From assembly GCA_012523975.1 (NCBI GenBank), contig JAAYSF010000040.1, forward strand, positions 1 to 55,025: a stretch of 55,025 nucleotides of DNA. The letters are read 5' to 3'. Below, in pieces: positions 1-55,025 of the stretch. The DNA comes from Veillonellaceae bacterium (GTDB lineage: Bacteria > Bacillota > Negativicutes > JAAYSF01). Position numbers and translations under genes: made by a program. Positions within the stretch are counted from its first letter, which is position 1; the number at the start of each line of letters is the position of its first letter. The notes under the pieces are model-generated. The model did not search any database and was not told the DNA's origin. It saw only the letters and a program-made list of their open reading frames with translations.

Positions 1-3
1 AAT

Positions 4-654
4 ATGAGCGATAAGATAATATTTGTTCGTAACTATTCTGATTTAAGTACAAACCGTGGTTTTCAATTTGAGTTTTCTTGTGACCGCTGCGGCACAGGTT
101 ATCGGACACAGTTTAAACCTTCGGTTATCGGTACTGTCTCCGGCGTATTAGACGCGGCAGGCAGTTTATTTGGCGGTTTATTTGGCCGGGCAGCCGATAT
201 TGGTGACCGGGTGAGATCTGCTTCTTGGAAAAGGGCCCATGATGAAGCTTTTGAAGAAGCAATTAACGAAATTAAGCCGGAGTTTGCCAAATGTCCGCGT
301 TGTTCAGCTTGGGTGTGCCGGGAAACTTGCTGGAATACGACAAAAGGACTTTGCAAAGGTTGTGCGCCTGATTTGGCAGTAGAAATGTCAGCTGCGCAGG
401 CAAACCGTTCGGTAGAAGAAATATGGGCTCATGCGGCGATGGCTGAGGAAGATAAAAAGCTTAGCCAAGAAAACTGGCGGGAGAACATAAGGGCCAGTTG
501 TCCCAAATGTGAGGCGCCTTTAGCGTCTAAAGCTAAATTTTGTCCGGAATGCGGAGCTAAGATAGAGACAGCAGTTTTTTGTGAAAACTGCGGCGCTAAA
601 ATGGGAAATGGCGCCAAGTTTTGCGGCGAATGCGGAACAAAAAAACAAAGTTAA
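4..654 (+). CDS. multi zinc-ribbon protein
   Basis: A 216-residue soluble protein of unknown specific role. It has a CxxC pair at residues 26-29, a CPRC cluster near residue 97 followed by more cysteines, and two or three zinc-ribbon CxxC pairs in the last 50 residues (CPKC, CPEC, CENC, CGEC), the pattern of a double zinc ribbon. The middle is glycine-rich and then helical and charged. Zinc ribbons of this kind usually serve protein or nucleic-acid contacts, so a scaffold or regulatory role is an inference. The ATG lies three bases from the window start, so its ribosome binding site cannot be seen and an upstream start cannot be excluded. It stands alone. The 238 bases between it and the deacetylase hold no gene I can support. 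Confidence 0.8.
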   Translation: MSDKIIFVRNYSDLSTNRGFQFEFSCDRCGTGYRTQFKPSVIGTVSGVLDAAGSLFGGLFGRAADIGDRVRSASWKRAHDEAFEEAINEIKPEFAKCPRCSAWVCRETCWNTTKGLCKGCAPDLAVEMSAAQANRSVEEIWAHAAMAEEDKKLSQENWRENIRASCPKCEAPLASKAKFCPECGAKIETAVFCENCGAKMGNGAKFCGECGTKKQS

Positions 655-847
655 GTTCTAGGTTTGTTGGCAAAGTCTAACTTCCTAATACGCTGTCGGA
701 AGCCACTTTTCTGCGGCGTGGTACTGGCTGATTCTGCTGTTGCTAAATATCTCCACTTTGTTTGAAGTTACGGATTCTCAACGATAGGGGTAACTCTGCT
801 TAGGTTAGTGTTTACAGAAAAAAGGTCGCTTTTATAAAAATAAGAGA

Positions 848-863
848 GGCTGATGTTTCAGCC
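848..863 (-). terminator. weak terminator hairpin after the deacetylase gene
   Basis: On the minus strand GGCTGA and TCAGCC pair around a 4-base loop, about 30 bases past the deacetylase stop codon. The T-rich tract follows after six bases rather than directly, so the call is tentative. Confidence 0.4.
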
Positions 864-892
864 CCAATGTCAAGATAACGTGCAATGTAAAC

Positions 893-1669
893 TTATTCAA
901 ATCCAGGGATATTAAGTATTTGCGGTATAGTAACGAAGGTATAGCCTCTGGCTTTTAGTTCGTCAATTAAGGTCGGTAATATTGTTACAGTTCCTTCAAG
1001 ATTAGGCCCTTCACCATTATGCTGTAGAATAATGTCGCCATTTTTTACAATTGGGACAACCCTAGCCCTTATAGTCTGTGCATCCAAGCCACGCCAATCT
1101 TCAGTGTCTACAGACCAAAGAATAACGAAGGAACCTTTGTTGTTTGCGACTTCAACTACTTTGGGATTCTGTGCTCCGAATGGCGGGCGAAAAAGCTTGG
1201 GCTTCATTCCCGTAAGCTTGGCGATGGCGCTGGCTCCTTGGTCTATTTCGGCCGCCATTTGATCGGGTGAAACATTATTTAAATTGACATGATGATAGGT
1301 ATGGTTACCGATTACGTGGCCTTCAGCTATCATTCGCTGGCCAATATCCGGGTACTTGTCAAGTTCTCGCCCAATAACAAAAAAGGTAGCTTTTATCTGC
1401 TTATCCCGCAGTATATCCAAAATCCGCGGCGTCCATTTAGACTCAGGGCCATCATCAAAAGTTAAGGCGATAAAGCGTTGTTTGGGATCTCCCATTCTGT
1501 AGAATTTACCCGGCTCCATCGGAACATCGTTTGGGTTAACAGCGGTTGGTCCAGGAACCGGCTCCTGAATGGGGGCTTGCTCTATAGGTTTACGGAATGG
1601 AGACTGGCAGGATGCCAATATTAAAGCGATTAATAAAAGTAAAATAGAAAATAGCGATTTTTTTAACAT
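893..1669 (-). CDS. polysaccharide deacetylase (NodB domain) lipoprotein
   Basis: A carbohydrate esterase family 4 deacetylase of 258 residues, expected to remove N-acetyl groups from peptidoglycan or another cell-envelope polysaccharide outside the cytoplasmic membrane. The N-terminus is a lipoprotein signal with lipobox LASC (Cys21), then a proline-rich linker. The NodB motifs are in order: TFDDGP near residues 70-75 with the metal aspartate, HTYHH (123-127) supplying the two metal histidines, RPPFG (161-165) and DTEDW (188-192). The fifth motif reads LQHN (215-218) where the family usually has L-H-D, so the last position is substituted. A GAGGAGG site six bases before the ATG fixes the start. 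The gene is monocistronic and diverges from the WG-repeat gene. The exact substrate is not visible from sequence. Confidence 0.9.
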   Translation of the reverse strand: MLKKSLFSILLLLIALILASCQSPFRKPIEQAPIQEPVPGPTAVNPNDVPMEPGKFYRMGDPKQRFIALTFDDGPESKWTPRILDILRDKQIKATFFVIGRELDKYPDIGQRMIAEGHVIGNHTYHHVNLNNVSPDQMAAEIDQGASAIAKLTGMKPKLFRPPFGAQNPKVVEVANNKGSFVILWSVDTEDWRGLDAQTIRARVVPIVKNGDIILQHNGEGPNLEGTVTILPTLIDELKARGYTFVTIPQILNIPGFE

Positions 1670-1911
1670 CCAGTTCCTCCTCAGTATTGCTTCTGTTATC
1701 CGAGACCGAGACGCTGTAAGACTCTCCTTCTTGAGTTAGCAGTTAATAGTGTCTAGTACCTCAAAAAGTATGACTAAGCTTCACTTTATTGTGTCCAAGT
1801 TAATTGAATAATTTTAACCAGTTTTTACCGACCTATAACCATTAGGGAATAAAATTTTCTTGCGAGTAATACCTATAGAATTGACGCCACAGAAACGGGT
1901 CGGGGGTGGGA

Positions 1912-3012
1912 GTGTTGCGTGTAAATACGATTGCTAGACTGCTCATAGCTGCCGTATCGGTATTATTGCTTTTTACCTATTACTATAAATTTCATTTCAA
2001 TGAACTGAGCAACTCGGAAGAAATAGAAATAAAAACAGTTAAGTATTGTTTTATTAATCAGTCCGGCTCGATTCATTTCCCGAGGTTTTTTGAATGGGCA
2101 AAAGACTTTCATGATGGAAGAGCACTGGTTATGGTTAATGGGAAATACGGCTATATCGATCGGACAGGTAAATATGCTATTGCGCCTCAGTTTGATCGAG
2201 CGATATGCTTTTCCGGTGGGCTGGCTCCAGTGCAAATTAACGACAAATATGGGTACATCGACCGAGTAGGAAAGATTGTCGTGAGTCCTCGGTTTCAAGC
2301 GGCGAATGAATTTCATGAAGAATTAGCCGTTGTTGCCGAAGACAGATTGTATGGATACATTGATAAAAAAGGCAATATTATGGTTCCGCTGCATTACGAG
2401 TATGCCTGGCCTTTTAGCGAAGGACGGGCAGTTGTTATATCTAAAGGAAAATATGGCTTTATTGATCGGCAAGGTCGATTTATAAATGAGCCCCAGTATG
2501 AATATGCCCGCCCTTTTTCTGAAGGCTTGGCATCGGTAAAATTAAACGGACGGTTTGGATTTGTTAACCGTGATGGTATTATCGCTATTTCTCCTATGTA
2601 TGATTTTGCCTGGGATTTTTCAGAAGGTCTTGCAATAGTCAAAAGTGGTCAAAGATACGGTTATATCGATCGGTCTGGTCAAGTAGCGATAAAACCGCAA
2701 TTCGACTGGTGCTGGTGGTTTAAAGATGGATTAGCCAAAATACGACAAGGGAATAAATGTGGGTTTATTGATAAATCCGGGCAAGTTGTGATTCCGCCGA
2801 AGTATGATTGGGCCTGGGATTTTTCAGAAGGGTTAGCGAGAGTTCAAATAGCCAATAAAATTGGGTATATTGATCGGTCAGGGCGAATGGCCATTGAACC
2901 GAAGTATGACTGGGCGTGGGATTTTAATGAAGGCCTAGCGGCTGTTAGTGTCAACGCAGAATCATTAAAGCCTGACAAAGATGGTGGTAAAAAAGAATAT
3001 ATGGCTTATTAA
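1912..3012 (+). CDS. WG-repeat protein with N-terminal membrane anchor
   Basis: Begins with one hydrophobic segment (about residues 8-25) and continues with eight consecutive copies, about 34 residues each, of the WG (KWG) repeat, recognisable as Y-G-[YF]-I-D-x-x-G followed by P-x-[YF]-[DE] and FSEGLA. Such repeats build a beta-rich extracytoplasmic domain; the function is unknown in most bacteria. The start is uncertain: a GGGGGTGG sequence precedes GTG at 1912 and TTG at 1915, and either fits. A further in-frame GTG at 1906 sits inside the presumed ribosome binding site. A clear terminator follows. The repeats are diverged enough at DNA level that recent expansion is unlikely. Confidence 0.85.
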   Translation: MLRVNTIARLLIAAVSVLLLFTYYYKFHFNELSNSEEIEIKTVKYCFINQSGSIHFPRFFEWAKDFHDGRALVMVNGKYGYIDRTGKYAIAPQFDRAICFSGGLAPVQINDKYGYIDRVGKIVVSPRFQAANEFHEELAVVAEDRLYGYIDKKGNIMVPLHYEYAWPFSEGRAVVISKGKYGFIDRQGRFINEPQYEYARPFSEGLASVKLNGRFGFVNRDGIIAISPMYDFAWDFSEGLAIVKSGQRYGYIDRSGQVAIKPQFDWCWWFKDGLAKIRQGNKCGFIDKSGQVVIPPKYDWAWDFSEGLARVQIANKIGYIDRSGRMAIEPKYDWAWDFNEGLAAVSVNAESLKPDKDGGKKEYMAY

Positions 3013-3060
3013 CCGGCAAATGTACTAGGTTAGCAATGCTAAGCCTCCTAATAAATAAAT

Positions 3061-3085
3061 CGAACCTGTTATTAGGCAGGTTCGT
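3061..3085 (+). terminator. rho-independent terminator after the WG-repeat gene
   Basis: An 8-bp stem CGAACCTG/CAGGTTCG with an 8-base loop, followed by a T-rich tract to about 3096. It separates the WG-repeat gene from the mmd operon. Confidence 0.8.
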
Positions 3086-3253
3086 TTGCTTTTTTAGCTA
3101 GAATTTATGTTAATAGTAAAAATTTACAGTTTGCAAAAAGATAAGAGTAATATGCCGGATATCGTGAGAATAACTTAAATTAACTAGATAGTTCAAAGAT
3201 GGAATCCGTGCGAGATACAGTCTAAGCAAATTTTATTAGGAGGTGTGAGTTTC

Positions 3254-4783
3254 TTGTCTGCAACGCTTAGTAAAATAAAAGATCTACATGCCCGTACGGC
3301 AAAAGTTATGGCTGCTGGCGGTGAAAAGCGGGTAGAGAAGCAGCATGCCGCAGGGAAAATGACTGCTCGGGAACGAATCGAAGTCCTGCTGGATGCGGGT
3401 ACGTTTGTTGAGCTGGACAGCTTTGTAACACATCGTTGTACTAACTTTAATATGGATAAAGAAGAAGCGCCCGGGGAAGGGGTTATAACCGGGTGGGGAA
3501 CGGTTGATGGCCGGCTGGTATATGTATTTTCTCAAGATTTTACGGTGCTAGGTGGGTCACTAGGTGAAATGCATGCCGCCAAAATCTGCAAAGTTCTGGA
3601 CATGGCTATGAAAACCGGTGCGCCGATCATTGGTATAAATGATTCTGGCGGTGCCCGTATCCAAGAGGGGGTTGACGCCTTAGCCGGATACGGGAAGATT
3701 TTTTACCGCAATACTTTAGCTTCGGGTGTTATTCCGCAAATTTCAGTTATAATGGGCCCCTGCGCCGGGGGAGCGGTGTATTCGCCAGCTTTGACTGATT
3801 TTGTATACATGATTAAGTATACAAGTCAAATGTTTATAACCGGACCCCAAGTAATTAAAGCGGTTACCGGTGAAGAGGTTAGCTCTGAACAATTGGGCGG
3901 GGCGATGACCCATAATAGCGTATCAGGCGTAGCCCATTTTATTGCAGAAGATGATGCGGAATGTCTGGCTCAGATCCGCCGGCTGCTCAGTTTTATCCCC
4001 AGTAACAATTTGGAAACTGCTCCTGCTATCGACTCAGATGATGACCCTGAGCGAGTCGTAGATGAACTTAATACTATTATTCCTGATAATTCAAACCAAT
4101 CTTATGATATGAAAGAATTGATCATTAAAATTATCGATAATGAGGATTTTTACGAAGTACAACCCTTCTACGCAGAAAACATAATTACTGGATTTGCCCG
4201 TATGAGCGGACGTACCGTTGGTATTATTGCTAATCAGCCAAAAGCAATGGCCGGATGTCTGGATATTAATGCGTCAGATAAAGCAGCCCGTTTTATCAGA
4301 TTTTGTGATGCATTCAACATTCCCTTGCTCAACATCGTCGATGTACCAGGATTCTTGCCGGGAACCAGTCAGGAGTACGGAGGAATTATCCGCCATGGAG
4401 CTAAGATGCTCTATGCTTATTCGGAGGCTGCCGTCCCTAAGGTGACTTTAGTTGTTCGTAAGGCCTACGGTGGCTCATATTTGGCAATGTGCTCCCGCGA
4501 CCTTGGCGCCGATCAGGTTATAGCCTGGCCTACAGCCGAAATTGCTGTCATGGGTCCGGCCGGAGCTGCAAACATCATATTCAAAAAGGCAGTCGATATT
4601 GAGGCCAAGACTGAGGAATATATTAACAATTTTGCTACTCCGTATCAAGCCGCCAAACGGGGATTTGTGGATATGGTCATTGAGCCTAGTCAAACGCGCC
4701 CGGTTTTAATTAATGCATTTAATATGCTGGAATCAAAACGCGAGGCTAGACCGGCTAAGCGCCATGGGAATATGCCCTTATAA
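3254..4783 (+). CDS. mmdA: methylmalonyl-CoA decarboxylase alpha subunit (carboxyltransferase)
   Basis: The carboxyltransferase subunit of the membrane-bound sodium-pumping decarboxylase. It moves the carboxyl group of (S)-methylmalonyl-CoA to biotin on MmdC, giving propionyl-CoA. The protein of about 509 residues is a crotonase-fold acyl-CoA carboxyltransferase of PccB type, with [38 protein letters not shown] and, in the C-terminal half, [12 protein letters not shown] and [10 protein letters not shown]. These are the acyl-CoA and biotin-binding oxyanion-hole regions of the family. AGGAGG at 3238-3243 is ten bases before TTG 3254; the in-frame GTG at 3245 lies against that site, so the TTG start is preferred. 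It is first in a four-gene operon. Assignment to methylmalonyl-CoA rather than glutaconyl-CoA rests on the short uninterrupted alpha subunit and the mmdDCB order. Confidence 0.93.
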
Positions 4784-4816
4784 AAAGAGAAGTCAAAGCG
4801 GAGTGAGGTGAATCTT

Positions 4817-5182
4817 ATGGGGCAACCGTTAACTACTGATCCGATTATAATATCAGTTATCAATATAACAGTAGTCTTTGCAGTGCTTTATGGGCTGAGT
4901 TTAATAATCCGGCTGATTCAGTATATTGATCCTACTAGGAAAAAACAGAATCAGGATGAAACTGCTATTCAGGCAGCATTGGAAGAAAAAACTGAACCAG
5001 AAGAAGACCAAGCACAGCCACAAGCCCAAGAAAAACTTGATGAATTAATTATAGTTTTTACGGCAGCTTTAGCGGCCTATAGTCAAAGTGAAGTGCGGAT
5101 CGTATCAATACGTCCTATTAGCGGCAGTAATTGGTCGCAAACCGCTCGGATGGAAGCGATAAGCGGGCGTGCCCGTATGTAA
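4817..5182 (+). CDS. mmdD: methylmalonyl-CoA decarboxylase delta subunit (OadG family)
   Basis: A 121-residue protein with one N-terminal membrane helix (about residues 12-33), then an acidic, glutamine-rich linker and a short C-terminal domain. This is the layout of OadG/MmdD subunits, which hold the carboxyltransferase and biotin carrier onto the membrane pump subunit. The start is ATG 4817, six bases after GAGGTG; the in-frame GTG at 4808 lies within that binding site. It is 33 bases from mmdA and 35 bases before mmdC. Sequence conservation in this family is low, so the call rests mainly on topology and operon position. Confidence 0.85.
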   Translation: MGQPLTTDPIIISVINITVVFAVLYGLSLIIRLIQYIDPTRKKQNQDETAIQAALEEKTEPEEDQAQPQAQEKLDELIIVFTAALAAYSQSEVRIVSIRPISGSNWSQTARMEAISGRARM

Positions 5183-5217
5183 TAATGTTTAAATTTATGA
5201 TGTGGGAGGTCAAAAAA

Positions 5218-5586
5218 GTGAAGAAATTTATAATTACGTATAAAGGACAGAAATATGAATTAGAGGTTGAAGAAGTTACTGGTAACAGTCCAGTGCAAAA
5301 AGCAGCTGCGGCAGCCCCGGTACCAGCGCCAACTTCAGCTCCCAAGCAAAGTCAACCAGCTGTATCTACAGGGGAGGGAGCAGTAAAGGCTCCCATGCCG
5401 GGAAAAATTTTAGATATCCTTGTTAAACCCGGTGATTCCGTTAAGCAGGGTGCTACTATGCTAATCCTAGAGGCCATGAAGATGAAGAACGAAATTGTGG
5501 CGCCTCACGATGCTAAGATATCTGAGGTGCGTGTAGCTTCAGGTGCGACTGTATCGACCGGCGATGTTCTTCTAATCCTTGGCTAA
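5218..5586 (+). CDS. mmdC: methylmalonyl-CoA decarboxylase gamma subunit (biotin carrier)
   Basis: The biotin carrier protein that shuttles the carboxyl group from MmdA to MmdB. It has a short N-terminal part, an alanine/proline-rich flexible linker (about residues 29-50), and a biotinyl domain with the motif EAMKM, in which Lys88 is the expected biotinylation site 34 residues from the C-terminus. The start is GTG 5218, seven bases after GGGAGGT. A longer reading frame opening at 5131 would overlap mmdD by 52 bases and adds no family-like sequence, so it is rejected. The partner beta subunit follows 43 bases on. Confidence 0.93.
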   Translation: MKKFIITYKGQKYELEVEEVTGNSPVQKAAAAAPVPAPTSAPKQSQPAVSTGEGAVKAPMPGKILDILVKPGDSVKQGATMLILEAMKMKNEIVAPHDAKISEVRVASGATVSTGDVLLILG

Positions 5587-5629
5587 TATATAAATTGGCT
5601 TTGCAAATAAAATCGGAAGGAGAAAATAA

Positions 5630-6751
5630 ATGGACGCATTTATTGCTTCCCTTCAGGCTGTATGGTTTGACAGTGGATTCAGCGCCTTTACATTAGGCAA
5701 TGCTATTATGATTGCTGTCGGCTTGATTTTACTGTATCTGGCCTTTGCCAAAGGTTTTGAGCCGTTATTGCTAGGGCCGATTGCCTTTGGGTGCATTTTG
5801 GCCAATTTCCCTAGAACTGGCTTTGAGGAAGATCCTGGTTTAATGCAAGTAATAGGATGGGGGATTAAAAATGAGGTCTTTCCGCCACTCATTTTTCTAG
5901 GGATTGGTGCCATGACGGATTTTGGTCCGCTTATTGCCAGGCCGTCAACCCTGCTGTTGGGGGCCGCCGCTCAAGTCGGTGTTTTTATATCTTTAGTTGG
6001 TGCTATGATGCTTGGCTTTAGCGTCCAAGAGGCTGCCTCAATCGGAATTATTGGGGGCGCGGACGGGCCAACGGCCATCTACCTGACGATTAAGCTTGCA
6101 CCGCATCTGCTTGGGGCAATAGCCGTAGCAGCCTATTCCTATATGTCGCTCGTGCCGCTTATTCAGCCGCCGATAATGAAACTGCTGACAACTAAGAAAG
6201 AACGTGAAATTGTTATGGACCAATTGCGGCCGGTATCCAAATTTGAAAAAATTGCCTTCCCAATTGTTACTACTATAGTAGTTAGTCTGTTGCTTCCGCC
6301 AATTGCTTCGCTGATGGGCATGCTGATGCTGGGCAATCTATTACGTGAATCCGGAGTAACCGACCGTCTTTCAGATACTGCCCAGAACTCTTTGATTAAT
6401 ATTGTTACAATTTTCTTGGCAACGGGCACCGGTCTTACCATGAAAGCTGAAAACTTTCTCACTTACGAGACAATTTTAATCATTTGTCTGGGGTTAATAG
6501 CCTTTGCCGGCGGTACAGCCGGAGGTGTTTTATTTGCTAAAATTATGAATTACTTTAACGGCGGGAAGATTAATCCGCTGATTGGCTCTGCCGGTGTATC
6601 AGCTGTTCCGATGGCTGCCAGAGTAAGCCAAGTGGTCGGTCAGCAAGCCAACCCCAGCAATTTCCTGCTTATGCATGCCATGGGTCCGAACGTAGCAGGT
6701 GTTATCGGTACGGCTGTTGCCGCCGGGACAATGCTGGCTATGCTGAAATAG
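5630..6751 (+). CDS. mmdB: methylmalonyl-CoA decarboxylase beta subunit (Na+ pump)
   Basis: An integral membrane protein of 373 residues and about nine to eleven helices that decarboxylates carboxybiotin and couples this to sodium export (OadB/MmdB/GcdB family). The strongly conserved region [17 protein letters not shown] followed by [16 protein letters not shown] is present near residues 140-185, as is the C-terminal [14 protein letters not shown] and [18 protein letters not shown] precedes the ATG. This is the last gene of the mmd operon; no epsilon subunit gene and no methylmalonyl-CoA mutase or epimerase gene lies next to it in this window. Confidence 0.94.
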
Positions 6752-6788
6752 CGGTACCTATTTGTATTTGTAATAAGGGGAAAGTCAG

Positions 6789-7271
6789 ATGGAAATATAT
6801 CGTGAAGACTCACAGTATAATAACAGCAAATTAGTATGGCTATGGCTAGCGGTTCTTGTGCTTTCCGTGTGGTTGTGTAAAGAGGTGGATTCGATACTGG
6901 CCGGCAGGTTTAGCTTTACCGGAAGTGCGTATATTGTGCTTTTTAGCGGCTTGCTGGCCTGGCGTTATGCCGTCCGCTATACCTATAGTTTGACTAAGGA
7001 TCAAATTATAATTAAAAGTCACTTCCTTTGGTTTACGCGGACTTTTATAGTAGATTTGGATTTGGTAGAAAGTTGCTCTAGTCAATATGTTAAATCGAAG
7101 TTTAGGCGTTGCGGAATAAAGCGCTATGTTCATCGCTATTCTTCCGGCGATGCTAATCCTACGCGAATTATTCTCTTTAATCGCAAAGGAGAGCGGCAAG
7201 CTCTGCTCATAAAGGTAGGGGATAATTTTTTAGATGAACTTAGTGATTTAATTCCGATAAAATGTCAATAA
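6789..7271 (+). CDS. small membrane protein with a PH-like cytoplasmic domain
   Basis: A 160-residue protein with two N-terminal hydrophobic segments (about residues 15-30 and 42-60), then a domain of alternating beta strands beginning Y-S-L-T-K-D-Q-I-I-I-K, the look of a bacterial PH (bPH) domain. No catalytic motif is visible and I do not recognise a named family. AAGGGGAAAG precedes the ATG. It follows mmdB by 37 bases, so some read-through from the mmd operon is possible, but a functional link is not shown. Confidence 0.7.
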   Translation: MEIYREDSQYNNSKLVWLWLAVLVLSVWLCKEVDSILAGRFSFTGSAYIVLFSGLLAWRYAVRYTYSLTKDQIIIKSHFLWFTRTFIVDLDLVESCSSQYVKSKFRRCGIKRYVHRYSSGDANPTRIILFNRKGERQALLIKVGDNFLDELSDLIPIKCQ

Positions 7272-7413
7272 AATTACAAAGAAAGTCTTGCGTTTTTTAT
7301 ATGGCATTCTGTATTGCGGCTAAGTAGGGGATGCAATTAATATTGTGGAGGTTTGGATAATATATATCACGAATGTTAATAACTAAAGAATTAGTATAGC
7401 AGGAAGTGATATT

Positions 7414-7767
7414 GTGGGAAGAAAGGTATTATTTACTGAAGAAGCACTTATTCTAAAGCTAACAGGAGCACTAAGCCTGTTTGCGCTCAAAAAAGAAATA
7501 CGAATCCCTTATAAAGCTATCGAAGATGCTTTTGTCGGTTATTTCAAAGCTCCGATGTGGATGCTCAAGATGCCTGGGACTGCGATACCTCTTCTCAATA
7601 TTTACGAAGGAACTTTTAGATATAGAAAGGAATGGTACTTCCTGTCCTATGAACATAAAGTACCGCTAGTAAATTTAGAATTGGATGGATCTCAGAAATA
7701 CAAGCACATTATCTTTGAAATGCAAAATCCGCAGGAAATTTTGGATGAACTAAGCAAAAGACTCTAG
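7414..7767 (+). CDS. hypothetical protein, possible PH-like fold
   Basis: A soluble 117-residue protein. The start L-F-T-E-E-A-L-I-L-K-L-T-G followed by strands and a C-terminal helix (QEILDELSKRL) resembles a single bacterial PH-like domain, but I do not recognise a specific family. The start is GTG, preceded by AGGAAG. It is 30 bases upstream of the metallo-beta-lactamase-fold gene and probably cotranscribed with it. No signal peptide or membrane segment. Confidence 0.65.
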   Translation: MGRKVLFTEEALILKLTGALSLFALKKEIRIPYKAIEDAFVGYFKAPMWMLKMPGTAIPLLNIYEGTFRYRKEWYFLSYEHKVPLVNLELDGSQKYKHIIFEMQNPQEILDELSKRL

Positions 7768-7797
7768 AAAGAGCTTGGGCCAAGAGGAGGTTGTATT

Positions 7798-8580
7798 GTG
7801 CGCGTCATACCTTTAGGAGTGGGCGGGGCTTTTACTGACAAGTTTTATCATACTAATTACATTGTAGAGATTCCCGGCTTCCGGTTGCTGATTGATGCAG
7901 GTACCACCTTAAGATATAGCTTATCAGCGGCAGGATATACCGCAAAAGATATAGATGCAGTTGCAATAACTCACTTTCATTCTGATCATGTTGGGGGACT
8001 GGAGGAATTTGCGCAGCGCTGCAAATTTATGTACAAGCATAGGCCGACAGTTTATGCTATGCCAGATCAGATTCCGCTCCTAACTAGCCTATTTGCGCTG
8101 CACGGAGCTAAGCCTGAGGATTATCTTAAACTATCTGTAAGCGACAGCACAATAATATTAAAAAGCAGTAACGATGTTCAATATCAGCTAGAGTACTATT
8201 CTACTGTCGGCCTGCATGCTGGAGTAACCAGCAACTATATGATAGGGATTCGGTGGGTAGCCAGAGACAAGCCAAGGCGTATTGTGTTTACAGGGGACAT
8301 CGGAACGATTGAAAAATCTGCGTTAGGCCGTCTGGTTGGCGACTCGGAAACGGCAGCGGTCTTTCATGACTGCCATACCGGTGCTGCTCCAACTTTTGCG
8401 CACCCAACTATGGAGCAAATCATTAACTTCTATCCTGCTGAACAACTCAAAAAAATTTACTGCATCCATTATGGTGATAATATTGCCGATTGTGCAGAAC
8501 AGATTAAAGCAGTCGGATTAAAAATCGCTATGCAGGGGGAATCTATCGATTTCTACGCTCTATTTAATCGGCACGTTTAG
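7798..8580 (+). CDS. metallo-beta-lactamase-fold metal-dependent hydrolase
   Basis: A 260-residue cytoplasmic hydrolase. The metal-binding signature is HFHSDH at residues 59-64, with FTGDIG supplying the bridging aspartate, FHDCH providing a further histidine, and IHYGD near the C-terminus as the last ligand region. This is closest in look to the RNase Z/phosphodiesterase-like MBL group rather than to beta-lactamases; the substrate cannot be read from sequence. The GTG start follows AGAGGAGG. It probably shares a transcript with the 117-residue gene before it. Confidence 0.85.
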   Translation: MRVIPLGVGGAFTDKFYHTNYIVEIPGFRLLIDAGTTLRYSLSAAGYTAKDIDAVAITHFHSDHVGGLEEFAQRCKFMYKHRPTVYAMPDQIPLLTSLFALHGAKPEDYLKLSVSDSTIILKSSNDVQYQLEYYSTVGLHAGVTSNYMIGIRWVARDKPRRIVFTGDIGTIEKSALGRLVGDSETAAVFHDCHTGAAPTFAHPTMEQIINFYPAEQLKKIYCIHYGDNIADCAEQIKAVGLKIAMQGESIDFYALFNRHV

Positions 8581-8590
8581 CTCAACTTTT

Positions 8591-8750
8591 ATGGGCGGTT
8601 TGGCTGTGTTTACATTTGGCTTTTTTGGCAGTCATTCGGTCGCCAGCGGCTAGGTCGGTAAGTGCTGGCCTGGTGTCCTTCTTATTGTTGGGGTAATTCT
8701 GGAGGTGCTTTATTCCTTACCAAGACTATCTCGGTTTCTAATCTAGACGT
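8591..8750 (+). pseudogene. remnant of an MFS transporter gene
   Basis: Reading from the ATG at 8591 gives about 20 residues, including FTFGFFGSHSVAS, typical of a late helix of YnfM/CynX-like MFS permeases, then an in-frame TAG where the family has a tryptophan, then G-K and frame-shifted hydrophobic sequence. The rest of the gene is absent. This explains the otherwise gene-free 290 bases before the FMN reductase. The family call is from memory of the motif and is tentative. Confidence 0.4.
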
Positions 8751-8871
8751 ATTTAGTCGAGCTCGTCAATAAACGAGATAAAATAGTTTGTTTTTTGGGC
8801 AGGAATTGTAAAAATATTCTTGAAATAAACAGTGAAAAACTTAAATAGCGAGCACGTAAGGAGGGTTAGAT

Positions 8872-9435
8872 ATGACTAGAGTTGGAGTTCTTGTAGGGAG
8901 TCTTCGTAAAGGATCATTCAGCAGGCAGATCGCAAAGGCGTTAATGGCATTGGCACCTTCAACTTTAGATATGAAAGAAGTCGAACTAGAGCAGCTTTCA
9001 ATTTACAATCAGGATTTCGATGATGAAGTCAACCCGCCTGTGGCATGGACTGATTTTCGCGAGCGTATGAAGGAATTTGACGCGGTTCTTTTCGTAACAC
9101 CGGAATACAACCGATCAGTTCCCGCGGTACTTAAGAATGCCCTTGATATAGGTTCAAGACCATATGGTAAAAGTATATGGGATGGAAAACCCGGTGCAGT
9201 TGTAAGTGTATCTCCAGGTGGGTTAAGCGGCTTTGGCGCTAATCACCACTTACGACAAGCGCTTGTCTGTTTAAACGTTCCCACAATGCAGCAGCCCGAG
9301 GCATATATTGGAAATGCTGCAGCGCTATTTGACGCTAATGGAAATATTGTTAATGAGGGCACCCGCGAATTTCTGTATAATTTCATAGCAGCGTATGCTG
9401 CTTGGATCGAGACCAATGCTCTTAAGAAGCCCTAA
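8872..9435 (+). CDS. NAD(P)H-dependent FMN reductase
   Basis: A flavodoxin-like reductase of 187 residues (NADPH-dependent FMN reductase family, as in ChrR/YieF and azobenzene reductases). The FMN phosphate loop is GSLRKGSFSR at residues 9-18, and PEYNRSVPAVLKNALD in the middle is the family signature that binds the isoalloxazine ring and supports the tetramer. It probably reduces quinones, azo compounds or metal oxyanions; the true substrate is unknown. AAGGAGGG lies seven bases before the ATG and a terminator follows, so the gene is monocistronic. Confidence 0.92.
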   Translation: MTRVGVLVGSLRKGSFSRQIAKALMALAPSTLDMKEVELEQLSIYNQDFDDEVNPPVAWTDFRERMKEFDAVLFVTPEYNRSVPAVLKNALDIGSRPYGKSIWDGKPGAVVSVSPGGLSGFGANHHLRQALVCLNVPTMQQPEAYIGNAAALFDANGNIVNEGTREFLYNFIAAYAAWIETNALKKP

Positions 9436-9475
9436 GTTATGCCAGCCAAGATTATAAAAAAATGAATTGATTTAT

Positions 9476-9499
9476 AAACCCGCAAATTAGCGGGTTTTT
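9476..9499 (+). terminator. rho-independent terminator after the FMN reductase
   Basis: AAACCCGC pairs with GCGGGTTT around a 6-base loop and runs into five T residues. Confidence 0.88.
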
Positions 9500-9558
9500 C
9501 TATTGTACGCCTAGCAAGGACTTATTTTAGAACTAAGTTAAGTATACGGTAATCAATT

Positions 9559-9577
9559 GCAGCACTCCAAGTGCTGC
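9559..9577. repeat. small inverted repeat in a gene-free stretch
   Basis: GCAGCACT and AGTGCTGC pair around CCA and are followed by TGTTTT, so this may be a second terminator for the FMN reductase transcript or a relic. The 300 bases between 9500 and 9799 contain no gene. Confidence 0.4.
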
Positions 9578-9680
9578 TGTTTTGAAGGGCTTACTATAAG
9601 GGCTCCACAGTTTTATTTACTCGGAGTTTTCTTGTTTAAAGCATAAATTATGTGTTGATTAATAATCTTATTCCATAAAA

Positions 9681-9710
9681 ATTCATAATTATTAAAAAAT
9701 AATTATGAAT
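9681..9710. promoter_or_regulatory. perfect AT-only inverted repeat upstream of the D-lactate dehydrogenase gene
   Basis: ATTCATAATTATT and its exact complement are separated by four A residues, giving 13-bp arms, about 90 bases before the next start codon. It may be an operator or simply part of the promoter region; no known regulator site is recognised. Confidence 0.4.
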
Positions 9711-9799
9711 TAACAAGGATTTCCTGGAACACTTACCGAATAAAGCCATAAATTAGAAATAGTTAGATTTCTGATATAAAAAGAGGCAGGTGGTTTATC

Positions 9800-12661
9800 A
9801 TGAGTATGTGTTCCAGGAAGAGTGATTTTCAAAATCTTCCCGAAAACTATCGCCAATTTTATGAACAAATTTCTGGTTTTATTCCCCAAAATCATATCTT
9901 TGCAGATCCTATTCGGACAACAGCTTATGGAGTTGATGCAAGTCTTTACCGGATGAAGCCTAAATTGGTAATTAAAGTACGCACGCCAGCGGAAGTTTCA
10001 GCAATCCTGAAAATTGCTGGACAGTTTAATACGCCTGTAACTATTCGGGCCGCCGGGACCAGTCTGTCGGGGCAAGCCCTTACTGATTCTGTACTCCTCG
10101 TATTGGCTGGGGGTTGGAGCCATTATCATATTGGTGACGGCGGTGATACTATTAAGTTGGAACCAGGTATTTTGGGAGCCGAGGCAAATAATTATTTGCG
10201 GCCCTACGCCCGCAAAATCGGACCTGATCCTGCTTCAATTAATTATGCTATGATTGGCGGTATTGCTGCAAATAATGCTAGTGGGATGTGCTGTGGTACG
10301 GCTGATAACAGCTACAAAACAATTAAAGCCATGAAGATAATTTTTGCTGACGGCTCAATCTTAGATACAGCCGATCCGTTATCTTGTCAGCTTTTTGTCG
10401 ACAGTCACCAAGAGCTGATTGCCGAGATAGAGCGCATCAGAGATGAGATAAATGCAGATGACCATTTGCGCAAATTAATTGGAAAAAAATTTAAAATAAA
10501 AAATACTACAGGCTATGGTATCAACGCTTTTGTCGATTATTCTGATCCTATTGATATTATCAGTCACCTGATGATAGGATCAGAAGGTACGCTGGGGTTT
10601 ATCGCTGAGGTAACATATAATACCGTCGTGGAAGCTGCTCATAAAGCATCAGCGCTTATGATATTCCCGGATATTAAACAGGCATGTTTGGCTGTAATGA
10701 AGCTAGATCGTCCCTTAGTCGCCGCGGCCGAACTTCTTGACCGCAGTTCACTTCGTTCAGTAGAGGATAAAGCGGGTATGCCGGCCTATCTAAAAGACTT
10801 GGATGAGCAAGCAACGGCCCTGTTGGTAGAAATCAGGGCGTTCGACAGGGAAACGCTAGATGGGAATATTCAAAAGACAATTGAATGCCTTGCTGATATC
10901 CCGGTCATTTTTCCGATTGCGTTTACTGATAAAAAAGCTGAGTATGAACAATTGTGGAAAATTCGGGCCGGCGTATTTCCGGCAGTAGGCGGTATTCGCC
11001 CACAAGGCACTTCGGTAATTATTGAAGATGTCGCTTTTCCCAAATCGGTATTAGCCGATGCTGTGCTTTCACTACGGGAGCGCATGAATAAATACGGTTA
11101 CGAAGATGGAATTATTTACGGACACGCCTTAGATGGGAATGTACACTTTGTTTTTACGCAGACTTTTGATGGAATTGAAGATATTAAGCGTTACCAGGAT
11201 TTTATCAATGATATCTGCAGTATGGTTGTTGAACGTTTTAACGGATCTTTAAAAGCCGAGCACGGCACGGGAAGAAACATGGCTCCTTTTGTTGAGCTTG
11301 AGTGGGGTCAAACGGCGTATAAATACATGAGGGAGATAAAACGAGCGTTTGACCCGGCGAATATACTTAATCCGGACGTTGTCATTACAGACAATCCAAC
11401 TATTTATCTTGAAAATCTGAAACTTATGCCTCCGGTTAATGAGCTTATCGACAAATGTATGGAATGTGGATTCTGTGAAACGAACTGTCCATCGCAAAAC
11501 CTAACAAGTACGCCGCGCCAGCGGATTGCAGTTCAGCGTGAAATTGCCTGTCTGCGAAAATCTGGCGCTGATCCTGAAAAGTTACGGCGCTTAGAACTAG
11601 ACTATGCGTATTTTTGCGAGAAAACCTGTGCAACGGACGGACTTTGTGAACTGAATTGCCCGCTGTCAATCAATACCGGAAGCTATACCAAATTCATTCG
11701 CTCTGCACAGACGACGCCGCGCAGCCGTAAATTTGCCAAATTCATTGCTAAAAACTTTAGCGGTGTAACGACACTGGCAAAATTAGGGCTAGCCGGCGCT
11801 CATTTGGCGCATCGGGCTTTAGGCACCTGTATAATGGGCGATATCGCAAAAAGTGCCCGCTCATTGAGCGGCGAACGCCTCCCTAAATGGAATAAGTGGC
11901 TGCCCACAGCCGCCGGTATAGCTCAGGAATTGCTGCCTTCCTCCCAAACTGATAAAAAGGTTGTCTATTTCCCAAGCTGCGTCAGCCGTACGATGGGACC
12001 GGCAAAAGAGGATCATGATCAGCGTTCGCTTCAGGAAGTGATGCTGTCACTGCTTAATAAGGCAGGCTATACTGTTGTTTTTCCGCCAAAAAGAGACGCT
12101 CTGTGCTGCGGAATGCCATTTGAAAGCAAGGGATACTTTGAAACAGCAGATGAACTTAGTGCCGAGCTGGAAAAGATCCTTCTTGAGTGCAGCAATAATG
12201 GGGAGTATCCCGTACTGTGCGATACCAGTCCCTGTGTTTATCGAATGAAGAGAGTCATGGATAAGCGGTTAAATATCCTTGACACAGTAGAGTTTATTCA
12301 TGATTATCTACTTAAAAAATTGGAGGTTTCAAAGTCGCCTGAGACAATTGCAGTGCATGTAACTTGCAGTGCGACTAAAATGGGCCTTGCCGAAAAATTC
12401 AAGGCGATTGCGGAGGCCTGCGCTGCAAACGTAATTATGCCTGCTAAAGTCAAATGCTGCGGCTTTGCCGGTGATAAAGGTTTTGAGCTGCCGGAACTCA
12501 ACGAGTCTGCGCTGGAGCACCTTAAGGAATCGCTACCCTCCGATTGCCGTTGCGGTTATTCAAATAGCCGAACCTGCGAAATTGGTTTAGCCGATCAAAG
12601 CGGAATCAGCTATCAGTCGATTGCATATCTTGTTGATCGCTGTGCCAGCGGAAGAAAGTAA
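9800..12661 (+). CDS. FAD- and Fe-S-binding oxidoreductase, D-lactate dehydrogenase (Dld-II) type
   Basis: A 953-residue fusion matching the Dld-II/GlcD-GlcF layout, which oxidises D-lactate (or another 2-hydroxy acid) and passes electrons to the membrane pool. The N-terminal half has a PCMH-type FAD domain (GTSLSGQAL, IGGIAANNASGMCCG) and an FAD-oxidase C domain ending HGTGRNMAPF. A ferredoxin-like section follows near residue 553 with CMECGFCETNCPS and later CATDGLCELNCP, both four-cysteine 4Fe-4S sets. The last third has two CCG domains (CCGMPF and CCGFAG). AGGCAGGTGG precedes the ATG; another ATG two codons later is possible. The gene stands alone with a terminator. D-lactate fits the organism but glycolate or another hydroxy acid cannot be excluded. 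Confidence 0.88.
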   Translation: MSMCSRKSDFQNLPENYRQFYEQISGFIPQNHIFADPIRTTAYGVDASLYRMKPKLVIKVRTPAEVSAILKIAGQFNTPVTIRAAGTSLSGQALTDSVLLVLAGGWSHYHIGDGGDTIKLEPGILGAEANNYLRPYARKIGPDPASINYAMIGGIAANNASGMCCGTADNSYKTIKAMKIIFADGSILDTADPLSCQLFVDSHQELIAEIERIRDEINADDHLRKLIGKKFKIKNTTGYGINAFVDYSDPIDIISHLMIGSEGTLGFIAEVTYNTVVEAAHKASALMIFPDIKQACLAVMKLDRPLVAAAELLDRSSLRSVEDKAGMPAYLKDLDEQATALLVEIRAFDRETLDGNIQKTIECLADIPVIFPIAFTDKKAEYEQLWKIRAGVFPAVGGIRPQGTSVIIEDVAFPKSVLADAVLSLRERMNKYGYEDGIIYGHALDGNVHFVFTQTFDGIEDIKRYQDFINDICSMVVERFNGSLKAEHGTGRNMAPFVELEWGQTAYKYMREIKRAFDPANILNPDVVITDNPTIYLENLKLMPPVNELIDKCMECGFCETNCPSQNLTSTPRQRIAVQREIACLRKSGADPEKLRRLELDYAYFCEKTCATDGLCELNCPLSINTGSYTKFIRSAQTTPRSRKFAKFIAKNFSGVTTLAKLGLAGAHLAHRALGTCIMGDIAKSARSLSGERLPKWNKWLPTAAGIAQELLPSSQTDKKVVYFPSCVSRTMGPAKEDHDQRSLQEVMLSLLNKAGYTVVFPPKRDALCCGMPFESKGYFETADELSAELEKILLECSNNGEYPVLCDTSPCVYRMKRVMDKRLNILDTVEFIHDYLLKKLEVSKSPETIAVHVTCSATKMGLAEKFKAIAEACAANVIMPAKVKCCGFAGDKGFELPELNESALEHLKESLPSDCRCGYSNSRTCEIGLADQSGISYQSIAYLVDRCASGRK

Positions 12662-12708
12662 TACAAGTAACTGCGTGATGCATATTAGACGAGAAAATAG
12701 GTAAGGGG

Positions 12709-12742
12709 AAACAGGCACAAGTGTTATGCTAGTGCCTGTTTT
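12709..12742 (+). terminator. rho-independent terminator after the D-lactate dehydrogenase gene
   Basis: A 10-bp stem AAACAGGCAC/GTGCCTGTTT with a 13-base loop. The U-tract is short, formed mainly by the end of the stem. Confidence 0.7.
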
Positions 12743-12778
12743 CGGTTATACTAACGAGGCCGATGATACATAGGATAA

Positions 12779-13039
12779 TTAAATGAGACAGGGCGTGAAC
12801 AATATGGCAGCAATGTCATGTTTTCCGATGTTTGTCCTGGCATGCCTTTTATCGCGGGAAATAATATAAGTCTTACGATATCTAGTACCAACACCGGTGA
12901 GATTAGGTCGGCTTTTAATAAGCTGAAAGAGGGTGGAAGCGTAGAGATGGATCTGCAAGAAACATTCTGGAGTAAACTCTACGGTTATTTAGTAGATAAG
13001 TGTGGAATCTATTGGCAATTTAGTTACAGACGTGAATGA
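12779..13039 (+). pseudogene. C-terminal remnant of a VOC-family (YjdN/PhnB-like) gene
   Basis: The frame after a TAA at 12776 encodes G-S-N-V-M-F-S-D-V-C-P-G-M-P-F, then F-N-K-L-K-E-G-G and LQETFWSKLYGYLVDKCGI, the second half of the VOC/glyoxalase-like PhnB (YjdN) family. The N-terminal half is missing and no start codon with a binding site lies at the proper place, so this looks like a decayed 5'-deleted gene. Its end overlaps the start of the glycosylase gene. Confidence 0.7.
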
Positions 13040-13601
13040 AATATTCGCTATCTTGCCCGAAGATTGTGTTCCGAATGATGCTGAGGGTTGCAGCAGATGT
13101 GAACTAGCTGCTCAACGAAAAAGGATTATCTGGGGTGAAGGGCAACCCGGCGCCCCTATTATGGTGCTCTTAGATAATCCTGGGGCAAGGGAGGACAAAA
13201 CCGGTGCCTCCTTTGTATGTGGTAGTCGTAAGACATTGCAGAGCCTGGCGCAGCAATCCGGAATTAATCTTGATAGATTGTATATAACATATGTAGTTAA
13301 GTGCCGACCGTTGCGATCTTATAATAAAAGACATGCTCGCATGACCTGCATAGAATATTTCTACGAGCAGGTAAAAGATCATAAACCAAAAGTTATTTTA
13401 TGTCTAGGGAATGTCGCTCTACAAACGTTATTTGACGATGATTCGGCAGAAGTAAAGAAGTTTAGAGGGCAATGGCATCTTTGGAATGGCCTGCCTTTAG
13501 CAGTTTCATATCATCCGCTGGCTATTATGCGGCGTCCCAATTTATTTCCCTACGCTATTCTGGACTGGGAAATTGTTGCAAAAAAGATTGGCAATTTATA
13601 G
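13002..13601 (+). CDS. uracil-DNA glycosylase family protein (family 4-like, variant motifs)
   Basis: About 199 residues. Four cysteines at residues 30, 33, 101 and 116 have the spacing of the 4Fe-4S cluster in family 4 uracil-DNA glycosylases, and CSRCELA and the C-terminal YHPLAIMRRP match that family. The catalytic first motif is unusual: where family 4 has G-E-x-P-G and later P-F-V-G, this protein has LLDNPGARED and SFVCG. It is therefore either a diverged glycosylase or a related enzyme of changed specificity. The start is uncertain: GTG 13002 lies inside the VOC remnant and GTG 13032 is an alternative; neither has a convincing ribosome binding site. Related proteins often act on uracil or deaminated bases in DNA. 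Confidence 0.75.
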   Translation: MESIGNLVTDVNEIFAILPEDCVPNDAEGCSRCELAAQRKRIIWGEGQPGAPIMVLLDNPGAREDKTGASFVCGSRKTLQSLAQQSGINLDRLYITYVVKCRPLRSYNKRHARMTCIEYFYEQVKDHKPKVILCLGNVALQTLFDDDSAEVKKFRGQWHLWNGLPLAVSYHPLAIMRRPNLFPYAILDWEIVAKKIGNL

Positions 13602-13742
13602 TCTTCTATTGACCAAACGGTTGTTTCCAAGCCTAGTTGAGAAAACTAATCCGAAAATGGCTTGTAAATGGTGATTTTAAAATATTTTCTTACTTGCCAG
13701 GGCAACATAAAATTGAAAATCTGCATCGAAGGAGAAGCGGAC

Positions 13743-14210
13743 ATGAAATATTTTATGCAGCTATTAATGCATTTTCTTTCAAGTTACCGTGATTTCGGCC
13801 TGTTGGTTTTTCGGCTTGTCCTTGGTGGAATGTTTATGTGGCATGGCTGGCCCAAAATTATTGGCGGACCGGAGAAATGGTCCGGTCTTGGAAGCGCGAT
13901 GGCTACTTTCGGGATTGAATTTGCGCCAGCAGCCTGGGGTTTCATGTCTGGCTTTGCCGAGTTTGTCGGAGGAGCATTATTTGCTCTTGGTTTGTTTTAC
14001 CGGCTTGCTAGCTTGTTGTTGTTTGTTAACATGATGGTGGCCTTTGTTAGTCAGATGGCGGCAGGTAAGGGTTTGGCAAAGGCATCGCAGTCTCTCGAGG
14101 CTGGTGTGAGTTTTTTCGCGGCACTATTTGTTGGTCCCGGCAAGTATAGTATTGATTATTACTTGGAATTTGAAAAAGACCCCAAAAGATCCTCCAGGTT
14201 TTTGCGTTAA
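13743..14210 (+). CDS. DoxX family membrane protein
   Basis: A 155-residue protein with four hydrophobic helices of the DoxX/DoxD family. The first helix carries R-x-x-L-G-x-x-F-x-x-H-G-x-x-K, the family signature, here ending MWHGWPKIIGG. In other bacteria such proteins associate with thiol/oxidative stress or terminal oxidase functions; the role here is unknown. GAAGGAGA precedes ATG 13743. A longer reading frame from 13668 lacks a binding site and is not used. Confidence 0.88.
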   Translation: MKYFMQLLMHFLSSYRDFGLLVFRLVLGGMFMWHGWPKIIGGPEKWSGLGSAMATFGIEFAPAAWGFMSGFAEFVGGALFALGLFYRLASLLLFVNMMVAFVSQMAAGKGLAKASQSLEAGVSFFAALFVGPGKYSIDYYLEFEKDPKRSSRFLR

Positions 14211-14239
14211 ATGGCAACTATAAAGTCTTTCCTGGACGT

Positions 14240-14277
14240 AAAATAGACATTAGGCAGATTTGCCTAATGTCTATTTT
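14240..14277. terminator. bidirectional terminator between doxX-like and osmC-like genes
   Basis: A perfect 17-bp inverted repeat with a 4-base loop. It begins with AAAA and ends with TTTT and so can stop transcripts from both convergent genes. Confidence 0.92.
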
Positions 14278-14281
14278 AAAA

Positions 14282-14698
14282 TTAAGTATTAGGAAGATAT
14301 TTAAAGGTCACTGTTTTCTTTAAATCAGGATGGAGACTATTGTGCGCCGGACATTCCTTAGCAGTAAGTTCGATAATCTTTTTCTCTTTAGCACTGTAAT
14401 TATTATGCGGGAGGGTGAATTCAGAAATTAACTCAACAATCCGGCGTGGATTGGTTCCCATTACTTTCGTCGTTTGCACCTCGGCCCCATCGATGGAAAA
14501 GCCATGGGTCTGAGCTGCTATACCCATAATGGTTAATACACAGGCTCCATATGCAGTAACCATTAGATCGGTAGGAGAAAAAGCTTCCCCTTTCCCATGA
14601 TTATCGGTCGGAGCATCTGTAATAAGTTTACTGCCTGATTGCAGATGTACCGATTCTGTACGCAATCCGCCAAGATATTTTGTTTGCACAGTCGCCAT
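14282..14698 (-). CDS. OsmC/Ohr family peroxidase-like protein
   Basis: A 138-residue protein of the OsmC superfamily, which reduces organic hydroperoxides through two cysteines. Both are present: one in YGACVLTIMG in the central helix and one in ECPAHNSL near the C-terminus. The length and the GEAFSPTDLMVTAYGAC block are typical of the YhfA/OsmC subgroup. The ATG is preceded by GAAGGG. It is monocistronic, convergent with the DoxX gene and divergent from selO. Confidence 0.9.
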   Translation of the reverse strand: MATVQTKYLGGLRTESVHLQSGSKLITDAPTDNHGKGEAFSPTDLMVTAYGACVLTIMGIAAQTHGFSIDGAEVQTTKVMGTNPRRIVELISEFTLPHNNYSAKEKKIIELTAKECPAHNSLHPDLKKTVTFKYLPNT

Positions 14699-14822
14699 AA
14701 ATCATCATCCCTTCATTTATTAATCTACCTGTTTTTATTTAATTCCACAACCGGGTTTGTTTTCCTTCAGTATTAAGAGAGAAGAAAGCTATAAGCAAGA
14801 GACATATATAAGGAGTGATACA

Positions 14823-16295
14823 ATGACGAACGGAGCTGTAATTAAAGAAGGCTGGAACTTTGATAATAGTTATGTCCGCTTGCCGAATACATTTTTTACT
14901 ATTCTCAATCCAACACCAGTGCCCTCGCCAAAATTGGTCTTTTTTAATAAGCCGTTAGCAGCTTCTTTGGGATTGAATATTCAGGCGCTGGAAAGCGACG
15001 ATGGAGGGGCAGTTTTTGCTGGCAATAGGATTCCAGAAGGCGCTTTGCCGCTTGCACAAGCTTATGCGGGGCATCAATTCGGTCATTTTACAATGCTAGG
15101 GGATGGCCGGGCTTTGCTTCTTGGCGAGCAGATTACTCCATTAGGTGAAAGGATGGACATTCAACTAAAAGGTTCAGGTAGAACGCCGTATTCCCGCATG
15201 GGTGATGGTCGAGCAGCACTTGGACCCATGCTGCGTGAATATATTATCAGCGAAGCCATGCATGAACTAGGCATCCCAACTACCCGCAGCCTCGCAATAG
15301 TGACAACTGGTGAAGTTGTTGCTCGTGAAACTGACCGGACTGGCGCAATTTTGGCCCGTGTAGCTAGCAGCCACCTGCGCGTTGGCACTTTTCAGTACGC
15401 TTCAAAATGGGGCAGTATTGATGATCTACGGGCTCTCGCTGATTATACAATAAAACGGCATTTCCCGGAAATTGACGCTGATGAAAACCGCTATCTTTCG
15501 CTGCTTCGAGGGGTGATTAAGCGTCAGGCAAGGCTAATTGGCAAATGGCAATTAGTTGGGTTTATTCACGGGGTGATGAATACCGATAATATGGCTATTA
15601 GCGGGGAAACCATTGATTATGGCCCGTGTGCCTTCATGGATGCCTATGACCCAGCTACTGTATTCAGTTCTATTGATATCAAAGGTCGGTATGCTTATGG
15701 CAATCAGCCCCGTATTGCCGAGTGGAATCTTGCGCGTTTTGCTGAGTCTATATTACCGCTGTTGGCTGAAGACCAGTCTAAGGCTGTTAAGCTGGCCCAG
15801 GAGGCTATCGAAGATTTTGCGGACTTGTATCACGGTAATTGGCTAGCAGGAATGAGAGCAAAACTGGGACTATTTAACCAAGAGGAAAAGGACCAATCCC
15901 TTATTGAAGACCTTTTGAATATGATGAAGAAACATAAAGCAGACTTTACAAATACTTTCCGCGCTTTAACTTTTAATACTCTGCAAGATCCAGTCTTGTT
16001 CATGATGCCGGAATTTACTGAATGGCACTATCGATGGCAACAAAGACTCGACAGACAACAGGAATCGAAAGAATTGTCACAGCAGTTGATGAAGGATAAT
16101 AATCCGGCCATAATACCTAGAAATCATCGGGTTGAAGCTGCATTAGAAAGGGCAGTTGAAAAAGGTGATTATAGCGTAATGAAACGGTTGCTTTCATTGC
16201 TGGCAGATCCTTACAAGCATACCGTCGAACAGGCCGAATATTCAACGCCGCCTGCGCCGTCACCCTTCCCTTACCGCACTTTTTGCGGTACCTGA
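14823..16295 (+). CDS. selO: protein adenylyltransferase SelO (YdiU)
   Basis: A 490-residue pseudokinase-fold enzyme that transfers AMP from ATP to Ser, Thr or Tyr on target proteins, linked to redox stress in the cases studied. Family blocks are all present: [48 protein letters not shown], then HGVMNTDN and [13 protein letters not shown], which hold the catalytic aspartate and metal-binding residues. The C-terminus ends in FCGT, with a cysteine at the place where some homologues have selenocysteine. AAGGAGTGAT places the start at ATG 14823. A terminator follows. Confidence 0.94.
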
Positions 16296-16392
16296 AGAAA
16301 AAGCAGAAAAATGAGAAGCAGTTGTCCAGCCGTTACTTCGACATGCGTTGTATCTTGCTGGAAAGTAACAATCTTCATTGATACAGAATATA

Positions 16393-16430
16393 TAAAAGGG
16401 AATCAGACTCGCAGCGCTGATTCCCTTTTA
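16393..16430 (+). terminator. rho-independent terminator after selO
   Basis: A 13-bp stem TAAAAGGGAATCA/TGATTCCCTTTTA with a 12-base loop and a terminal T run. It lies about 95 bases after selO and upstream of the zwf ribosome binding site. Confidence 0.82.
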
Positions 16431-16483
16431 AAATGAGCTCAATATTATTATCACTAAGCCTTTTGAATAAAGGAGGAAGTGTT

Positions 16484-17989
16484 TTGATTATAAAAAATGA
16501 AGAAAATACAAACAACGATCTATCTGCAATTATGGTTATTTTTGGCGGGACAGGAGATTTAACGCATAGAAAGCTGATGCCGGCACTATATAACCTAGTT
16601 AAGGATAAATTGCTGCCGGAGAACTTCGCGGTAGTAGCAGTAGGGAGAAAGGAAAAAACGCAGGAGCAATATAGAAGTGAAGTACTTGACTCTCTAAAAA
16701 AGTTCTCCAGAAGCGGAATAGAAGAGAGCTACTGGATAAGATTACAGAGTTTAATCTATTATATACAGTTTGATTTTACGGATCAGGCAGGATATTTAAG
16801 GCTAAGAAGTTTTTTAGAAGAATTAGATGAAAAGGCTCATATTGGAGGAAACAGGGTTTTCTACCTTGCTGTTGCGCCCGAGCATTTTGAAACGATTGTA
16901 CACGGTATTCACAAAAGTTATTTGGCTGACAACAAAGGGGCTTGGAATAGGTTAATTATTGAAAAGCCGTTTGGCAAGGACTTAGTTACGGCCCAACGAC
17001 TAAACAATAAGTTGGTAGATGCTTTTGCTGAAGATAGCATCTACAGGATAGATCATTATCTTGGTAAGGAAATGATACAAAATATCATGGTTTTAAGATT
17101 CTGTAATTCTGTTTTTGAGTCATTATGGAGCAATAAATTTATCGACAATATTCAAATTTCATTAAATGAGAAAGACGGAGTCGGAACCAGGGGCGGATAT
17201 TATGAAAATTCAGGCGCACTGCGAGACATGGTTCAGAATCATATCGTCCAGATTCTATCGTTGGTTGCCATGGAACCACCCGTCGATCTTAAAACCAACT
17301 CTATTAGGACTGAAAAGTTAAAGGTTATTCAAGCTATAGAAGAACTAACGCCTGAACTTCTTAGGGATAATGTTGTATTTGGTCAGTACGGAAAAGGCAT
17401 TATCGATGGTACACTTGTTCCTGCTTATAGAGATGAGGAGAAGGTACCGCAAAATTCCGACACCGAAACTTTTGTAGCCTTAAAACTTCACATTAACAAT
17501 TTCAGATGGGCAGGAACTCCATTTTATATTCGGACAGGAAAAAGGTTGGGCGAAAAATCAGCGGAAATTGTCGTTCAATTCAAATCACTGCCAAAGATTC
17601 TTTATTTTAAACAACGGTATATTCAGGAGCCAAACCTATTAGTCATAAGGATACAACCTACCGTCGGCGTTTTTTTTCAATTTAATACTAAAGATTTTCG
17701 TACACATGACAATATAATGGCGGCCAAAATGGATACAGGTTATACAAATCATACAGCTGGAAACACGCCCGAAGCGTACGAACGACTGCTTTTCGATATA
17801 TTACGCGGAGATGCTACTCTTTTTTCTAGATGGGATGAGGTAGAAGCTTCATGGAAATTTGCTGATAGGATTATTGAATACAGGGAGCAGAAAAGGCTTA
17901 ATTTTCCCAATTATGAGGCAGGAACGATGGGACCGGTAAAGGCGTTTGAACTGTTAGCGCGGGACGGCAGACAATGGTGGAATATCTAA
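16484..17989 (+). CDS. zwf: glucose-6-phosphate 1-dehydrogenase
   Basis: The first enzyme of the oxidative pentose phosphate pathway, making 6-phosphogluconolactone and NADPH, 501 residues. The Rossmann motif is GGTGDLTHRKLMPALY near the N-terminus, the active-site signature is RIDHYLGKE with the catalytic histidine, EKPFGKD supplies substrate contacts, and IRTGKRL lies in the C-terminal domain. AAAGGAGG precedes TTG 16484 and decides this start over an ATG at 16433 that lies in the preceding terminator. The cyclase gene follows after 12 bases with GGGGG before its ATG, so the two are probably one transcript. Confidence 0.96.
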   Translation: MIIKNEENTNNDLSAIMVIFGGTGDLTHRKLMPALYNLVKDKLLPENFAVVAVGRKEKTQEQYRSEVLDSLKKFSRSGIEESYWIRLQSLIYYIQFDFTDQAGYLRLRSFLEELDEKAHIGGNRVFYLAVAPEHFETIVHGIHKSYLADNKGAWNRLIIEKPFGKDLVTAQRLNNKLVDAFAEDSIYRIDHYLGKEMIQNIMVLRFCNSVFESLWSNKFIDNIQISLNEKDGVGTRGGYYENSGALRDMVQNHIVQILSLVAMEPPVDLKTNSIRTEKLKVIQAIEELTPELLRDNVVFGQYGKGIIDGTLVPAYRDEEKVPQNSDTETFVALKLHINNFRWAGTPFYIRTGKRLGEKSAEIVVQFKSLPKILYFKQRYIQEPNLLVIRIQPTVGVFFQFNTKDFRTHDNIMAAKMDTGYTNHTAGNTPEAYERLLFDILRGDATLFSRWDEVEASWKFADRIIEYREQKRLNFPNYEAGTMGPVKAFELLARDGRQWWNI

Positions 17990-18001
17990 GGGGGTCAAAG
18001 A

Positions 18002-18631
18002 ATGGAAGTATACGATATTTCTATGAGCATTTATAACGATATGCCTGTTTATAAGGGCAGGGTATTGAAAAGGCCTGTTATTACAGTCGTAAGTGATTTT
18101 GGATCAGGAAGTGTCTATGAAACAAAACTGGAAATGAATATGCATACAGGAACTCATATTGACGCGCCGCTGCATATCTTTCCGCAGGGCGGGACGATTG
18201 ATAAGCTCGACCTGCATAAAGTTGTTACGCGATGCAAAGTTTTTGATTTTACGCATGTTGAAGAAAAGATATCACAAGAGCACTTGATGGCAAAAGACAT
18301 ACAGGAAGGAGATTTTATCCTCTTAAAGACGAGAAACTCATATCTTGACATTTTAGAAGGTGAGTTTGTTTATCTTGATTACTCAGGGGCAGAGTATCTT
18401 AGCAATAAAAAAATTATAGGGGTTGGTATTGATGCTTTAGGTATTGAGCGAAACCAGCCGAAGCATGACACGCACAAAGCACTGCTAGGTGCAGGCATAA
18501 TCATTCTGGAAGGGCTTTGGCTGCGGGAAATTGCCGAGGATGAATATTTGTTAGCTGCAGCTCCGCTTCGAGTACTTGGAGCCGAGGCGGCACCGGTGAG
18601 AGCTCTCCTTATAAAGAATTTGAAAATATAA
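18002..18631 (+). CDS. cyclase family protein (kynurenine formamidase-like)
   Basis: A 209-residue metal-dependent amidohydrolase-type protein of the cyclase family. The signature HTGTHIDAPLH holds the metal-binding histidines and aspartate, and GIDALGIE and the late D-T-H-K-A-L-L motif match the family. Members include kynurenine formamidase and isatin hydrolase, but the substrate of this one is unknown, and no tryptophan catabolism genes are nearby. It sits 12 bases after zwf. Confidence 0.88.
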   Translation: MEVYDISMSIYNDMPVYKGRVLKRPVITVVSDFGSGSVYETKLEMNMHTGTHIDAPLHIFPQGGTIDKLDLHKVVTRCKVFDFTHVEEKISQEHLMAKDIQEGDFILLKTRNSYLDILEGEFVYLDYSGAEYLSNKKIIGVGIDALGIERNQPKHDTHKALLGAGIIILEGLWLREIAEDEYLLAAAPLRVLGAEAAPVRALLIKNLKI

Positions 18632-18633
18632 CA

Positions 18634-18665
18634 AAGAAGGAGTAGAGACGACCCTACTCCTTCTT
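18634..18665. terminator. bidirectional terminator between the cyclase gene and cadA
   Basis: A 12-bp stem AAGAAGGAGTAG/CTACTCCTTCTT with an 8-base loop, between convergent genes. The cadA stop codon is three bases away. Confidence 0.78.
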
Positions 18666-18668
18666 GCA

Positions 18669-21113
18669 CTAATATTTTAGCTCTCGAACTAATCTCATTC
18701 CGTTTAGTGTTACTAATATTGCCGCACCCGTATCAGCAAACACCGCCATCCATAGATTTGAAATACCAAATATAGTCAGTATGAGAAAGACTGCTTTAAT
18801 AATGATCGAAAACCAGATGTTCTGTTTGATAATATTAACGGTCTTACGGCCAAGCTGAATAACGTAACTTAGCTTGCTTAGATCATCAGCCATTAGCGCA
18901 ATGTCAGCAGTTTCCAAAGCTGTATCCGACCCTGCCACCCCCATGGCTACTCCAATGTCAGCAGCAGCAAGGGCAGGAGCATCATTTACGCCATCACCTA
19001 CCATGAGTACATTTCCATAGTGCTCGCCAATCTTTTTTACTGTTCTTACCTTATCCTCTGGCAGAAGTTCACTGTAGAAAGAGTCAAGCTTTAGCTTTTC
19101 AGAAATAGCTTTGGCAACGCGATTATTATCGCCTGTTAGCATAGATATAAATTGTATACCGGCGTCTCTTAGCGTTTGCACGGCGTCGGAGCTATTCTCC
19201 CGCAGGACGTCTGCTACGGCAATTATACCATATAAATTTTCACCGGTGCCTAACAGGACTACAGTTTTACTTTGAGATTCGAGATCGTTTAACAGCGGTT
19301 CAATAATATTAACTTGATGGCCAATATCTTCAAACAGGCGTAGATTTCCGAGATAGATAGTTTGATTATAAACATCAGCTTGGACGCCTTTGCCGACTAG
19401 AGCTTTGAAATTCTTAACGGGTGGAGTGGGCAAGTTATCAACTTTTCGAACAATCGCTTGAGCTACAGGGTGTTCGGAATATCGCTCAATAGCAGCTGCA
19501 ATCGCCAGTATTTCACTTTGTGCAAGATTATTGTAAGCGATAATATCGGTGACGGTTGGGTGTCCTTTTGTAAGTGTGCCTGTTTTATCGAGCGCTACGG
19601 CCCGTATAGATTCCATTTTTTCAAGGTATGCACCGCCCTTAATCAACACCCCATGACGTGAGGCATTACCAATTGCCGATACGATCGAAACAGGGGTTGA
19701 TATTACCAGGGCGCAGGGGCATGAAATAACTAATAAAACTAATGCTCGATAAAACCAAACATCAAAAGCTTGACCAAAGAACAGCCAAGGAACTATAGAA
19801 ATGCCTAACGCCAATATCATAACAGCGGGGGTATAGTATTTGGCAAATCTGTCAACAAATTGTTGTGAAGGAGCTTTCTTGGCTTGGGCTTCCTCGACTA
19901 AGTACATTATTTTTGAAAGCGTTGAATCTTGAGATAGCTTAGTCACAGAGATTTCCAGGCTCCCATGTTCATTTACTGTGCCGGCGTAAACGATATCTCC
20001 CGGATGTTTTTCAACAGGCATTGACTCACCTGTAATAGTAGCTTGATTGACACTGGATACTCCATTAATAACGTCGCCATCCATTGGAATTTTTTCGCCG
20101 GGCTTAACAATAATTACATCGCCTACTCTTATTTCTTCGATAGGAAGAAGTTCTTCTAGGCCATTTCGGCGAACTATTGCCTCAGGAGGCGCTAATTCCA
20201 TTAAGGATTTGATAGATTGGCGAGTTTTATCCATTGTATAGGCCTGCAGTGTGTTGCCTAAAGAAAACAAAAAAACTACAGTAGCGGCTTCATTCCATTG
20301 TCCTATAGCAGCAGCTCCGAGAACCGCAATACTCATGAGAAAATTCATATCAAATGTAAGACTCTTTAGGGAATAAAACCCGCTTCGGGCTGTATGATAG
20401 CCGCCGATTACCAAGGTAAGAATATATATAGGGAGTAGAATGTTTTCATCTAAGCCTAGCAAATCGGATATGCTAACAGCAGCTAGCAAGGTACCAGCTA
20501 TGACAGTTGCTAGCAGCCGAGCGTTGTGCCACCAACCTTTGGCAGCTTCGGTTATCGATTGCTTTTTACCTTCTAGCTCGCCCTGATAACCTGCTTCTTG
20601 AATTGCTTTTAGAAGGTCGCTAGCGGAATTTGTATGCTCAACGGTTAGCTTACCTGCGCCAAAGTTGACAGTTGCCGTTTTGACGCCAGCTATACCATTT
20701 ATTTTCTTCTCAAGTTTTGCGGCACAGTCTCCGCAGTCAAGGCCTGTAATGATAAAAACTGATTTGCAGAATCCCGGGAAGTCGTGGCTAGCGTTTATGA
20801 CTTCTACCGGGTAACCTAAGTTGGCAACAACTTTTTCAATACTAGCTGTAGTCTGCCTAGTACCATCATAAACTACTTTCATTTTACCTGTTGGAAAACT
20901 AAGCTGAGCGTCCGCAATGCCATCTAAACGGCGAATTGCTTTCTCTACCTTTGCCGCGCAGTCAGCACAATCTAAATTTTTTACAGTTAGCGTTTCGCTA
21001 ATAAAATTAGCGTCAGCAGCGGCCAGTTCCTCGCTTAATTTCTGATTCTCCAAAATACCACAGCAGCAGGAACAAGTATAGCCATTCGCTTCATCCATGC
21101 TAAACCTCCTCAC
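18669..21113 (-). CDS. cadA: P1B-type Zn/Cd/Pb-transporting ATPase
   Basis: An 814-residue heavy-metal efflux ATPase. The N-terminus has a cysteine cluster (CSCCC, residues 14-18) and two heavy-metal-associated domains with CADC (49-52) and CGDC (127-130). Then come eight membrane helices with the ion-binding CPC in VISCPCALVISTP, the phosphorylation motif DKTGTLT, the P1B-specific SEHPVAQ, and MVGDGVNDAPALAAADIG. CPC in helix 6 together with the neighbouring cadC indicates Zn2+, Cd2+ or Pb2+ rather than copper. The start overlaps the cadC stop codon by four bases (ATGA), which points to coupled translation. The last two helices contain KAVFLILTIFGI and DTGAAILVTLN, typical of CadA/ZntA. Confidence 0.95.
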   Translation of the reverse strand: MRRFSMDEANGYTCSCCCGILENQKLSEELAAADANFISETLTVKNLDCADCAAKVEKAIRRLDGIADAQLSFPTGKMKVVYDGTRQTTASIEKVVANLGYPVEVINASHDFPGFCKSVFIITGLDCGDCAAKLEKKINGIAGVKTATVNFGAGKLTVEHTNSASDLLKAIQEAGYQGELEGKKQSITEAAKGWWHNARLLATVIAGTLLAAVSISDLLGLDENILLPIYILTLVIGGYHTARSGFYSLKSLTFDMNFLMSIAVLGAAAIGQWNEAATVVFLFSLGNTLQAYTMDKTRQSIKSLMELAPPEAIVRRNGLEELLPIEEIRVGDVIIVKPGEKIPMDGDVINGVSSVNQATITGESMPVEKHPGDIVYAGTVNEHGSLEISVTKLSQDSTLSKIMYLVEEAQAKKAPSQQFVDRFAKYYTPAVMILALGISIVPWLFFGQAFDVWFYRALVLLVISCPCALVISTPVSIVSAIGNASRHGVLIKGGAYLEKMESIRAVALDKTGTLTKGHPTVTDIIAYNNLAQSEILAIAAAIERYSEHPVAQAIVRKVDNLPTPPVKNFKALVGKGVQADVYNQTIYLGNLRLFEDIGHQVNIIEPLLNDLESQSKTVVLLGTGENLYGIIAVADVLRENSSDAVQTLRDAGIQFISMLTGDNNRVAKAISEKLKLDSFYSELLPEDKVRTVKKIGEHYGNVLMVGDGVNDAPALAAADIGVAMGVAGSDTALETADIALMADDLSKLSYVIQLGRKTVNIIKQNIWFSIIIKAVFLILTIFGISNLWMAVFADTGAAILVTLNGMRLVRELKY

Positions 21114-21472
21114 TCATGATCGATATGTTGTAACCCTTGATAAAGGAGATTGGCAATATGGTCATCGTCAATAGAATACCAAGCCATTTTTCCTTCTCTT
21201 CGATATTTTACAAGGCGTGCGCTTCTGAGAATTCTAAGCTGATGCGAGATAGCTGATTGCCCCATTTCAAGAACAGCTGCTATATCACAAACGCATAGTT
21301 CTCGTTTTGAGAGGATTTGCAATATTTTTACTCGCGTAGGGTCTCCTAGAATCTTAAAGGTCTCAGCCGCTCGCTGGGCAGTGGTATCATCAATTAATTC
21401 TGCTCGCGCTAAGCAGATGTTTTGCGGATGCTCACAAGCCTGTTCACATAAGTCACATTCTAACTTTTTCAC
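21110..21472 (-). CDS. cadC: ArsR/SmtB-family metal-responsive repressor
   Basis: A 120-residue winged-helix repressor that leaves its operator when it binds Cd, Pb or Zn. CDLC (residues 6-9) plus Cys13 at the N-terminus and ELCVCD in the recognition-region helix together make the CadC-type metal site. AISHQLRILRSARLVKYRREGKMAWYSI is split across the DNA-binding helix and wing. The GTG start at 21472 follows AGAGGTGAGAGA; a longer frame to 21571 would run through the operator and promoter and is rejected. It is the first gene of the cadC-cadA operon. Confidence 0.93.
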   Translation of the reverse strand: MKKLECDLCEQACEHPQNICLARAELIDDTTAQRAAETFKILGDPTRVKILQILSKRELCVCDIAAVLEMGQSAISHQLRILRSARLVKYRREGKMAWYSIDDDHIANLLYQGLQHIDHE

Positions 21473-21486
21473 TCTCTCACCTCTAC

Positions 21487-21508
21487 CATATGAACAATTG
21501 TTCATATG
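21487..21508. promoter_or_regulatory. CadC operator
   Basis: A perfect 22-bp palindrome with half-site CATATGAACAA, 14 bases before the cadC start. This is the ArsR/SmtB-type operator pattern with ATATGAACA arms. It lies just downstream of the predicted transcription start, so bound repressor would block initiation. Confidence 0.88.
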
Positions 21509-21518
21509 TGATAATGAT

Positions 21519-21547
21519 ATTATAAATCCGATTGTTTTTAGAGTCAA
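21519..21547 (-). promoter_or_regulatory. sigma-A promoter of cadC-cadA
   Basis: On the minus strand TTGACT and TATAAT are separated by exactly 17 bases. The predicted start lies at about 21512, next to the operator. Confidence 0.88.
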
Positions 21548-21663
21548 GCTATTAAAGGCCGGAAAAAACACCGGCGTCGCATGGTTCTAGCAATATGAGA
21601 TTCTAAGCTGGTCTTTATGCTAAAATGAGTACTATAATAGAATCAATCTGGTAGGAGTTAGCT

Positions 21664-22398
21664 ATGGAATTTTTAGATAGGCAGCATTATTTGTGTTCTA
21701 TAAAATTATTGCGAGATGAAATAGGTTATTTCAACCAGCATCCTTTTTCGATACCTGTTATTCGCAACTTAGATTATTTGGACTTTGATTCAAGAGTTAC
21801 ATTTATCCTAGGCGAAAACGGTACGGGTAAATCAACTCTTCTTGAAGCAATTGCAATTGCGTGGGGGTTCAATCCTGAAGGCGGCACCAAAAATTTTACA
21901 TTCTCTACGCGCAACTCTCATTCTGAATTACATGAATACATTCGATTAATTCGCGGGGTTAAAAAGCCCAAAGATGGCTTTTTCTTACGGGCAGAGAGCT
22001 TTTATAATCTTGCAACAGAGATAGATGAGCTAAGAGTCGGTGATGCATATAGCGAAAGGTCATTGCACGAGCAGTCACACGGAGAAGCGTTTTTTGCAGC
22101 TTTCATGAATAGATTTAAAGGCAAGGGACTTTATATTCTTGACGAGCCCGAAGCAGCTTTATCTCCCATGCGGCAAATTGCAATGATTGCTAGAATACAT
22201 GATTTAGTACAGCAGAAATCTCAATTCATAATTGCTACTCATTCGCCTATTTTACTTGGATATCCCAACGCGAAGATTTTGCAAATATCGAATGACAGTA
22301 TCGATGTTGTTGAATATGAAAAGACAGATCACTACATTGTAATGAAAGAATTCATTAATAACCGCAAAAAGATGCTGAAAATACTGCTGAATGATTAA
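21664..22398 (+). CDS. AAA/ABC-type ATPase (predicted ATP-binding protein)
   Basis: A 244-residue soluble ATPase with Walker A GENGTGKST at residues 50-58, a signature-like SHGEAF, Walker B LYILDEPEAALSP and a switch histidine in IIATHSPILL. It is the compact, single-domain relative of SMC/RecF-like ATPases found widely in bacteria without a defined role. There is no membrane segment or partner permease, so it is not a transporter subunit. TAGGAG precedes the ATG. It is convergent with htpG and separated from it by a shared terminator. Confidence 0.85.
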   Translation: MEFLDRQHYLCSIKLLRDEIGYFNQHPFSIPVIRNLDYLDFDSRVTFILGENGTGKSTLLEAIAIAWGFNPEGGTKNFTFSTRNSHSELHEYIRLIRGVKKPKDGFFLRAESFYNLATEIDELRVGDAYSERSLHEQSHGEAFFAAFMNRFKGKGLYILDEPEAALSPMRQIAMIARIHDLVQQKSQFIIATHSPILLGYPNAKILQISNDSIDVVEYEKTDHYIVMKEFINNRKKMLKILLND

Positions 22399-22421
22399 AT
22401 GTTTTAATAGTAAATAAAAAT

Positions 22422-22467
22422 AAAAAGCCAAGAAATCCTTGAATATTTCGGGTTTCCTGGCCTTTTT
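22422..22467. terminator. terminator between the ATPase gene and htpG
   Basis: An imperfect stem, AAAAAGCCAAGAAATCC against GGGTTTCCTGGCCTTTTT with G-U pairs, placed between convergent genes and with A and T runs on the two sides. Confidence 0.75.
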
Positions 22468-22499
22468 CATGCTGATTGATATTCTATTTTGGCGTACTA

Positions 22500-24458
22500 C
22501 TATTTGTCGCTGGAGTGAGCCATGAGGACAGCTATTTTCTCAGCGAAATTAACCGGATCTTCCGGAATAAGTCCCTCCAGTAATAAAGCCTGACCGTGTA
22601 AAAGTTCACAATAGTCTTTAAAAGCTTCGGAAGAAGGATCTTTCTGATAGTGCTTTTGTAAGACCGTAAAAATCTTATGATGGGGATTTAATTCTAAAAT
22701 TCTTTGAGCCTTATAAGGCGTTTTATCTATTTCAGATAATATTTGCTCCATTGAAAGACTGATGCTATTCTCGCCGCTGACTAGGCAAACAGGACTTGAT
22801 TTAAGACGATTGCTGATTTTTACATCAGCAACTTTACCATCTAGTTGCTCCTTGATAGCCTTTAAAAGCGACTCGTTTTCTTTAGCTAATTTATCAGTTT
22901 CCTGATCGGCATCTGCGTCGTTTATGCCGTCTAATTTTAAATCGCCTTTACTAATCGATTGGAATCTCTTACCTTTATATTCATGCAGGGCATCGATGGC
23001 AAACTCGTCCACTCGGTCCAAAAGATACAGAACTTCTATTCCCTTCTCTTTGAGTAACTCCATTTGCGGCAGTCGTTCAACTGATGAACGGTCCTTACCC
23101 GCTGCGTAGTAGATATAGTTTTGGCCTTCGTGCATTCTTGATACATATTCGGCAATAGTGGTTAGCTGATCATTAGCTTGGGAGGAAGGGAACAGTAGCA
23201 GCTCCTGTAGTTTTTCGCGATTCTGGAAATCAGAATAGACACCGCTCTTTATAGCCCTTCCGTATTCTTTCCAGAAGGTCTCGTATTTAGAGCGTTCCTT
23301 TGTCAGCATGCTTTCAAGTGATTTCAAAATGCTTTTTTCTAGATTTTTACCTACTTTTTTCAACTGACTGCTGTGCTGTAATAACTCGCGGGAGATATTA
23401 AGTGAGAAGTCCGGTGAATCTACCAAGCCTCGCACGAAACTTAGGTAATCTGGTATGAGATCCTTATAGTTGTCCATTATGAAGACGTTTCTAGAATAAA
23501 GCTGGATTCCGGTTGTAGACTCACGATTATAAAAATCAAACGGAGCGTGTGACGGGATAAAGAGCAGAGTGGTATACTCAACTACGCCTTCAACTTTGGA
23601 ATGGATAACTTCTAACGGATCATCCCAGCTATGAAAAAGATTCTTATAGAGTTGGTGATATTCTTCTTTGGTAATTTCATTTTTATTCTTTGTCCACAGA
23701 GGTGTCATTGAGTTTAAGGTCCTAACCTCGGTGGTCTGGGTGGAAGGGGCATTTTCGATAACTTGGCCTTCAGCATCACGAGGTTTTTCTTCTTTAATAA
23801 AGCTCATTTTTATTGGATAACGTATATAATCCGAATATTTTTTCACGAGTTTTTGCAATGTATAGCGATCCAGGAAGTTTTCGGCCGGTTGCTCAGAAGA
23901 GCAATGTTCCTCAGTTAGGGAGAGGATAATAGTTGTTCCCCTCGACTCTTTATTGCACGCCTCGATTGTATATGTACCATCGCCCGAGGATTCCCAGCGT
24001 ACTCCCTTCGCTTGACCTGGGGCTCGGGTGATTACAGTTACTTTCTTAGCGACCATGAAGGCAGAATAGAAGCCGACACCAAACTGACCGATAAGGTCGT
24101 TGGCAGAACCAGCTCCGGTATCTTTCAGTTTTTCTAAGAAGGCTTTAGTCCCTGATTTTGCAATTGTCCCTAAATTTTCAATTACCTCGTCGTAAGTCAT
24201 ACCCATTCCGTTATCTGAAATGGTAAGGGTTTTGGAAGCCTCATCCGGCAGCAGAATAATTTCAAAGTTTGTATTGCCTTCAAGAAGACTTTGATCTGTC
24301 AGGGATTCAAAGCGGATTTTGTCAATTGCGTCAGATGCATTAGAAATTAACTCTCTTAAAAATATTTCCCGACTCGTATAAATAGAGTGAATCATTAGGT
24401 CAAGCAATTGTTTAGTTTCTGTCTGAAACTCACGTGTTTCTTTAATGGTCTCTGTCAT
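22500..24458 (-). CDS. htpG: chaperone HtpG (Hsp90)
   Basis: A 652-residue bacterial Hsp90, a cytoplasmic ATP-driven dimeric chaperone. The N-terminal GHKL ATPase domain shows ELISNASDAIDKIR, DNGMGM and GQFGVGFYSAFMVA; the middle domain includes LNISRELLQ, with the conserved arginine that contacts ATP. The start is ATG 24458 after GGAGGAG; the longer frame to 24494 would enter the CIRCE element. The gene is monocistronic and has a promoter and a CIRCE operator just upstream, so HrcA control is expected. Confidence 0.97.
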   Translation of the reverse strand: MTETIKETREFQTETKQLLDLMIHSIYTSREIFLRELISNASDAIDKIRFESLTDQSLLEGNTNFEIILLPDEASKTLTISDNGMGMTYDEVIENLGTIAKSGTKAFLEKLKDTGAGSANDLIGQFGVGFYSAFMVAKKVTVITRAPGQAKGVRWESSGDGTYTIEACNKESRGTTIILSLTEEHCSSEQPAENFLDRYTLQKLVKKYSDYIRYPIKMSFIKEEKPRDAEGQVIENAPSTQTTEVRTLNSMTPLWTKNKNEITKEEYHQLYKNLFHSWDDPLEVIHSKVEGVVEYTTLLFIPSHAPFDFYNRESTTGIQLYSRNVFIMDNYKDLIPDYLSFVRGLVDSPDFSLNISRELLQHSSQLKKVGKNLEKSILKSLESMLTKERSKYETFWKEYGRAIKSGVYSDFQNREKLQELLLFPSSQANDQLTTIAEYVSRMHEGQNYIYYAAGKDRSSVERLPQMELLKEKGIEVLYLLDRVDEFAIDALHEYKGKRFQSISKGDLKLDGINDADADQETDKLAKENESLLKAIKEQLDGKVADVKISNRLKSSPVCLVSGENSISLSMEQILSEIDKTPYKAQRILELNPHHKIFTVLQKHYQKDPSSEAFKDYCELLHGQALLLEGLIPEDPVNFAEKIAVLMAHSSDK

Positions 24459-24487
24459 AGCTCCTCCATAAATTCCCGAAACTTTTA

Positions 24488-24514
24488 TTAGCACTCCTTT
24501 ATAGTGAGTGCTAA
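24488..24514. promoter_or_regulatory. CIRCE element (HrcA operator) of htpG
   Basis: TTAGCACTC, nine bases, GAGTGCTAA: an exact match to the CIRCE consensus, placed across the predicted htpG transcription start and 30 bases before its ATG. Confidence 0.95.
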
Positions 24515-24518
24515 TTTT

Positions 24519-24547
24519 ATAATAATCAGAATTAGGTTATCTATCAA
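24519..24547 (-). promoter_or_regulatory. sigma-A promoter of htpG
   Basis: On the minus strand TTGATA and TATTAT are spaced by 17 bases. The predicted start falls inside the CIRCE element. Confidence 0.7.
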
Positions 24548-24665
24548 TATGAATTGTTGCCGGATACAAATGGTTTGTTACAGTATCCGGCTATTATTAA
24601 TAAAAAATCTTTAAAAAGCTCAAAAAAACTCGTAAAAATACTGTTTCTCAGCCAATCCTCATATA

Positions 24666-24703
24666 GGGGACAAGGGGACAAGGGGACGGTGGTAGTGTCT
24701 TGG
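24666..24703 (-). repeat. REP-like element 1
   Basis: On the minus strand this reads CCAAGACA, then CTACCACCGTCCCCT, then TGTCC, followed by a second CCTTGTCC copy. It shares its core with the repeats flanking the transposase gene at 25304. Confidence 0.75.
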
Positions 24704-24721
24704 ATACTTATAAGTTCCGCT

Positions 24722-24940
24722 TTAAGACTTATTTTTTTTGTAAATTAGCCAATGCTTAATAGCTATCGCTACTAAGCACGCTCCCACACCTAGGTCAGTT
24801 AAGGAAGAGGTTTCCATTTGAGAGTGGAATGCAATATAAAATACTCCCATAAAAATAAAAAACACATCTAAAATTTTCACGATATTAGCCTTGGGAGCAG
24901 TAGTAGGAGTTGGATTCTTTTGCTTCTTTTTTGATTTCAT
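24722..24940 (-). CDS. small membrane protein, two helices
   Basis: A 72-residue protein: a lysine-rich N-terminus (KSKKKQK), then two hydrophobic segments, VFFIFMGVFYIAF and GVGACLVAIAIKHW, and a lysine-rich tail. The ATG at 24940 follows GAGGTG. I do not recognise the family and no homologue can be checked. The element at 24666 lies just downstream. The 363 bases between it and the transposase gene hold one REP-like hairpin and no gene. Confidence 0.6.
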   Translation of the reverse strand: MKSKKKQKNPTPTTAPKANIVKILDVFFIFMGVFYIAFHSQMETSSLTDLGVGACLVAIAIKHWLIYKKNKS

Positions 24941-25230
24941 TTGGCACCTCACTTAATTGTTGATTATAGATTTTAAAATTAATAATCAGCAATAATTACT
25001 AACCGCTAAAAGCACAACCTAGCTGTTCGAAGAACTCTTAGATCCTTGGGCTTTTTTTCTGTCATAGGGGCAGATTCATATTGTGCCCAGTAAATATCGA
25101 AAACAGGTAGCGTTAGCGACTAGGTAAAGTAGCTGTAACTATAAATATATAAATATTATAGAGAATAGGCGGCACATCCTCTTTTATTTTATACTAGCTT
25201 TAAATAATGTCGGCAATTTTTTTATATGTC

Positions 25231-25259
25231 CAAGACAAGGGGACGGTGGTAGTGTCTTG
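25231..25259 (-). repeat. REP-like element 2 (left flank of RAYT)
   Basis: On the minus strand CAAGACA and TGTCTTG form a 7-bp stem enclosing CTACCACCGTCCCCT. Confidence 0.82.
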
Positions 25260-25303
25260 ATAAAAGTAATCTCAAATGGTAAGATTTAGGAGGGGTGAGC
25301 GAG

Positions 25304-26047
25304 ATGCCAAGAACTGCACGGGTAAAAAGTAATACTGATATATACCACATAATGATTCGAGGGATAGATAAGCAACTTATTTTAGTGGATGAGGAAGACA
25401 ATCAAAAATTAAAAGAAGTTTTGCGCCAATGTAAAGATATATGCGGATATGATCTTTACGCATATTGTTTCTTAGGTAATCATATTCATCTTTTAATCAA
25501 GGAGGGTAAAGAAAGTTTAGGCCAAATATTCAAGCGAATAGGATCTAGGTACGTATATTATTTTAATCAGAAATATAAAAGGATAGGTCATTTATTTCAG
25601 GATAGGTTCAAGAGTGAGCCGGTCAATGATGATAGCTATTTACTAACGGTATTAACTTATATTCACAATAATCCAGTCAAAGCTGGCCTAAGTAAAACGG
25701 CGGCTGAGTATCAATGGAGCAGTTATAATGAATATACGCAATCTAATAATCTGGTCAATGTTCAATTTGTGTTAGGAATGATAACCAGACAACAATTTAT
25801 AGATTTGCATAACGACGAAAGGAATGCGGATGTCTTAGATATTGCTGAGGATAATTTTAGAGTAACAGATGCTGAAGCTGTACTGATGATTAAAGAGATT
25901 TGTGGGCTAGATAGCAGCGAACTAGTAATGACGGACATAGGTAAGCGAAATTTATATATAAGGCAACTGCGAGAAAAAGGTTTATCAATTCGGCAAATTG
26001 CTAGAGTAACAGGAATTAGAAAGGGAATTATTGAAAAACTAAAGTAA
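25304..26047 (+). CDS. REP-associated tyrosine transposase (RAYT, IS200-like Y1)
   Basis: A 247-residue HUH single-strand transposase. The metal-binding HIH is at residues 60-62 (GNHIHLL), the start M-P-R-x-x-R is typical of the RAYT group, and the catalytic tyrosine is expected among Tyr83-Tyr86 in SRYVYYFNQKY or just after. The TYIHNNPVKAGL and YQWSSY blocks are family signatures. The C-terminus adds a helix-turn-helix-like GLSIRQIARVTG segment. AGGAGGGG precedes ATG 25304. It has no terminal inverted repeats of a classical IS; instead REP-like hairpins lie on both sides. It appears intact. Confidence 0.92.
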   Translation: MPRTARVKSNTDIYHIMIRGIDKQLILVDEEDNQKLKEVLRQCKDICGYDLYAYCFLGNHIHLLIKEGKESLGQIFKRIGSRYVYYFNQKYKRIGHLFQDRFKSEPVNDDSYLLTVLTYIHNNPVKAGLSKTAAEYQWSSYNEYTQSNNLVNVQFVLGMITRQQFIDLHNDERNADVLDIAEDNFRVTDAEAVLMIKEICGLDSSELVMTDIGKRNLYIRQLREKGLSIRQIARVTGIRKGIIEKLK

Positions 26048-26099
26048 GACACTACCACCGTCCCCTTGTCCTCATGGGGGCGTGGTAGTGTCCTTGTCT
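26046..26099. repeat. REP-like inverted pair (right flank of RAYT)
   Basis: Two copies in opposite orientation make a long hairpin: GACACTACCAC at 26048 pairs with GTGGTAGTGTC at 26082, with a further C/G-rich inner stem. It overlaps the transposase stop codon and could also terminate transcription. Confidence 0.82.
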
Positions 26100-26175
26100 G
26101 ATTTTGATTTTTAGAAGACAAAATCGTCGTCACTGTGTCTATTTTTCTATGATGGCAATTTTGGGAGTGAATTGC

Positions 26176-26493
26176 ATGTACAACCTAATCATGGAAAACA
26201 AATGGGCTATTTTATTTATCTTAGAAATTCTTGCTTGGTCTGCAACATTCTTAATGCTTTATGCAAGATACAAAATGCATTCGCAGTTTTGGTTTAAAGT
26301 AGCATCGGTGATACTGGTGCTCACTGGTGTTATTCCCCAAGTGCTCTTGGGTGTAGTAAATTTTGTTGCAACAAAAGAAATTGATTTGTTTACGAGCGTA
26401 ATTGTGCTGCTGATTATCTACGGACTAACCATAGGTCGAAAGCACGTTCAAAAGTTGGATTCTTGGGCAAAAAAGAAATTTAGAGGTAACTGA
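26176..26493 (+). CDS. small membrane protein, three helices
   Basis: A 105-residue protein with three hydrophobic segments: about residues 9-27, 37-60 and 70-88. It ends in a basic tail (KLDSWAKKKFRGN). The chosen ATG at 26176 follows GGGAG; upstream in-frame ATGs at 26152 and 26104 lack a binding site. No family is recognised. The following 247 bases contain one REP-like hairpin and no convincing gene. Confidence 0.6.
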   Translation: MYNLIMENKWAILFILEILAWSATFLMLYARYKMHSQFWFKVASVILVLTGVIPQVLLGVVNFVATKEIDLFTSVIVLLIIYGLTIGRKHVQKLDSWAKKKFRGN

Positions 26494-26613
26494 ATTGAAT
26501 ATCCTGGCAAGCGGACATTGTTTCGATGTGACCTCAATTTTTGCAATTGCAGGAATTGGGGATTTTTTTTTGCACAATAAAAAATACGCTATTTTCCGTG
26601 ATACAATTTTAGT

Positions 26614-26640
26614 GAGACAGTACCACCGTCCCCGTGTCTC
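26614..26640 (+). repeat. REP-like element 4
   Basis: GAGACA and TGTCTC form a 6-bp stem enclosing GTACCACCGTCCCCG. The core matches the RAYT-flanking repeats but the stem has a compensated base-pair change. Confidence 0.8.
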
Positions 26641-26740
26641 TTGGGAGTTATTGGTGCTGACGGAAATGGTGGGTTACAAACTGCGAATTATCGTATAGAA
26701 TAGAACGTATTACAACGTTTGCTATAAGGGGAATTTATTT

Positions 26741-29700
26741 ATGAGCCAAACTGCAAATCGTCAGGCAGCAATTAGATCATTAAAAGGAAAGCTTGTGGCT
26801 GCTTATGAATATTTAGTCGAACATAATGATAAAGGGAACGCTGAGAAAGTTAAGCAGTTAGCAGGTAAATTAGTCAATGAGGAATTCGCTATTGCCTTTT
26901 GTGGGCATTTTTCAGCAGGAAAATCAACGATAATTAATCGTTTGATAGGAGAAAATTTATTACCGTCAAGCCCGATTCCAACCAGTGCCAATCTTGTAAA
27001 AGTCAAAGCGGGCGAAGAGTATGCCAAGGTATTTTTTAAAAATGAAAAACCTCGTTTATATCTTGCTCCGTATGATTATAAAATGGTAAAAAACTATTGC
27101 AAGGACGGGGATCAAATCCAGGCTATTGAAATTAGTCATTCTAATTCCCAATTGCCAAGTCACACTGTTATTATGGATACTCCCGGTATTGATTCAGCGG
27201 ATGATGCGCATCGTATTGCTACTGAGTCCGCCATTCATCTTGCTGATTTGATTTTCTATGTAATGGACTATAATCATGTCCAATCCGAATTGAATTTTAT
27301 GTTTACTAAAGAGTTAACAGAGGCTGGCAAAGAGGTTTATCTTGTTATTAACCAAGTGGACAAGCATTCCAATCAGGAACTTTCCTTTGCGGAGTTTAAA
27401 ACAAGCGTGGTTCAATCGTTCTTATCGTGGGGAGTAAAGCCAGCTGATATTTTTTATACCTCTTTAAAACAGGATGACCATGAATATAATCAATTTCCTG
27501 TGCTGCAGGCGTTTTTAGCAGAGCGGTTAAAGGAGAAAGATAACTTACTCCTTCAATCTATTTTTCATTCCCTGCAGAAAATTATCAAAGACCATGTGGA
27601 TTTAACAAACAAAAAGAATGAACAAGAGCTTCAGCCGTTCAAGGATATCCTAAATGAACTATCGGCTAAGGATCAGGAGGAGTTAGCGGATAACTACAGC
27701 AGGCTGATGGAAGAAAAAAACTCTTTAGGCGAAAGGCTCGAAAAGGCTGAAAGTGAATTTGATTCTGAAGTCAATAAAATCATGACAAACGCCTATTTAA
27801 TGCCATTTCAAACCAGGGCGCTCGCGGAAGCCTACCTTGAATCATGTCAGAGCGGGTTTAAGGTTGGCTGGCTGTTTACCAAACAAAAAACCCTTGCTGA
27901 AAGAGAAACGAGATTGAATCTTTTTTACCAGGGTATACTCGAAAAAACAAAATCACAGTTAGAGTGGCATCTTCGTGATTTTCTATTGCGGTTTTTAAAG
28001 GAAAAGCGGATTGAAAATAAAGAACTGCTTGCCAAAATCCAGAGCTTTACTGTTGGTTTTTCAAGCGACTTATTAGCAGCTGCGGTAAAACCGGGGGCGC
28101 GCGTATCAGACGATTCAGTTATAAATTACACTGATGGTGTGGCAAATGAAATTAAACGTTTGGCTAAAAGCGGTTTAGCTGAGCTAGAAATTGAAATACT
28201 GAATGCTTTACAGGACCAAAATACCGCTCTCCAAGTAAAACTAAACCAGAGATCCGAAAGCTTAAGGCGGTATATTAACGCACTTGAGCAGGTGAAAAAA
28301 TATGAATCAGCCAAGAGTCTTGAGCAAACGAAGCTCGAAAGGCTGCTTAGCGAGGCAAAAGGGTTAGCGGATGACTGTGTTCATTTATTTCATCCGGAAG
28401 AAGAGGATTTCGAGGTGGTATATGGGGAAACCGGGCGTGTAGAACATGTGCAGAAAAAACCAAATCTCCCGGTGATCAAGCCAATTCTAAAAGAAAAAAG
28501 GGCATTACCTGCTGAAGCATCAGATCGAATGAAACATACTGCTAAAAAATTAAAAAAGACGGCACAGCTTGTTCATCACTTACCAGGCTTTGCGAAGCTT
28601 GCAGCTGAACTGGAAGAAAAAGCCGCTAGATTAGAACACAAGGGGTTCACCGTTGCTTTATTTGGGGCATTCAGCGCCGGTAAATCCTCTTTTGCGAATG
28701 CGCTAATCGGAGAGAAAGTGTTACCTGTTTCACCTAATCCAACGACAGCAGCAATAAACAAAATAAAGCCGATTAATGAGTCGTATCAGCATGGGACTGT
28801 TCTCGTTAAGCTTAAAGAAGAAGGTGCGATGCTTGAAGATGTAAATCGTGCCTTAAAAATGTTTGATGTTCATGCTGAGAGCTTAGCTGATGCAAAGTCA
28901 ATAATAGAAGAAATCAATGTACATTTAGACCAGCAGGGTGCAGCCGAAAAGACAAATTATGCTTTTTTACAGGCATTTACATATGGGTATGCTGCTTTAT
29001 GCGAACAGCTAGGTACAATACTCCAAACCACGATCACTGAATTTGGCGATTACGTAGCAATGGAAGAGAAGTCCTGCTTTGTTGAATGGATTGATCTTTA
29101 TTATGATTGTCCGTTGACCCGTAAGGGAATTACTCTAGTCGATACCCCGGGGGCGGATTCAATTAATGCCCGTCACACAGGAGTAGCGTTTGACTTTATA
29201 AAAAACTCGGATGCGATTTTGTTTGTAACTTACTATAATCATGCATTTTCCAAAGCAGACCGGGAGTTTTTAATTCAGCTGGGACGTGTAAAGGATGCAT
29301 TTCAACTAGATAAAATGTTCTTTATTATAAATGCCATTGATTTGGCTGATAACGAGGAAGAAAAGGAAATCGTTGTTGAATATGTCCACGAGCAGCTTAT
29401 AAAATATGGAGTTAGAAATCCCCATTTATATCCATTATCAAGCTTAAAGGCACTTAAAGAGAAGCAAGAAAAGATAACTCTTCCCGTTTCAGGAATGCCT
29501 GCTTTTGAGGAAGATTTTTATCACTTTATTACCAATGATTTGGCTAACCTGGCGGTCGCAGCATCGGAGAATGAACTGAGCCGTGTTTGCCGTTTAGTAA
29601 CAAAGCTCATTGAAAGTACCAAGGAAGATGCTGCTGTTAAACAGCAAAAGCGGGTAAATATTGAGGCCGAGAAAACGGGCATACACGCATATCTTGAGCA

Positions 29701-30397
29701 GCAGACAGCCCAAGATTTAAAAAACCGCTTGTCTCAGGAAACAGAAGAATTAATCTATTATATCAAACAGCGGGTGTTTCTCCGTTTTAATGAGTTCTTC
29801 AAAGAAGCATTCAATCCTAGTGTGTTACGCGATGATGGCCGTGATCTGAAAAAAGCATTGCAGAGTGCACTTGACGAGTTACTCGACCAGATTGGATTTG
29901 AATTTGCCCAGGAAATGAGAGCAGCGACAGTAAGATTGGATCGCTTTGCTGAAAAAATAACAGTAGAGTATCAAGCGATACTTGTCGAAATGATTCGTGA
30001 GATTAATCAGGATTTATCTTTTTCGCTCTTTGAATTTAGTGATAAAGCACAAATTGAATTTGAAGCGGCTTTCAAAGATATTCAGTATGGGTTGTTTTCG
30101 AAAGCAATGGCTTATTTTAAAAATCCCAAAGCATTTTTTGAAAAACGCGAAAACAAATTAATGAGTGATGAGATTTATAGCGTGCTTGACAAAGCAGCAG
30201 ATGAGTATTTACAGAATGAGCAAAACCGGGTCCAGGCTCTATATGGAAATCTCATGGAGAGTGAATTTGAACATTTAATCTTGCAGATGGCAGAACAGGC
30301 TGATGACTTTTATTTAAGTTTGCTCTCAGCCTTAGACGGCGGAGTTCCAGCCGAACAGTTAATTGAGATTCATCAAAGCCTAACAGAGCTTAGATGA
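26741..30397 (+). CDS. two-GTPase bacterial dynamin-like protein (DynA type)
   Basis: A 1218-residue protein made of two fused dynamin units, the architecture of Bacillus DynA (YpbR), which tethers and fuses membranes and helps cells survive membrane stress and phage. Unit 1: P-loop GHFSAGKST (residues 55-63), switch SPIPTSAN, DTPGID and NQVDK. Unit 2, from about residue 640: GAFSAGKSS, SPNPTTAA, DTPGADS and NAIDLAD. Long helical stalk sections follow each GTPase, and there is no signal peptide. AAGGGG precedes the ATG. No stop or frameshift is seen, so it looks functional. The sequence looks more Bacillales-like than typical of Negativicutes, and it lies between REP elements and a tRNA scar, consistent with transfer; that is inference. 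Confidence 0.93.
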   Translation: MSQTANRQAAIRSLKGKLVAAYEYLVEHNDKGNAEKVKQLAGKLVNEEFAIAFCGHFSAGKSTIINRLIGENLLPSSPIPTSANLVKVKAGEEYAKVFFKNEKPRLYLAPYDYKMVKNYCKDGDQIQAIEISHSNSQLPSHTVIMDTPGIDSADDAHRIATESAIHLADLIFYVMDYNHVQSELNFMFTKELTEAGKEVYLVINQVDKHSNQELSFAEFKTSVVQSFLSWGVKPADIFYTSLKQDDHEYNQFPVLQAFLAERLKEKDNLLLQSIFHSLQKIIKDHVDLTNKKNEQELQPFKDILNELSAKDQEELADNYSRLMEEKNSLGERLEKAESEFDSEVNKIMTNAYLMPFQTRALAEAYLESCQSGFKVGWLFTKQKTLAERETRLNLFYQGILEKTKSQLEWHLRDFLLRFLKEKRIENKELLAKIQSFTVGFSSDLLAAAVKPGARVSDDSVINYTDGVANEIKRLAKSGLAELEIEILNALQDQNTALQVKLNQRSESLRRYINALEQVKKYESAKSLEQTKLERLLSEAKGLADDCVHLFHPEEEDFEVVYGETGRVEHVQKKPNLPVIKPILKEKRALPAEASDRMKHTAKKLKKTAQLVHHLPGFAKLAAELEEKAARLEHKGFTVALFGAFSAGKSSFANALIGEKVLPVSPNPTTAAINKIKPINESYQHGTVLVKLKEEGAMLEDVNRALKMFDVHAESLADAKSIIEEINVHLDQQGAAEKTNYAFLQAFTYGYAALCEQLGTILQTTITEFGDYVAMEEKSCFVEWIDLYYDCPLTRKGITLVDTPGADSINARHTGVAFDFIKNSDAILFVTYYNHAFSKADREFLIQLGRVKDAFQLDKMFFIINAIDLADNEEEKEIVVEYVHEQLIKYGVRNPHLYPLSSLKALKEKQEKITLPVSGMPAFEEDFYHFITNDLANLAVAASENELSRVCRLVTKLIESTKEDAAVKQQKRVNIEAEKTGIHAYLEQQTAQDLKNRLSQETEELIYYIKQRVFLRFNEFFKEAFNPSVLRDDGRDLKKALQSALDELLDQIGFEFAQEMRAATVRLDRFAEKITVEYQAILVEMIREINQDLSFSLFEFSDKAQIEFEAAFKDIQYGLFSKAMAYFKNPKAFFEKRENKLMSDEIYSVLDKAADEYLQNEQNRVQALYGNLMESEFEHLILQMAEQADDFYLSLLSALDGGVPAEQLIEIHQSLTELR

Positions 30398-30488
30398 AAA
30401 AAGGTCACCTTAACAATCTAATCATTTTGATAAAACGTCCCGTATGTCCCATTTTGGTCAGCAATCACGAATAAAAAAGAGGTGTATT

Positions 30489-30842
30489 ATGAAGATAGTA
30501 ATTATGGTGCGTGAGGAAACAATGATGCGCTGTACTGGTAGCGGTTGTATGAATGCGTTTTTTAAGAAGATTGATTCTTTTGCCCGCTATGCAGATCAAG
30601 AAGATGTGGAATTGGTTTCCTTTACGCATAACGGCGGGGATATTGAGAAAAAGATCGCTGCACTGCAGAAAAAGGGAGTAGACGTTATACATTTATCATC
30701 TTGCATAAGAGGGAAAGACTCAAATTATGAGCAATTGGCCCGGCGGTTGTCAGAGAACTTTTCGGTTGTCGGCTATACGCATGGCGAGGAGATTGGAAAG
30801 ACAGGGCAAGCAATTATCCTTGAAAAGTCAATAAACGGCTGA
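30489..30842 (+). CDS. CGGC-domain-like protein lacking the CGGC cysteines
   Basis: A 117-residue small protein of the CGGC domain family, thought to bind metal or a redox centre. The framework is intact: MRCTGSGCMNAF at residues 13-24, ELVSFTH, VDVIHLSSCIR and VVGYTHGEE. But the motif that names the family is here HNGGD (47-51), with both cysteines replaced by Asn and Asp. Three other cysteines remain (15, 20 and the one in SSCIR). AGAGGTG precedes ATG 30489. It lies 91 bases after the dynamin gene and 103 bases before ric. The biochemical role is unknown. Confidence 0.75.
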   Translation: MKIVIMVREETMMRCTGSGCMNAFFKKIDSFARYADQEDVELVSFTHNGGDIEKKIAALQKKGVDVIHLSSCIRGKDSNYEQLARRLSENFSVVGYTHGEEIGKTGQAIILEKSING

Positions 30843-30876
30843 AATCTTATAGCTCAGGAAGATAAAAAGGTGTTTG

Positions 30877-30890
30877 GTGATGAATGTCAC
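30877..30890. promoter_or_regulatory. CRP/FNR-type site upstream of ric
   Basis: GTGA-N6-TCAC within the sequence TGGTGATGAATGTCACAG. A possible -10 box TAAAAT at 30913-30918 puts the site centre near -41.5 from the expected start, the usual place for a class II activator of this family. Confidence 0.5.
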
Positions 30891-30945
30891 AGTTTTATTA
30901 TTAAACATTAGTTAAAATGTAAACATAACAAACAAGGAGGAAGGT

Positions 30946-31665
30946 GTGCGAGGTATGTTTACTAAAAATGATAAAATTGGGACCATCGTTGTACAATTCC
31001 CCAAAGCAGCTGAGATATTTAAAAAGTACAATATTGATTTTTGCTGCGGCGGTGACAGGCCGCTAGAGCAGGCTTTCACGGAAGCAAAATTAAATGAGAA
31101 AGAGATTCTGGACCAATTAAATGCGTACTATGCTGAGTATAAACAAACACTTGATGAGGCTGATAAGGATTGGTCACAGCAATCCCTAACAAGCCTTGTA
31201 GAGCATATTGTGGAAACGCATCATAAATATCTCGATGAGAACTTGCCTTCAATTAGCGAATTAGCCTTGAAAATTTTACGGGTACATGGGAACAAGCATC
31301 CGGAACTTTATCGAGTTCATAAGCTGGCTAATATGCTTCGGACTGAGCTTGAACAGCACCTCATAGTTGAAGAAGTTGAGTTCTACCCGGTAATAAAGCA
31401 ATTTGAAAGAACTTCTAGGATTCAAGATTTGACTAAAATTAAAAATATCCTAGAAAATTTAGAAGATGAGCATGAGGCCGCTGGCGGGATATTAAAGGAA
31501 TTAAGAAACATTACAGGGAATTTTGTTCCACCCAGCGATGTGTGTGCATCTTATCAATTAACTTTTAAAAAGCTAGAGGAACTCGAATCAGATTTATTTC
31601 AGCATATCCATTTGGAAAACAATATTTTACATCCAAGATTAAGAACGAGTTTAAAAGCGTTGTAA
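30946..31665 (+). CDS. ric: iron-sulfur cluster repair di-iron protein Ric (ScdA/YtfE)
   Basis: A 239-residue protein that repairs iron-sulfur clusters damaged by nitric oxide or peroxide. The N-terminal ScdA_N domain has the DFCCGG motif (Cys33, Cys34). The C-terminal hemerythrin-like four-helix part carries the di-iron ligands: HIVETHHKY, a glutamate and histidine in LEQHLIVEEVEFYP, DEHEAAGG and QHIHLENNILHPR. AAGGAGG lies five bases before GTG 30946; ATG 30955 is the alternative. A strong terminator follows. The upstream CRP/FNR-like site suggests control by a nitrosative-stress or redox regulator. Confidence 0.93.
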   Translation: MRGMFTKNDKIGTIVVQFPKAAEIFKKYNIDFCCGGDRPLEQAFTEAKLNEKEILDQLNAYYAEYKQTLDEADKDWSQQSLTSLVEHIVETHHKYLDENLPSISELALKILRVHGNKHPELYRVHKLANMLRTELEQHLIVEEVEFYPVIKQFERTSRIQDLTKIKNILENLEDEHEAAGGILKELRNITGNFVPPSDVCASYQLTFKKLEELESDLFQHIHLENNILHPRLRTSLKAL

Positions 31666-31715
31666 TATGAAAAACTGGTGTTAATTAGGCTGCTATAACT
31701 GGCCGACTGCAATCC

Positions 31716-31746
31716 CGGCGCAAGCATAATGCTTGCGCCGATTTTT
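31716..31746 (+). terminator. rho-independent terminator after ric
   Basis: An 11-bp stem CGGCGCAAGCA/TGCTTGCGCCG with a 3-base loop followed by ATTTTTG. Confidence 0.92.
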
Positions 31747-31896
31747 GTTAAGACTAGCGATAAATCTATATAGTTAATGCGACAGGCTCTCTTTAGGCAA
31801 AGGAAGAATAGTATACAATTTACCACAATCCTATTAATTAATGGCGTTAGCCCTAGTTTTAGCATAATGTTATTAACAGCGGGATTCTAAAAATGG

Positions 31897-32148
31897 TTAT
31901 CTTCTAGATTTACTCTTAAGTAGCTTCTTTTCTAAGGAGAAGAGCTCCTCAGCTTTTTCATTCATAAAGTGATGTGCGTCGCTAATGGCTTGATTATAAA
32001 TGAATATACCGGCTTCGTTTATTATAAAATCCAGAAAGACGGAAGCTTTAAAGTCACTGATTTCCTCATCTCTTTCTTTAAGAAAGAATTCTTTAATACT
32101 TCTTATTAAATCCTCCTTATTTTCCGGGCTTAGTTTAATCGTTTCCAT
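31897..32148 (-). CDS. DUF2164 family protein
   Basis: An 83-residue protein matching the DUF2164 pattern: IKLSPENKEDLIRSIKEFF, then ERDEEISDFKA, then a conserved L-D-F-I-x-x-E-x-G-x-x-I-Y-N-Q-A-I. The function of this family is unknown; the fold is predicted to be helical. The ATG at 32148 follows GAGGTG. It is a single gene with nothing recognisable immediately around it. Confidence 0.82.
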   Translation of the reverse strand: METIKLSPENKEDLIRSIKEFFLKERDEEISDFKASVFLDFIINEAGIFIYNQAISDAHHFMNEKAEELFSLEKKLLKSKSRR

Positions 32149-32329
32149 TTAGGCACCTCGATTTATTGGATTTGATGATATTTTAACACAGTAATGATTT
32201 TTTTATCGGGTAAAAGAAGGGATGCTTATCATTTGGTTGGTCATGTTCAATTAATAATGTGGCCGAATGAAATCTGCAGGACAATGGTTCCAAGGAATTT
32301 TTGAATCATTCTATTTCTAGGAAGTTCAT

Positions 32330-32357
32330 GAAACAATGTCCCTGTCCCCGTGTTTTC
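32330..32357 (+). repeat. degenerate REP-like element 5
   Basis: GAAACA and TGTTTTC enclose ATGTCCCTGTCCCCG. The layout and the GTCCCCG core match the other elements, with changed but still pairing stem bases. Confidence 0.5.
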
Positions 32358-32383
32358 CTCATCCATATCGATGCCGTTTCCAA

Positions 32384-32429
32384 AATGGCATTCAAGAGGT
32401 CAGCGGTTCGATCCCGCTTATCTTCACCA
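32384..32429 (+). tRNA. 3' fragment of tRNA-Ala(GGC), integration scar
   Basis: About 46 bases matching the 3' part of tRNA-Ala(GGC): an anticodon loop with GGC and 3' anticodon strand (TGGCATTCAAG), variable loop AGGTC, T arm AGCGG-TTCGATC-CCGCT, acceptor strand TATCTTC and ACCA. The 5' half (acceptor, D arm, 5' anticodon strand) is absent, so this is not a working tRNA. A tRNA-type terminator follows 11 bases on. Such fragments are left where an element has integrated into a tRNA gene. Confidence 0.8.
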
Positions 32430-32440
32430 GAGAAATAATG

Positions 32441-32472
32441 GCTTGCGAGGTTTTTACTTCGCAGGCTTTTTT
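32441..32472 (+). terminator. terminator of the truncated tRNA gene
   Basis: GCTTGCGA pairs with TCGCAGGC (one G-U pair) around a 10-base loop, followed by six T residues. Confidence 0.78.
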
Positions 32473-32639
32473 GTTTGGTAAGACAAGACTAGCAGCGTAT
32501 TACCTGGAAAATAAAAGGTAGATGCAGCGTGTTGGCGAATAAAACTATTTTATTGAAGATAAAATAGTTTTTGCTGTGGATGCAACATGATACTTTGTAT
32601 TCTTTATATATAATAGTTATCGCGAAAGGATCTGAAAAG

Positions 32640-34112
32640 ATGTTAACTGGAGAAGTACGCAATAAGGTTGACAAGATATGGACAGATATATGGGCGGGAG
32701 GTATCACCAATCCGCTGACAGTAATTGAACAGCTTACTTATTTGATGTTTATCCGCTCGCTAGATGAGAAAGAGCTTGAAACGGAAACCTTTGAAGCAGT
32801 CAGCGGCGAAAAACTGCCAAAAATATTTCCGCAGGATGCAGAAGGGCAAGAGATGCGCTGGAGTAAGTTCAAAAATAAAGATTCCAGGTAAATTTTTGAG
32901 ATTGTCGGGTCAAAAGTATTTCCGTTTATTAAGGCGATGAACGGCGAGAATAAATCTGCTTTTTCCCGCTACATGCAAGATGCTATATTTTTAATTCCAA
33001 CTCCACAGGTATTGCAGAAGATTGTTACTGGCCTTGAAGATTTATATGAGCATGACATTAAAGACCTTGATATGCAGGGCGATTTATATGAGTATATGCT
33101 GGGCAAGTTGGCGACAGCAGGACAAAACGGACAGTTTAGAACACCTAAGCATATCCGCGACATGATGGTGAAGTTGGTAAAACCCGTACCAGATGACACG
33201 ATTGCTGATCCGGCTTGTGGTACGGCTGGTTTTCTGGTATCAGCGGCAGAATACATTAGGTCAAAGTACGAAGCCGACATGACAGCCGAACAATGGGAAC
33301 ATTTCGCAGGCGATATGTTTTCGGGCTATGATACTGATCGAACCATGCTGCGCATTTCGGCTATGAACCTGATGCTTCACTCTATTACCAAGCCTCATAT
33401 CGACTATGTGGACAGCGTTTCTAAAAATAATGCGATTGATTCGAAGTTTGACGTTATATTAGCTAATCCGCCTTTCACTGGCACTGTGGATGCGGAGAGT
33501 ATTCATGATAATTTAAAGGCTGTATGCAACACCAAAAAGACAGAGCTGTTGTTTGTAACTCTCTTTTTAAGAATGCTCAAAAAAGGCGGACGGTGTGCAT
33601 GCATAGTACCGGATGGTGTACTATTTGGCACTACGAAGGCCCATAAAGCGCTGCGCAAGGAATTGGTAGAAAACCATCATCTGCGGGCGGTTATCTCTAT
33701 GCCGTCAGGAGTGTTTAAGCCTTATGCTGGTGTTTCAACAGCAATATTGGTATTTACCAAAACAGGCGCAGGTGGTACTGACAAAGTATGGTTTTATGAT
33801 ATGAAGTCAGACGGATTCTCGCTTGATGACAAGCGTACAGATTTGGGAAATGAGGGCGATATTCCCGATATTATTGCTCGTTTCGGTAACCTTGCTGGGG
33901 AGGCAGATCGCAAGCCGACAGAGCAAAGCTTCCTAGTGGATAAAGCCGATATTAAGAAGAATGACTTTGATCTTTCTATCAATAGATATAAGCAAATTGA
34001 ATATGAGAAGATTGAATATGATGCGCCCCATGTGATTATGACTCGGCTGGATGAACTTAGTATTGATATAGCCTCCAAGATGGAAGAACTGAGGGGGCTT
34101 ATTGGTGAGTAA
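32640..34112 (+). pseudogene. hsdM: type I restriction-modification DNA methyltransferase subunit, interrupted by one TAA
   Basis: The coding frame runs 490 codons from ATG 32640 (after AAAGGA) but has one in-frame TAA at 32889-32891. The frame continues unbroken on both sides with family sequence: before it IWAGGITNPLTVIEQLTYL, after it IFEIVGSKVFPFIKAM, then PACGTAGFL (AdoMet site) and ANPPF (catalytic N6-adenine motif IV). The stop stands between codon 83 and 85, and the next ATG is at 32937. Because a TAA cannot encode selenocysteine, the simplest reading is a point nonsense mutation (one base from CAA or GAA). The downstream piece would lack the N-terminal helical domain needed for complex assembly. 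hsdS begins 8 bases before its end. Confidence 0.88.
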
Positions 34113-35187
34113 GTGGGAAAAGGCTAGGTTAGGAGATGTCTGCAAGATAAATATGGGTCAATCTCCAGATTCGTCGACATATAATCAAGCAATGGATGGA
34201 ATTCCTTTTTACCAAGGAAACGCTGATTTTGGGCAACGGTATCCTAATGCCCGTTATTACTGTAAGCAGCCCACAAAGTTGGCCAATAAAAATGATGTAT
34301 TAATATCAGTTAGAGCACCAATAGGAGCAGTGAATATTGCAACTGAGAAATGTTGCATTGGCCGAGGCTTAGCAGCAATTGCAGAAGTGGACGGAATTAC
34401 GAATTTTATGTATATTTATTTTTTTCTGAAGGCAAGAGTCGATGAATTAAATCTTAAAGGAACAGGTAGTACATTTAAAGCGATTAACAAGAATATTTTA
34501 CACGATTTGATAATCCCCCTCCCGCCCCTTGAAGTACAAAAGAAAATTGCCCAAACCCTTGACACTGCATCGGAACTGATAGCACTTCGTAAAAAGCAGT
34601 TGGCAGAACTGGATAATCTGATTAAGTCAGTTTTTTACGATATGTTTGGTGACCCTGTGACGAATGAGAAGGGGAGGTGGGACGTGAAAAAGTTAGGATC
34701 CATTAGTACTTTAAAATCTGGAAAATTTGTTTCATCTTCTGAAATACATGAATTAAGCTCCAAGCATTCATATCCATGTTTTGGTGGTAATGGTATTAGG
34801 GGTTATGTGGAGAAATACTCACATGAAGGAGAGTACTGCTTAATTGGGCGACAAGGAGCATTGTGTGGCAATGTACAACTTGCTCAAGGTAAGTTCTATG
34901 CAACTGAACACGCAGTTGTTGTAAGCCCAGTAATTACAATTAATACGAAATATTTACTTTACATATTAAAAAAATTAAATCTAAATAATTTGGCTTCAGG
35001 TGCTGCGCAACCTGGTTTAACAGTAGGAAAGCTCAATGATGTAGAAATTCCAATTCCACCGCTTCAATTCCAAAATCGTTTTGATAGTATTATACAAAAA
35101 ATCGAAGAACAAAAAGCCCTAGTCCAAAAAGCAATAGACGAAAGCCAATATTTATTTGACAGTTTAATGAACGAGTATTTCGAATAA
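34105..35187 (+). CDS. hsdS: type I restriction-modification specificity subunit
   Basis: A 360-residue DNA-recognition subunit with two target recognition domains, each followed by a conserved spacer helix: PLPPLEVQKKIAQTLD near residue 140 and IPPLQFQNRFDSIIQK near the end. The central repeat ends in the conserved MFGDP. The two recognition domains differ, so an asymmetric bipartite target is expected. The start GTG 34105 overlaps the hsdM stop by eight bases, giving coupled translation. Intact, and slightly shorter than average for the family. Confidence 0.93.
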   Translation: MSKWEKARLGDVCKINMGQSPDSSTYNQAMDGIPFYQGNADFGQRYPNARYYCKQPTKLANKNDVLISVRAPIGAVNIATEKCCIGRGLAAIAEVDGITNFMYIYFFLKARVDELNLKGTGSTFKAINKNILHDLIIPLPPLEVQKKIAQTLDTASELIALRKKQLAELDNLIKSVFYDMFGDPVTNEKGRWDVKKLGSISTLKSGKFVSSSEIHELSSKHSYPCFGGNGIRGYVEKYSHEGEYCLIGRQGALCGNVQLAQGKFYATEHAVVVSPVITINTKYLLYILKKLNLNNLASGAAQPGLTVGKLNDVEIPIPPLQFQNRFDSIIQKIEEQKALVQKAIDESQYLFDSLMNEYFE

Positions 35188-35205
35188 TATTTGAGGTGAT
35201 CGATC

Positions 35206-38200
35206 ATGTCTGCAAATTTTAAGTTTTTACAGGGTCAAGCCCAATATCAGCTGTTTGCGCCTGCGGCTATGGAAGCCGAGCAGGTACTTGCGACTTCGCC
35301 TGCCATGGCGGCAGTTGGAGCCAGAAAAGCGTTAGAGCTTGCGGTGAAGTGGGTATATTCTGCCGATAATACCATTTCTATGCCCTATAAAAACAATTTG
35401 CAGGCCCTAATTCATGAGCCTAGTTTCCGGTTTGCTTTAGATCATAAAACCTGGGGTAAACTGCCGTATATAATCAAATTGGGCAATTTAGCGGTACACA
35501 CCGAGAAGGCAGTAAGTTACAACGATGCCGTATTATCACTACGCGGACTGTTTGAATTCATACAATGGATAGACTACTGTTATGGGGCAGACTACCAAGA
35601 ACGTCAATTTGATGAAACAGCAATACCTCAGGGAAAAACTGTTATTGATAATAGTATCATTAAGCAGAAGGATTCTGAAATCGAAAAACTACTAGCGCAA
35701 ATTGCTGCGATGAGCGAAGCGCTGACCGCGCAGAAGGAACAGCATAAGGAAGAACGGGCGTTTACCCCTGAGGATATTTCCGAGTTCCAAACTCGCAAGC
35801 GTTATATTGATGTAGAATTAAAGCTGCTTAGCTGGGTATTTGGTGATGATGTTAAAGAAGAAGTAGAAGTAACAGGTATGCCTAACCATGAAGGAAAGGG
35901 CTATGCTGACTATGTACTATACGGTAAAGACGGCTTGCCGCTAGCAGTGATCGAAGCTAAACGCACTTCAAAAGATCCTAAAATTGGTACCCACCAAGCT
36001 AAGCTGTATGCTGATTGTTTGGAGCGTATGACCGGCAGACGTCCGATAATGTTTATGACCAACGGGTTTGAATTTTATATATGGGATGACTGTTCCGCAC
36101 CTCGAAGAAAGATCAGCGGTATCTTTTCTAAGGCAGATCTGGAAAAGTTAATGAACCGCCGTTCTCAGCGTAAGAATTTAGCTGAAGTTAAAATTCAGGA
36201 CAGCATTACTGACCGTTACTATCAAAAAGAAGCCATTCGTGCTGTGTGCGAAAATATCGAATCAGGTCATCGCAAATCACTGTTGGTTATGGCAACAGGT
36301 ACGGGTAAAACTAGAACTTCATCAAGCCTTACCGATGTATTGTCACGGGGTGGGTATATTACTAATACTCTGTTTTTGGCTGACCGGACGGCGCTAGTCA
36401 AACAGGCGAAGGATGATTTTAAAACTTATCTGCCTGATATGTCTCTTTGTAATTTACTAAACGGCAAAGAAGATAAAAATGCCAGAATCGTTTTTTCTAC
36501 CTATCCGACTATGCTAAATTCGATTGACACGGCGAAAAATGAAGAGGGAAAGAAACTTTTTACGCCAGCTCATTTTGATTTGATCATTATAGATGAAGCG
36601 CATCGTAGCATCTTTAAAAAATATCGGGCTATTTTTGAGTACTTTGACGGATATTTAGTAGGCCTAACGGCAACGCCCAAAACCGAAGTTGACCGCAACA
36701 CATATGATTTCTTTGAAATGGAAAACGGTGTGCCAACATATGCCTATGACTATGACACGGCAGTCTACACCGATAAGGTGCTTGTACCGTATCACAATAT
36801 CGAAGTGCGTACGAAATTTCTCGAACAAGGTATTACTTATGATGAACTTTCACCAGAAGATAAGGCAAGGTATGAAGAGGATTTCACTGACGAAGATGGC
36901 GAAATGCCGGACTTTATACCTTCACCAGCTATAAACGAATTTATTTTCAATCAGCAGACAGTTGATTATGTGCTAGAGCACTTGATGAATAAAGGACTAA
37001 AGGTAGCAGGCGGTGATAAGCTGGGAAAAACAATCATCTTTGCAGCTAATCATAAACATGCTATGTATATAGAGGATCGATTTAATAAACTGTACCCCCA
37101 GTACAAAGGACAATTTGCTCAGATTATTGATAACAGAACACCTTATGCCCATGATCGAATTGCCGATTTCAAAGTTGCTGACAGATATCCGCAGATAGCA
37201 ATTTCGGTAGATATGCTAGACACTGGGATTGATGTACCGGAAATCGTTAATCTAGTATTCTTTAAAAAAGTGCGGTCAAAGACAAAATTCTGGCAGATGA
37301 TTGGGCGCGGTACTAGACTGTGCAAAAATCTGTTTGGTCCTGCTCAGGATAAAGAGTGTTTTTATATCTTCGATTATTTAGGTAACTTTGAGTTTTTCCG
37401 CCAGAACCCTCAGGGTATAGAATCTCGGGACGCAGAAAGTGTTACTGAGGCAATCTTCAGCAAAAAAATAAGGCTCATCGTTCATCTGCAGCATGCTGCT
37501 TTTGTCGATGATGCCTACCAGAATTGGCGCAGTCAGTTAATCGAAAACGTTGTTTCACAAATAAAGGCGCTGAATATTGAACTTGTATCGGTCAAACTTC
37601 AACTACAGCATGTAGAAAAATATAAAGATAAAAATGTTTTTATCTGTTTGGACGATAATGATAAACATAACTTAATAAAATATCTTGCACCGCTTGTTTT
37701 TATGGAAGAACAAGACGAATATGCAAAAGGCTTTGATAATCTGATGTATGGATTAATGCTTGCCCAGATTGAGGCTTTGCCCCAGTTTAACAAAAGTAAA
37801 CGACAATTAACCCATATGGGGGTAAAACTTGCTAAAAAAATTAGTATTCCACAAGTAAAAGAGAAAATAGAAATAATCAATATGATTCAAAGTGATGAAT
37901 TCTGGCATAATCCCGATATTTTATCATTTGAATCCGTGCGGATTGCCCTTAGGGACTTAATTAAGTTTATTGTTGATACGGGCGGAAAAAATGTAATCTA
38001 TACTAACTTATCTGACGGCATTATTGCCGTCAGAGAAGGCGATCCATTAAATCCTCCCTATGACTTTGAGGATTACAAGCATAAAGTCAATCGCTATATT
38101 GAAATGAACAAAGATAACCTGGCTATCTTTAAGCTGCGGAATAATCTTCCGTTAACTTCAGAAGATTATAAAAGCTTAGAGCATGTATTGACGGGCGAAC

Positions 38201-38529
38201 TTGGTACAAGAGAAGATTATCAGCGGGTATTTGGCGATACACCGTTTGGTTTATTGGTGCGTAAAATCGGCAAGCTTGAACACGAAGCCGCTATGAAGGT
38301 GTTTTCAGAATTCATCAATGATCAGTCTCTGAATCAAAAACAAATTGTATTTGTAAAAAAGATTGTAGACTATATAGTACAAAACGGCTATTTTGAAAAT
38401 ATGGCCGAGCTTATGAAGCCGCCATTTGATAAGCCTGATAGTTTTATAAAGTTGTTTGACAAAACAAAACAGCAGCGGATTATGGAGTTAGTGACAGAAG
38501 TTAAAGAAAATGCCGTGAGGGTTGTTTAA
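35206..38529 (+). CDS. hsdR: type I restriction enzyme endonuclease/translocase subunit
   Basis: A 1107-residue motor and nuclease subunit. Order: an N-terminal DUF4145-like helical domain; a PD-(D/E)xK nuclease with ADYVLY and AVIEAKR near residues 247-265; a superfamily 2 helicase with Walker A MATGTGKT, IIIDEAHRS, GLTATPK, DTGIDVPE and MIGRGTRLC; and a C-terminal EcoEI_R_C-like region. The DUF4145 fusion is a known variant of this family. GAGGTGATCG lies before the ATG, 18 bases after hsdS. It is complete, with a terminator after it. Without a working HsdM the enzyme is not expected to cleave. Confidence 0.95.
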   Translation: MSANFKFLQGQAQYQLFAPAAMEAEQVLATSPAMAAVGARKALELAVKWVYSADNTISMPYKNNLQALIHEPSFRFALDHKTWGKLPYIIKLGNLAVHTEKAVSYNDAVLSLRGLFEFIQWIDYCYGADYQERQFDETAIPQGKTVIDNSIIKQKDSEIEKLLAQIAAMSEALTAQKEQHKEERAFTPEDISEFQTRKRYIDVELKLLSWVFGDDVKEEVEVTGMPNHEGKGYADYVLYGKDGLPLAVIEAKRTSKDPKIGTHQAKLYADCLERMTGRRPIMFMTNGFEFYIWDDCSAPRRKISGIFSKADLEKLMNRRSQRKNLAEVKIQDSITDRYYQKEAIRAVCENIESGHRKSLLVMATGTGKTRTSSSLTDVLSRGGYITNTLFLADRTALVKQAKDDFKTYLPDMSLCNLLNGKEDKNARIVFSTYPTMLNSIDTAKNEEGKKLFTPAHFDLIIIDEAHRSIFKKYRAIFEYFDGYLVGLTATPKTEVDRNTYDFFEMENGVPTYAYDYDTAVYTDKVLVPYHNIEVRTKFLEQGITYDELSPEDKARYEEDFTDEDGEMPDFIPSPAINEFIFNQQTVDYVLEHLMNKGLKVAGGDKLGKTIIFAANHKHAMYIEDRFNKLYPQYKGQFAQIIDNRTPYAHDRIADFKVADRYPQIAISVDMLDTGIDVPEIVNLVFFKKVRSKTKFWQMIGRGTRLCKNLFGPAQDKECFYIFDYLGNFEFFRQNPQGIESRDAESVTEAIFSKKIRLIVHLQHAAFVDDAYQNWRSQLIENVVSQIKALNIELVSVKLQLQHVEKYKDKNVFICLDDNDKHNLIKYLAPLVFMEEQDEYAKGFDNLMYGLMLAQIEALPQFNKSKRQLTHMGVKLAKKISIPQVKEKIEIINMIQSDEFWHNPDILSFESVRIALRDLIKFIVDTGGKNVIYTNLSDGIIAVREGDPLNPPYDFEDYKHKVNRYIEMNKDNLAIFKLRNNLPLTSEDYKSLEHVLTGELGTREDYQRVFGDTPFGLLVRKIGKLEHEAAMKVFSEFINDQSLNQKQIVFVKKIVDYIVQNGYFENMAELMKPPFDKPDSFIKLFDKTKQQRIMELVTEVKENAVRVV

Positions 38530-38612
38530 TAGACAGATATTATTTATTGCTTTGATAATTCAAATTATTAGTAAAAATGAAAACGTCTTCCAGATTTTTT
38601 TACAAAAATAGG

Positions 38613-38656
38613 AGATGGCTATTTGTCCAGTTATGGGCAAATAGCCATCTCTTTTC
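38613..38656 (+). terminator. rho-independent terminator after hsdR
   Basis: A perfect 14-bp stem GAGATGGCTATTTG/CAAATAGCCATCTC with a 12-base loop and TTTTC. The next 280 bases, to the antiporter stop codon, have no well-supported gene. Confidence 0.92.
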
Positions 38657-38938
38657 GTTTAAAGATTATTGCTCCCAAAGGGAGATGGAGTAATAAGCCT
38701 TGGGATGAAATTAATGAGAAGGTGCTAGTAATCATCAGATTATTGAACTATTAACTATTTTACTTTTAATCTCTTGCCCATAGGCATATACCCAAACGCC
38801 AAGTGTTAGTATTGGCAACATGCAACAAGGTTTGGTATGGCAGGGCCATTCTTTGCAAGACGAAAGATTGCAATATGACCCCAAAAAATATGAATAGAAA
38901 AAACTATATGTTTTTACGAAGAGTCAAGGTGTTATTGC

Positions 38939-40177
38939 CTATGACAAATTTTCTTTAGGAGATTGTCCTACGACAACATAAGAAACCTCACGTTGCATGC
39001 CATAATATTTTAGCAGTAGCGCAACGATAAAATTGAAGACAAAACAGCCGGCAAAGAAATACAAGGTAAGCGTATAGCCGCTGGTTGATTCCCGCAGCCA
39101 TGATACGAGAAATGGTCCTGCAACACCGGCCAGTCCCCAGGCAGTCAGAATCCTGCCATGAATAGCACTCAGTTTCCTGGTGCCAAAAATATCGCTAAGA
39201 TATGCCGGCATACAAGAAAAGCCGCCTCCATAGCAAGTAATGATTAGCAGCACCAGTGTTTCGAAAAAAATGGCTTCTGTTGTTGCAGCCAGTTTCCAAA
39301 ACGCAAGAGCTTCCAACAAAAAGAAAAGTGCATATGTGTAACCGCGACCAATATAATCTGAAAACGTTGACCAAAAGATACGTCCGGCACCGTTAAACAG
39401 GCCGATGATGCCAACCAGAGAAGCCGCTGCCATCGGGCTCATGCCGATTACTTCCTGTGCCATTGGCGAGGCCACAGCCAAAAGACCAATGCCACAAGTT
39501 ATATTTACGAAAAAAATAAACCACAAAGCACTGAATTGCCATGTTTTCAATGCCTCATTCTCGGTATAACCGTGCTGTATATCAGGACTTTGCTGCTTTG
39601 CATTATTATATTCTTCAGTTGGAGGTTTTAAATAAAGCGCGGATAATCCCATAACAATTATATATACGGTTCCGAGAATTAGAAAGTTTTCTACCAATCC
39701 ATAGGATGCTGTTAAACGTTGCATCAAAGGTCCTGCAATCAGGCTGGCAAAACCGAAGCCCATAATGGCAAGTCCTGTTGCAAACCCCCGGTGCCTTGGA
39801 AAATATTTAACCAGTGTTGAAACTGGTGTAATATACCCGATTCCCAAACCGATTCCGCCAATTACACCATAAAACAAATATAATAGTAGCAAACTATGCA
39901 AATGCAGAGCCAGTGCTGTGCCAAACATCCCAGCTCCCCAAAATAAAGCTGCAAATAACCCGCTCTTTTTGGGACCGTATTTTTCTACACAACTTCCCAA
40001 TAAACCTGCTGATAAGCCTAAAAATAAAATAGCCAGTGAAAATGTCCAAGTAGTTTCTTTCAAAGAAAAGCCCATGGTTTCCATAATCGGACGAACCAGT
40101 ACACTCCAAGCATAAACACTACCGATACTGATATGAATTCCCACAGCAGCAAGAGCAATAAGCCAGCGATTTCTCAT
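38939..40177 (-). CDS. OFA-family MFS transporter (oxalate/formate antiporter-like)
   Basis: A 412-residue permease with twelve predicted helices, of the oxalate:formate antiporter family of the major facilitator superfamily. The first helix begins GIHISIGSVYAWSVLVRP, typical of the family, and a PRHRGFATGLAIMGFGFASLIAGP loop follows. Members exchange oxalate, formate or other short carboxylates; the real substrate is unknown. ATG 40177 follows AGAAGGG by nine bases; an upstream longer frame lies in the leader. The leader carries a strong promoter and a probable ZTP riboswitch, so expression is expected to rise when one-carbon (10-formyl-tetrahydrofolate) supply is short. Confidence 0.9.
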   Translation of the reverse strand: MRNRWLIALAAVGIHISIGSVYAWSVLVRPIMETMGFSLKETTWTFSLAILFLGLSAGLLGSCVEKYGPKKSGLFAALFWGAGMFGTALALHLHSLLLLYLFYGVIGGIGLGIGYITPVSTLVKYFPRHRGFATGLAIMGFGFASLIAGPLMQRLTASYGLVENFLILGTVYIIVMGLSALYLKPPTEEYNNAKQQSPDIQHGYTENEALKTWQFSALWFIFFVNITCGIGLLAVASPMAQEVIGMSPMAAASLVGIIGLFNGAGRIFWSTFSDYIGRGYTYALFFLLEALAFWKLAATTEAIFFETLVLLIITCYGGGFSCMPAYLSDIFGTRKLSAIHGRILTAWGLAGVAGPFLVSWLRESTSGYTLTLYFFAGCFVFNFIVALLLKYYGMQREVSYVVVGQSPKENLS

Positions 40178-40223
40178 AAAAATCATCCCTTCTAAAAATA
40201 AAACTAAGAGATTTGCCAAAACG

Positions 40224-40324
40224 CAAAAAACCATCTGGGCATCATCTCTTTGCCCAGACGGTCGGCTTATTTGAACTCTGCAGTACACGTGGTCATTTCC
40301 ACTTAATCCGTCAGTCCTGCACAG
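40224..40324 (-). promoter_or_regulatory. probable ZTP (pfl) riboswitch with terminator
   Basis: On the minus strand: P1 TGCAG/CTGCA, junction GACTGACGG, P2 GTGG/CCAC, a linker, then GCCGACCGTCTGGGCA, the conserved 3' element of the ZTP/pfl aptamer. The 3' element is also the 5' arm of an 11-bp terminator stem (40231-40241 with 40251-40261, one mismatch), followed by six T residues. Aptamer folding and terminator formation therefore compete. The family call is by eye, from memory of the consensus. Confidence 0.75.
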
Positions 40325-40346
40325 TCTATGAACTTTTAATATAGCT

Positions 40347-40375
40347 ATTATAACAATCGATCAGAATGGTGTCAA
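40347..40375 (-). promoter_or_regulatory. sigma-A promoter of the OFA transporter leader
   Basis: On the minus strand TTGACA and TATAAT are 17 bases apart, both perfect consensus. About 160 bases of leader follow before the ATG. Confidence 0.92.
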
Positions 40376-40381
40376 TGCTGT

Positions 40382-40570
40382 TATTTACATGTATGTGTTT
40401 TGGAGATGGAGCGGTCATTTTCGGCCTATATTGTAGCTCAATACAAGCCCCATAAAAGCAAGTGCAATGAGTCTGACATTGATAATGACTTGAATCGGCA
40501 GTTTCGAAAGGAAACGCCACTAGAAGCTGTCGTAAGGTTAATGTACTTAAGGTGCTTCATTTTTTCGTGA
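40382..40570 (+). pseudogene. fragment of an IS3-family transposase (OrfB)
   Basis: An open frame of about 60 codons encodes SAYIVAQYKPHKSKCNES, then LNRQF and ETPLEAVV, matching the start of the IS3-family OrfB integrase region (usual form: KFKPHKDTCNES, then L-x-R-x-F, then VVSDLTYV). The frame ends at TGA 40570 and the DDE catalytic core is absent. It is a scar of an old insertion between the antiporter and the next gene. Confidence 0.7.
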
Positions 40571-40614
40571 GTGTTTTGTGCTAAAGTGGCTCACTTATAT
40601 ATTAGCGTGTATAC

Positions 40615-40643
40615 TTGACTTACCACAATATGTAAATTATAAT
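40615..40643 (+). promoter_or_regulatory. sigma-A promoter of the thioredoxin-domain gene
   Basis: TTGACT and TATAAT separated by 17 bases, about 105 bases before the start codon. An inverted repeat ATAACG-N6-CGTTAT at 40659-40676 lies just after the expected transcription start and may be an operator. Confidence 0.82.
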
Positions 40644-40747
40644 AAAAGAAACTAACGAATAACGATTATCCGTTATCGATTATATAACGTATGTAAACCC
40701 ATCACCAAGCAAATCCTAAACAGTAGCAAAAAAACGAGGTGATACTA

Positions 40748-42820
40748 ATGTCTACCAAGCACGTTAACCACCTAGCCAACGAAAAGAGTCCATACCTACT
40801 TCAACACGCCCACAACCCAATAGACTGGTATCCCTGGGGCGAAGAAGCTTTTGCCAAAGCCAAGGCTGAAGACAAGCCGATATTTTTAAGTATCGGCTAT
40901 AGTACTTGCCACTGGTGCCATGTAATGGAGAGGGAGTCCTTTGAGGATGAAGCGGTAGCAGAGATTCTAAATCGACATTTTGTGTCGATAAAGGTTGATC
41001 GCGAGGAACGGCCGGATGTTGATCATATTTATATGGAGGTGTGCCAAGCGCTGACGAGATCGGGCGGTTGGCCGTTAACTATTATTATGACGCCGGATAA
41101 AAAACCCTTTTTTGCGGGAACTTATTTTCCGAAAACCAGTAAGTACGGGCGTCCGGGGCTCATCGATTTACTTAAAGCTATAAGCCAGCGATGGCAGGAA
41201 AAGCGAGAAGATTTAATTGGTTTTAGCGATGAGATCGTCGAACTGCTTCAGCACCAGGAAAAAGCGTCGGTCGATGCTACGTTGTCAAAAGGCTTGCTTG
41301 ATACTGCGTTTGAACAGCTTGAACGGGACTTTGATCCACGATATGGAGGCTTTTCTAAGGCGCCTAAGTTCCCTACGCCGCATAATATGCTCTTTCTATT
41401 AAGGTACTGGAAACATAATAATAATGCTAAGGCCCTAGAAATGGTTGAAAAAACTCTTACTGCTATGCGGAAGGGCGGAATATACGATCATCTTGGTTAT
41501 GGATTTTCCCGGTATTCGACAGACGATAAATGGCTGGTGCCGCATTTTGAAAAAATGCTCTATGATAATGCCCTGCTATGCCATGTCTATCTCGAAGCTT
41601 ATCAATGCACCGGCAATAAGGACTACGCTAAGGTAGCCGAGCAAATACTTACTTATGTTATGCGCGATATGACCAATGCCGAAGGTGGTTTTTATTCAGC
41701 GGAAGACGCTGACTCCGAAGGTGAGGAAGGTAAATTTTATGTATTTACCAGGCAGCAGATTTTAGATTTACTAGGCGAAAAAGACGGAACACTCTTCGCT
41801 GATTTTTACGATATAACACCACAAGGCAATTTTGAACATGGTTCAAGTATTCTAAATTATGTTGACAATGATATCGAGTCTTACGCTGCCAGAGTAGGTC
41901 TTGAAGCAGTGGATTTAACCAGAAAGCTAGAAGAGTGCAGTGCTAAGCTGTATCGGTATCGGGATAAACGGGTCCACCCGTATAAGGATGACAAAGTATT
42001 AACGGTTTGGAATGCCTTAATGATTTCAGCTTTTGCCAAAGCAGCTCGAGTTTTGGATGGTGCCTGTTATGCCGAGTATGCTGAACGGGCTTTTAAGTTT
42101 ATTAAAAATAAGCTTATCAGCAAGGACTGTAGGCTGCTGGCGCGCTATCGCGATGGCGAAGCAGCGCACTTAGCATATTTAGACGATTATGCATTTCTAT
42201 TATGGGCCTTAATAGAGCTATACGAGACAATCTACTCGCCGCTATATATAAAATGGGCCCAAGATGTTTGCCAAGAGATGCAGAGGTTGTTTTGGGACGA
42301 GAAAAACGGTGGTTTTTTCTTCTACGGCATAGACGGTGAACAGCTTTTGACAAGACCAAAAGAAATTTATGATGGAGCAATTCCGTCAGGCAATTCAGTG
42401 GCTGCTTTTGCTTTGCTAAGGCTAGCAAACATTACCGGCAAAGGTCAGTTTCAAAGTTTGGCAGAAAGGTTATTGCAGACTTTTGCCGGACAGGTGGAAA
42501 AAATTCCACGGGCGCATACTTTTTACCTTATAGCGTTAGACTATCATTTGTCGGCACAGCGCAAGATTGTTATAGCAGGAACGGGCGCTTCTAAAGACGT
42601 CTGGAATATGCTATCTGCTGCAGGTAAGCGCTTTTTGCCTAATACAGTAACAGTTTTTAATGATACAAGCCAAGCTGATATTATGCGAAAGGTGATACCG
42701 GAGGTCGTGGATCAATTACCGGTTAACGGTCAGACCGCGGCTTATATTTGTGAAAACTTTACTTGCCGGCCGCCTATAATCGGTATCGAGAACTTTATAA
42801 AGCAAATCAATAAGATTTAA
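40748..42820 (+). CDS. thioredoxin domain-containing protein, YyaL/SPATA20 family
   Basis: A 690-residue cytoplasmic protein with an N-terminal thioredoxin-like domain (DUF255) carrying CHWCHVM (Cys54 and Cys57) and a C-terminal (alpha/alpha)6-barrel resembling N-acylglucosamine 2-epimerase, with [10 protein letters not shown] and YDNALL blocks. YyaL-family proteins are widespread, and their biochemical role is not settled. The start is ATG 40748 after CGAGGTGA; the in-frame GTG at 40739 lies in that binding site. It has its own promoter and is monocistronic before ferritin. Confidence 0.92.
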
Positions 42821-42831
42821 AACGGATATTA

Positions 42832-42860
42832 TTGAACAATAGTTATTATTATGGTAATAT
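42832..42860 (+). promoter_or_regulatory. ferritin promoter
   Basis: TTGAAC and TAATAT are spaced by 17 bases. The AT-rich inverted sequence around the -10 box loosely resembles Fur/PerR sites, but no clean match is seen. Confidence 0.6.
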
Positions 42861-42901
42861 TATCCTGAATTAAATTAGTTAATAATAAGGAGGGACAATA
42901 A

Positions 42902-43420
42902 ATGATTAATCAAAAAATGCAAGATGCCATCAACAGCCAAATCCAGGCAGAATTTTATTCCGCGTATCTTTATCTTTCAATGTCAGCATATTGCGAAAGC
43001 AAAAGTCTGAAAGGTTTTGCCAATTGGTTAAACGTGCAATATCAGGAAGAAAATTCACATGCAATGATGCTACTGAATTATCTTCTTGAACGCGGCGGTA
43101 AGGTTCGCCTTGATACCATTGATGCTCCGCCTTCCGAATTTGGCACTATAACCGAACTTTTTGAAAAAGTTCTTACGCATGAACAGCATGTTACTAGTTT
43201 AATTAATAAATTGTATGAAACCGCCGTTAGTGAAAAAGATTTCGCAGCGCAAATCTTCCTCCAGTGGTTTATAAATGAACAGGTTGAAGAAGAAGCGAGC
43301 GTTGGAGAAGTACTGGACAAACTTTCGGTAATTGGTGAAAAAACAGTAGACATTTTATATTTAGATAAAGAACTAAGTGTCAGAACTTTTGTCCCGCCTA
43401 CAGCCGGGAGCAATGCATAG
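42902..43420 (+). CDS. ftnA: non-heme ferritin
   Basis: A 172-residue iron-storage protein forming a 24-mer shell. The ferroxidase-site residues are visible: Glu17 in QAEFYSAYLYL, Glu50 and His53 in YQEENSHAM, and the later glutamate in the EQVEEE helix. Length and motifs match bacterial FtnA. AGGAGGG precedes the ATG. It has its own promoter and a terminator. Confidence 0.95.
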   Translation: MINQKMQDAINSQIQAEFYSAYLYLSMSAYCESKSLKGFANWLNVQYQEENSHAMMLLNYLLERGGKVRLDTIDAPPSEFGTITELFEKVLTHEQHVTSLINKLYETAVSEKDFAAQIFLQWFINEQVEEEASVGEVLDKLSVIGEKTVDILYLDKELSVRTFVPPTAGSNA

Positions 43421-43432
43421 ATGTAAAATAGC

Positions 43433-43469
43433 AACAGCCAGCACCTGTAAAAGGGCGCTGGCTGTTTTG
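43433..43469 (+). terminator. rho-independent terminator after ferritin
   Basis: AACAGCCAGC pairs with GCTGGCTGTT around a 14-base loop, followed by TTG. Confidence 0.85.
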
Positions 43470-43488
43470 CAAAGAAGGTCTTTTAAGG

Positions 43489-43689
43489 TTAATCCGCGTT
43501 TTGATGGGCACGGCCATTTTCTGCGGCCATTGCATTCTCAGCTCTTTTAATAGCTTCCCGGACTAAGAGGCCGGCTTCACGGGTTGTTACATCGCCCCAG
43601 TCGCCATCATCCAATTTCTCACTAAAACCTAAGTCTTTGGCTATTTCATATTTTAGTTTGTCAGACATGATGCCTTTTCGACTGCTCAT
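43489..43689 (-). CDS. alpha/beta-type small acid-soluble spore protein
   Basis: A 66-residue DNA-coating protein of dormant spores, which holds spore DNA in a UV-resistant state. The pattern is S-R-x-G-x-M-S-D-x-L-K-Y-E-I-A-K-x-L-G-F, then a GDWGDVTTREAGLLVREAI segment, both SASP signatures, although the middle is divergent. AGGAGGT lies before ATG 43689. It marks the organism as an endospore former and fits the spore photoproduct lyase gene 3 kb away. Expression in the forespore (sigma G) is expected. Confidence 0.92.
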   Translation of the reverse strand: MSSRKGIMSDKLKYEIAKDLGFSEKLDDGDWGDVTTREAGLLVREAIKRAENAMAAENGRAHQNAD

Positions 43690-43879
43690 ACCAGCCACCT
43701 CCTATAGTTACTTAAGTATATTATTTGTTGTTCCGACAAATATTAATACGTTAATTTATGTCATAGCTTCGGTATATGATTTAGGGTAGATATTGCTAAG
43801 ATTATTATTAGCAGCAGATGTTTTAATATTAGCTGAAAAGTTTGACAGTAAGTTAGTTGTCATCTTTATCAAAGAGATA

Positions 43880-43909
43880 TTGACTCGGTGATGTAAAGTT
43901 GTGTAAAAT
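43880..43909 (+). promoter_or_regulatory. possible promoter of the CoA-disulfide reductase gene
   Basis: TTGACT and TAAAAT with an 18-base spacer, about 40 bases before the start codon. Confidence 0.65.
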
Positions 43910-43951
43910 ACAATTAAAAGCCCCTCCCCCGGGGGTGTGAGGAGTGATGTT

Positions 43952-45634
43952 GTGAGAGTTGTAATTATTGGCGGGGTTGCAGCAGGTTTAAAAGCGGCAG
44001 CTAAGATTCGGCGCGGTAATCAAACGGCACAAATCACAGTTATTGAGAAAGGCAAACTTATTTCCTATGGGGCCTGTGGAATGCCGTACTATGTCGGCGG
44101 CGATATCGATGATGTAAGACAATTAATGATGACACCGAGTGGAAATGTCCGTAATGCGGAGTTTTTTAAGAAGGTAAAAGATATTGATGTTAAAACTGAG
44201 ACGTTGGCTACCCATATTGATCGCGTAGCCAAAACGGTAACAGTTAAAAATTTGGTAACAAACGAAGAGTCAATTTTGCCCTATGACAAGCTAGTTATTG
44301 CTACAGGCGCCAGTCCGGTCAAACCAAAGCTGCCGGGAATAGAGCTTGCGAATATCTATCAAATGTGGCATCCGCTAGATGCTGAGGCAGTAAGACAAGG
44401 ACTTGAGCGCGGTAAGTTCAACAGTGGCGTCATAATTGGGGCTGGTCTTGTCGGTATGGAAATGGCTGAGGCACTGCGGAATTGGGGTATTGATGTAACA
44501 GTAATTGAGATGAAGGACCAAGTATTTCCGGCCTTTCTTGATCCTGAAGTCGCAGCTGCTGTAGCCAAATACGCAAATGAACACGGTATTAATATCCTCA
44601 CAGGCGAAAAGGTCATTAAGTTTAATGGTGACAGTTGCGTCAGCGAGGTTGTTACCGATAAGCGAACAATAGCTGCAGATCTTGTCATACTGTCAATAGG
44701 TGTTAAGCCAAATGTCGAACTGGCTCGGCAAGCGGGCTTAGCTATCGGCGAAACCGGTGCAATCAGTGTTAATGAGTACCTCGAAACAAGTGATAGCGAT
44801 ATTTATGCTGGCGGCGACTGTGTTGAGAATACCAATTTAGTATCCGGCCGGAAGGTGTTTGCTCCGATGGGGTCTACTGCCAATAAGCATGGGCGGATAA
44901 TCGGTGAGAATATTTGCGGTACTAGAGTTAAGTTCCGTGGCGTGCTTAATACTGTAGCTGTTAAGTTAATTGATCTTAATGTGGGTAAAGTTGGCTTAAC
45001 TGAGCGTGAAGTCAAGCAGCTAGGTTATGAGTACGTAACCGTTACAACCTCAGGTCATGATAAACCGCATTATATGCCTGACGTCAAGTCCCTTTCCATC
45101 AAACTAATCGTTGAGACTAAAACGCGTCGAATTTTAGGCGCCCAGGCTTTTGGCGAAGGTGATGTTACCAAGCGGATTGATGTTATTGCAACAGTATTAA
45201 CACTTGGTGGGACTATTGATGATCTTTTTGCTATCGATCTTTCCTATGCGCCGCCTTACAACGGTCCAATTGATAATGCAGCCATTGCAGCAAACGTTGT
45301 AATGAATAAAATTGCCGGAAAAATGATCGGTATATCTGCGCTGGACGCCAAAAAGCAGATGGACGCCGGTGACGCAATATTCTTAGATGTCCGATCACCG
45401 GAAGAGATGAAAAAAATTAGGATTTCAGAGTGCCGCGGCCTGAAAAATATTCCGCTTGGTCAGTTGCGAAGCCGTTCAGGCGAGATTGATAAGGACCATG
45501 AAGTTATCGCGATATGTAAGATAGGTCTTAGAGGCTATGAGGCTTCTATCATTTTACAAGGACAAGGTTTCGAGAATGTAAAAGTTCTCGAAGGCGGAAT
45601 AACTGCATGGCCGTTTAAGTGTGACGCCGATTAA
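43952..45634 (+). CDS. CoA-disulfide reductase / NADH oxidase-like flavoprotein with rhodanese domain
   Basis: A 560-residue flavoenzyme of the single-cysteine pyridine nucleotide-disulfide reductase group (CoADR-RHD). FAD binding is at VVIIGGVAAGLKAA at the N-terminus, the redox cysteine is Cys42 in SYGACGMPYYVGG, the NAD(P)H site is IIGAGLVGMEMAEAL, and the C-terminal rhodanese domain holds the active Cys in AICKIGLRGYEA. Such fusions reduce CoA disulfide or persulfides and polysulfide using NAD(P)H. GAGGAGTGAT precedes GTG 43952; GTG 43937 is an alternative that lies too close. It is monocistronic with a terminator over its stop codon. Confidence 0.92.
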   Translation: MRVVIIGGVAAGLKAAAKIRRGNQTAQITVIEKGKLISYGACGMPYYVGGDIDDVRQLMMTPSGNVRNAEFFKKVKDIDVKTETLATHIDRVAKTVTVKNLVTNEESILPYDKLVIATGASPVKPKLPGIELANIYQMWHPLDAEAVRQGLERGKFNSGVIIGAGLVGMEMAEALRNWGIDVTVIEMKDQVFPAFLDPEVAAAVAKYANEHGINILTGEKVIKFNGDSCVSEVVTDKRTIAADLVILSIGVKPNVELARQAGLAIGETGAISVNEYLETSDSDIYAGGDCVENTNLVSGRKVFAPMGSTANKHGRIIGENICGTRVKFRGVLNTVAVKLIDLNVGKVGLTEREVKQLGYEYVTVTTSGHDKPHYMPDVKSLSIKLIVETKTRRILGAQAFGEGDVTKRIDVIATVLTLGGTIDDLFAIDLSYAPPYNGPIDNAAIAANVVMNKIAGKMIGISALDAKKQMDAGDAIFLDVRSPEEMKKIRISECRGLKNIPLGQLRSRSGEIDKDHEVIAICKIGLRGYEASIILQGQGFENVKVLEGGITAWPFKCDAD

Positions 45635-45655
45635 TCTCGGCGTCCTTTTAATTTT
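45623..45655 (+). terminator. terminator overlapping the flavoprotein stop codon
   Basis: GACGCCGA pairs with TCGGCGTC around TTAATC, which contains the TAA stop, followed by a T-rich tract. Confidence 0.85.
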
Positions 45656-45730
45656 TCCTATGAAGGAGTTTATAATTTCCGGAGAGAAGATAGCCTAGTT
45701 TTGATTATTGGGCAATTAGGAGAGATAAGC

Positions 45731-46771
45731 ATGCCGTTTACTGAGTTTATAAAAATAGCAGAAACAACTCATAGTTTAAATAAGAGTCAGTTGGTTGACT
45801 TACTTAAAAGCAATGATTATGACCACGAAATAGTTGCTGCGGCTGATCGTGTAAGGCAAAAATATGTTGGTGATGATGTTCATTTGCGAGGATTAATTGA
45901 GTTTTCGAATATTTGTCGGCAAAATTGCTGTTACTGTGGATTGCGGTCTGAAAACAGCAGTGTTATAAGGTATCGAATGTACTGCGATGAAATCCTTGAA
46001 TTGGCTAATAGAGCTAAAGATTATGGGTATAAGACAATTGTTCTCCAGTCAGGCGAGGACAGCTTTTATACTACCAGTAAGCTTATTGATATCATCAGCG
46101 GTATTAAGAAGCTTGATATAGCGCTGACTTTAAGCCTTGGCGAAAAGTCATATGAGCAATTCCGAGCTTATAAGGAAGCCGGTGCAGACCGATATTTACT
46201 GCGGATTGAGACTACTGACAGCAGATTGTATCAAAAGTTGCATCCGCGGATGAGTTTCGAGAATCGGATAAAATGCCTATATAATCTTAAAGAGTTGGGC
46301 TATGAAGTGGGAACAGGCTGTTTAGTAGGTCTACCTGGACAAACGTTTGAATCCTTAGCGGATGACATTTTGTTTTTTAAAGAGCTTGACGCTGACATGA
46401 TTGGCCTTGGGCCATTTATTCCTCATCATAGCACTCCGCTAAAAGATGAAACCGGGGGAACTTTTGCTATGGCAATAAAGGTTATGGCTCTGGTCAGACT
46501 GCTTCTGCCCGACAGTAACATTCCGGCAACAACGGCTATGGAAACGCTTAATATCAACGGGCGGATTATTGCCTTAAAAAGCGGGGCAAATGTTGTTATG
46601 CCGAACGTAACGGAAGGCGACTATCGTAAACTATATGAACTTTACCCGGGTAAAATATGTGTTAATGACACTCCTGCTCAGTGTCGGAGCTGTATTACCG
46701 GCAAAATTACTGGTATCGGAAGGCAAGTTGCTCAGGATCAAGGCTTTAGGAAACGACGCAATATCAATTAA
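45731..46771 (+). CDS. hydE: [FeFe] hydrogenase maturase HydE (radical SAM)
   Basis: A 346-residue radical SAM enzyme that helps build the H-cluster of [FeFe] hydrogenases. The cluster cysteines are C62, C66 and C69 in ICRQNCCYCGL, followed by ENSSVIRYRM, typical of HydE. The TIM barrel contains QSGEDSFY, and the C-terminal C-V-N-D-T-P-A-Q-C-R-S-C segment is family-like, including extra cysteines. TAGGAGAGA precedes ATG 45731. No hydF, hydG or hydrogenase gene is in this window, so the maturation set is split. The spore photoproduct lyase gene follows 62 bases on. Confidence 0.92.
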   Translation: MPFTEFIKIAETTHSLNKSQLVDLLKSNDYDHEIVAAADRVRQKYVGDDVHLRGLIEFSNICRQNCCYCGLRSENSSVIRYRMYCDEILELANRAKDYGYKTIVLQSGEDSFYTTSKLIDIISGIKKLDIALTLSLGEKSYEQFRAYKEAGADRYLLRIETTDSRLYQKLHPRMSFENRIKCLYNLKELGYEVGTGCLVGLPGQTFESLADDILFFKELDADMIGLGPFIPHHSTPLKDETGGTFAMAIKVMALVRLLLPDSNIPATTAMETLNINGRIIALKSGANVVMPNVTEGDYRKLYELYPGKICVNDTPAQCRSCITGKITGIGRQVAQDQGFRKRRNIN

Positions 46772-46833
46772 AGCTATTTACCCATCTGCTTTTGCACATA
46801 CTACTGGCAAACAGCGGACAAGAGGGTGAAAAA

Positions 46834-47856
46834 ATGAGGTTTGTGCCCAAACGTGCTTTTTTTGAGTCTCAGGCACTGGAATATCCTTTGGGGCAGAAGA
46901 TTCAAAGACAGCTTGTGGACATGGGAATTCCAATCGCTATAACAGGTTCGCACAATCGCGTCACAGGAATTCCAGGCAAGACACCGCAGGAGGCCTATCG
47001 TGAGGCTAAGCGTACACTTGTGGTAGGAGTGCGGCGAGGTAAAGACTTCGCCGGCTGCAAGCCGTCGGCTAATTATCAGCTTCCGCTTAATACAAGTTGT
47101 CCAGGTATGTGCGAATATTGCTATCTGGCAACAACCCTAGGGAAGAAACCTTATCTTCGTGTATATGTCAATATTGAGCAGGTGCTTGAACGAGCCTATA
47201 AATATATTATAGAAAAAAGTCCGGAGATTACTATATTCGAAGGGGCTGCAACTTCAGATCCGCTCCCCACTGAATACTTAACAGGGCTCTTACGGACAAC
47301 AATTGAATTTTTTGGCAAGCAGGAATTAGGACGCTTTCGCTTTGTAACCAAGTTTACTGATGTGGATTCACTCTTAACTGCAAACCATAATGGGCATACA
47401 CGATTTCGTTTCAGCCTTAATGCTAGTTCAGTTATATCCAGTTATGAGCATAATACTCCTAGTATACAAGAGCGGGTCAGAGCAGCAGTCAAGGCTGCTC
47501 AGGCTGGTTACCCGCTTGGGTTTATTATTGCACCGATTTTTTATTTTCCTAACTGGCAAGATGAATATGATCAGTTACTTGCCGAACTAAATGAACAATT
47601 ACCCTCCCGAAGTCGTAAGGGTTTAACATTTGAACTGATTACTCATCGTTTTACTAGGCGTGCCAAAAGTAATATCCTTGCTTTATATCCCAAAACAACT
47701 CTGCCCATGGTCGAGAAAGACCGTAAATTCAAATATGGGCAGTTTGGGTATGGTAAATATGTCTACGAACGCGAAACGATGGAGGAAATAAAGCCATTTA
47801 TGCAAAAACGACTAAATTTGTATTTCCCAGAGGCTAAAATTGAATATTTTGTTTAA
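46834..47856 (+). CDS. splB: spore photoproduct lyase
   Basis: A 340-residue radical SAM enzyme that reverses the spore thymine dimer (5-thyminyl-5,6-dihydrothymine) during germination. The cluster cysteines are C89, C93 and C96 (SCPGMCEYCYL). The hydrogen-atom donor cysteine of Bacillus (Cys141) is replaced by alanine here (Ala139 in EGAATSD), but another cysteine, Cys75, lies in FAGCKPSANY before the cluster, the clostridial arrangement. RFVTKF, RFRFSLNASS, GYPLGFI and the FELITHRF block are conserved. GAGGGTG precedes ATG 46834. A terminator follows. Confidence 0.95.
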   Translation: MRFVPKRAFFESQALEYPLGQKIQRQLVDMGIPIAITGSHNRVTGIPGKTPQEAYREAKRTLVVGVRRGKDFAGCKPSANYQLPLNTSCPGMCEYCYLATTLGKKPYLRVYVNIEQVLERAYKYIIEKSPEITIFEGAATSDPLPTEYLTGLLRTTIEFFGKQELGRFRFVTKFTDVDSLLTANHNGHTRFRFSLNASSVISSYEHNTPSIQERVRAAVKAAQAGYPLGFIIAPIFYFPNWQDEYDQLLAELNEQLPSRSRKGLTFELITHRFTRRAKSNILALYPKTTLPMVEKDRKFKYGQFGYGKYVYERETMEEIKPFMQKRLNLYFPEAKIEYFV

Positions 47857-47885
47857 GTTTATCGATTAATAGTACGAATATATAT

Positions 47886-47910
47886 AAGGGGGGATGCTAG
47901 CCCCCCTTTT
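47886..47910. terminator. terminator between splB and the L,D-transpeptidase gene
   Basis: AAGGGGGG pairs with CCCCCCTT around ATGCTAG and is followed by a short T run. It lies between convergent genes. Confidence 0.85.
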
Positions 47911-47939
47911 CACAGCGGTTTATATTGTGTTTAATGTGC

Positions 47940-48650
47940 TTATTTTTTCTCCTTAGTCAACACTGGCTTGCTTTGTATCGGCCTACTCTCATTAAGAATA
48001 ACCGTTGGCACAGCTATCTTAACTTCGTAGGCGGTATCAAACTCTGTTTTGAGGATGTCGGGTATACTTGGCGGCAGATATTTGTCGCGGTATTTCTGGA
48101 AAAGTTCTAATATCCGCGCGGACGAATTAGTTTGCTTATTATAAATATCGGGATAAACTTTAAGATACAGTCCGTCTGGCTTCTCAACCAACAGCATAGT
48201 TTCATATTTTATATAAACCGGAGTGCCGATATCAACTAATTCGAAGAGTTTGCGGGCATCGGCGTCCTGCATTCTAATACAACCGCCTGATACAGGATAA
48301 CATATGTCCCAGCCTTTGTTTGTGCCATGAATTCCGTAATTCTTTTTAAATTCCATCCAGCGCGTACCAAGAGGATTGTCAGGTCCGGGAGGTACGGGGG
48401 TGTGGTCGGTGAATTTGTCACCTGGTATCCAAGTTGGATCTTTTTCTTTATGGAAGATGTGAAAAGTACCGATAGGCGTCTGTTCATAGGGGGTCCCAAC
48501 GGCGATATTAAATTGTTCAATAATTTTACCGCTATCCCCATCAATAAGCTCTAAACTGTAAGCCGGGATGTTTATATGTATTTCCTGCTGGGCTAAACAT
48601 GTTCCCATGCAGGCATAAACAAATAGGACAAGGAACAACAAAATACGCAT
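47940..48650 (-). CDS. L,D-transpeptidase (YkuD domain), secreted
   Basis: A 236-residue cell-wall enzyme making 3-3 peptidoglycan cross-links or anchoring wall proteins. A signal peptide (MRILLFLVLFVYACMGTCLA) precedes the YkuD domain, where YGIHGTN and SGGCIRM carry the catalytic His and Cys. The C-terminus is a lysine-rich tail. ATG 48650 fits AGAGAGG; GTG 48662 is too close to it. Convergent with splB; a leader of about 200 bases with a terminator-like hairpin lies upstream. Confidence 0.92.
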   Translation of the reverse strand: MRILLFLVLFVYACMGTCLAQQEIHINIPAYSLELIDGDSGKIIEQFNIAVGTPYEQTPIGTFHIFHKEKDPTWIPGDKFTDHTPVPPGPDNPLGTRWMEFKKNYGIHGTNKGWDICYPVSGGCIRMQDADARKLFELVDIGTPVYIKYETMLLVEKPDGLYLKVYPDIYNKQTNSSARILELFQKYRDKYLPPSIPDILKTEFDTAYEVKIAVPTVILNESRPIQSKPVLTKEKK

Positions 48651-48821
48651 ACTTATGTGCACCTCTCTAAAAACATAGTTTTCGGCGATTATTTTGAAAT
48701 TTTTAGAAATAGGATAAGGTGTTTCTATTGAGTGTTTATTTTGGATGCACGTGCAAAAAAAGAATATTTGTTAATTATTCTGTCGTTCTCTGTCATTGGT
48801 ATGTCTGAAAAATAATGGCAT

Positions 48822-48858
48822 AAAAAAGCCGGAATCTGTTAGATCTAACAAATTCCGC
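48822..48858 (-). terminator. hairpin with T-tract in the L,D-transpeptidase upstream region
   Basis: On the minus strand a 28-base imperfect palindrome (one mismatch, centre AGATCT) is followed after two bases by six T residues. No gene to its right is read on this strand, so it may be an attenuator in the transpeptidase leader. The 355 bases between this gene and motA hold nothing else I can name. Confidence 0.6.
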
Positions 48859-49038
48859 GCAAATAGGAATATAAAACGTTTTTTACAAATTATTTCCCGG
48901 AAAATACTTTAAAGATTAAAAGGTTTAAAAGTAAGGAAAAGTTTAATTATAGACAAATTATATTAAAAAATGATAAAATTTTAACAAATCATATTATTAT
49001 GTTAATAAATTGCAATTATGGGATTGGGGGACCTGATT

Positions 49039-49824
49039 TTGGAAAAATCAACAGTAATTGGGGTTACACTGGGGATTTTGGCAGTTACCGTAGGAATGGT
49101 GCTAAAAGGAGCTAGTTTGTCAGTACTTTTAAACCCAGCTGCATTCATGATTATTATAGTTGGTACAGCTGCTTGTCTGTTTAATGGGTTTCCAATGGAA
49201 AACCTTAAAAGGTTTCCGAGTCTAATAAAGCAATTATTTAGGCAAAAACAAATGATGACCAAGGCTGAACTGGTTCCGCTATTCGTTGGCTTGTCCCAGA
49301 CGGCAAGGCGTGAAGGCATACTAGCGCTGGAAAGTCGGGTTGATGAAATTAGCGACCCATTCTTACGGAATGGGCTGACAATGGTAATAGATGGTCTTGA
49401 CCCGGATTTTGTCGGCGATGTGCTTGATGCAGAAATTCATAATATGGAAGAACGCCACCGTAACGGCGCGCTAATCTTTTCACAGGCAGGTACATATGCT
49501 CCTACGCTTGGTGTTTTAGGCGCCGTAGTAGGTTTGATTGGCGCTTTGGGCAATCTTAACGATATTGAGAAACTTGGCCATTCCATTGCTGCGGCCTTTG
49601 TTGCTACCTTGCTTGGTATTTTTACCGGTTATGTTATATGGCATCCTTTTGCCAACAAGCTTAAAATTATCTCAAAAAAAGAAGCCGAGTTAATGAGGAT
49701 GATGATTGAAGGGGTTCTTTCCCTGCAGGCTGGTGATTCTCCAACTGCTATCGAAGCAAAATTGATAGCATTTATCCCGCAACATGAACGGACTGACCTT
49801 AAACCCAAAACGGAGGAGTCATAA
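49039..49824 (+). CDS. motA: flagellar motor stator protein MotA
   Basis: A 261-residue stator subunit with four membrane helices. It conducts ions with MotB and turns the flagellar rotor. Helices 1-2 are at the N-terminus and helices 3-4 in the GTYAPTLGVLGAVVGLIGAL and GHSIAAAFVATLLGIFTGYV regions; the cytoplasmic loop between helices 2 and 3 has the conserved charged helix (RREGILALESR). TTG 49039 is preferred: GGGGGA lies seven bases before it, while the ATG at 49018 has no binding site. The stop codon overlaps the motB start by one base. Confidence 0.93.
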   Translation: MEKSTVIGVTLGILAVTVGMVLKGASLSVLLNPAAFMIIIVGTAACLFNGFPMENLKRFPSLIKQLFRQKQMMTKAELVPLFVGLSQTARREGILALESRVDEISDPFLRNGLTMVIDGLDPDFVGDVLDAEIHNMEERHRNGALIFSQAGTYAPTLGVLGAVVGLIGALGNLNDIEKLGHSIAAAFVATLLGIFTGYVIWHPFANKLKIISKKEAELMRMMIEGVLSLQAGDSPTAIEAKLIAFIPQHERTDLKPKTEES

Positions 49825-50597
49825 TGGCAAGGAGAAAGCGTCCTACGGAGCACCAAGAAGAGCATATGGACGAGACTTGGCTTGTACCATATTCTGATAT
49901 ATTGACTCTTTTGTTAGCACTATTTATTGTGCTTTTTGCCTCGGCGCAGGTTGACCAAAAAAAATTTGAACAAATGGCCCAAGCGTTTAGCTCCGCCTTT
50001 AATAACGGAAGCCCATATATACTTGAGGGCAACAGAAATCCTGTCAGTGGTCAGCCGGCACCGATGCCTATGACTAGCGGCGAAGGTAAAGACCAGGCTT
50101 ACCTTCAAGAAACTTCCCAATTGATACAAGTTAAGCAGACTCTTGATAAGTATATTCAGGAAAACAATCTTGCAGGTGATCTTCAGACAGTTTTGACTGA
50201 AGAGGGCTTAATGATTCGGATAAAAGATACCGCATTATTTCCCTCGGGCAGTGCGGAACTATTGCCTGAATCTAAACGATTTGGGGCAGTCATTGCTAAA
50301 ATGCTTACCCCACTTCAGCAGAAGATTATAATTTCCGGGCATACCGATAACGTGCCTATAAGTACATGGGAGTTCCCTTCAAACTGGGAGTTAAGTTCTA
50401 AACGGGCGCTAAACTTCATGAAGTATCTGCTGGCCCAAGAAGATCTCCAGCCTCAGCGTTTCAGTGCTATTGGTCATGGCGAATACCGGCCGGTGATGAG
50501 TAATGACACAAGCGAGGGTCGGGCTAAGAATCGTCGGGTTGAAGTACTTATTCAGCGGACATACAAGAGTTACCATCCAAACATCATTGCGCAATGA
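49824..50597 (+). CDS. motB: flagellar motor stator protein MotB
   Basis: A 257-residue stator partner that anchors to peptidoglycan. One membrane helix begins at WLVPYSDILTLLLALFIVLF, where Asp25 is the essential ion-binding aspartate. A plug/linker region follows, then an OmpA-like domain with IIISGHTDNVPIS and NRRVEVLI. Overlaps motA by one base (TAATG). The ion (H+ or Na+) cannot be decided safely from sequence. A terminator follows. Confidence 0.94.
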   Translation: MARRKRPTEHQEEHMDETWLVPYSDILTLLLALFIVLFASAQVDQKKFEQMAQAFSSAFNNGSPYILEGNRNPVSGQPAPMPMTSGEGKDQAYLQETSQLIQVKQTLDKYIQENNLAGDLQTVLTEEGLMIRIKDTALFPSGSAELLPESKRFGAVIAKMLTPLQQKIIISGHTDNVPISTWEFPSNWELSSKRALNFMKYLLAQEDLQPQRFSAIGHGEYRPVMSNDTSEGRAKNRRVEVLIQRTYKSYHPNIIAQ

Positions 50598-50603
50598 AAA
50601 TGT

Positions 50604-50630
50604 AACCTTGCCTAACGGCAAGGTTTTTTG
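50604..50630 (+). terminator. rho-independent terminator after motB
   Basis: AACCTTGCC pairs with GGCAAGGTT around TAAC, followed by TTTT. Confidence 0.93.
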
Positions 50631-50733
50631 TATGTGGTAATCTAGAATATTGATTTTCTGATCGAGCCGACTGGCGTACAAATACCAATACTGTTAGAAT
50701 AGTATTAGGATATTATGGTATGAGGTGCATACA

Positions 50734-51150
50734 GTGATTGTTGGGGTAGGAATAGATATAATTGAAATCGGCCGTATTCATAAGGCTATTAAGCGGCCGG
50801 CTTTTGTTAAAAGAGTCTTCACCGTGACGGAACAAAAATATTGTGACAGCCGGGGAGTTCACACTGCAGCCTCCTACGCCGCGCGGTTCGCTGGCAAAGA
50901 GGCAGTATTGAAAGCCTTCGGAACAGGCCTTTCAGGCGGCAGCCTGCAGGATATTGAAATCATCAATGATACGCTTGGCTGCCCTAATGTAATCCTGAGC
51001 GGTTATTATGCTGACTTGGCTAGGAAAATGGGTGTAAAAAAAGTACATATATCGCTGACACATTCGCGGGAGTACGCGGCTGCTCAGGCGGTATTATGGG
51101 GAGGCGAAGAAAGTGAAAACAGCAACTGCCGCAGAAATGCGGAAAATTGA
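50734..51150 (+). CDS. acpS: holo-[acyl-carrier-protein] synthase
   Basis: A 138-residue enzyme that moves 4'-phosphopantetheine from CoA to apo-ACP in fatty acid synthesis. Signature residues: IVGVGIDIIEIGRI (Asp8 binds Mg2+) and RFAGKEAVLKAFGTG with the catalytic glutamate. GTG 50734 fits GAGGTG; the upstream in-frame GTG at 50725 is part of that site. The last 38 bases overlap the start of nnr. Confidence 0.95.
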   Translation: MIVGVGIDIIEIGRIHKAIKRPAFVKRVFTVTEQKYCDSRGVHTAASYAARFAGKEAVLKAFGTGLSGGSLQDIEIINDTLGCPNVILSGYYADLARKMGVKKVHISLTHSREYAAAQAVLWGGEESENSNCRRNAEN

Positions 51151-52663
51151 CCAAATAGCAATCGAAACATTCGGTATTCCCGGGGCAGTCTTAATGGAGA
51201 ATGCCGGAGCAGAAACAGCGCGGCAAATAGCGGCGGCTTTGGGCGCGGTAGATAATAAAATGATCTGTATTTTTGCCGGAAAAGGGAATAATGGCGGTGA
51301 TGGCTTTGTTGCGGCCCGACATTTGTATAATCAAGGTGCTAAAATAAAAGTTTGTTTATTGGGGACTAAAGAAGTCGTAACCGGTGATGCCAGGCTGAAT
51401 TTGGATATTATAATCAGAATGGGTATCAATGTTATAGAACTCTCCGACAACCGTGATTGGGAAAAGGCAAAAATTGCTGCAACTTTCGCGGATTGTTTGG
51501 TTGATGCGCTGCTTGGAACAGGTTTCACCGGTGAGGTGACCGGTGAAATGGCGCGGGTAGTTGACATAATTAACAAATCTGGTAAGTTGATAATCGCTAT
51601 AGATATCCCTACTGGAGTAGATGCCGATACCGGTCAAATCCGGGGTACGGCAGTCAAGGCAGATTATACCGTTGCTTTAGGGCTTGCTAAACCAGGATTG
51701 TTAATATATCCTGGGGCTCAGTATGTAGGTAAACTTAGTGTTGCAGATATTGGTATTCCGTTTAAGCTTTTGGTAGATGATAGTATCAAGCAGAATATTG
51801 TGACTACCGGTAGCATTAAAGCAATTGTTGGCAGCAGAGAGCCTGACGCACATAAGGGAACAACGGGTAAAGCTATCGTTATTGCAGGCTCACAAGGTAT
51901 GACCGGAGCTGCTGCCCTGACAGCTACGGCTGTGGTGAGGGCAGGGGCCGGATTAGTGACATTAGGAATTGCCGAAAGTCTTCATGATATTATGGAGGTT
52001 AAGCTTACTGAGGTAATGACCAGACCGCTTCCGGAGTCGGTTGGTGGAATAATTGGGCGTAAAGCTTTGCCACATATCGAGGAGATGGCCGCAAAAAGCA
52101 ATGTGTTAGCTATTGGGCCGGGTTTAGGACGCAATGATGAAACAATGGCTGTTGTCCGCGAAATAATAAAAAGTGCTGAATGTCCTCTGGTTATTGATGC
52201 TGATGCGTTGAATGCTTTGGTTGGCTACACCGATCTTCTTAATCATACTAAGGCCCTGCCGGTAGTAACGCCGCATCCAGGAGAGATGGCAAGACTTATG
52301 GGCCTGACGGTAAAAGATGTCAGCAAGGATCGGGTGGGTATTGCCCGTCAGGCAGCAGGATTATGGGGGGCGATTGTCGTATTAAAAGGAGCGAGGACAA
52401 TTGTTGCTTATCCTGATGGCGAGGTGTATATAAATACTACCGGCAATCCAGGCATGGCAACAGGTGGGACAGGAGATGTTCTCACCGGAGTGATAGCAGG
52501 ACTTATAGCCCAAGGCTTAACTACGCATGCGGCAGCTGTTGCCGGGGTGCATATTCACGGATTAGCAGGCGATATTGCGGCGGCGGGCGGTACAATAGGA
52601 CTTATTGCCAGTGATGTTGTTGCAGCGATGCCGGCTGCTATAAGCGGAATACAAGGTGTTTAG
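51113..52663 (+). CDS. nnr: bifunctional NAD(P)HX epimerase / ADP-dependent NAD(P)HX dehydratase
   Basis: A 516-residue repair enzyme that restores hydrated NADH and NADPH. The N-terminal YjeF_N (epimerase) domain has MENAGAETARQI and GKGNNGGDGFVAARHL; the C-terminal YjeF_C (dehydratase) domain has PVVTPHPGEMARL and TTGNPGMATGGTGDVLTGVI, the ATP/ADP site. GTG 51113 follows GGGGAGGCG and lies inside acpS, so translation is coupled. acpS-nnr is a common Firmicute pair; the usual alr gene next to it is missing here. Confidence 0.95.
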   Translation: MKTATAAEMRKIDQIAIETFGIPGAVLMENAGAETARQIAAALGAVDNKMICIFAGKGNNGGDGFVAARHLYNQGAKIKVCLLGTKEVVTGDARLNLDIIIRMGINVIELSDNRDWEKAKIAATFADCLVDALLGTGFTGEVTGEMARVVDIINKSGKLIIAIDIPTGVDADTGQIRGTAVKADYTVALGLAKPGLLIYPGAQYVGKLSVADIGIPFKLLVDDSIKQNIVTTGSIKAIVGSREPDAHKGTTGKAIVIAGSQGMTGAAALTATAVVRAGAGLVTLGIAESLHDIMEVKLTEVMTRPLPESVGGIIGRKALPHIEEMAAKSNVLAIGPGLGRNDETMAVVREIIKSAECPLVIDADALNALVGYTDLLNHTKALPVVTPHPGEMARLMGLTVKDVSKDRVGIARQAAGLWGAIVVLKGARTIVAYPDGEVYINTTGNPGMATGGTGDVLTGVIAGLIAQGLTTHAAAVAGVHIHGLAGDIAAAGGTIGLIASDVVAAMPAAISGIQGV

Positions 52664-52675
52664 TATATAAAAAAA

Positions 52676-52705
52676 TTGACATTGGTATATAAAAGTAGCT
52701 ATAAT
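52676..52705 (+). promoter_or_regulatory. promoter of the toxin-antitoxin pair
   Basis: TTGACA and TATAAT, both perfect, with an 18-base spacer, about 44 bases before the antitoxin start. The pair therefore does not depend on read-through from nnr. Confidence 0.85.
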
Positions 52706-52748
52706 ATAACATGTATAGAAGCATGTTGCTGTTGGCGGGGGTGAAGGC

Positions 52749-53021
52749 GTGGCAGAATTAAAGCGTATTATGATTAGTATCCCTAATAGCTTGTTGCAAG
52801 AAGTAGATGGTATTATTGCCATGGAAAAACTTAGCCGCAGCCAATTTGTACGGGATGCAATGCGTTTGTACATCGAAGACCGCAAACGTAAAGCAGTACG
52901 CGACATGATGCGAAAAGGATATCAAGAAATGGCCGTTATTAATTTAGCGTTAGCTGAAGAAGGTTTATTGTTGGACTCAGATTTGTTTGAAATGCCCACC
53001 TTGTTGGCGGAGCGTGAATGA
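52749..53021 (+). CDS. ndoAI: antitoxin of the EndoA/MazF type (ribbon-helix-helix)
   Basis: A 90-residue antitoxin. The N-terminal MISIPNSLLQEVDGI plus SRSQFVRDAMRLYI is the ribbon-helix-helix DNA-binding domain of the CopG/Arc type found in the Bacillus EndoAI. The C-terminal acidic part should bind and block the toxin. GTG start with GGGGGTG before it. Three bases separate it from the toxin gene. Autorepression by the pair is expected from the family. Confidence 0.9.
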   Translation: MAELKRIMISIPNSLLQEVDGIIAMEKLSRSQFVRDAMRLYIEDRKRKAVRDMMRKGYQEMAVINLALAEEGLLLDSDLFEMPTLLAERE

Positions 53022-53024
53022 TAC

Positions 53025-53375
53025 ATGATCGTTAAGCGTGGGGATATTTATTATGCTAATTTAAGTCCGGTAGTAGGATCGGAACAGGGTGGTCATCGTC
53101 CGGTTTTAATACTTCAAAATGATGTTGGAAATAAATATAGTCCAACGGTAATTGTGGGGGCTATCACTTCGCAAATTTCCAAGGCAAAATTGCCCACCCA
53201 TGTCGAACTCAACGCTAAAGAGCATAATTTGGAGAAAGACTCAGTTGTCCTCTTAGAACAGCTTCGGACTATAGATAAACGTCGTCTGAAAGAAAAAGTT
53301 ACCCACTTGGGAGACGAAATAATGACCAAGGTTGATGATGCAGTTAAAGTTAGCTTGGGTCTTATTCAAATTTAA
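53025..53375 (+). CDS. ndoA: mRNA interferase EndoA (MazF family toxin)
   Basis: A 116-residue ribosome-independent endoribonuclease of the PemK/MazF fold, cutting mRNA at short sequences (UACAU in Bacillus; not readable here). Typical blocks: [36 protein letters not shown] and [13 protein letters not shown]. It follows the antitoxin by three bases, and a terminator stands after it. The sequence is very close to the chromosomal Firmicute EndoA type. Confidence 0.95.
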
Positions 53376-53387
53376 TTTTAGCATTAT

Positions 53388-53413
53388 AAATAGGCGGGTC
53401 ACTGCCTATTTTT
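53388..53413 (+). terminator. rho-independent terminator after ndoA
   Basis: AAATAGGC pairs with GCCTATTT around an 8-base loop, then TT. Confidence 0.85.
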
Positions 53414-53463
53414 AGTTTGAAAATTTATTCAAGACTGCAAAAGAAAAAAGCTGTGGCAATGAG

Positions 53464-53489
53464 AGGACTCAGCATAAGCCGAGTCTTTT
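53464..53489 (+). terminator. second hairpin with T-tract before the ComEC-like gene
   Basis: AGGACTC pairs with GAGTCTT (one G-U) around AGCATAAGCC and runs into TTTTC. Confidence 0.6.
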
Positions 53490-53543
53490 CTTGTCTAATT
53501 AAGAATATAAATATATACATATACAGTAATTTGGGGGTGGATT

Positions 53544-54434
53544 ATGAAAATCTGGCGAAAGTGGCACTATTCAGTGCTGGCATTAGTATTGTTGCTATCT
53601 TTTCTTACTATAGGCTGTTCAGCGCCTTCAGCCAATCAAGAAAGAGCTACTCAGGATGTCAGTCAGCCGCCGCTGAAGATTCAAGTAATTGATGTCGGTC
53701 AAGGTGATGCTATCTTAATTCGTACTAAACAGGAAGTTATACTGGTAGACAGTGGTGACACGTCGACCAGGGGCAAACTGGTAAAATACATACAAAGTCA
53801 AGGTATAAAAACAATTGACAAAGTTATAATAACGCATCCTCATGCAGACCATCTCGGCGGCATGCCGGGCGTTCTGAATAACTTTACCGTTAAGCAAATC
53901 TATGACAGCGGACTTACTACGACAACTTCGCTCTACCGTCAATATTTGACGACTGTCGAGAAGAAAGATATACCATTTACTGTTGTTGTTCCTGGTAATC
54001 AAATAGATATTGGTGATGGTATTAAACTTAAGGTTTTGGCTCCGGAGAAACCTTTCATAACTAATTCAGAATTAAATAATAACTCTATTGTAGTGAAATT
54101 AGTTTATGGTAGCTTCTCAATGCTGCTGACTGGGGACGCTGAGCGTGAAAGTGAAAAGCGTCTTCTTAAAGCCTATGGTGATGAACTCAAAAGTACTATC
54201 CTCAAAGCTCCGCATCATGGCAGCAGTACATCTTCGATAAGCTCGTTTTTAAAAAGAGTGGCGCCTGAAGCAATAATAATTTCGGTTGGTCAGAATAATG
54301 ATTATCACCATCCACATCCGAGTGTAATGAAGAGATACAACGATCTTAAAACAAAATTATACCGGACTGACACTGACGGTACGGTTACAATAACGAGTGA
54401 TGGTCAAACTTATAACATCGTTAAGGAGAAATAA
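53544..54434 (+). CDS. ComEC/Rec2-type metallo-beta-lactamase-fold lipoprotein
   Basis: A 296-residue extracytoplasmic hydrolase. The lipobox is I-G-C at Cys25 after a 20-residue hydrophobic stretch. The MBL core contains VIDVGQGDAILI, VDSGD, THPHADHLGG (metal ligands), LLTGDAE and KAPHHGS, the order seen in the soluble domain of ComEC and in stand-alone ComEC-like proteins. It has no channel domain, so it is not the DNA-uptake pore. Its substrate is unknown. It is followed one base later by a DUF3006 gene, a common pairing. Confidence 0.9.
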   Translation: MKIWRKWHYSVLALVLLLSFLTIGCSAPSANQERATQDVSQPPLKIQVIDVGQGDAILIRTKQEVILVDSGDTSTRGKLVKYIQSQGIKTIDKVIITHPHADHLGGMPGVLNNFTVKQIYDSGLTTTTSLYRQYLTTVEKKDIPFTVVVPGNQIDIGDGIKLKVLAPEKPFITNSELNNNSIVVKLVYGSFSMLLTGDAERESEKRLLKAYGDELKSTILKAPHHGSSTSSISSFLKRVAPEAIIISVGQNNDYHHPHPSVMKRYNDLKTKLYRTDTDGTVTITSDGQTYNIVKEK

Positions 54435-54435
54435 A

Positions 54436-54663
54436 ATGAAAGTAAAAGTAGTAATAGACCGATTCGAAGAGCATAATGCGGTACTTCTTATTGGTGAGGA
54501 AGAAATCGCTACAAACTGGCCGAGAACTGCTTTGCCGGAAGGTGCTGAAGAAGGCGATATTTTACAAGTAAATATTGCAATTGACGGCGAGGCAACCCGA
54601 TTGGCCCGCAGCGAAGCCGAGAGCTTGCTCCGCAAAATTCTGCAAAAAAATCAGGAAGATTAG
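54436..54663 (+). CDS. DUF3006 family protein
   Basis: A 75-residue acidic protein beginning VKVVIDRFEEHNAVLLI, the DUF3006 signature, then LPEGAEEGDILQV. ATG 54436 follows AAGGAG and lies one base after the ComEC-like gene, so the two are cotranscribed. A function is not known; the pairing suggests a small partner of the hydrolase, by association only. The terminator stem overlaps its stop codon. Confidence 0.88.
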   Translation: MKVKVVIDRFEEHNAVLLIGEEEIATNWPRTALPEGAEEGDILQVNIAIDGEATRLARSEAESLLRKILQKNQED

Positions 54664-54682
54664 CTTCCTGATTTTTTTTTTT
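54649..54682 (+). terminator. rho-independent terminator after the DUF3006 gene
   Basis: AATCAGGAAG pairs with CTTCCTGATT around ATTAG, followed by a long T run. Confidence 0.93.
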
Positions 54683-54801
54683 GCAAATATTGCATATTTC
54701 AGACTTATGTCCTGCAGGATTTGTCTTTTTCCAGTCGAATCACAGAAATGAGTCGAATTATCGCAAAAAAAGAGACTTGGCTTGACTAAAGGGGGGGCTT
54801 C

Positions 54802-55025
54802 ATGCATCGGATAATTTTAAGTATCGTCACCATTCTACTGTTTTTGCCGCAGTTGGTGTTTGCAGCGCCCACTATTGACAGTGAAATGCCCCAACCGTTG
54901 CCTGCAGTGCAACTCCCTTCACTCGAAAGCGAAAAACGGTTGGCTAAAGCACTGGTTGATGCTAAAGCACCGGCTAATGCTAAAGCACTGGTTAATGCTA
55001 AAGCATCGGTTAATGCTAAAGCATC
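54802..55025 (+). CDS. secreted protein with hexapeptide repeats, cut by the window end
   Basis: An ATG at 54802 after AAGGGGGGG opens a frame that runs off the window. The first 22 residues, with ILSIVTILLFLPQLVFA, form a signal peptide with cleavage expected after A-x-A. A proline-rich segment (MPQPLPAVQLPS) follows, then LVDAKA, PANAKA, LVNAKA, SVNAKA hexapeptides. The function is unknown; only the first 74 codons are visible. Confidence 0.7.
   Translation, partial: MHRIILSIVTILLFLPQLVFAAPTIDSEMPQPLPAVQLPSLESEKRLAKALVDAKAPANAKALVNAKASVNAKA
54952..55023 (+). repeat. 18-bp tandem repeats inside the secreted-protein gene
   Basis: Four copies of an 18-base unit ending AATGCTAAAGCA (first copy GATGCTAAAGCA), with a degenerate earlier copy at 54934. 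The unit length keeps the reading frame, and the array continues past the window end. Confidence 0.9.

Follow-up and report, generated by a model that had tools for sequence, protein, structure and literature searches.

An orphan 3′ half of tRNA-Ala(GGC) with its terminator beside a type I restriction–modification locus in a Veillonellaceae bacterium

A 3′ half of a tRNA gene that stands apart from any intact copy raises the question of what severed it and which of its flanks, if either, is foreign to the genome. We examined such a case in a 55,025-nucleotide stretch of DNA from a Veillonellaceae bacterium (the window), which is contig C40 of a draft genome of 2.47 Mb in 99 contigs. In the lambda-type att geometry, an element targeting a tRNA gene (tDNA) leaves a 3′ tRNA half at its distal end. 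The features around the fragment are collected in Table 1; the nearest genomes compared are two members of the same family (G001 and G002), referred to below as the family mates.

Table 1. Features flanking and including the tRNA-Ala(GGC) fragment (positions in the window)
Feature	Position	Strand	Remark
DynA, double dynamin-family GTPase	26741..30397	+	native left flank; 86% identical to family mate G001
REP-like dispersed repeat	32329..32355	+	27 bases; recurs at several places in the genome; ends 29 bases left of the fragment
3′ half of tRNA-Ala(GGC)	32384..32429	+	anticodon loop, 3′ anticodon stem, variable loop, T-arm, acceptor 3′ strand, CCA
Trailer and intrinsic terminator of the tRNA fragment	32430..32472	+	stem 32440-32467, T run
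hsdM, type I restriction–modification	32640..34112	+	in-frame TAA at 32889-32891
hsdS, type I specificity subunit	34102..35187	+	
hsdR, type I restriction subunit	35206..38529	+	best relatives in other families, 84%
MFS transporter	38939..40288	−	unmatched in both family mates at E ≤ 1e-40
dsbH-like gene and upstream region	40614..42820	+	DNA similarity to G001 resumes here, the first point right of the fragment

The fragment and the resident tRNA-Ala(GGC)

The fragment reads AATGGCATTCAAGAGG...TTCACCA, with the GGC anticodon at 32387-32389, a complete T-arm with a 5-bp stem, and a 3′ acceptor strand ending in CCA. The initial annotation had it running for 46 bases from the anticodon to CCA; the 3′ half does extend to CCA, but its identity to the tRNA sets in at position 31, where the 5′ strand of the anticodon stem ends. 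The 5′ half is indeed missing, as had been noted, with 24 of the 30 bases upstream differing from a tRNA 5′ half, and what is left is a 3′-terminal tRNA part without its 5′ part, i.e., a displaced tDNA fragment. Since only half a gene is present, it is expected that neither ARAGORN nor an Rfam search at the gathering threshold called a tRNA in the window. Against a 3′-half consensus that we wrote from the intact tRNA-Ala(GGC) genes of the class, 45 of 46 bases match, the single mismatch falling in the acceptor strand; U70 of that strand fits tRNA-Ala. When used as a single query, the fragment with its terminator matches tRNA-Ala(GGC) of other genomes with E-values down to 1e-33, a similarity far beyond chance. 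The terminator that the initial annotation placed behind the fragment is real and strong by fold computation (−19 kcal/mol, z −5.6, with none of 200 shuffles attaining equal stability).

A search of the whole genome with the 35 terminal bases, at up to 3 mismatches, recovered nothing but the fragment and a single intact gene, C71:107151-107226, which ARAGORN calls tRNA-Ala ggc. The initial annotation would be refuted, on its own terms, if the genome had no intact tRNA with an identical 3′ end, and none exists: the resident gene differs from the fragment at 3 of 46 bases, two of the three differences forming a paired T-stem change common to both family mates, and it is followed by another terminator. 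The local alignment score of the fragment's terminator (of a possible 46) is 36 with G317, 35 with G032 and 32 with G020, compared to 15 with the resident tRNA-Ala; as controls, the best score among 65 tRNA trailers of the genome (the resident tRNA-Ala included) was 20, and shuffles reached at most 14. The fragment and terminator resemble genes of other families (92-94%). Thus, given the three base differences and the different terminator, the fragment was not copied from the resident tRNA-Ala, and, judged by its sequence, it is of a type foreign to this genome.

The resident gene is followed by electron-transfer genes in the same order as in G001, with no integrase at the locus, and the more than 100 kb after it on C71 contain no further copy at up to 3 mismatches; this locus looks unoccupied and conserved. 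An intact cognate tDNA with a matching 3′ end, in the same orientation and replicon region as the fragment, as would define a tDNA island, is therefore lacking in this genome. Beyond it, the trailer pattern was found in three records among genome contigs, all of them MAGs, and in none of the viral contigs searched. A plasmid search returned only short, tRNA-length matches (45-54 bases among the matches listed), which we take for putative intact tRNA-Ala genes.

tRNA-Ala(GGC) as an integration target in related genomes

The fragment query matched 57 of 60 relatives at E ≤ 1 and 175 of 380 genomes of the class at E ≤ 1e-8; most of these are presumed to represent intact tRNA genes, the loci that were fetched being the ones checked. 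The fetched loci provided 65 distinct 3′-half sequences, a set that is not random, many loci having been fetched because searches listed two copies on one contig. They comprise 55 intact genes, one gene cut by a contig end (G032) and nine halves without a 5′ part, namely those of the window, G009, G117, G317, G319, G305, G021 and G304, the last with two, one of them degenerate (7 mismatches). In eight of the nine cases an intact copy precedes the half by 2.7-45 kb on the same strand of its contig; the window copy is the exception. The fetched second copies that lie elsewhere, on other contigs or far away (G058, G312, G315), are intact genes. In G315 we also observed a tRNA-Ala-like gene (locus L213, position 4096) with a deviant anticodon-loop sequence and possibly a CGC anticodon.

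In three genomes a PF00589 integrase gene is convergent with the intact tRNA-Ala, at distances of 128 bases in G009 and 85 bases in G319 and with an overlap of 37 in G305, while G021 has a split integrase (its N-terminal part in the profile scan). Wherever the breakpoints of halves in other genomes are clear, they fall in the anticodon stem-loop, the same zone as in the window fragment; the fragment is thus broken where integrases act on this same gene in G009, G319 and G305. These cases bear out the premise of the initial annotation that tRNA-using tyrosine-recombinase elements leave such 3′ halves. As tRNA-Ala(GGC) is cut at its anticodon loop by integrase-bearing prophages of several related genomes, with 3′ halves of just this kind left behind, an att-site scar is, by analogy, the best reading of the fragment.

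Other relatives point to what may become of such elements. In the intervals of G304 and G317, no integrase was recognised in ORF lists read by eye, so decayed or integrase-free relics have precedents; in G317, G304 and G032, no integrase adjoins the tRNA either. In contig C24 of G304 (locus L128), an intact tRNA-Ala(GGC) at about 2300 is followed at about 6015 and 8781 by two successively more degenerate 3′ halves, a series that resembles a stack of old integration scars with no integrase recognised between them.

The flanks of the fragment

The absence of an integrase from the window, already remarked in the initial annotation, holds for the entire contig: a profile search with PF00589 gave five matches in the genome, none of them on C40, and a scan of 40 window ORFs detected no tyrosine integrase. 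Nor was a right-hand att partner or core repeat found beyond chance to the right of the fragment in the window. Two further marks of a tDNA island, a tyrosine integrase gene inside it and a second att copy bounding it, are hence not seen here. A 29-residue match to the C-terminus of the G305 integrase (E 0.004) was considered as an antisense integrase remnant over the fragment and rejected, as it is due to the tRNA itself; the antisense frame closes soon after the terminator.

The initial annotation had assigned the foreign DNA to the left (the RAYT/DynA/CGGC/ric stretch) and not to the restriction–modification side. For DynA, this is contradicted by its close homologue in G001 (Table 1), which shares a contig there with a homologue of the window's first gene, next to tmRNA. 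G001 also has a Ric, of 65% identity but in another gene context, and the Ric, CGGC and DUF2164 genes are at most putatively native. DynA also matches the PADLOC LeoA and LeoBC profiles, so the dynamin pair could conceivably act in defence. Inverted REP-like units of the GGGGACGGTGGTAGTGTC type flank the RAYT transposase gene (25295-26047), within 24671-26639, and this REP type differs from the one beside the tRNA fragment. We considered the latter REP unit as the break point itself and rejected it, since it ends 29 bases from the fragment and is thus not the junction.

To the right, the genes for HsdM, HsdS and HsdR lie together, as in a type I restriction–modification system. About 83 codons into hsdM comes the in-frame TAA, at a position where all three full-length relatives (G324, G041 and G045) are open, and, hsdM being interrupted, the system may be inactive here. 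HsdR has matches in 70 of 380 genomes at E ≤ 1e-50, the best with identities of 84% (families f33 and f23) and 82% (f24), whereas in the family mates G001 has none at that threshold and G002 only one of 36%. For HsdM, the identity to the G324 protein is 90%. At E ≤ 1e-40, the MFS protein is matched in 178 of 380 genomes (best 77%) and in neither G001 nor G002; its gene could alternatively have been lost in both. A ZMP/ZTP riboswitch, scoring above the Rfam cut-off, precedes the MFS gene (40245-40328, minus strand). Immediately right of the terminator, 32477-32600 had no match in the 380 genomes at E ≤ 1e-8.

Beyond the block, protein similarity to G001 carries on from dsbH to YjeF. The 84 bp at 40534-40617 are 90% identical to a sequence that immediately precedes a short tyrosine recombinase gene on the genome's own contig C46, and this match ends where the dsbH similarity to G001 starts; on examination it yielded no island end tied to the tRNA fragment. 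On contig C60 of G001 (locus L120; 2-132, 1216-1521 and 7894 onward), the dsbH upstream region and first ~77 codons recur as partial copies ahead of the intact gene, and a large serine recombinase gene (PF07508) and an AAA_15 gene separate copies from one another; G002 likewise has partial dsbH copies. The 5′ end of dsbH has the look of an integration hotspot in its own right.

The two sides could not be told apart by base composition. As the family mates lack the hsd and MFS genes or have only distant versions of them, the closest matches lying in other families, and as DynA on the left is native-like and the resident dispersed repeat ends 29 bases left of the fragment, the foreign side is more likely the right one, contrary to the original assignment of that side as not foreign. 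The block whose affinities appear foreign to the family would then be 32384-40613, about 8 kb.

Origin of the fragment

The reading we favour, with a probability of roughly one half, is that the locus holds an orphan displaced tDNA fragment, probably imported with hsdMSR and perhaps with the MFS gene from another family of the class. A tyrosine-recombinase element in the former host would have split tRNA-Ala(GGC) at the anticodon loop, its far end retaining the tRNA 3′ half and terminator; this distal piece, joined to an hsd-bearing segment, would later have entered the present genome between DUF2164 and dsbH. The fragment would accordingly not have been produced at the genome's own tRNA-Ala(GGC), and the imported segment would now lie between a native DynA side (to ~32355) and a native dsbH side (from 40614). 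That the fragment and the hsd genes arrived together and that an integrase acted in an earlier host is inferred, and so is the route of transfer. Against this reading, none of the four nearest hsd systems (G324, G311, G041 and G045) is accompanied by a tRNA-Ala piece in the stretches fetched, so the fragment and hsd are only presumed to have been linked before the transfer; a right-hand att partner and matches to 32477-32600 are likewise missing, and the closest trailers come from MAGs, with no integrase next to the tRNA in G317, G304 and G032.

The counterproposal that the fragment is the distal scar of an element in the genome's own tRNA-Ala, occupying the DNA to the left, as initially annotated, accords with the geometry of tDNA integration, with a 3′ half bearing its terminator and with the full arrangement seen in several related genomes. 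It is nevertheless very unlikely, and largely refuted, by the differences of the resident gene in 3 of 46 bases and in its terminator, by the unoccupied resident locus on another contig with no other copy in the following stretch, and by the native-like DynA. An element on the right is another candidate: the fragment could be the integrase-side end of an hsd-bearing element inserted at a non-tRNA site, with the 3′ half and terminator as its own attP and its integrase since lost. Here the hsd and MFS genes look foreign and the left flank native, and such trailers sit on intact tRNAs in several families (G317, G032 and G020, with a fragment in G304), as expected if elements carry trailers. We still consider it unlikely, as the right side offers no integrase or remnant, the antisense frame being closed, and no repetition of the core at any possible right end. 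It is likewise doubtful that tRNA-Ala(GGC) elements carry the 3′ half along with a terminator and replace the two whenever they integrate, with the window fragment as a travelling trailer stranded with its hsd cargo; if that were true, the terminator behind a tRNA would record the last element and not host ancestry.

Site-specific recombination might also have played no part, the fragment being the remnant of a second, acquired or ancestral, tRNA-Ala gene truncated by ordinary deletion or a REP/RAYT event. The nearby REP unit, the evident RAYT activity in the genome and the two or more intact copies in some relatives (G058, G312 and G017) are compatible with this, but the break lies in the narrow interval of bases where element-made halves elsewhere are also broken, which makes such a history quite improbable. 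Retention for function, either as a terminator insulating the hsd operon or as the source of a small tRNA-half-like RNA, would suit the strength of the terminator and the promoter-like site at 32587-32614, between it and hsdM. However, the plus strand from 31775 to the fragment has no promoter-like site, the fragment departs from the consensus at one base, and an interrupted hsdM should entail little selection, so we give this idea hardly any credence. An assembly chimera, with a foreign contaminant joined to this genome, is conceivable in a draft of 99 contigs, but the family-like genes on both sides of the block (DynA; dsbH to YjeF) render it highly improbable.

Under the favoured reading of an imported orphan fragment, at most the terminator would still be active, and could protect the hsd operon against read-through from the left; in particular, it may stop transcription ahead of the promoter-like site. 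Because both the cognate tRNA and an integrase are absent, we would file the locus as a scar rather than an island.

The use of a displaced tDNA fragment to recognise a tRNA-targeted genomic island is the Islander principle (PMC4383910). Like the fragments outlined there, the window copy has a 3′ tRNA part broken in the anticodon loop, with CCA and terminator kept; unlike the islands, it has no cognate intact tRNA in the replicon region and no integrase, and its type is foreign to the resident tRNA. The prophage-type elements of G009, G319 and G305 share its target, break zone and distal 3′ half, but keep the intact tRNA and a convergent PF00589 integrase 41-45 kb upstream, neither of which the window has. 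The relics of G304 (two successive 3′ halves) and G317 are alike in having no integrase recognised beside the tRNA or between the copies, but are still downstream of an intact tRNA, whereas the window copy lies elsewhere. Finally, the hsdMSR systems of G324, G311, G041 and G045 are of the same kind (HsdR identity 78-84%), but differ in that hsdM is interrupted in the window and a tRNA-Ala piece lies nearby, none being present near those systems within the stretches fetched.

The kind of object is thus well known, only its orphan, foreign-type context being mildly unusual, and the significance is modest. Within that compass, 3′ tRNA halves of the sort used for mapping islands can occur without their tRNA and point to another donor; geometry alone, by which the element is always upstream of the half, can therefore misassign the foreign side. 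Within the class, probably Negativicutes, tRNA-Ala(GGC) is documented as a repeatedly used integration site.

Follow-up and report, generated by a model that had tools for sequence, protein, structure and literature searches.

An SfMCT-like carrier gene under a ZMP/ZTP riboswitch in Negativicutes: a probable formate importer

Which substrate does an MFS carrier move when its gene lies behind a ZMP/ZTP (pfl) riboswitch, and what would the cell gain from this control? The question is raised by a locus of a Veillonellaceae bacterium, located in the 55,025-nucleotide stretch of DNA that was analysed as a whole (the window). The substrate of the carrier has been guessed from databases, with labels for lactate or oxalate, and the riboswitch provides a functional handle on it. 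The first-pass annotation had described a consensus promoter, a leader with ZTP-like parts in order whose last element doubles as half of a terminator, and an OFA-family antiporter suggested to handle formate for one-carbon supply.

The locus was examined for each of these elements (Table 1). Between 40375 and 40175 the minus strand shows a promoter, then a structured leader and finally the start codon, an ATG at 40177 preceded by AGAAGGG; the promoter proved to be a full match to the consensus. The Rfam covariance model RF01750 was aligned with the leader and returned a full-length match (model positions 1-86 of 86) with a score of 61.2 bits against a gathering score of 39 and an E-value of 1.5e-7 for the whole window. 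This aptamer was the sole Rfam match in the 55-kb window, and the next best RF01750 matches near it were noise only. GACTGACGG, GTGG/CCAC and GCCGACCGTCTGGGCA of the leader all fell in place on the model, thus confirming a full-length, textbook ZMP/ZTP riboswitch between the promoter and the transporter gene. Binding of ZMP/ZTP by the aptamer is expected by analogy with the known riboswitch class.

The 5' arm of the terminator coincides with the P3/pseudoknot strand of the aptamer (overlap at 40263-40251), so that the mutually exclusive design annotated earlier was borne out. RNAfold calculations returned -20.5 kcal/mol both for the 42-nt terminator segment by itself and for the aptamer by itself, the latter computed without its pseudoknot. 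A simple terminator scan of the leader did not pick up the 13-bp stem, probably owing to its loop limit of 8. Since the 13-pair stem is built from P3 and pseudoknot bases of the aptamer, the expression platform is predicted to exclude the aptamer mutually and to work as a transcriptional ON switch, a direction that follows from the overlap and from the known riboswitch class. Downstream, the transporter gene and a plus-strand gene (35206-38529) converge on an inverted repeat that probably serves as a terminator for both, and the transporter transcript looks monocistronic.

Some features of the divergent side were also recorded. The plus-strand gene 40739-42820 resembles DUF255/YyaL by eye and is followed by a ferritin-like gene (42902-43420). 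Upstream of the former, within 40615-40677, there is a promoter (TTGACT-17-TATAAT, 11/12 consensus), and a Fur box-like inverted repeat, GAATAACGATTATCCGTTATC, occupies 40657-40677, roughly at the expected transcription start.

Table 1. Coordinates of the features at the carrier locus and of the ZTP aptamers found before FNT-family genes in three genomes without the carrier.
Feature	Position	Strand	Description
Sigma-70-type promoter	40375-40347	-	TTGACA-17-TATAAT, extended -10 TG; consensus match 12/12
ZMP/ZTP (pfl) riboswitch aptamer	40328-40245	-	P1, J1/2 GACTGACGG, P2 GTGG/CCAC, P3 element GCCGACCGTCTGGGC; Rfam RF01750
Intrinsic terminator	40263-40229	-	GACCGTCTGGGCA (40263-40251) / TGCCCAGATGGTT (40241-40229); 13-bp stem, 9-nt loop, run of six T
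MFS monocarboxylate transporter, SfMCT-like	40177-38939	-	412 aa; Pfam MFS_1 132.5 bits; probable formate importer
Inverted repeat	38614-38649	.	From sequence; probable shared terminator
ZTP aptamer directly upstream of divergent FNT-family gene	L218 3413-3493	-	
ZTP aptamer directly upstream of divergent FNT-family gene	L219 2250-2330	+	
ZTP aptamer directly upstream of divergent FNT-family gene	L220 2317-2397	+	

The conservation of the riboswitch-carrier link was then evaluated. Carrier homologues were sought in 380 genomes of the class, whose named members are Negativicutes, and the DNA around 148 homologue matches was scanned with a ZTP model made from 22 class aptamers. An aptamer was found upstream on the same strand in 140 of the 148, spread over 12 families (the source genome and at least 139 others), at a median distance of 76 nt from the start codon (range 38-241 nt), and every homologue with at least 70% identity carried one (69/69). 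As for the eight homologues lacking an aptamer, one is located at a contig end and seven show 54-63% identity; two of these seven (in G137 and G138) are paralogues, whose genomes also carry a ZTP-linked copy. In both paralogues (L153, L157) Tyr316 is changed to Ser, and a change of substrate after duplication is probable. Two ZTP aptamers in tandem, spaced by about 120 nt, precede the transporter in six leaders from three families (L163, L164, L166, L172, L173 and L181; genomes G289, G290, G311, G313, G316 and G317).

Covariation in P1 extended to 8/8 pairs among 61 distinct homologous leaders, with a score of 0.430 versus a maximum of 0.084 for slid versions, the alignment being fitted to the model, which favours this score somewhat. 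Of 138 leaders, 111 have an overlapping terminator whose stem reaches at least 12 pairs, where shuffling of the downstream sequence would yield 1.2, and thus the ON design is conserved; by the criterion used at this locus, the same overlapping-terminator design was present in 121/138 leaders compared with 8.8 after shuffling. The link between riboswitch and transporter is therefore not a local accident. Neither of the outcomes that the first-pass annotation had named as refuting it occurred, since the covariance model matched above its threshold and the leaders of relatives keep the J1/2 and P3-loop sequences, with covariation in P1/P2. A contig search with the carrier protein returned two loci only. 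In a genome of another class, an aptamer just above the gathering score (39.4 bits; L206 1312-1392, plus strand) precedes an SfMCT-like gene with about 37% identity, a link that is possibly independent or old.

The identity of the carrier was assessed by comparison with protein family models and with transporters of known structure. The protein scored 380.5 bits with NCBIfam NF049980 ("L-lactate MFS transporter", SfMCT), above the cut-off of 320, while the two OFA models remained far below theirs (TIGR00890, 200.3 vs 374.85 bits; TIGR04259, 149.9 vs 335 bits). The nearest solved chains were SfMCT (PDB 6g9x, about 120 bits with phmmer) and then the oxalate:formate antiporter OxlT (8hpj, 101 bits; also 8hpk). 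The OxlT structure paper (PMC10070484) describes Arg272 and Lys355 as conserved across the OFA family, with strict conservation of Gln34 and Thr38. The carrier keeps the arginine as R266, as well as the equivalent of OxlT Y124, and has W347, V21 and S25 in place of Lys355, Gln34 and Thr38; the 140 ZTP-linked homologues likewise keep the Arg and show Trp in 138/138 sequences having that column, Val in 140/140 and Ser in 139/140. Five SfMCT residues hold the carboxylate, namely R280, N276, Y119, Y331 and F335 (PMC6573034), and all of them have equivalents in the carrier (R266, N262, Y115, Y316 and F320). With three OFA residues (Lys, Gln and Thr) exchanged and the SfMCT carboxylate residues kept, the protein is, judging from its residues, an SfMCT-like carrier that handles a small carboxylate through a single binding charge, and no OFA antiporter.

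The superfamily likeness to TIGR04259 (150 bits) and to the OxlT chain would agree with an OFA-type oxalate:formate antiporter, but the OFA assignment of the first-pass annotation fails on both the model cut-offs and the signature residues, and was rejected. Its antiporter claim found nothing in favour, the closest solved relative, SfMCT, being a proton-coupled monocarboxylate carrier. Moreover, oxalyl-CoA decarboxylase was above its cut-off in 0/380 class genomes; weaker matches in 317 genomes, with no score beyond about 250 bits where the cut-off is 739, probably represent other thiamine-diphosphate enzymes. Oxalate was ruled out as a substrate on this ground, and we give the OFA-type antiporter next to no credence.

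With respect to SfMCT, the carrier shares the MFS fold family and differs in the pocket, where C362 becomes W, L145 becomes F and F359 becomes L (SfMCT numbering). His15 and His340 are typical of the carrier subfamily, whose genomic context is formate and purine metabolism. The position of OxlT Lys355 and SfMCT Cys362 is Trp347 in every homologue with that column, and this residue may narrow the pocket. Trp347 was discarded as a marker of ZTP control, since it is common to homologues without ZTP and so does not track the riboswitch. SfMCT, the nearest relative with both a solved structure and a known function, carries L-lactate, and good competition requires at least three carbons (PMC6573034), which speaks against formate.

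The main rival to formate uptake is that the carrier imports L-lactate or pyruvate and that ZTP induces the supply of substrate for pyruvate formate-lyase (PFL), which makes formate. Lactate is used by several Negativicutes. The NF049980 match above cut-off, the conserved carboxylate residues and the presence of pflBA in the same regulon all speak for this rival. However, four LctP lactate permeases already occur in this genome, the pocket is altered relative to SfMCT, and the experimental basis found for the lactate name is one distant protein, SfMCT. It is further opposed by two observations described below, the exchange of the carrier for an FNT-family gene in three genomes and the formate dehydrogenase or fdhD genes beside homologues. 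Overall, we consider the import of lactate or pyruvate unlikely. As a separate observation, three LctP-type permease genes of this genome lie inside 10 kb (G000:C73:56468-66277).

In three related genomes of one genus that lack the carrier (g44; G104, G109 and G115), a single ZTP aptamer was located directly before an FNT-family gene, with Rfam scores of 52, 51.7 and 53 bits, above gathering. These FNT genes scored higher with FocA than with NirC, both under the model cut-offs, and in two of the three loci (L218, L219, L220) the ZTP-FNT unit lies between trpEG and a pfkB-like gene. FocA and the other FNT formate channels (PF01226) have a fold unrelated to that of the carrier, and no FNT channel was found in this genome; the FNT channel is the probable functional equivalent of the carrier. 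An in-place replacement of the carrier by FNT was looked for and not found, the FNT unit occupying a different locus, beside trpEG and pfkB. The three genomes are close relatives in one clade, and the swap thus counts as one evolutionary event. FNT (formate/nitrite) channels also pass other small anions, and the swap is therefore no proof of formate.

Carrier and FNT channel were also mutually exclusive in two genera: in genus g20, three genomes have the carrier only and 11 the FNT only (both in 0/14), and in genus g60 the numbers are seven and three (both in 0/11). Across the class they occur together in 36 genomes, and a class-wide exclusion was dismissed as a weak trend only (OR 0.55, p 0.013 unadjusted); the stratified test was likewise weak (all FNT, OR 0.49, p 0.11; strong FNT, p 0.027). 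Three homologues from other classes without ZTP (L195, L199 and L200) adjoin formate dehydrogenase alpha-type genes and/or fdhD. Taken together, the FNT swap, the ZTP regulon, the formate dehydrogenase and fdhD neighbours and the four LctP permeases point to formate rather than lactate. The formate of the first-pass annotation thus finds its backing in a comparison of gene contexts, while its link to one-carbon supply held. Another small acid, one-carbon-related or not, such as glyoxylate or glycolate on the way to glycine, is conceivable, since formate is read from context and any small monocarboxylate could be accommodated at the carboxylate site; a more direct indication of formate comes from the FNT swap and the formate dehydrogenase neighbours, and this alternative appears very improbable.

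The second and only other ZTP switch of this genome precedes pflB and pflA, both above the NCBIfam equivalog cut-offs, and in the two other genomes of the same family ZTP was likewise found before pflB. The class ZTP sites examined lie before pflB, pflA, fhs, AICAR transformylase (purH), folD and the carrier, the gene names having been assigned by eye from sequence except for PFL. The target enzymes cover the production of formate, its activation and its use on AICAR. One fhs is present in this genome, and in G100 the ZTP-carrier unit is immediately preceded by fhs in the same orientation.

On these grounds, we regard it as probable that the riboswitch turns on the SfMCT-like carrier when 10-formyl-THF is short and that the carrier takes up formate for Fhs. 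Purine synthesis stalled at AICAR would lead to accumulation of ZMP/ZTP, which would bind the nascent leader and hold the P3/pseudoknot strand within the aptamer; the terminator would then not form and transcription would run on into the carrier gene. Formate would enter through the carrier, presumably together with a proton, the import direction and the proton coupling both being inferred by analogy with SfMCT, and Fhs would join formate to THF, restoring 10-formyl-THF. As the second switch would turn on pflBA, a single signal would govern both the production and the import of formate.

The same PFL might instead call for a carrier that exports formate or acts as a two-way valve, venting the product of the co-induced enzyme, and FNT channels such as FocA work in both directions. 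However, ZTP signals a lack of 10-formyl-THF, and export would therefore oppose the rest of the regulon (fhs, purH, folD), which makes a role in export improbable. Returning to formate import, we hold it somewhat more plausible than not that the subfamily with the marks His15, His340 and Trp347 is devoted to formate import and separate from both FNT channels and OxlT, that within Negativicutes it provides the transport side of a ZTP regulon through which formate is made, imported, activated and used, and that the name "L-lactate MFS transporter" misdescribes this branch.

ZMP/ZTP riboswitches go with one-carbon and purine genes (PMC2864571, PMC7337938). The present one resembles them in its full-length aptamer, overlapping terminator, predicted ON switch and one-carbon/purine link, and differs in its target, a transporter, whereas the targets in those papers are enzymes (purH, fhs, pfl, glyA, folD). 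In the literature searched, no relevant paper connects ZTP, riboswitch and oxalate. None of the papers compared names the transporter among the ZTP targets, and a prior mention is possible in Kim et al. 2015 (Mol Cell 57:317), reportedly the gene survey of this riboswitch class. The riboswitch itself is ordinary and no first is claimed for its target; the functional prediction is the part worth following.

Formate import by the carrier, if correct, would account for the uptake of formate for purine synthesis in Negativicutes that lack an FNT channel, would give the ZTP alarmone response a transport arm and would correct the labelling of about 140 genes within this survey alone.
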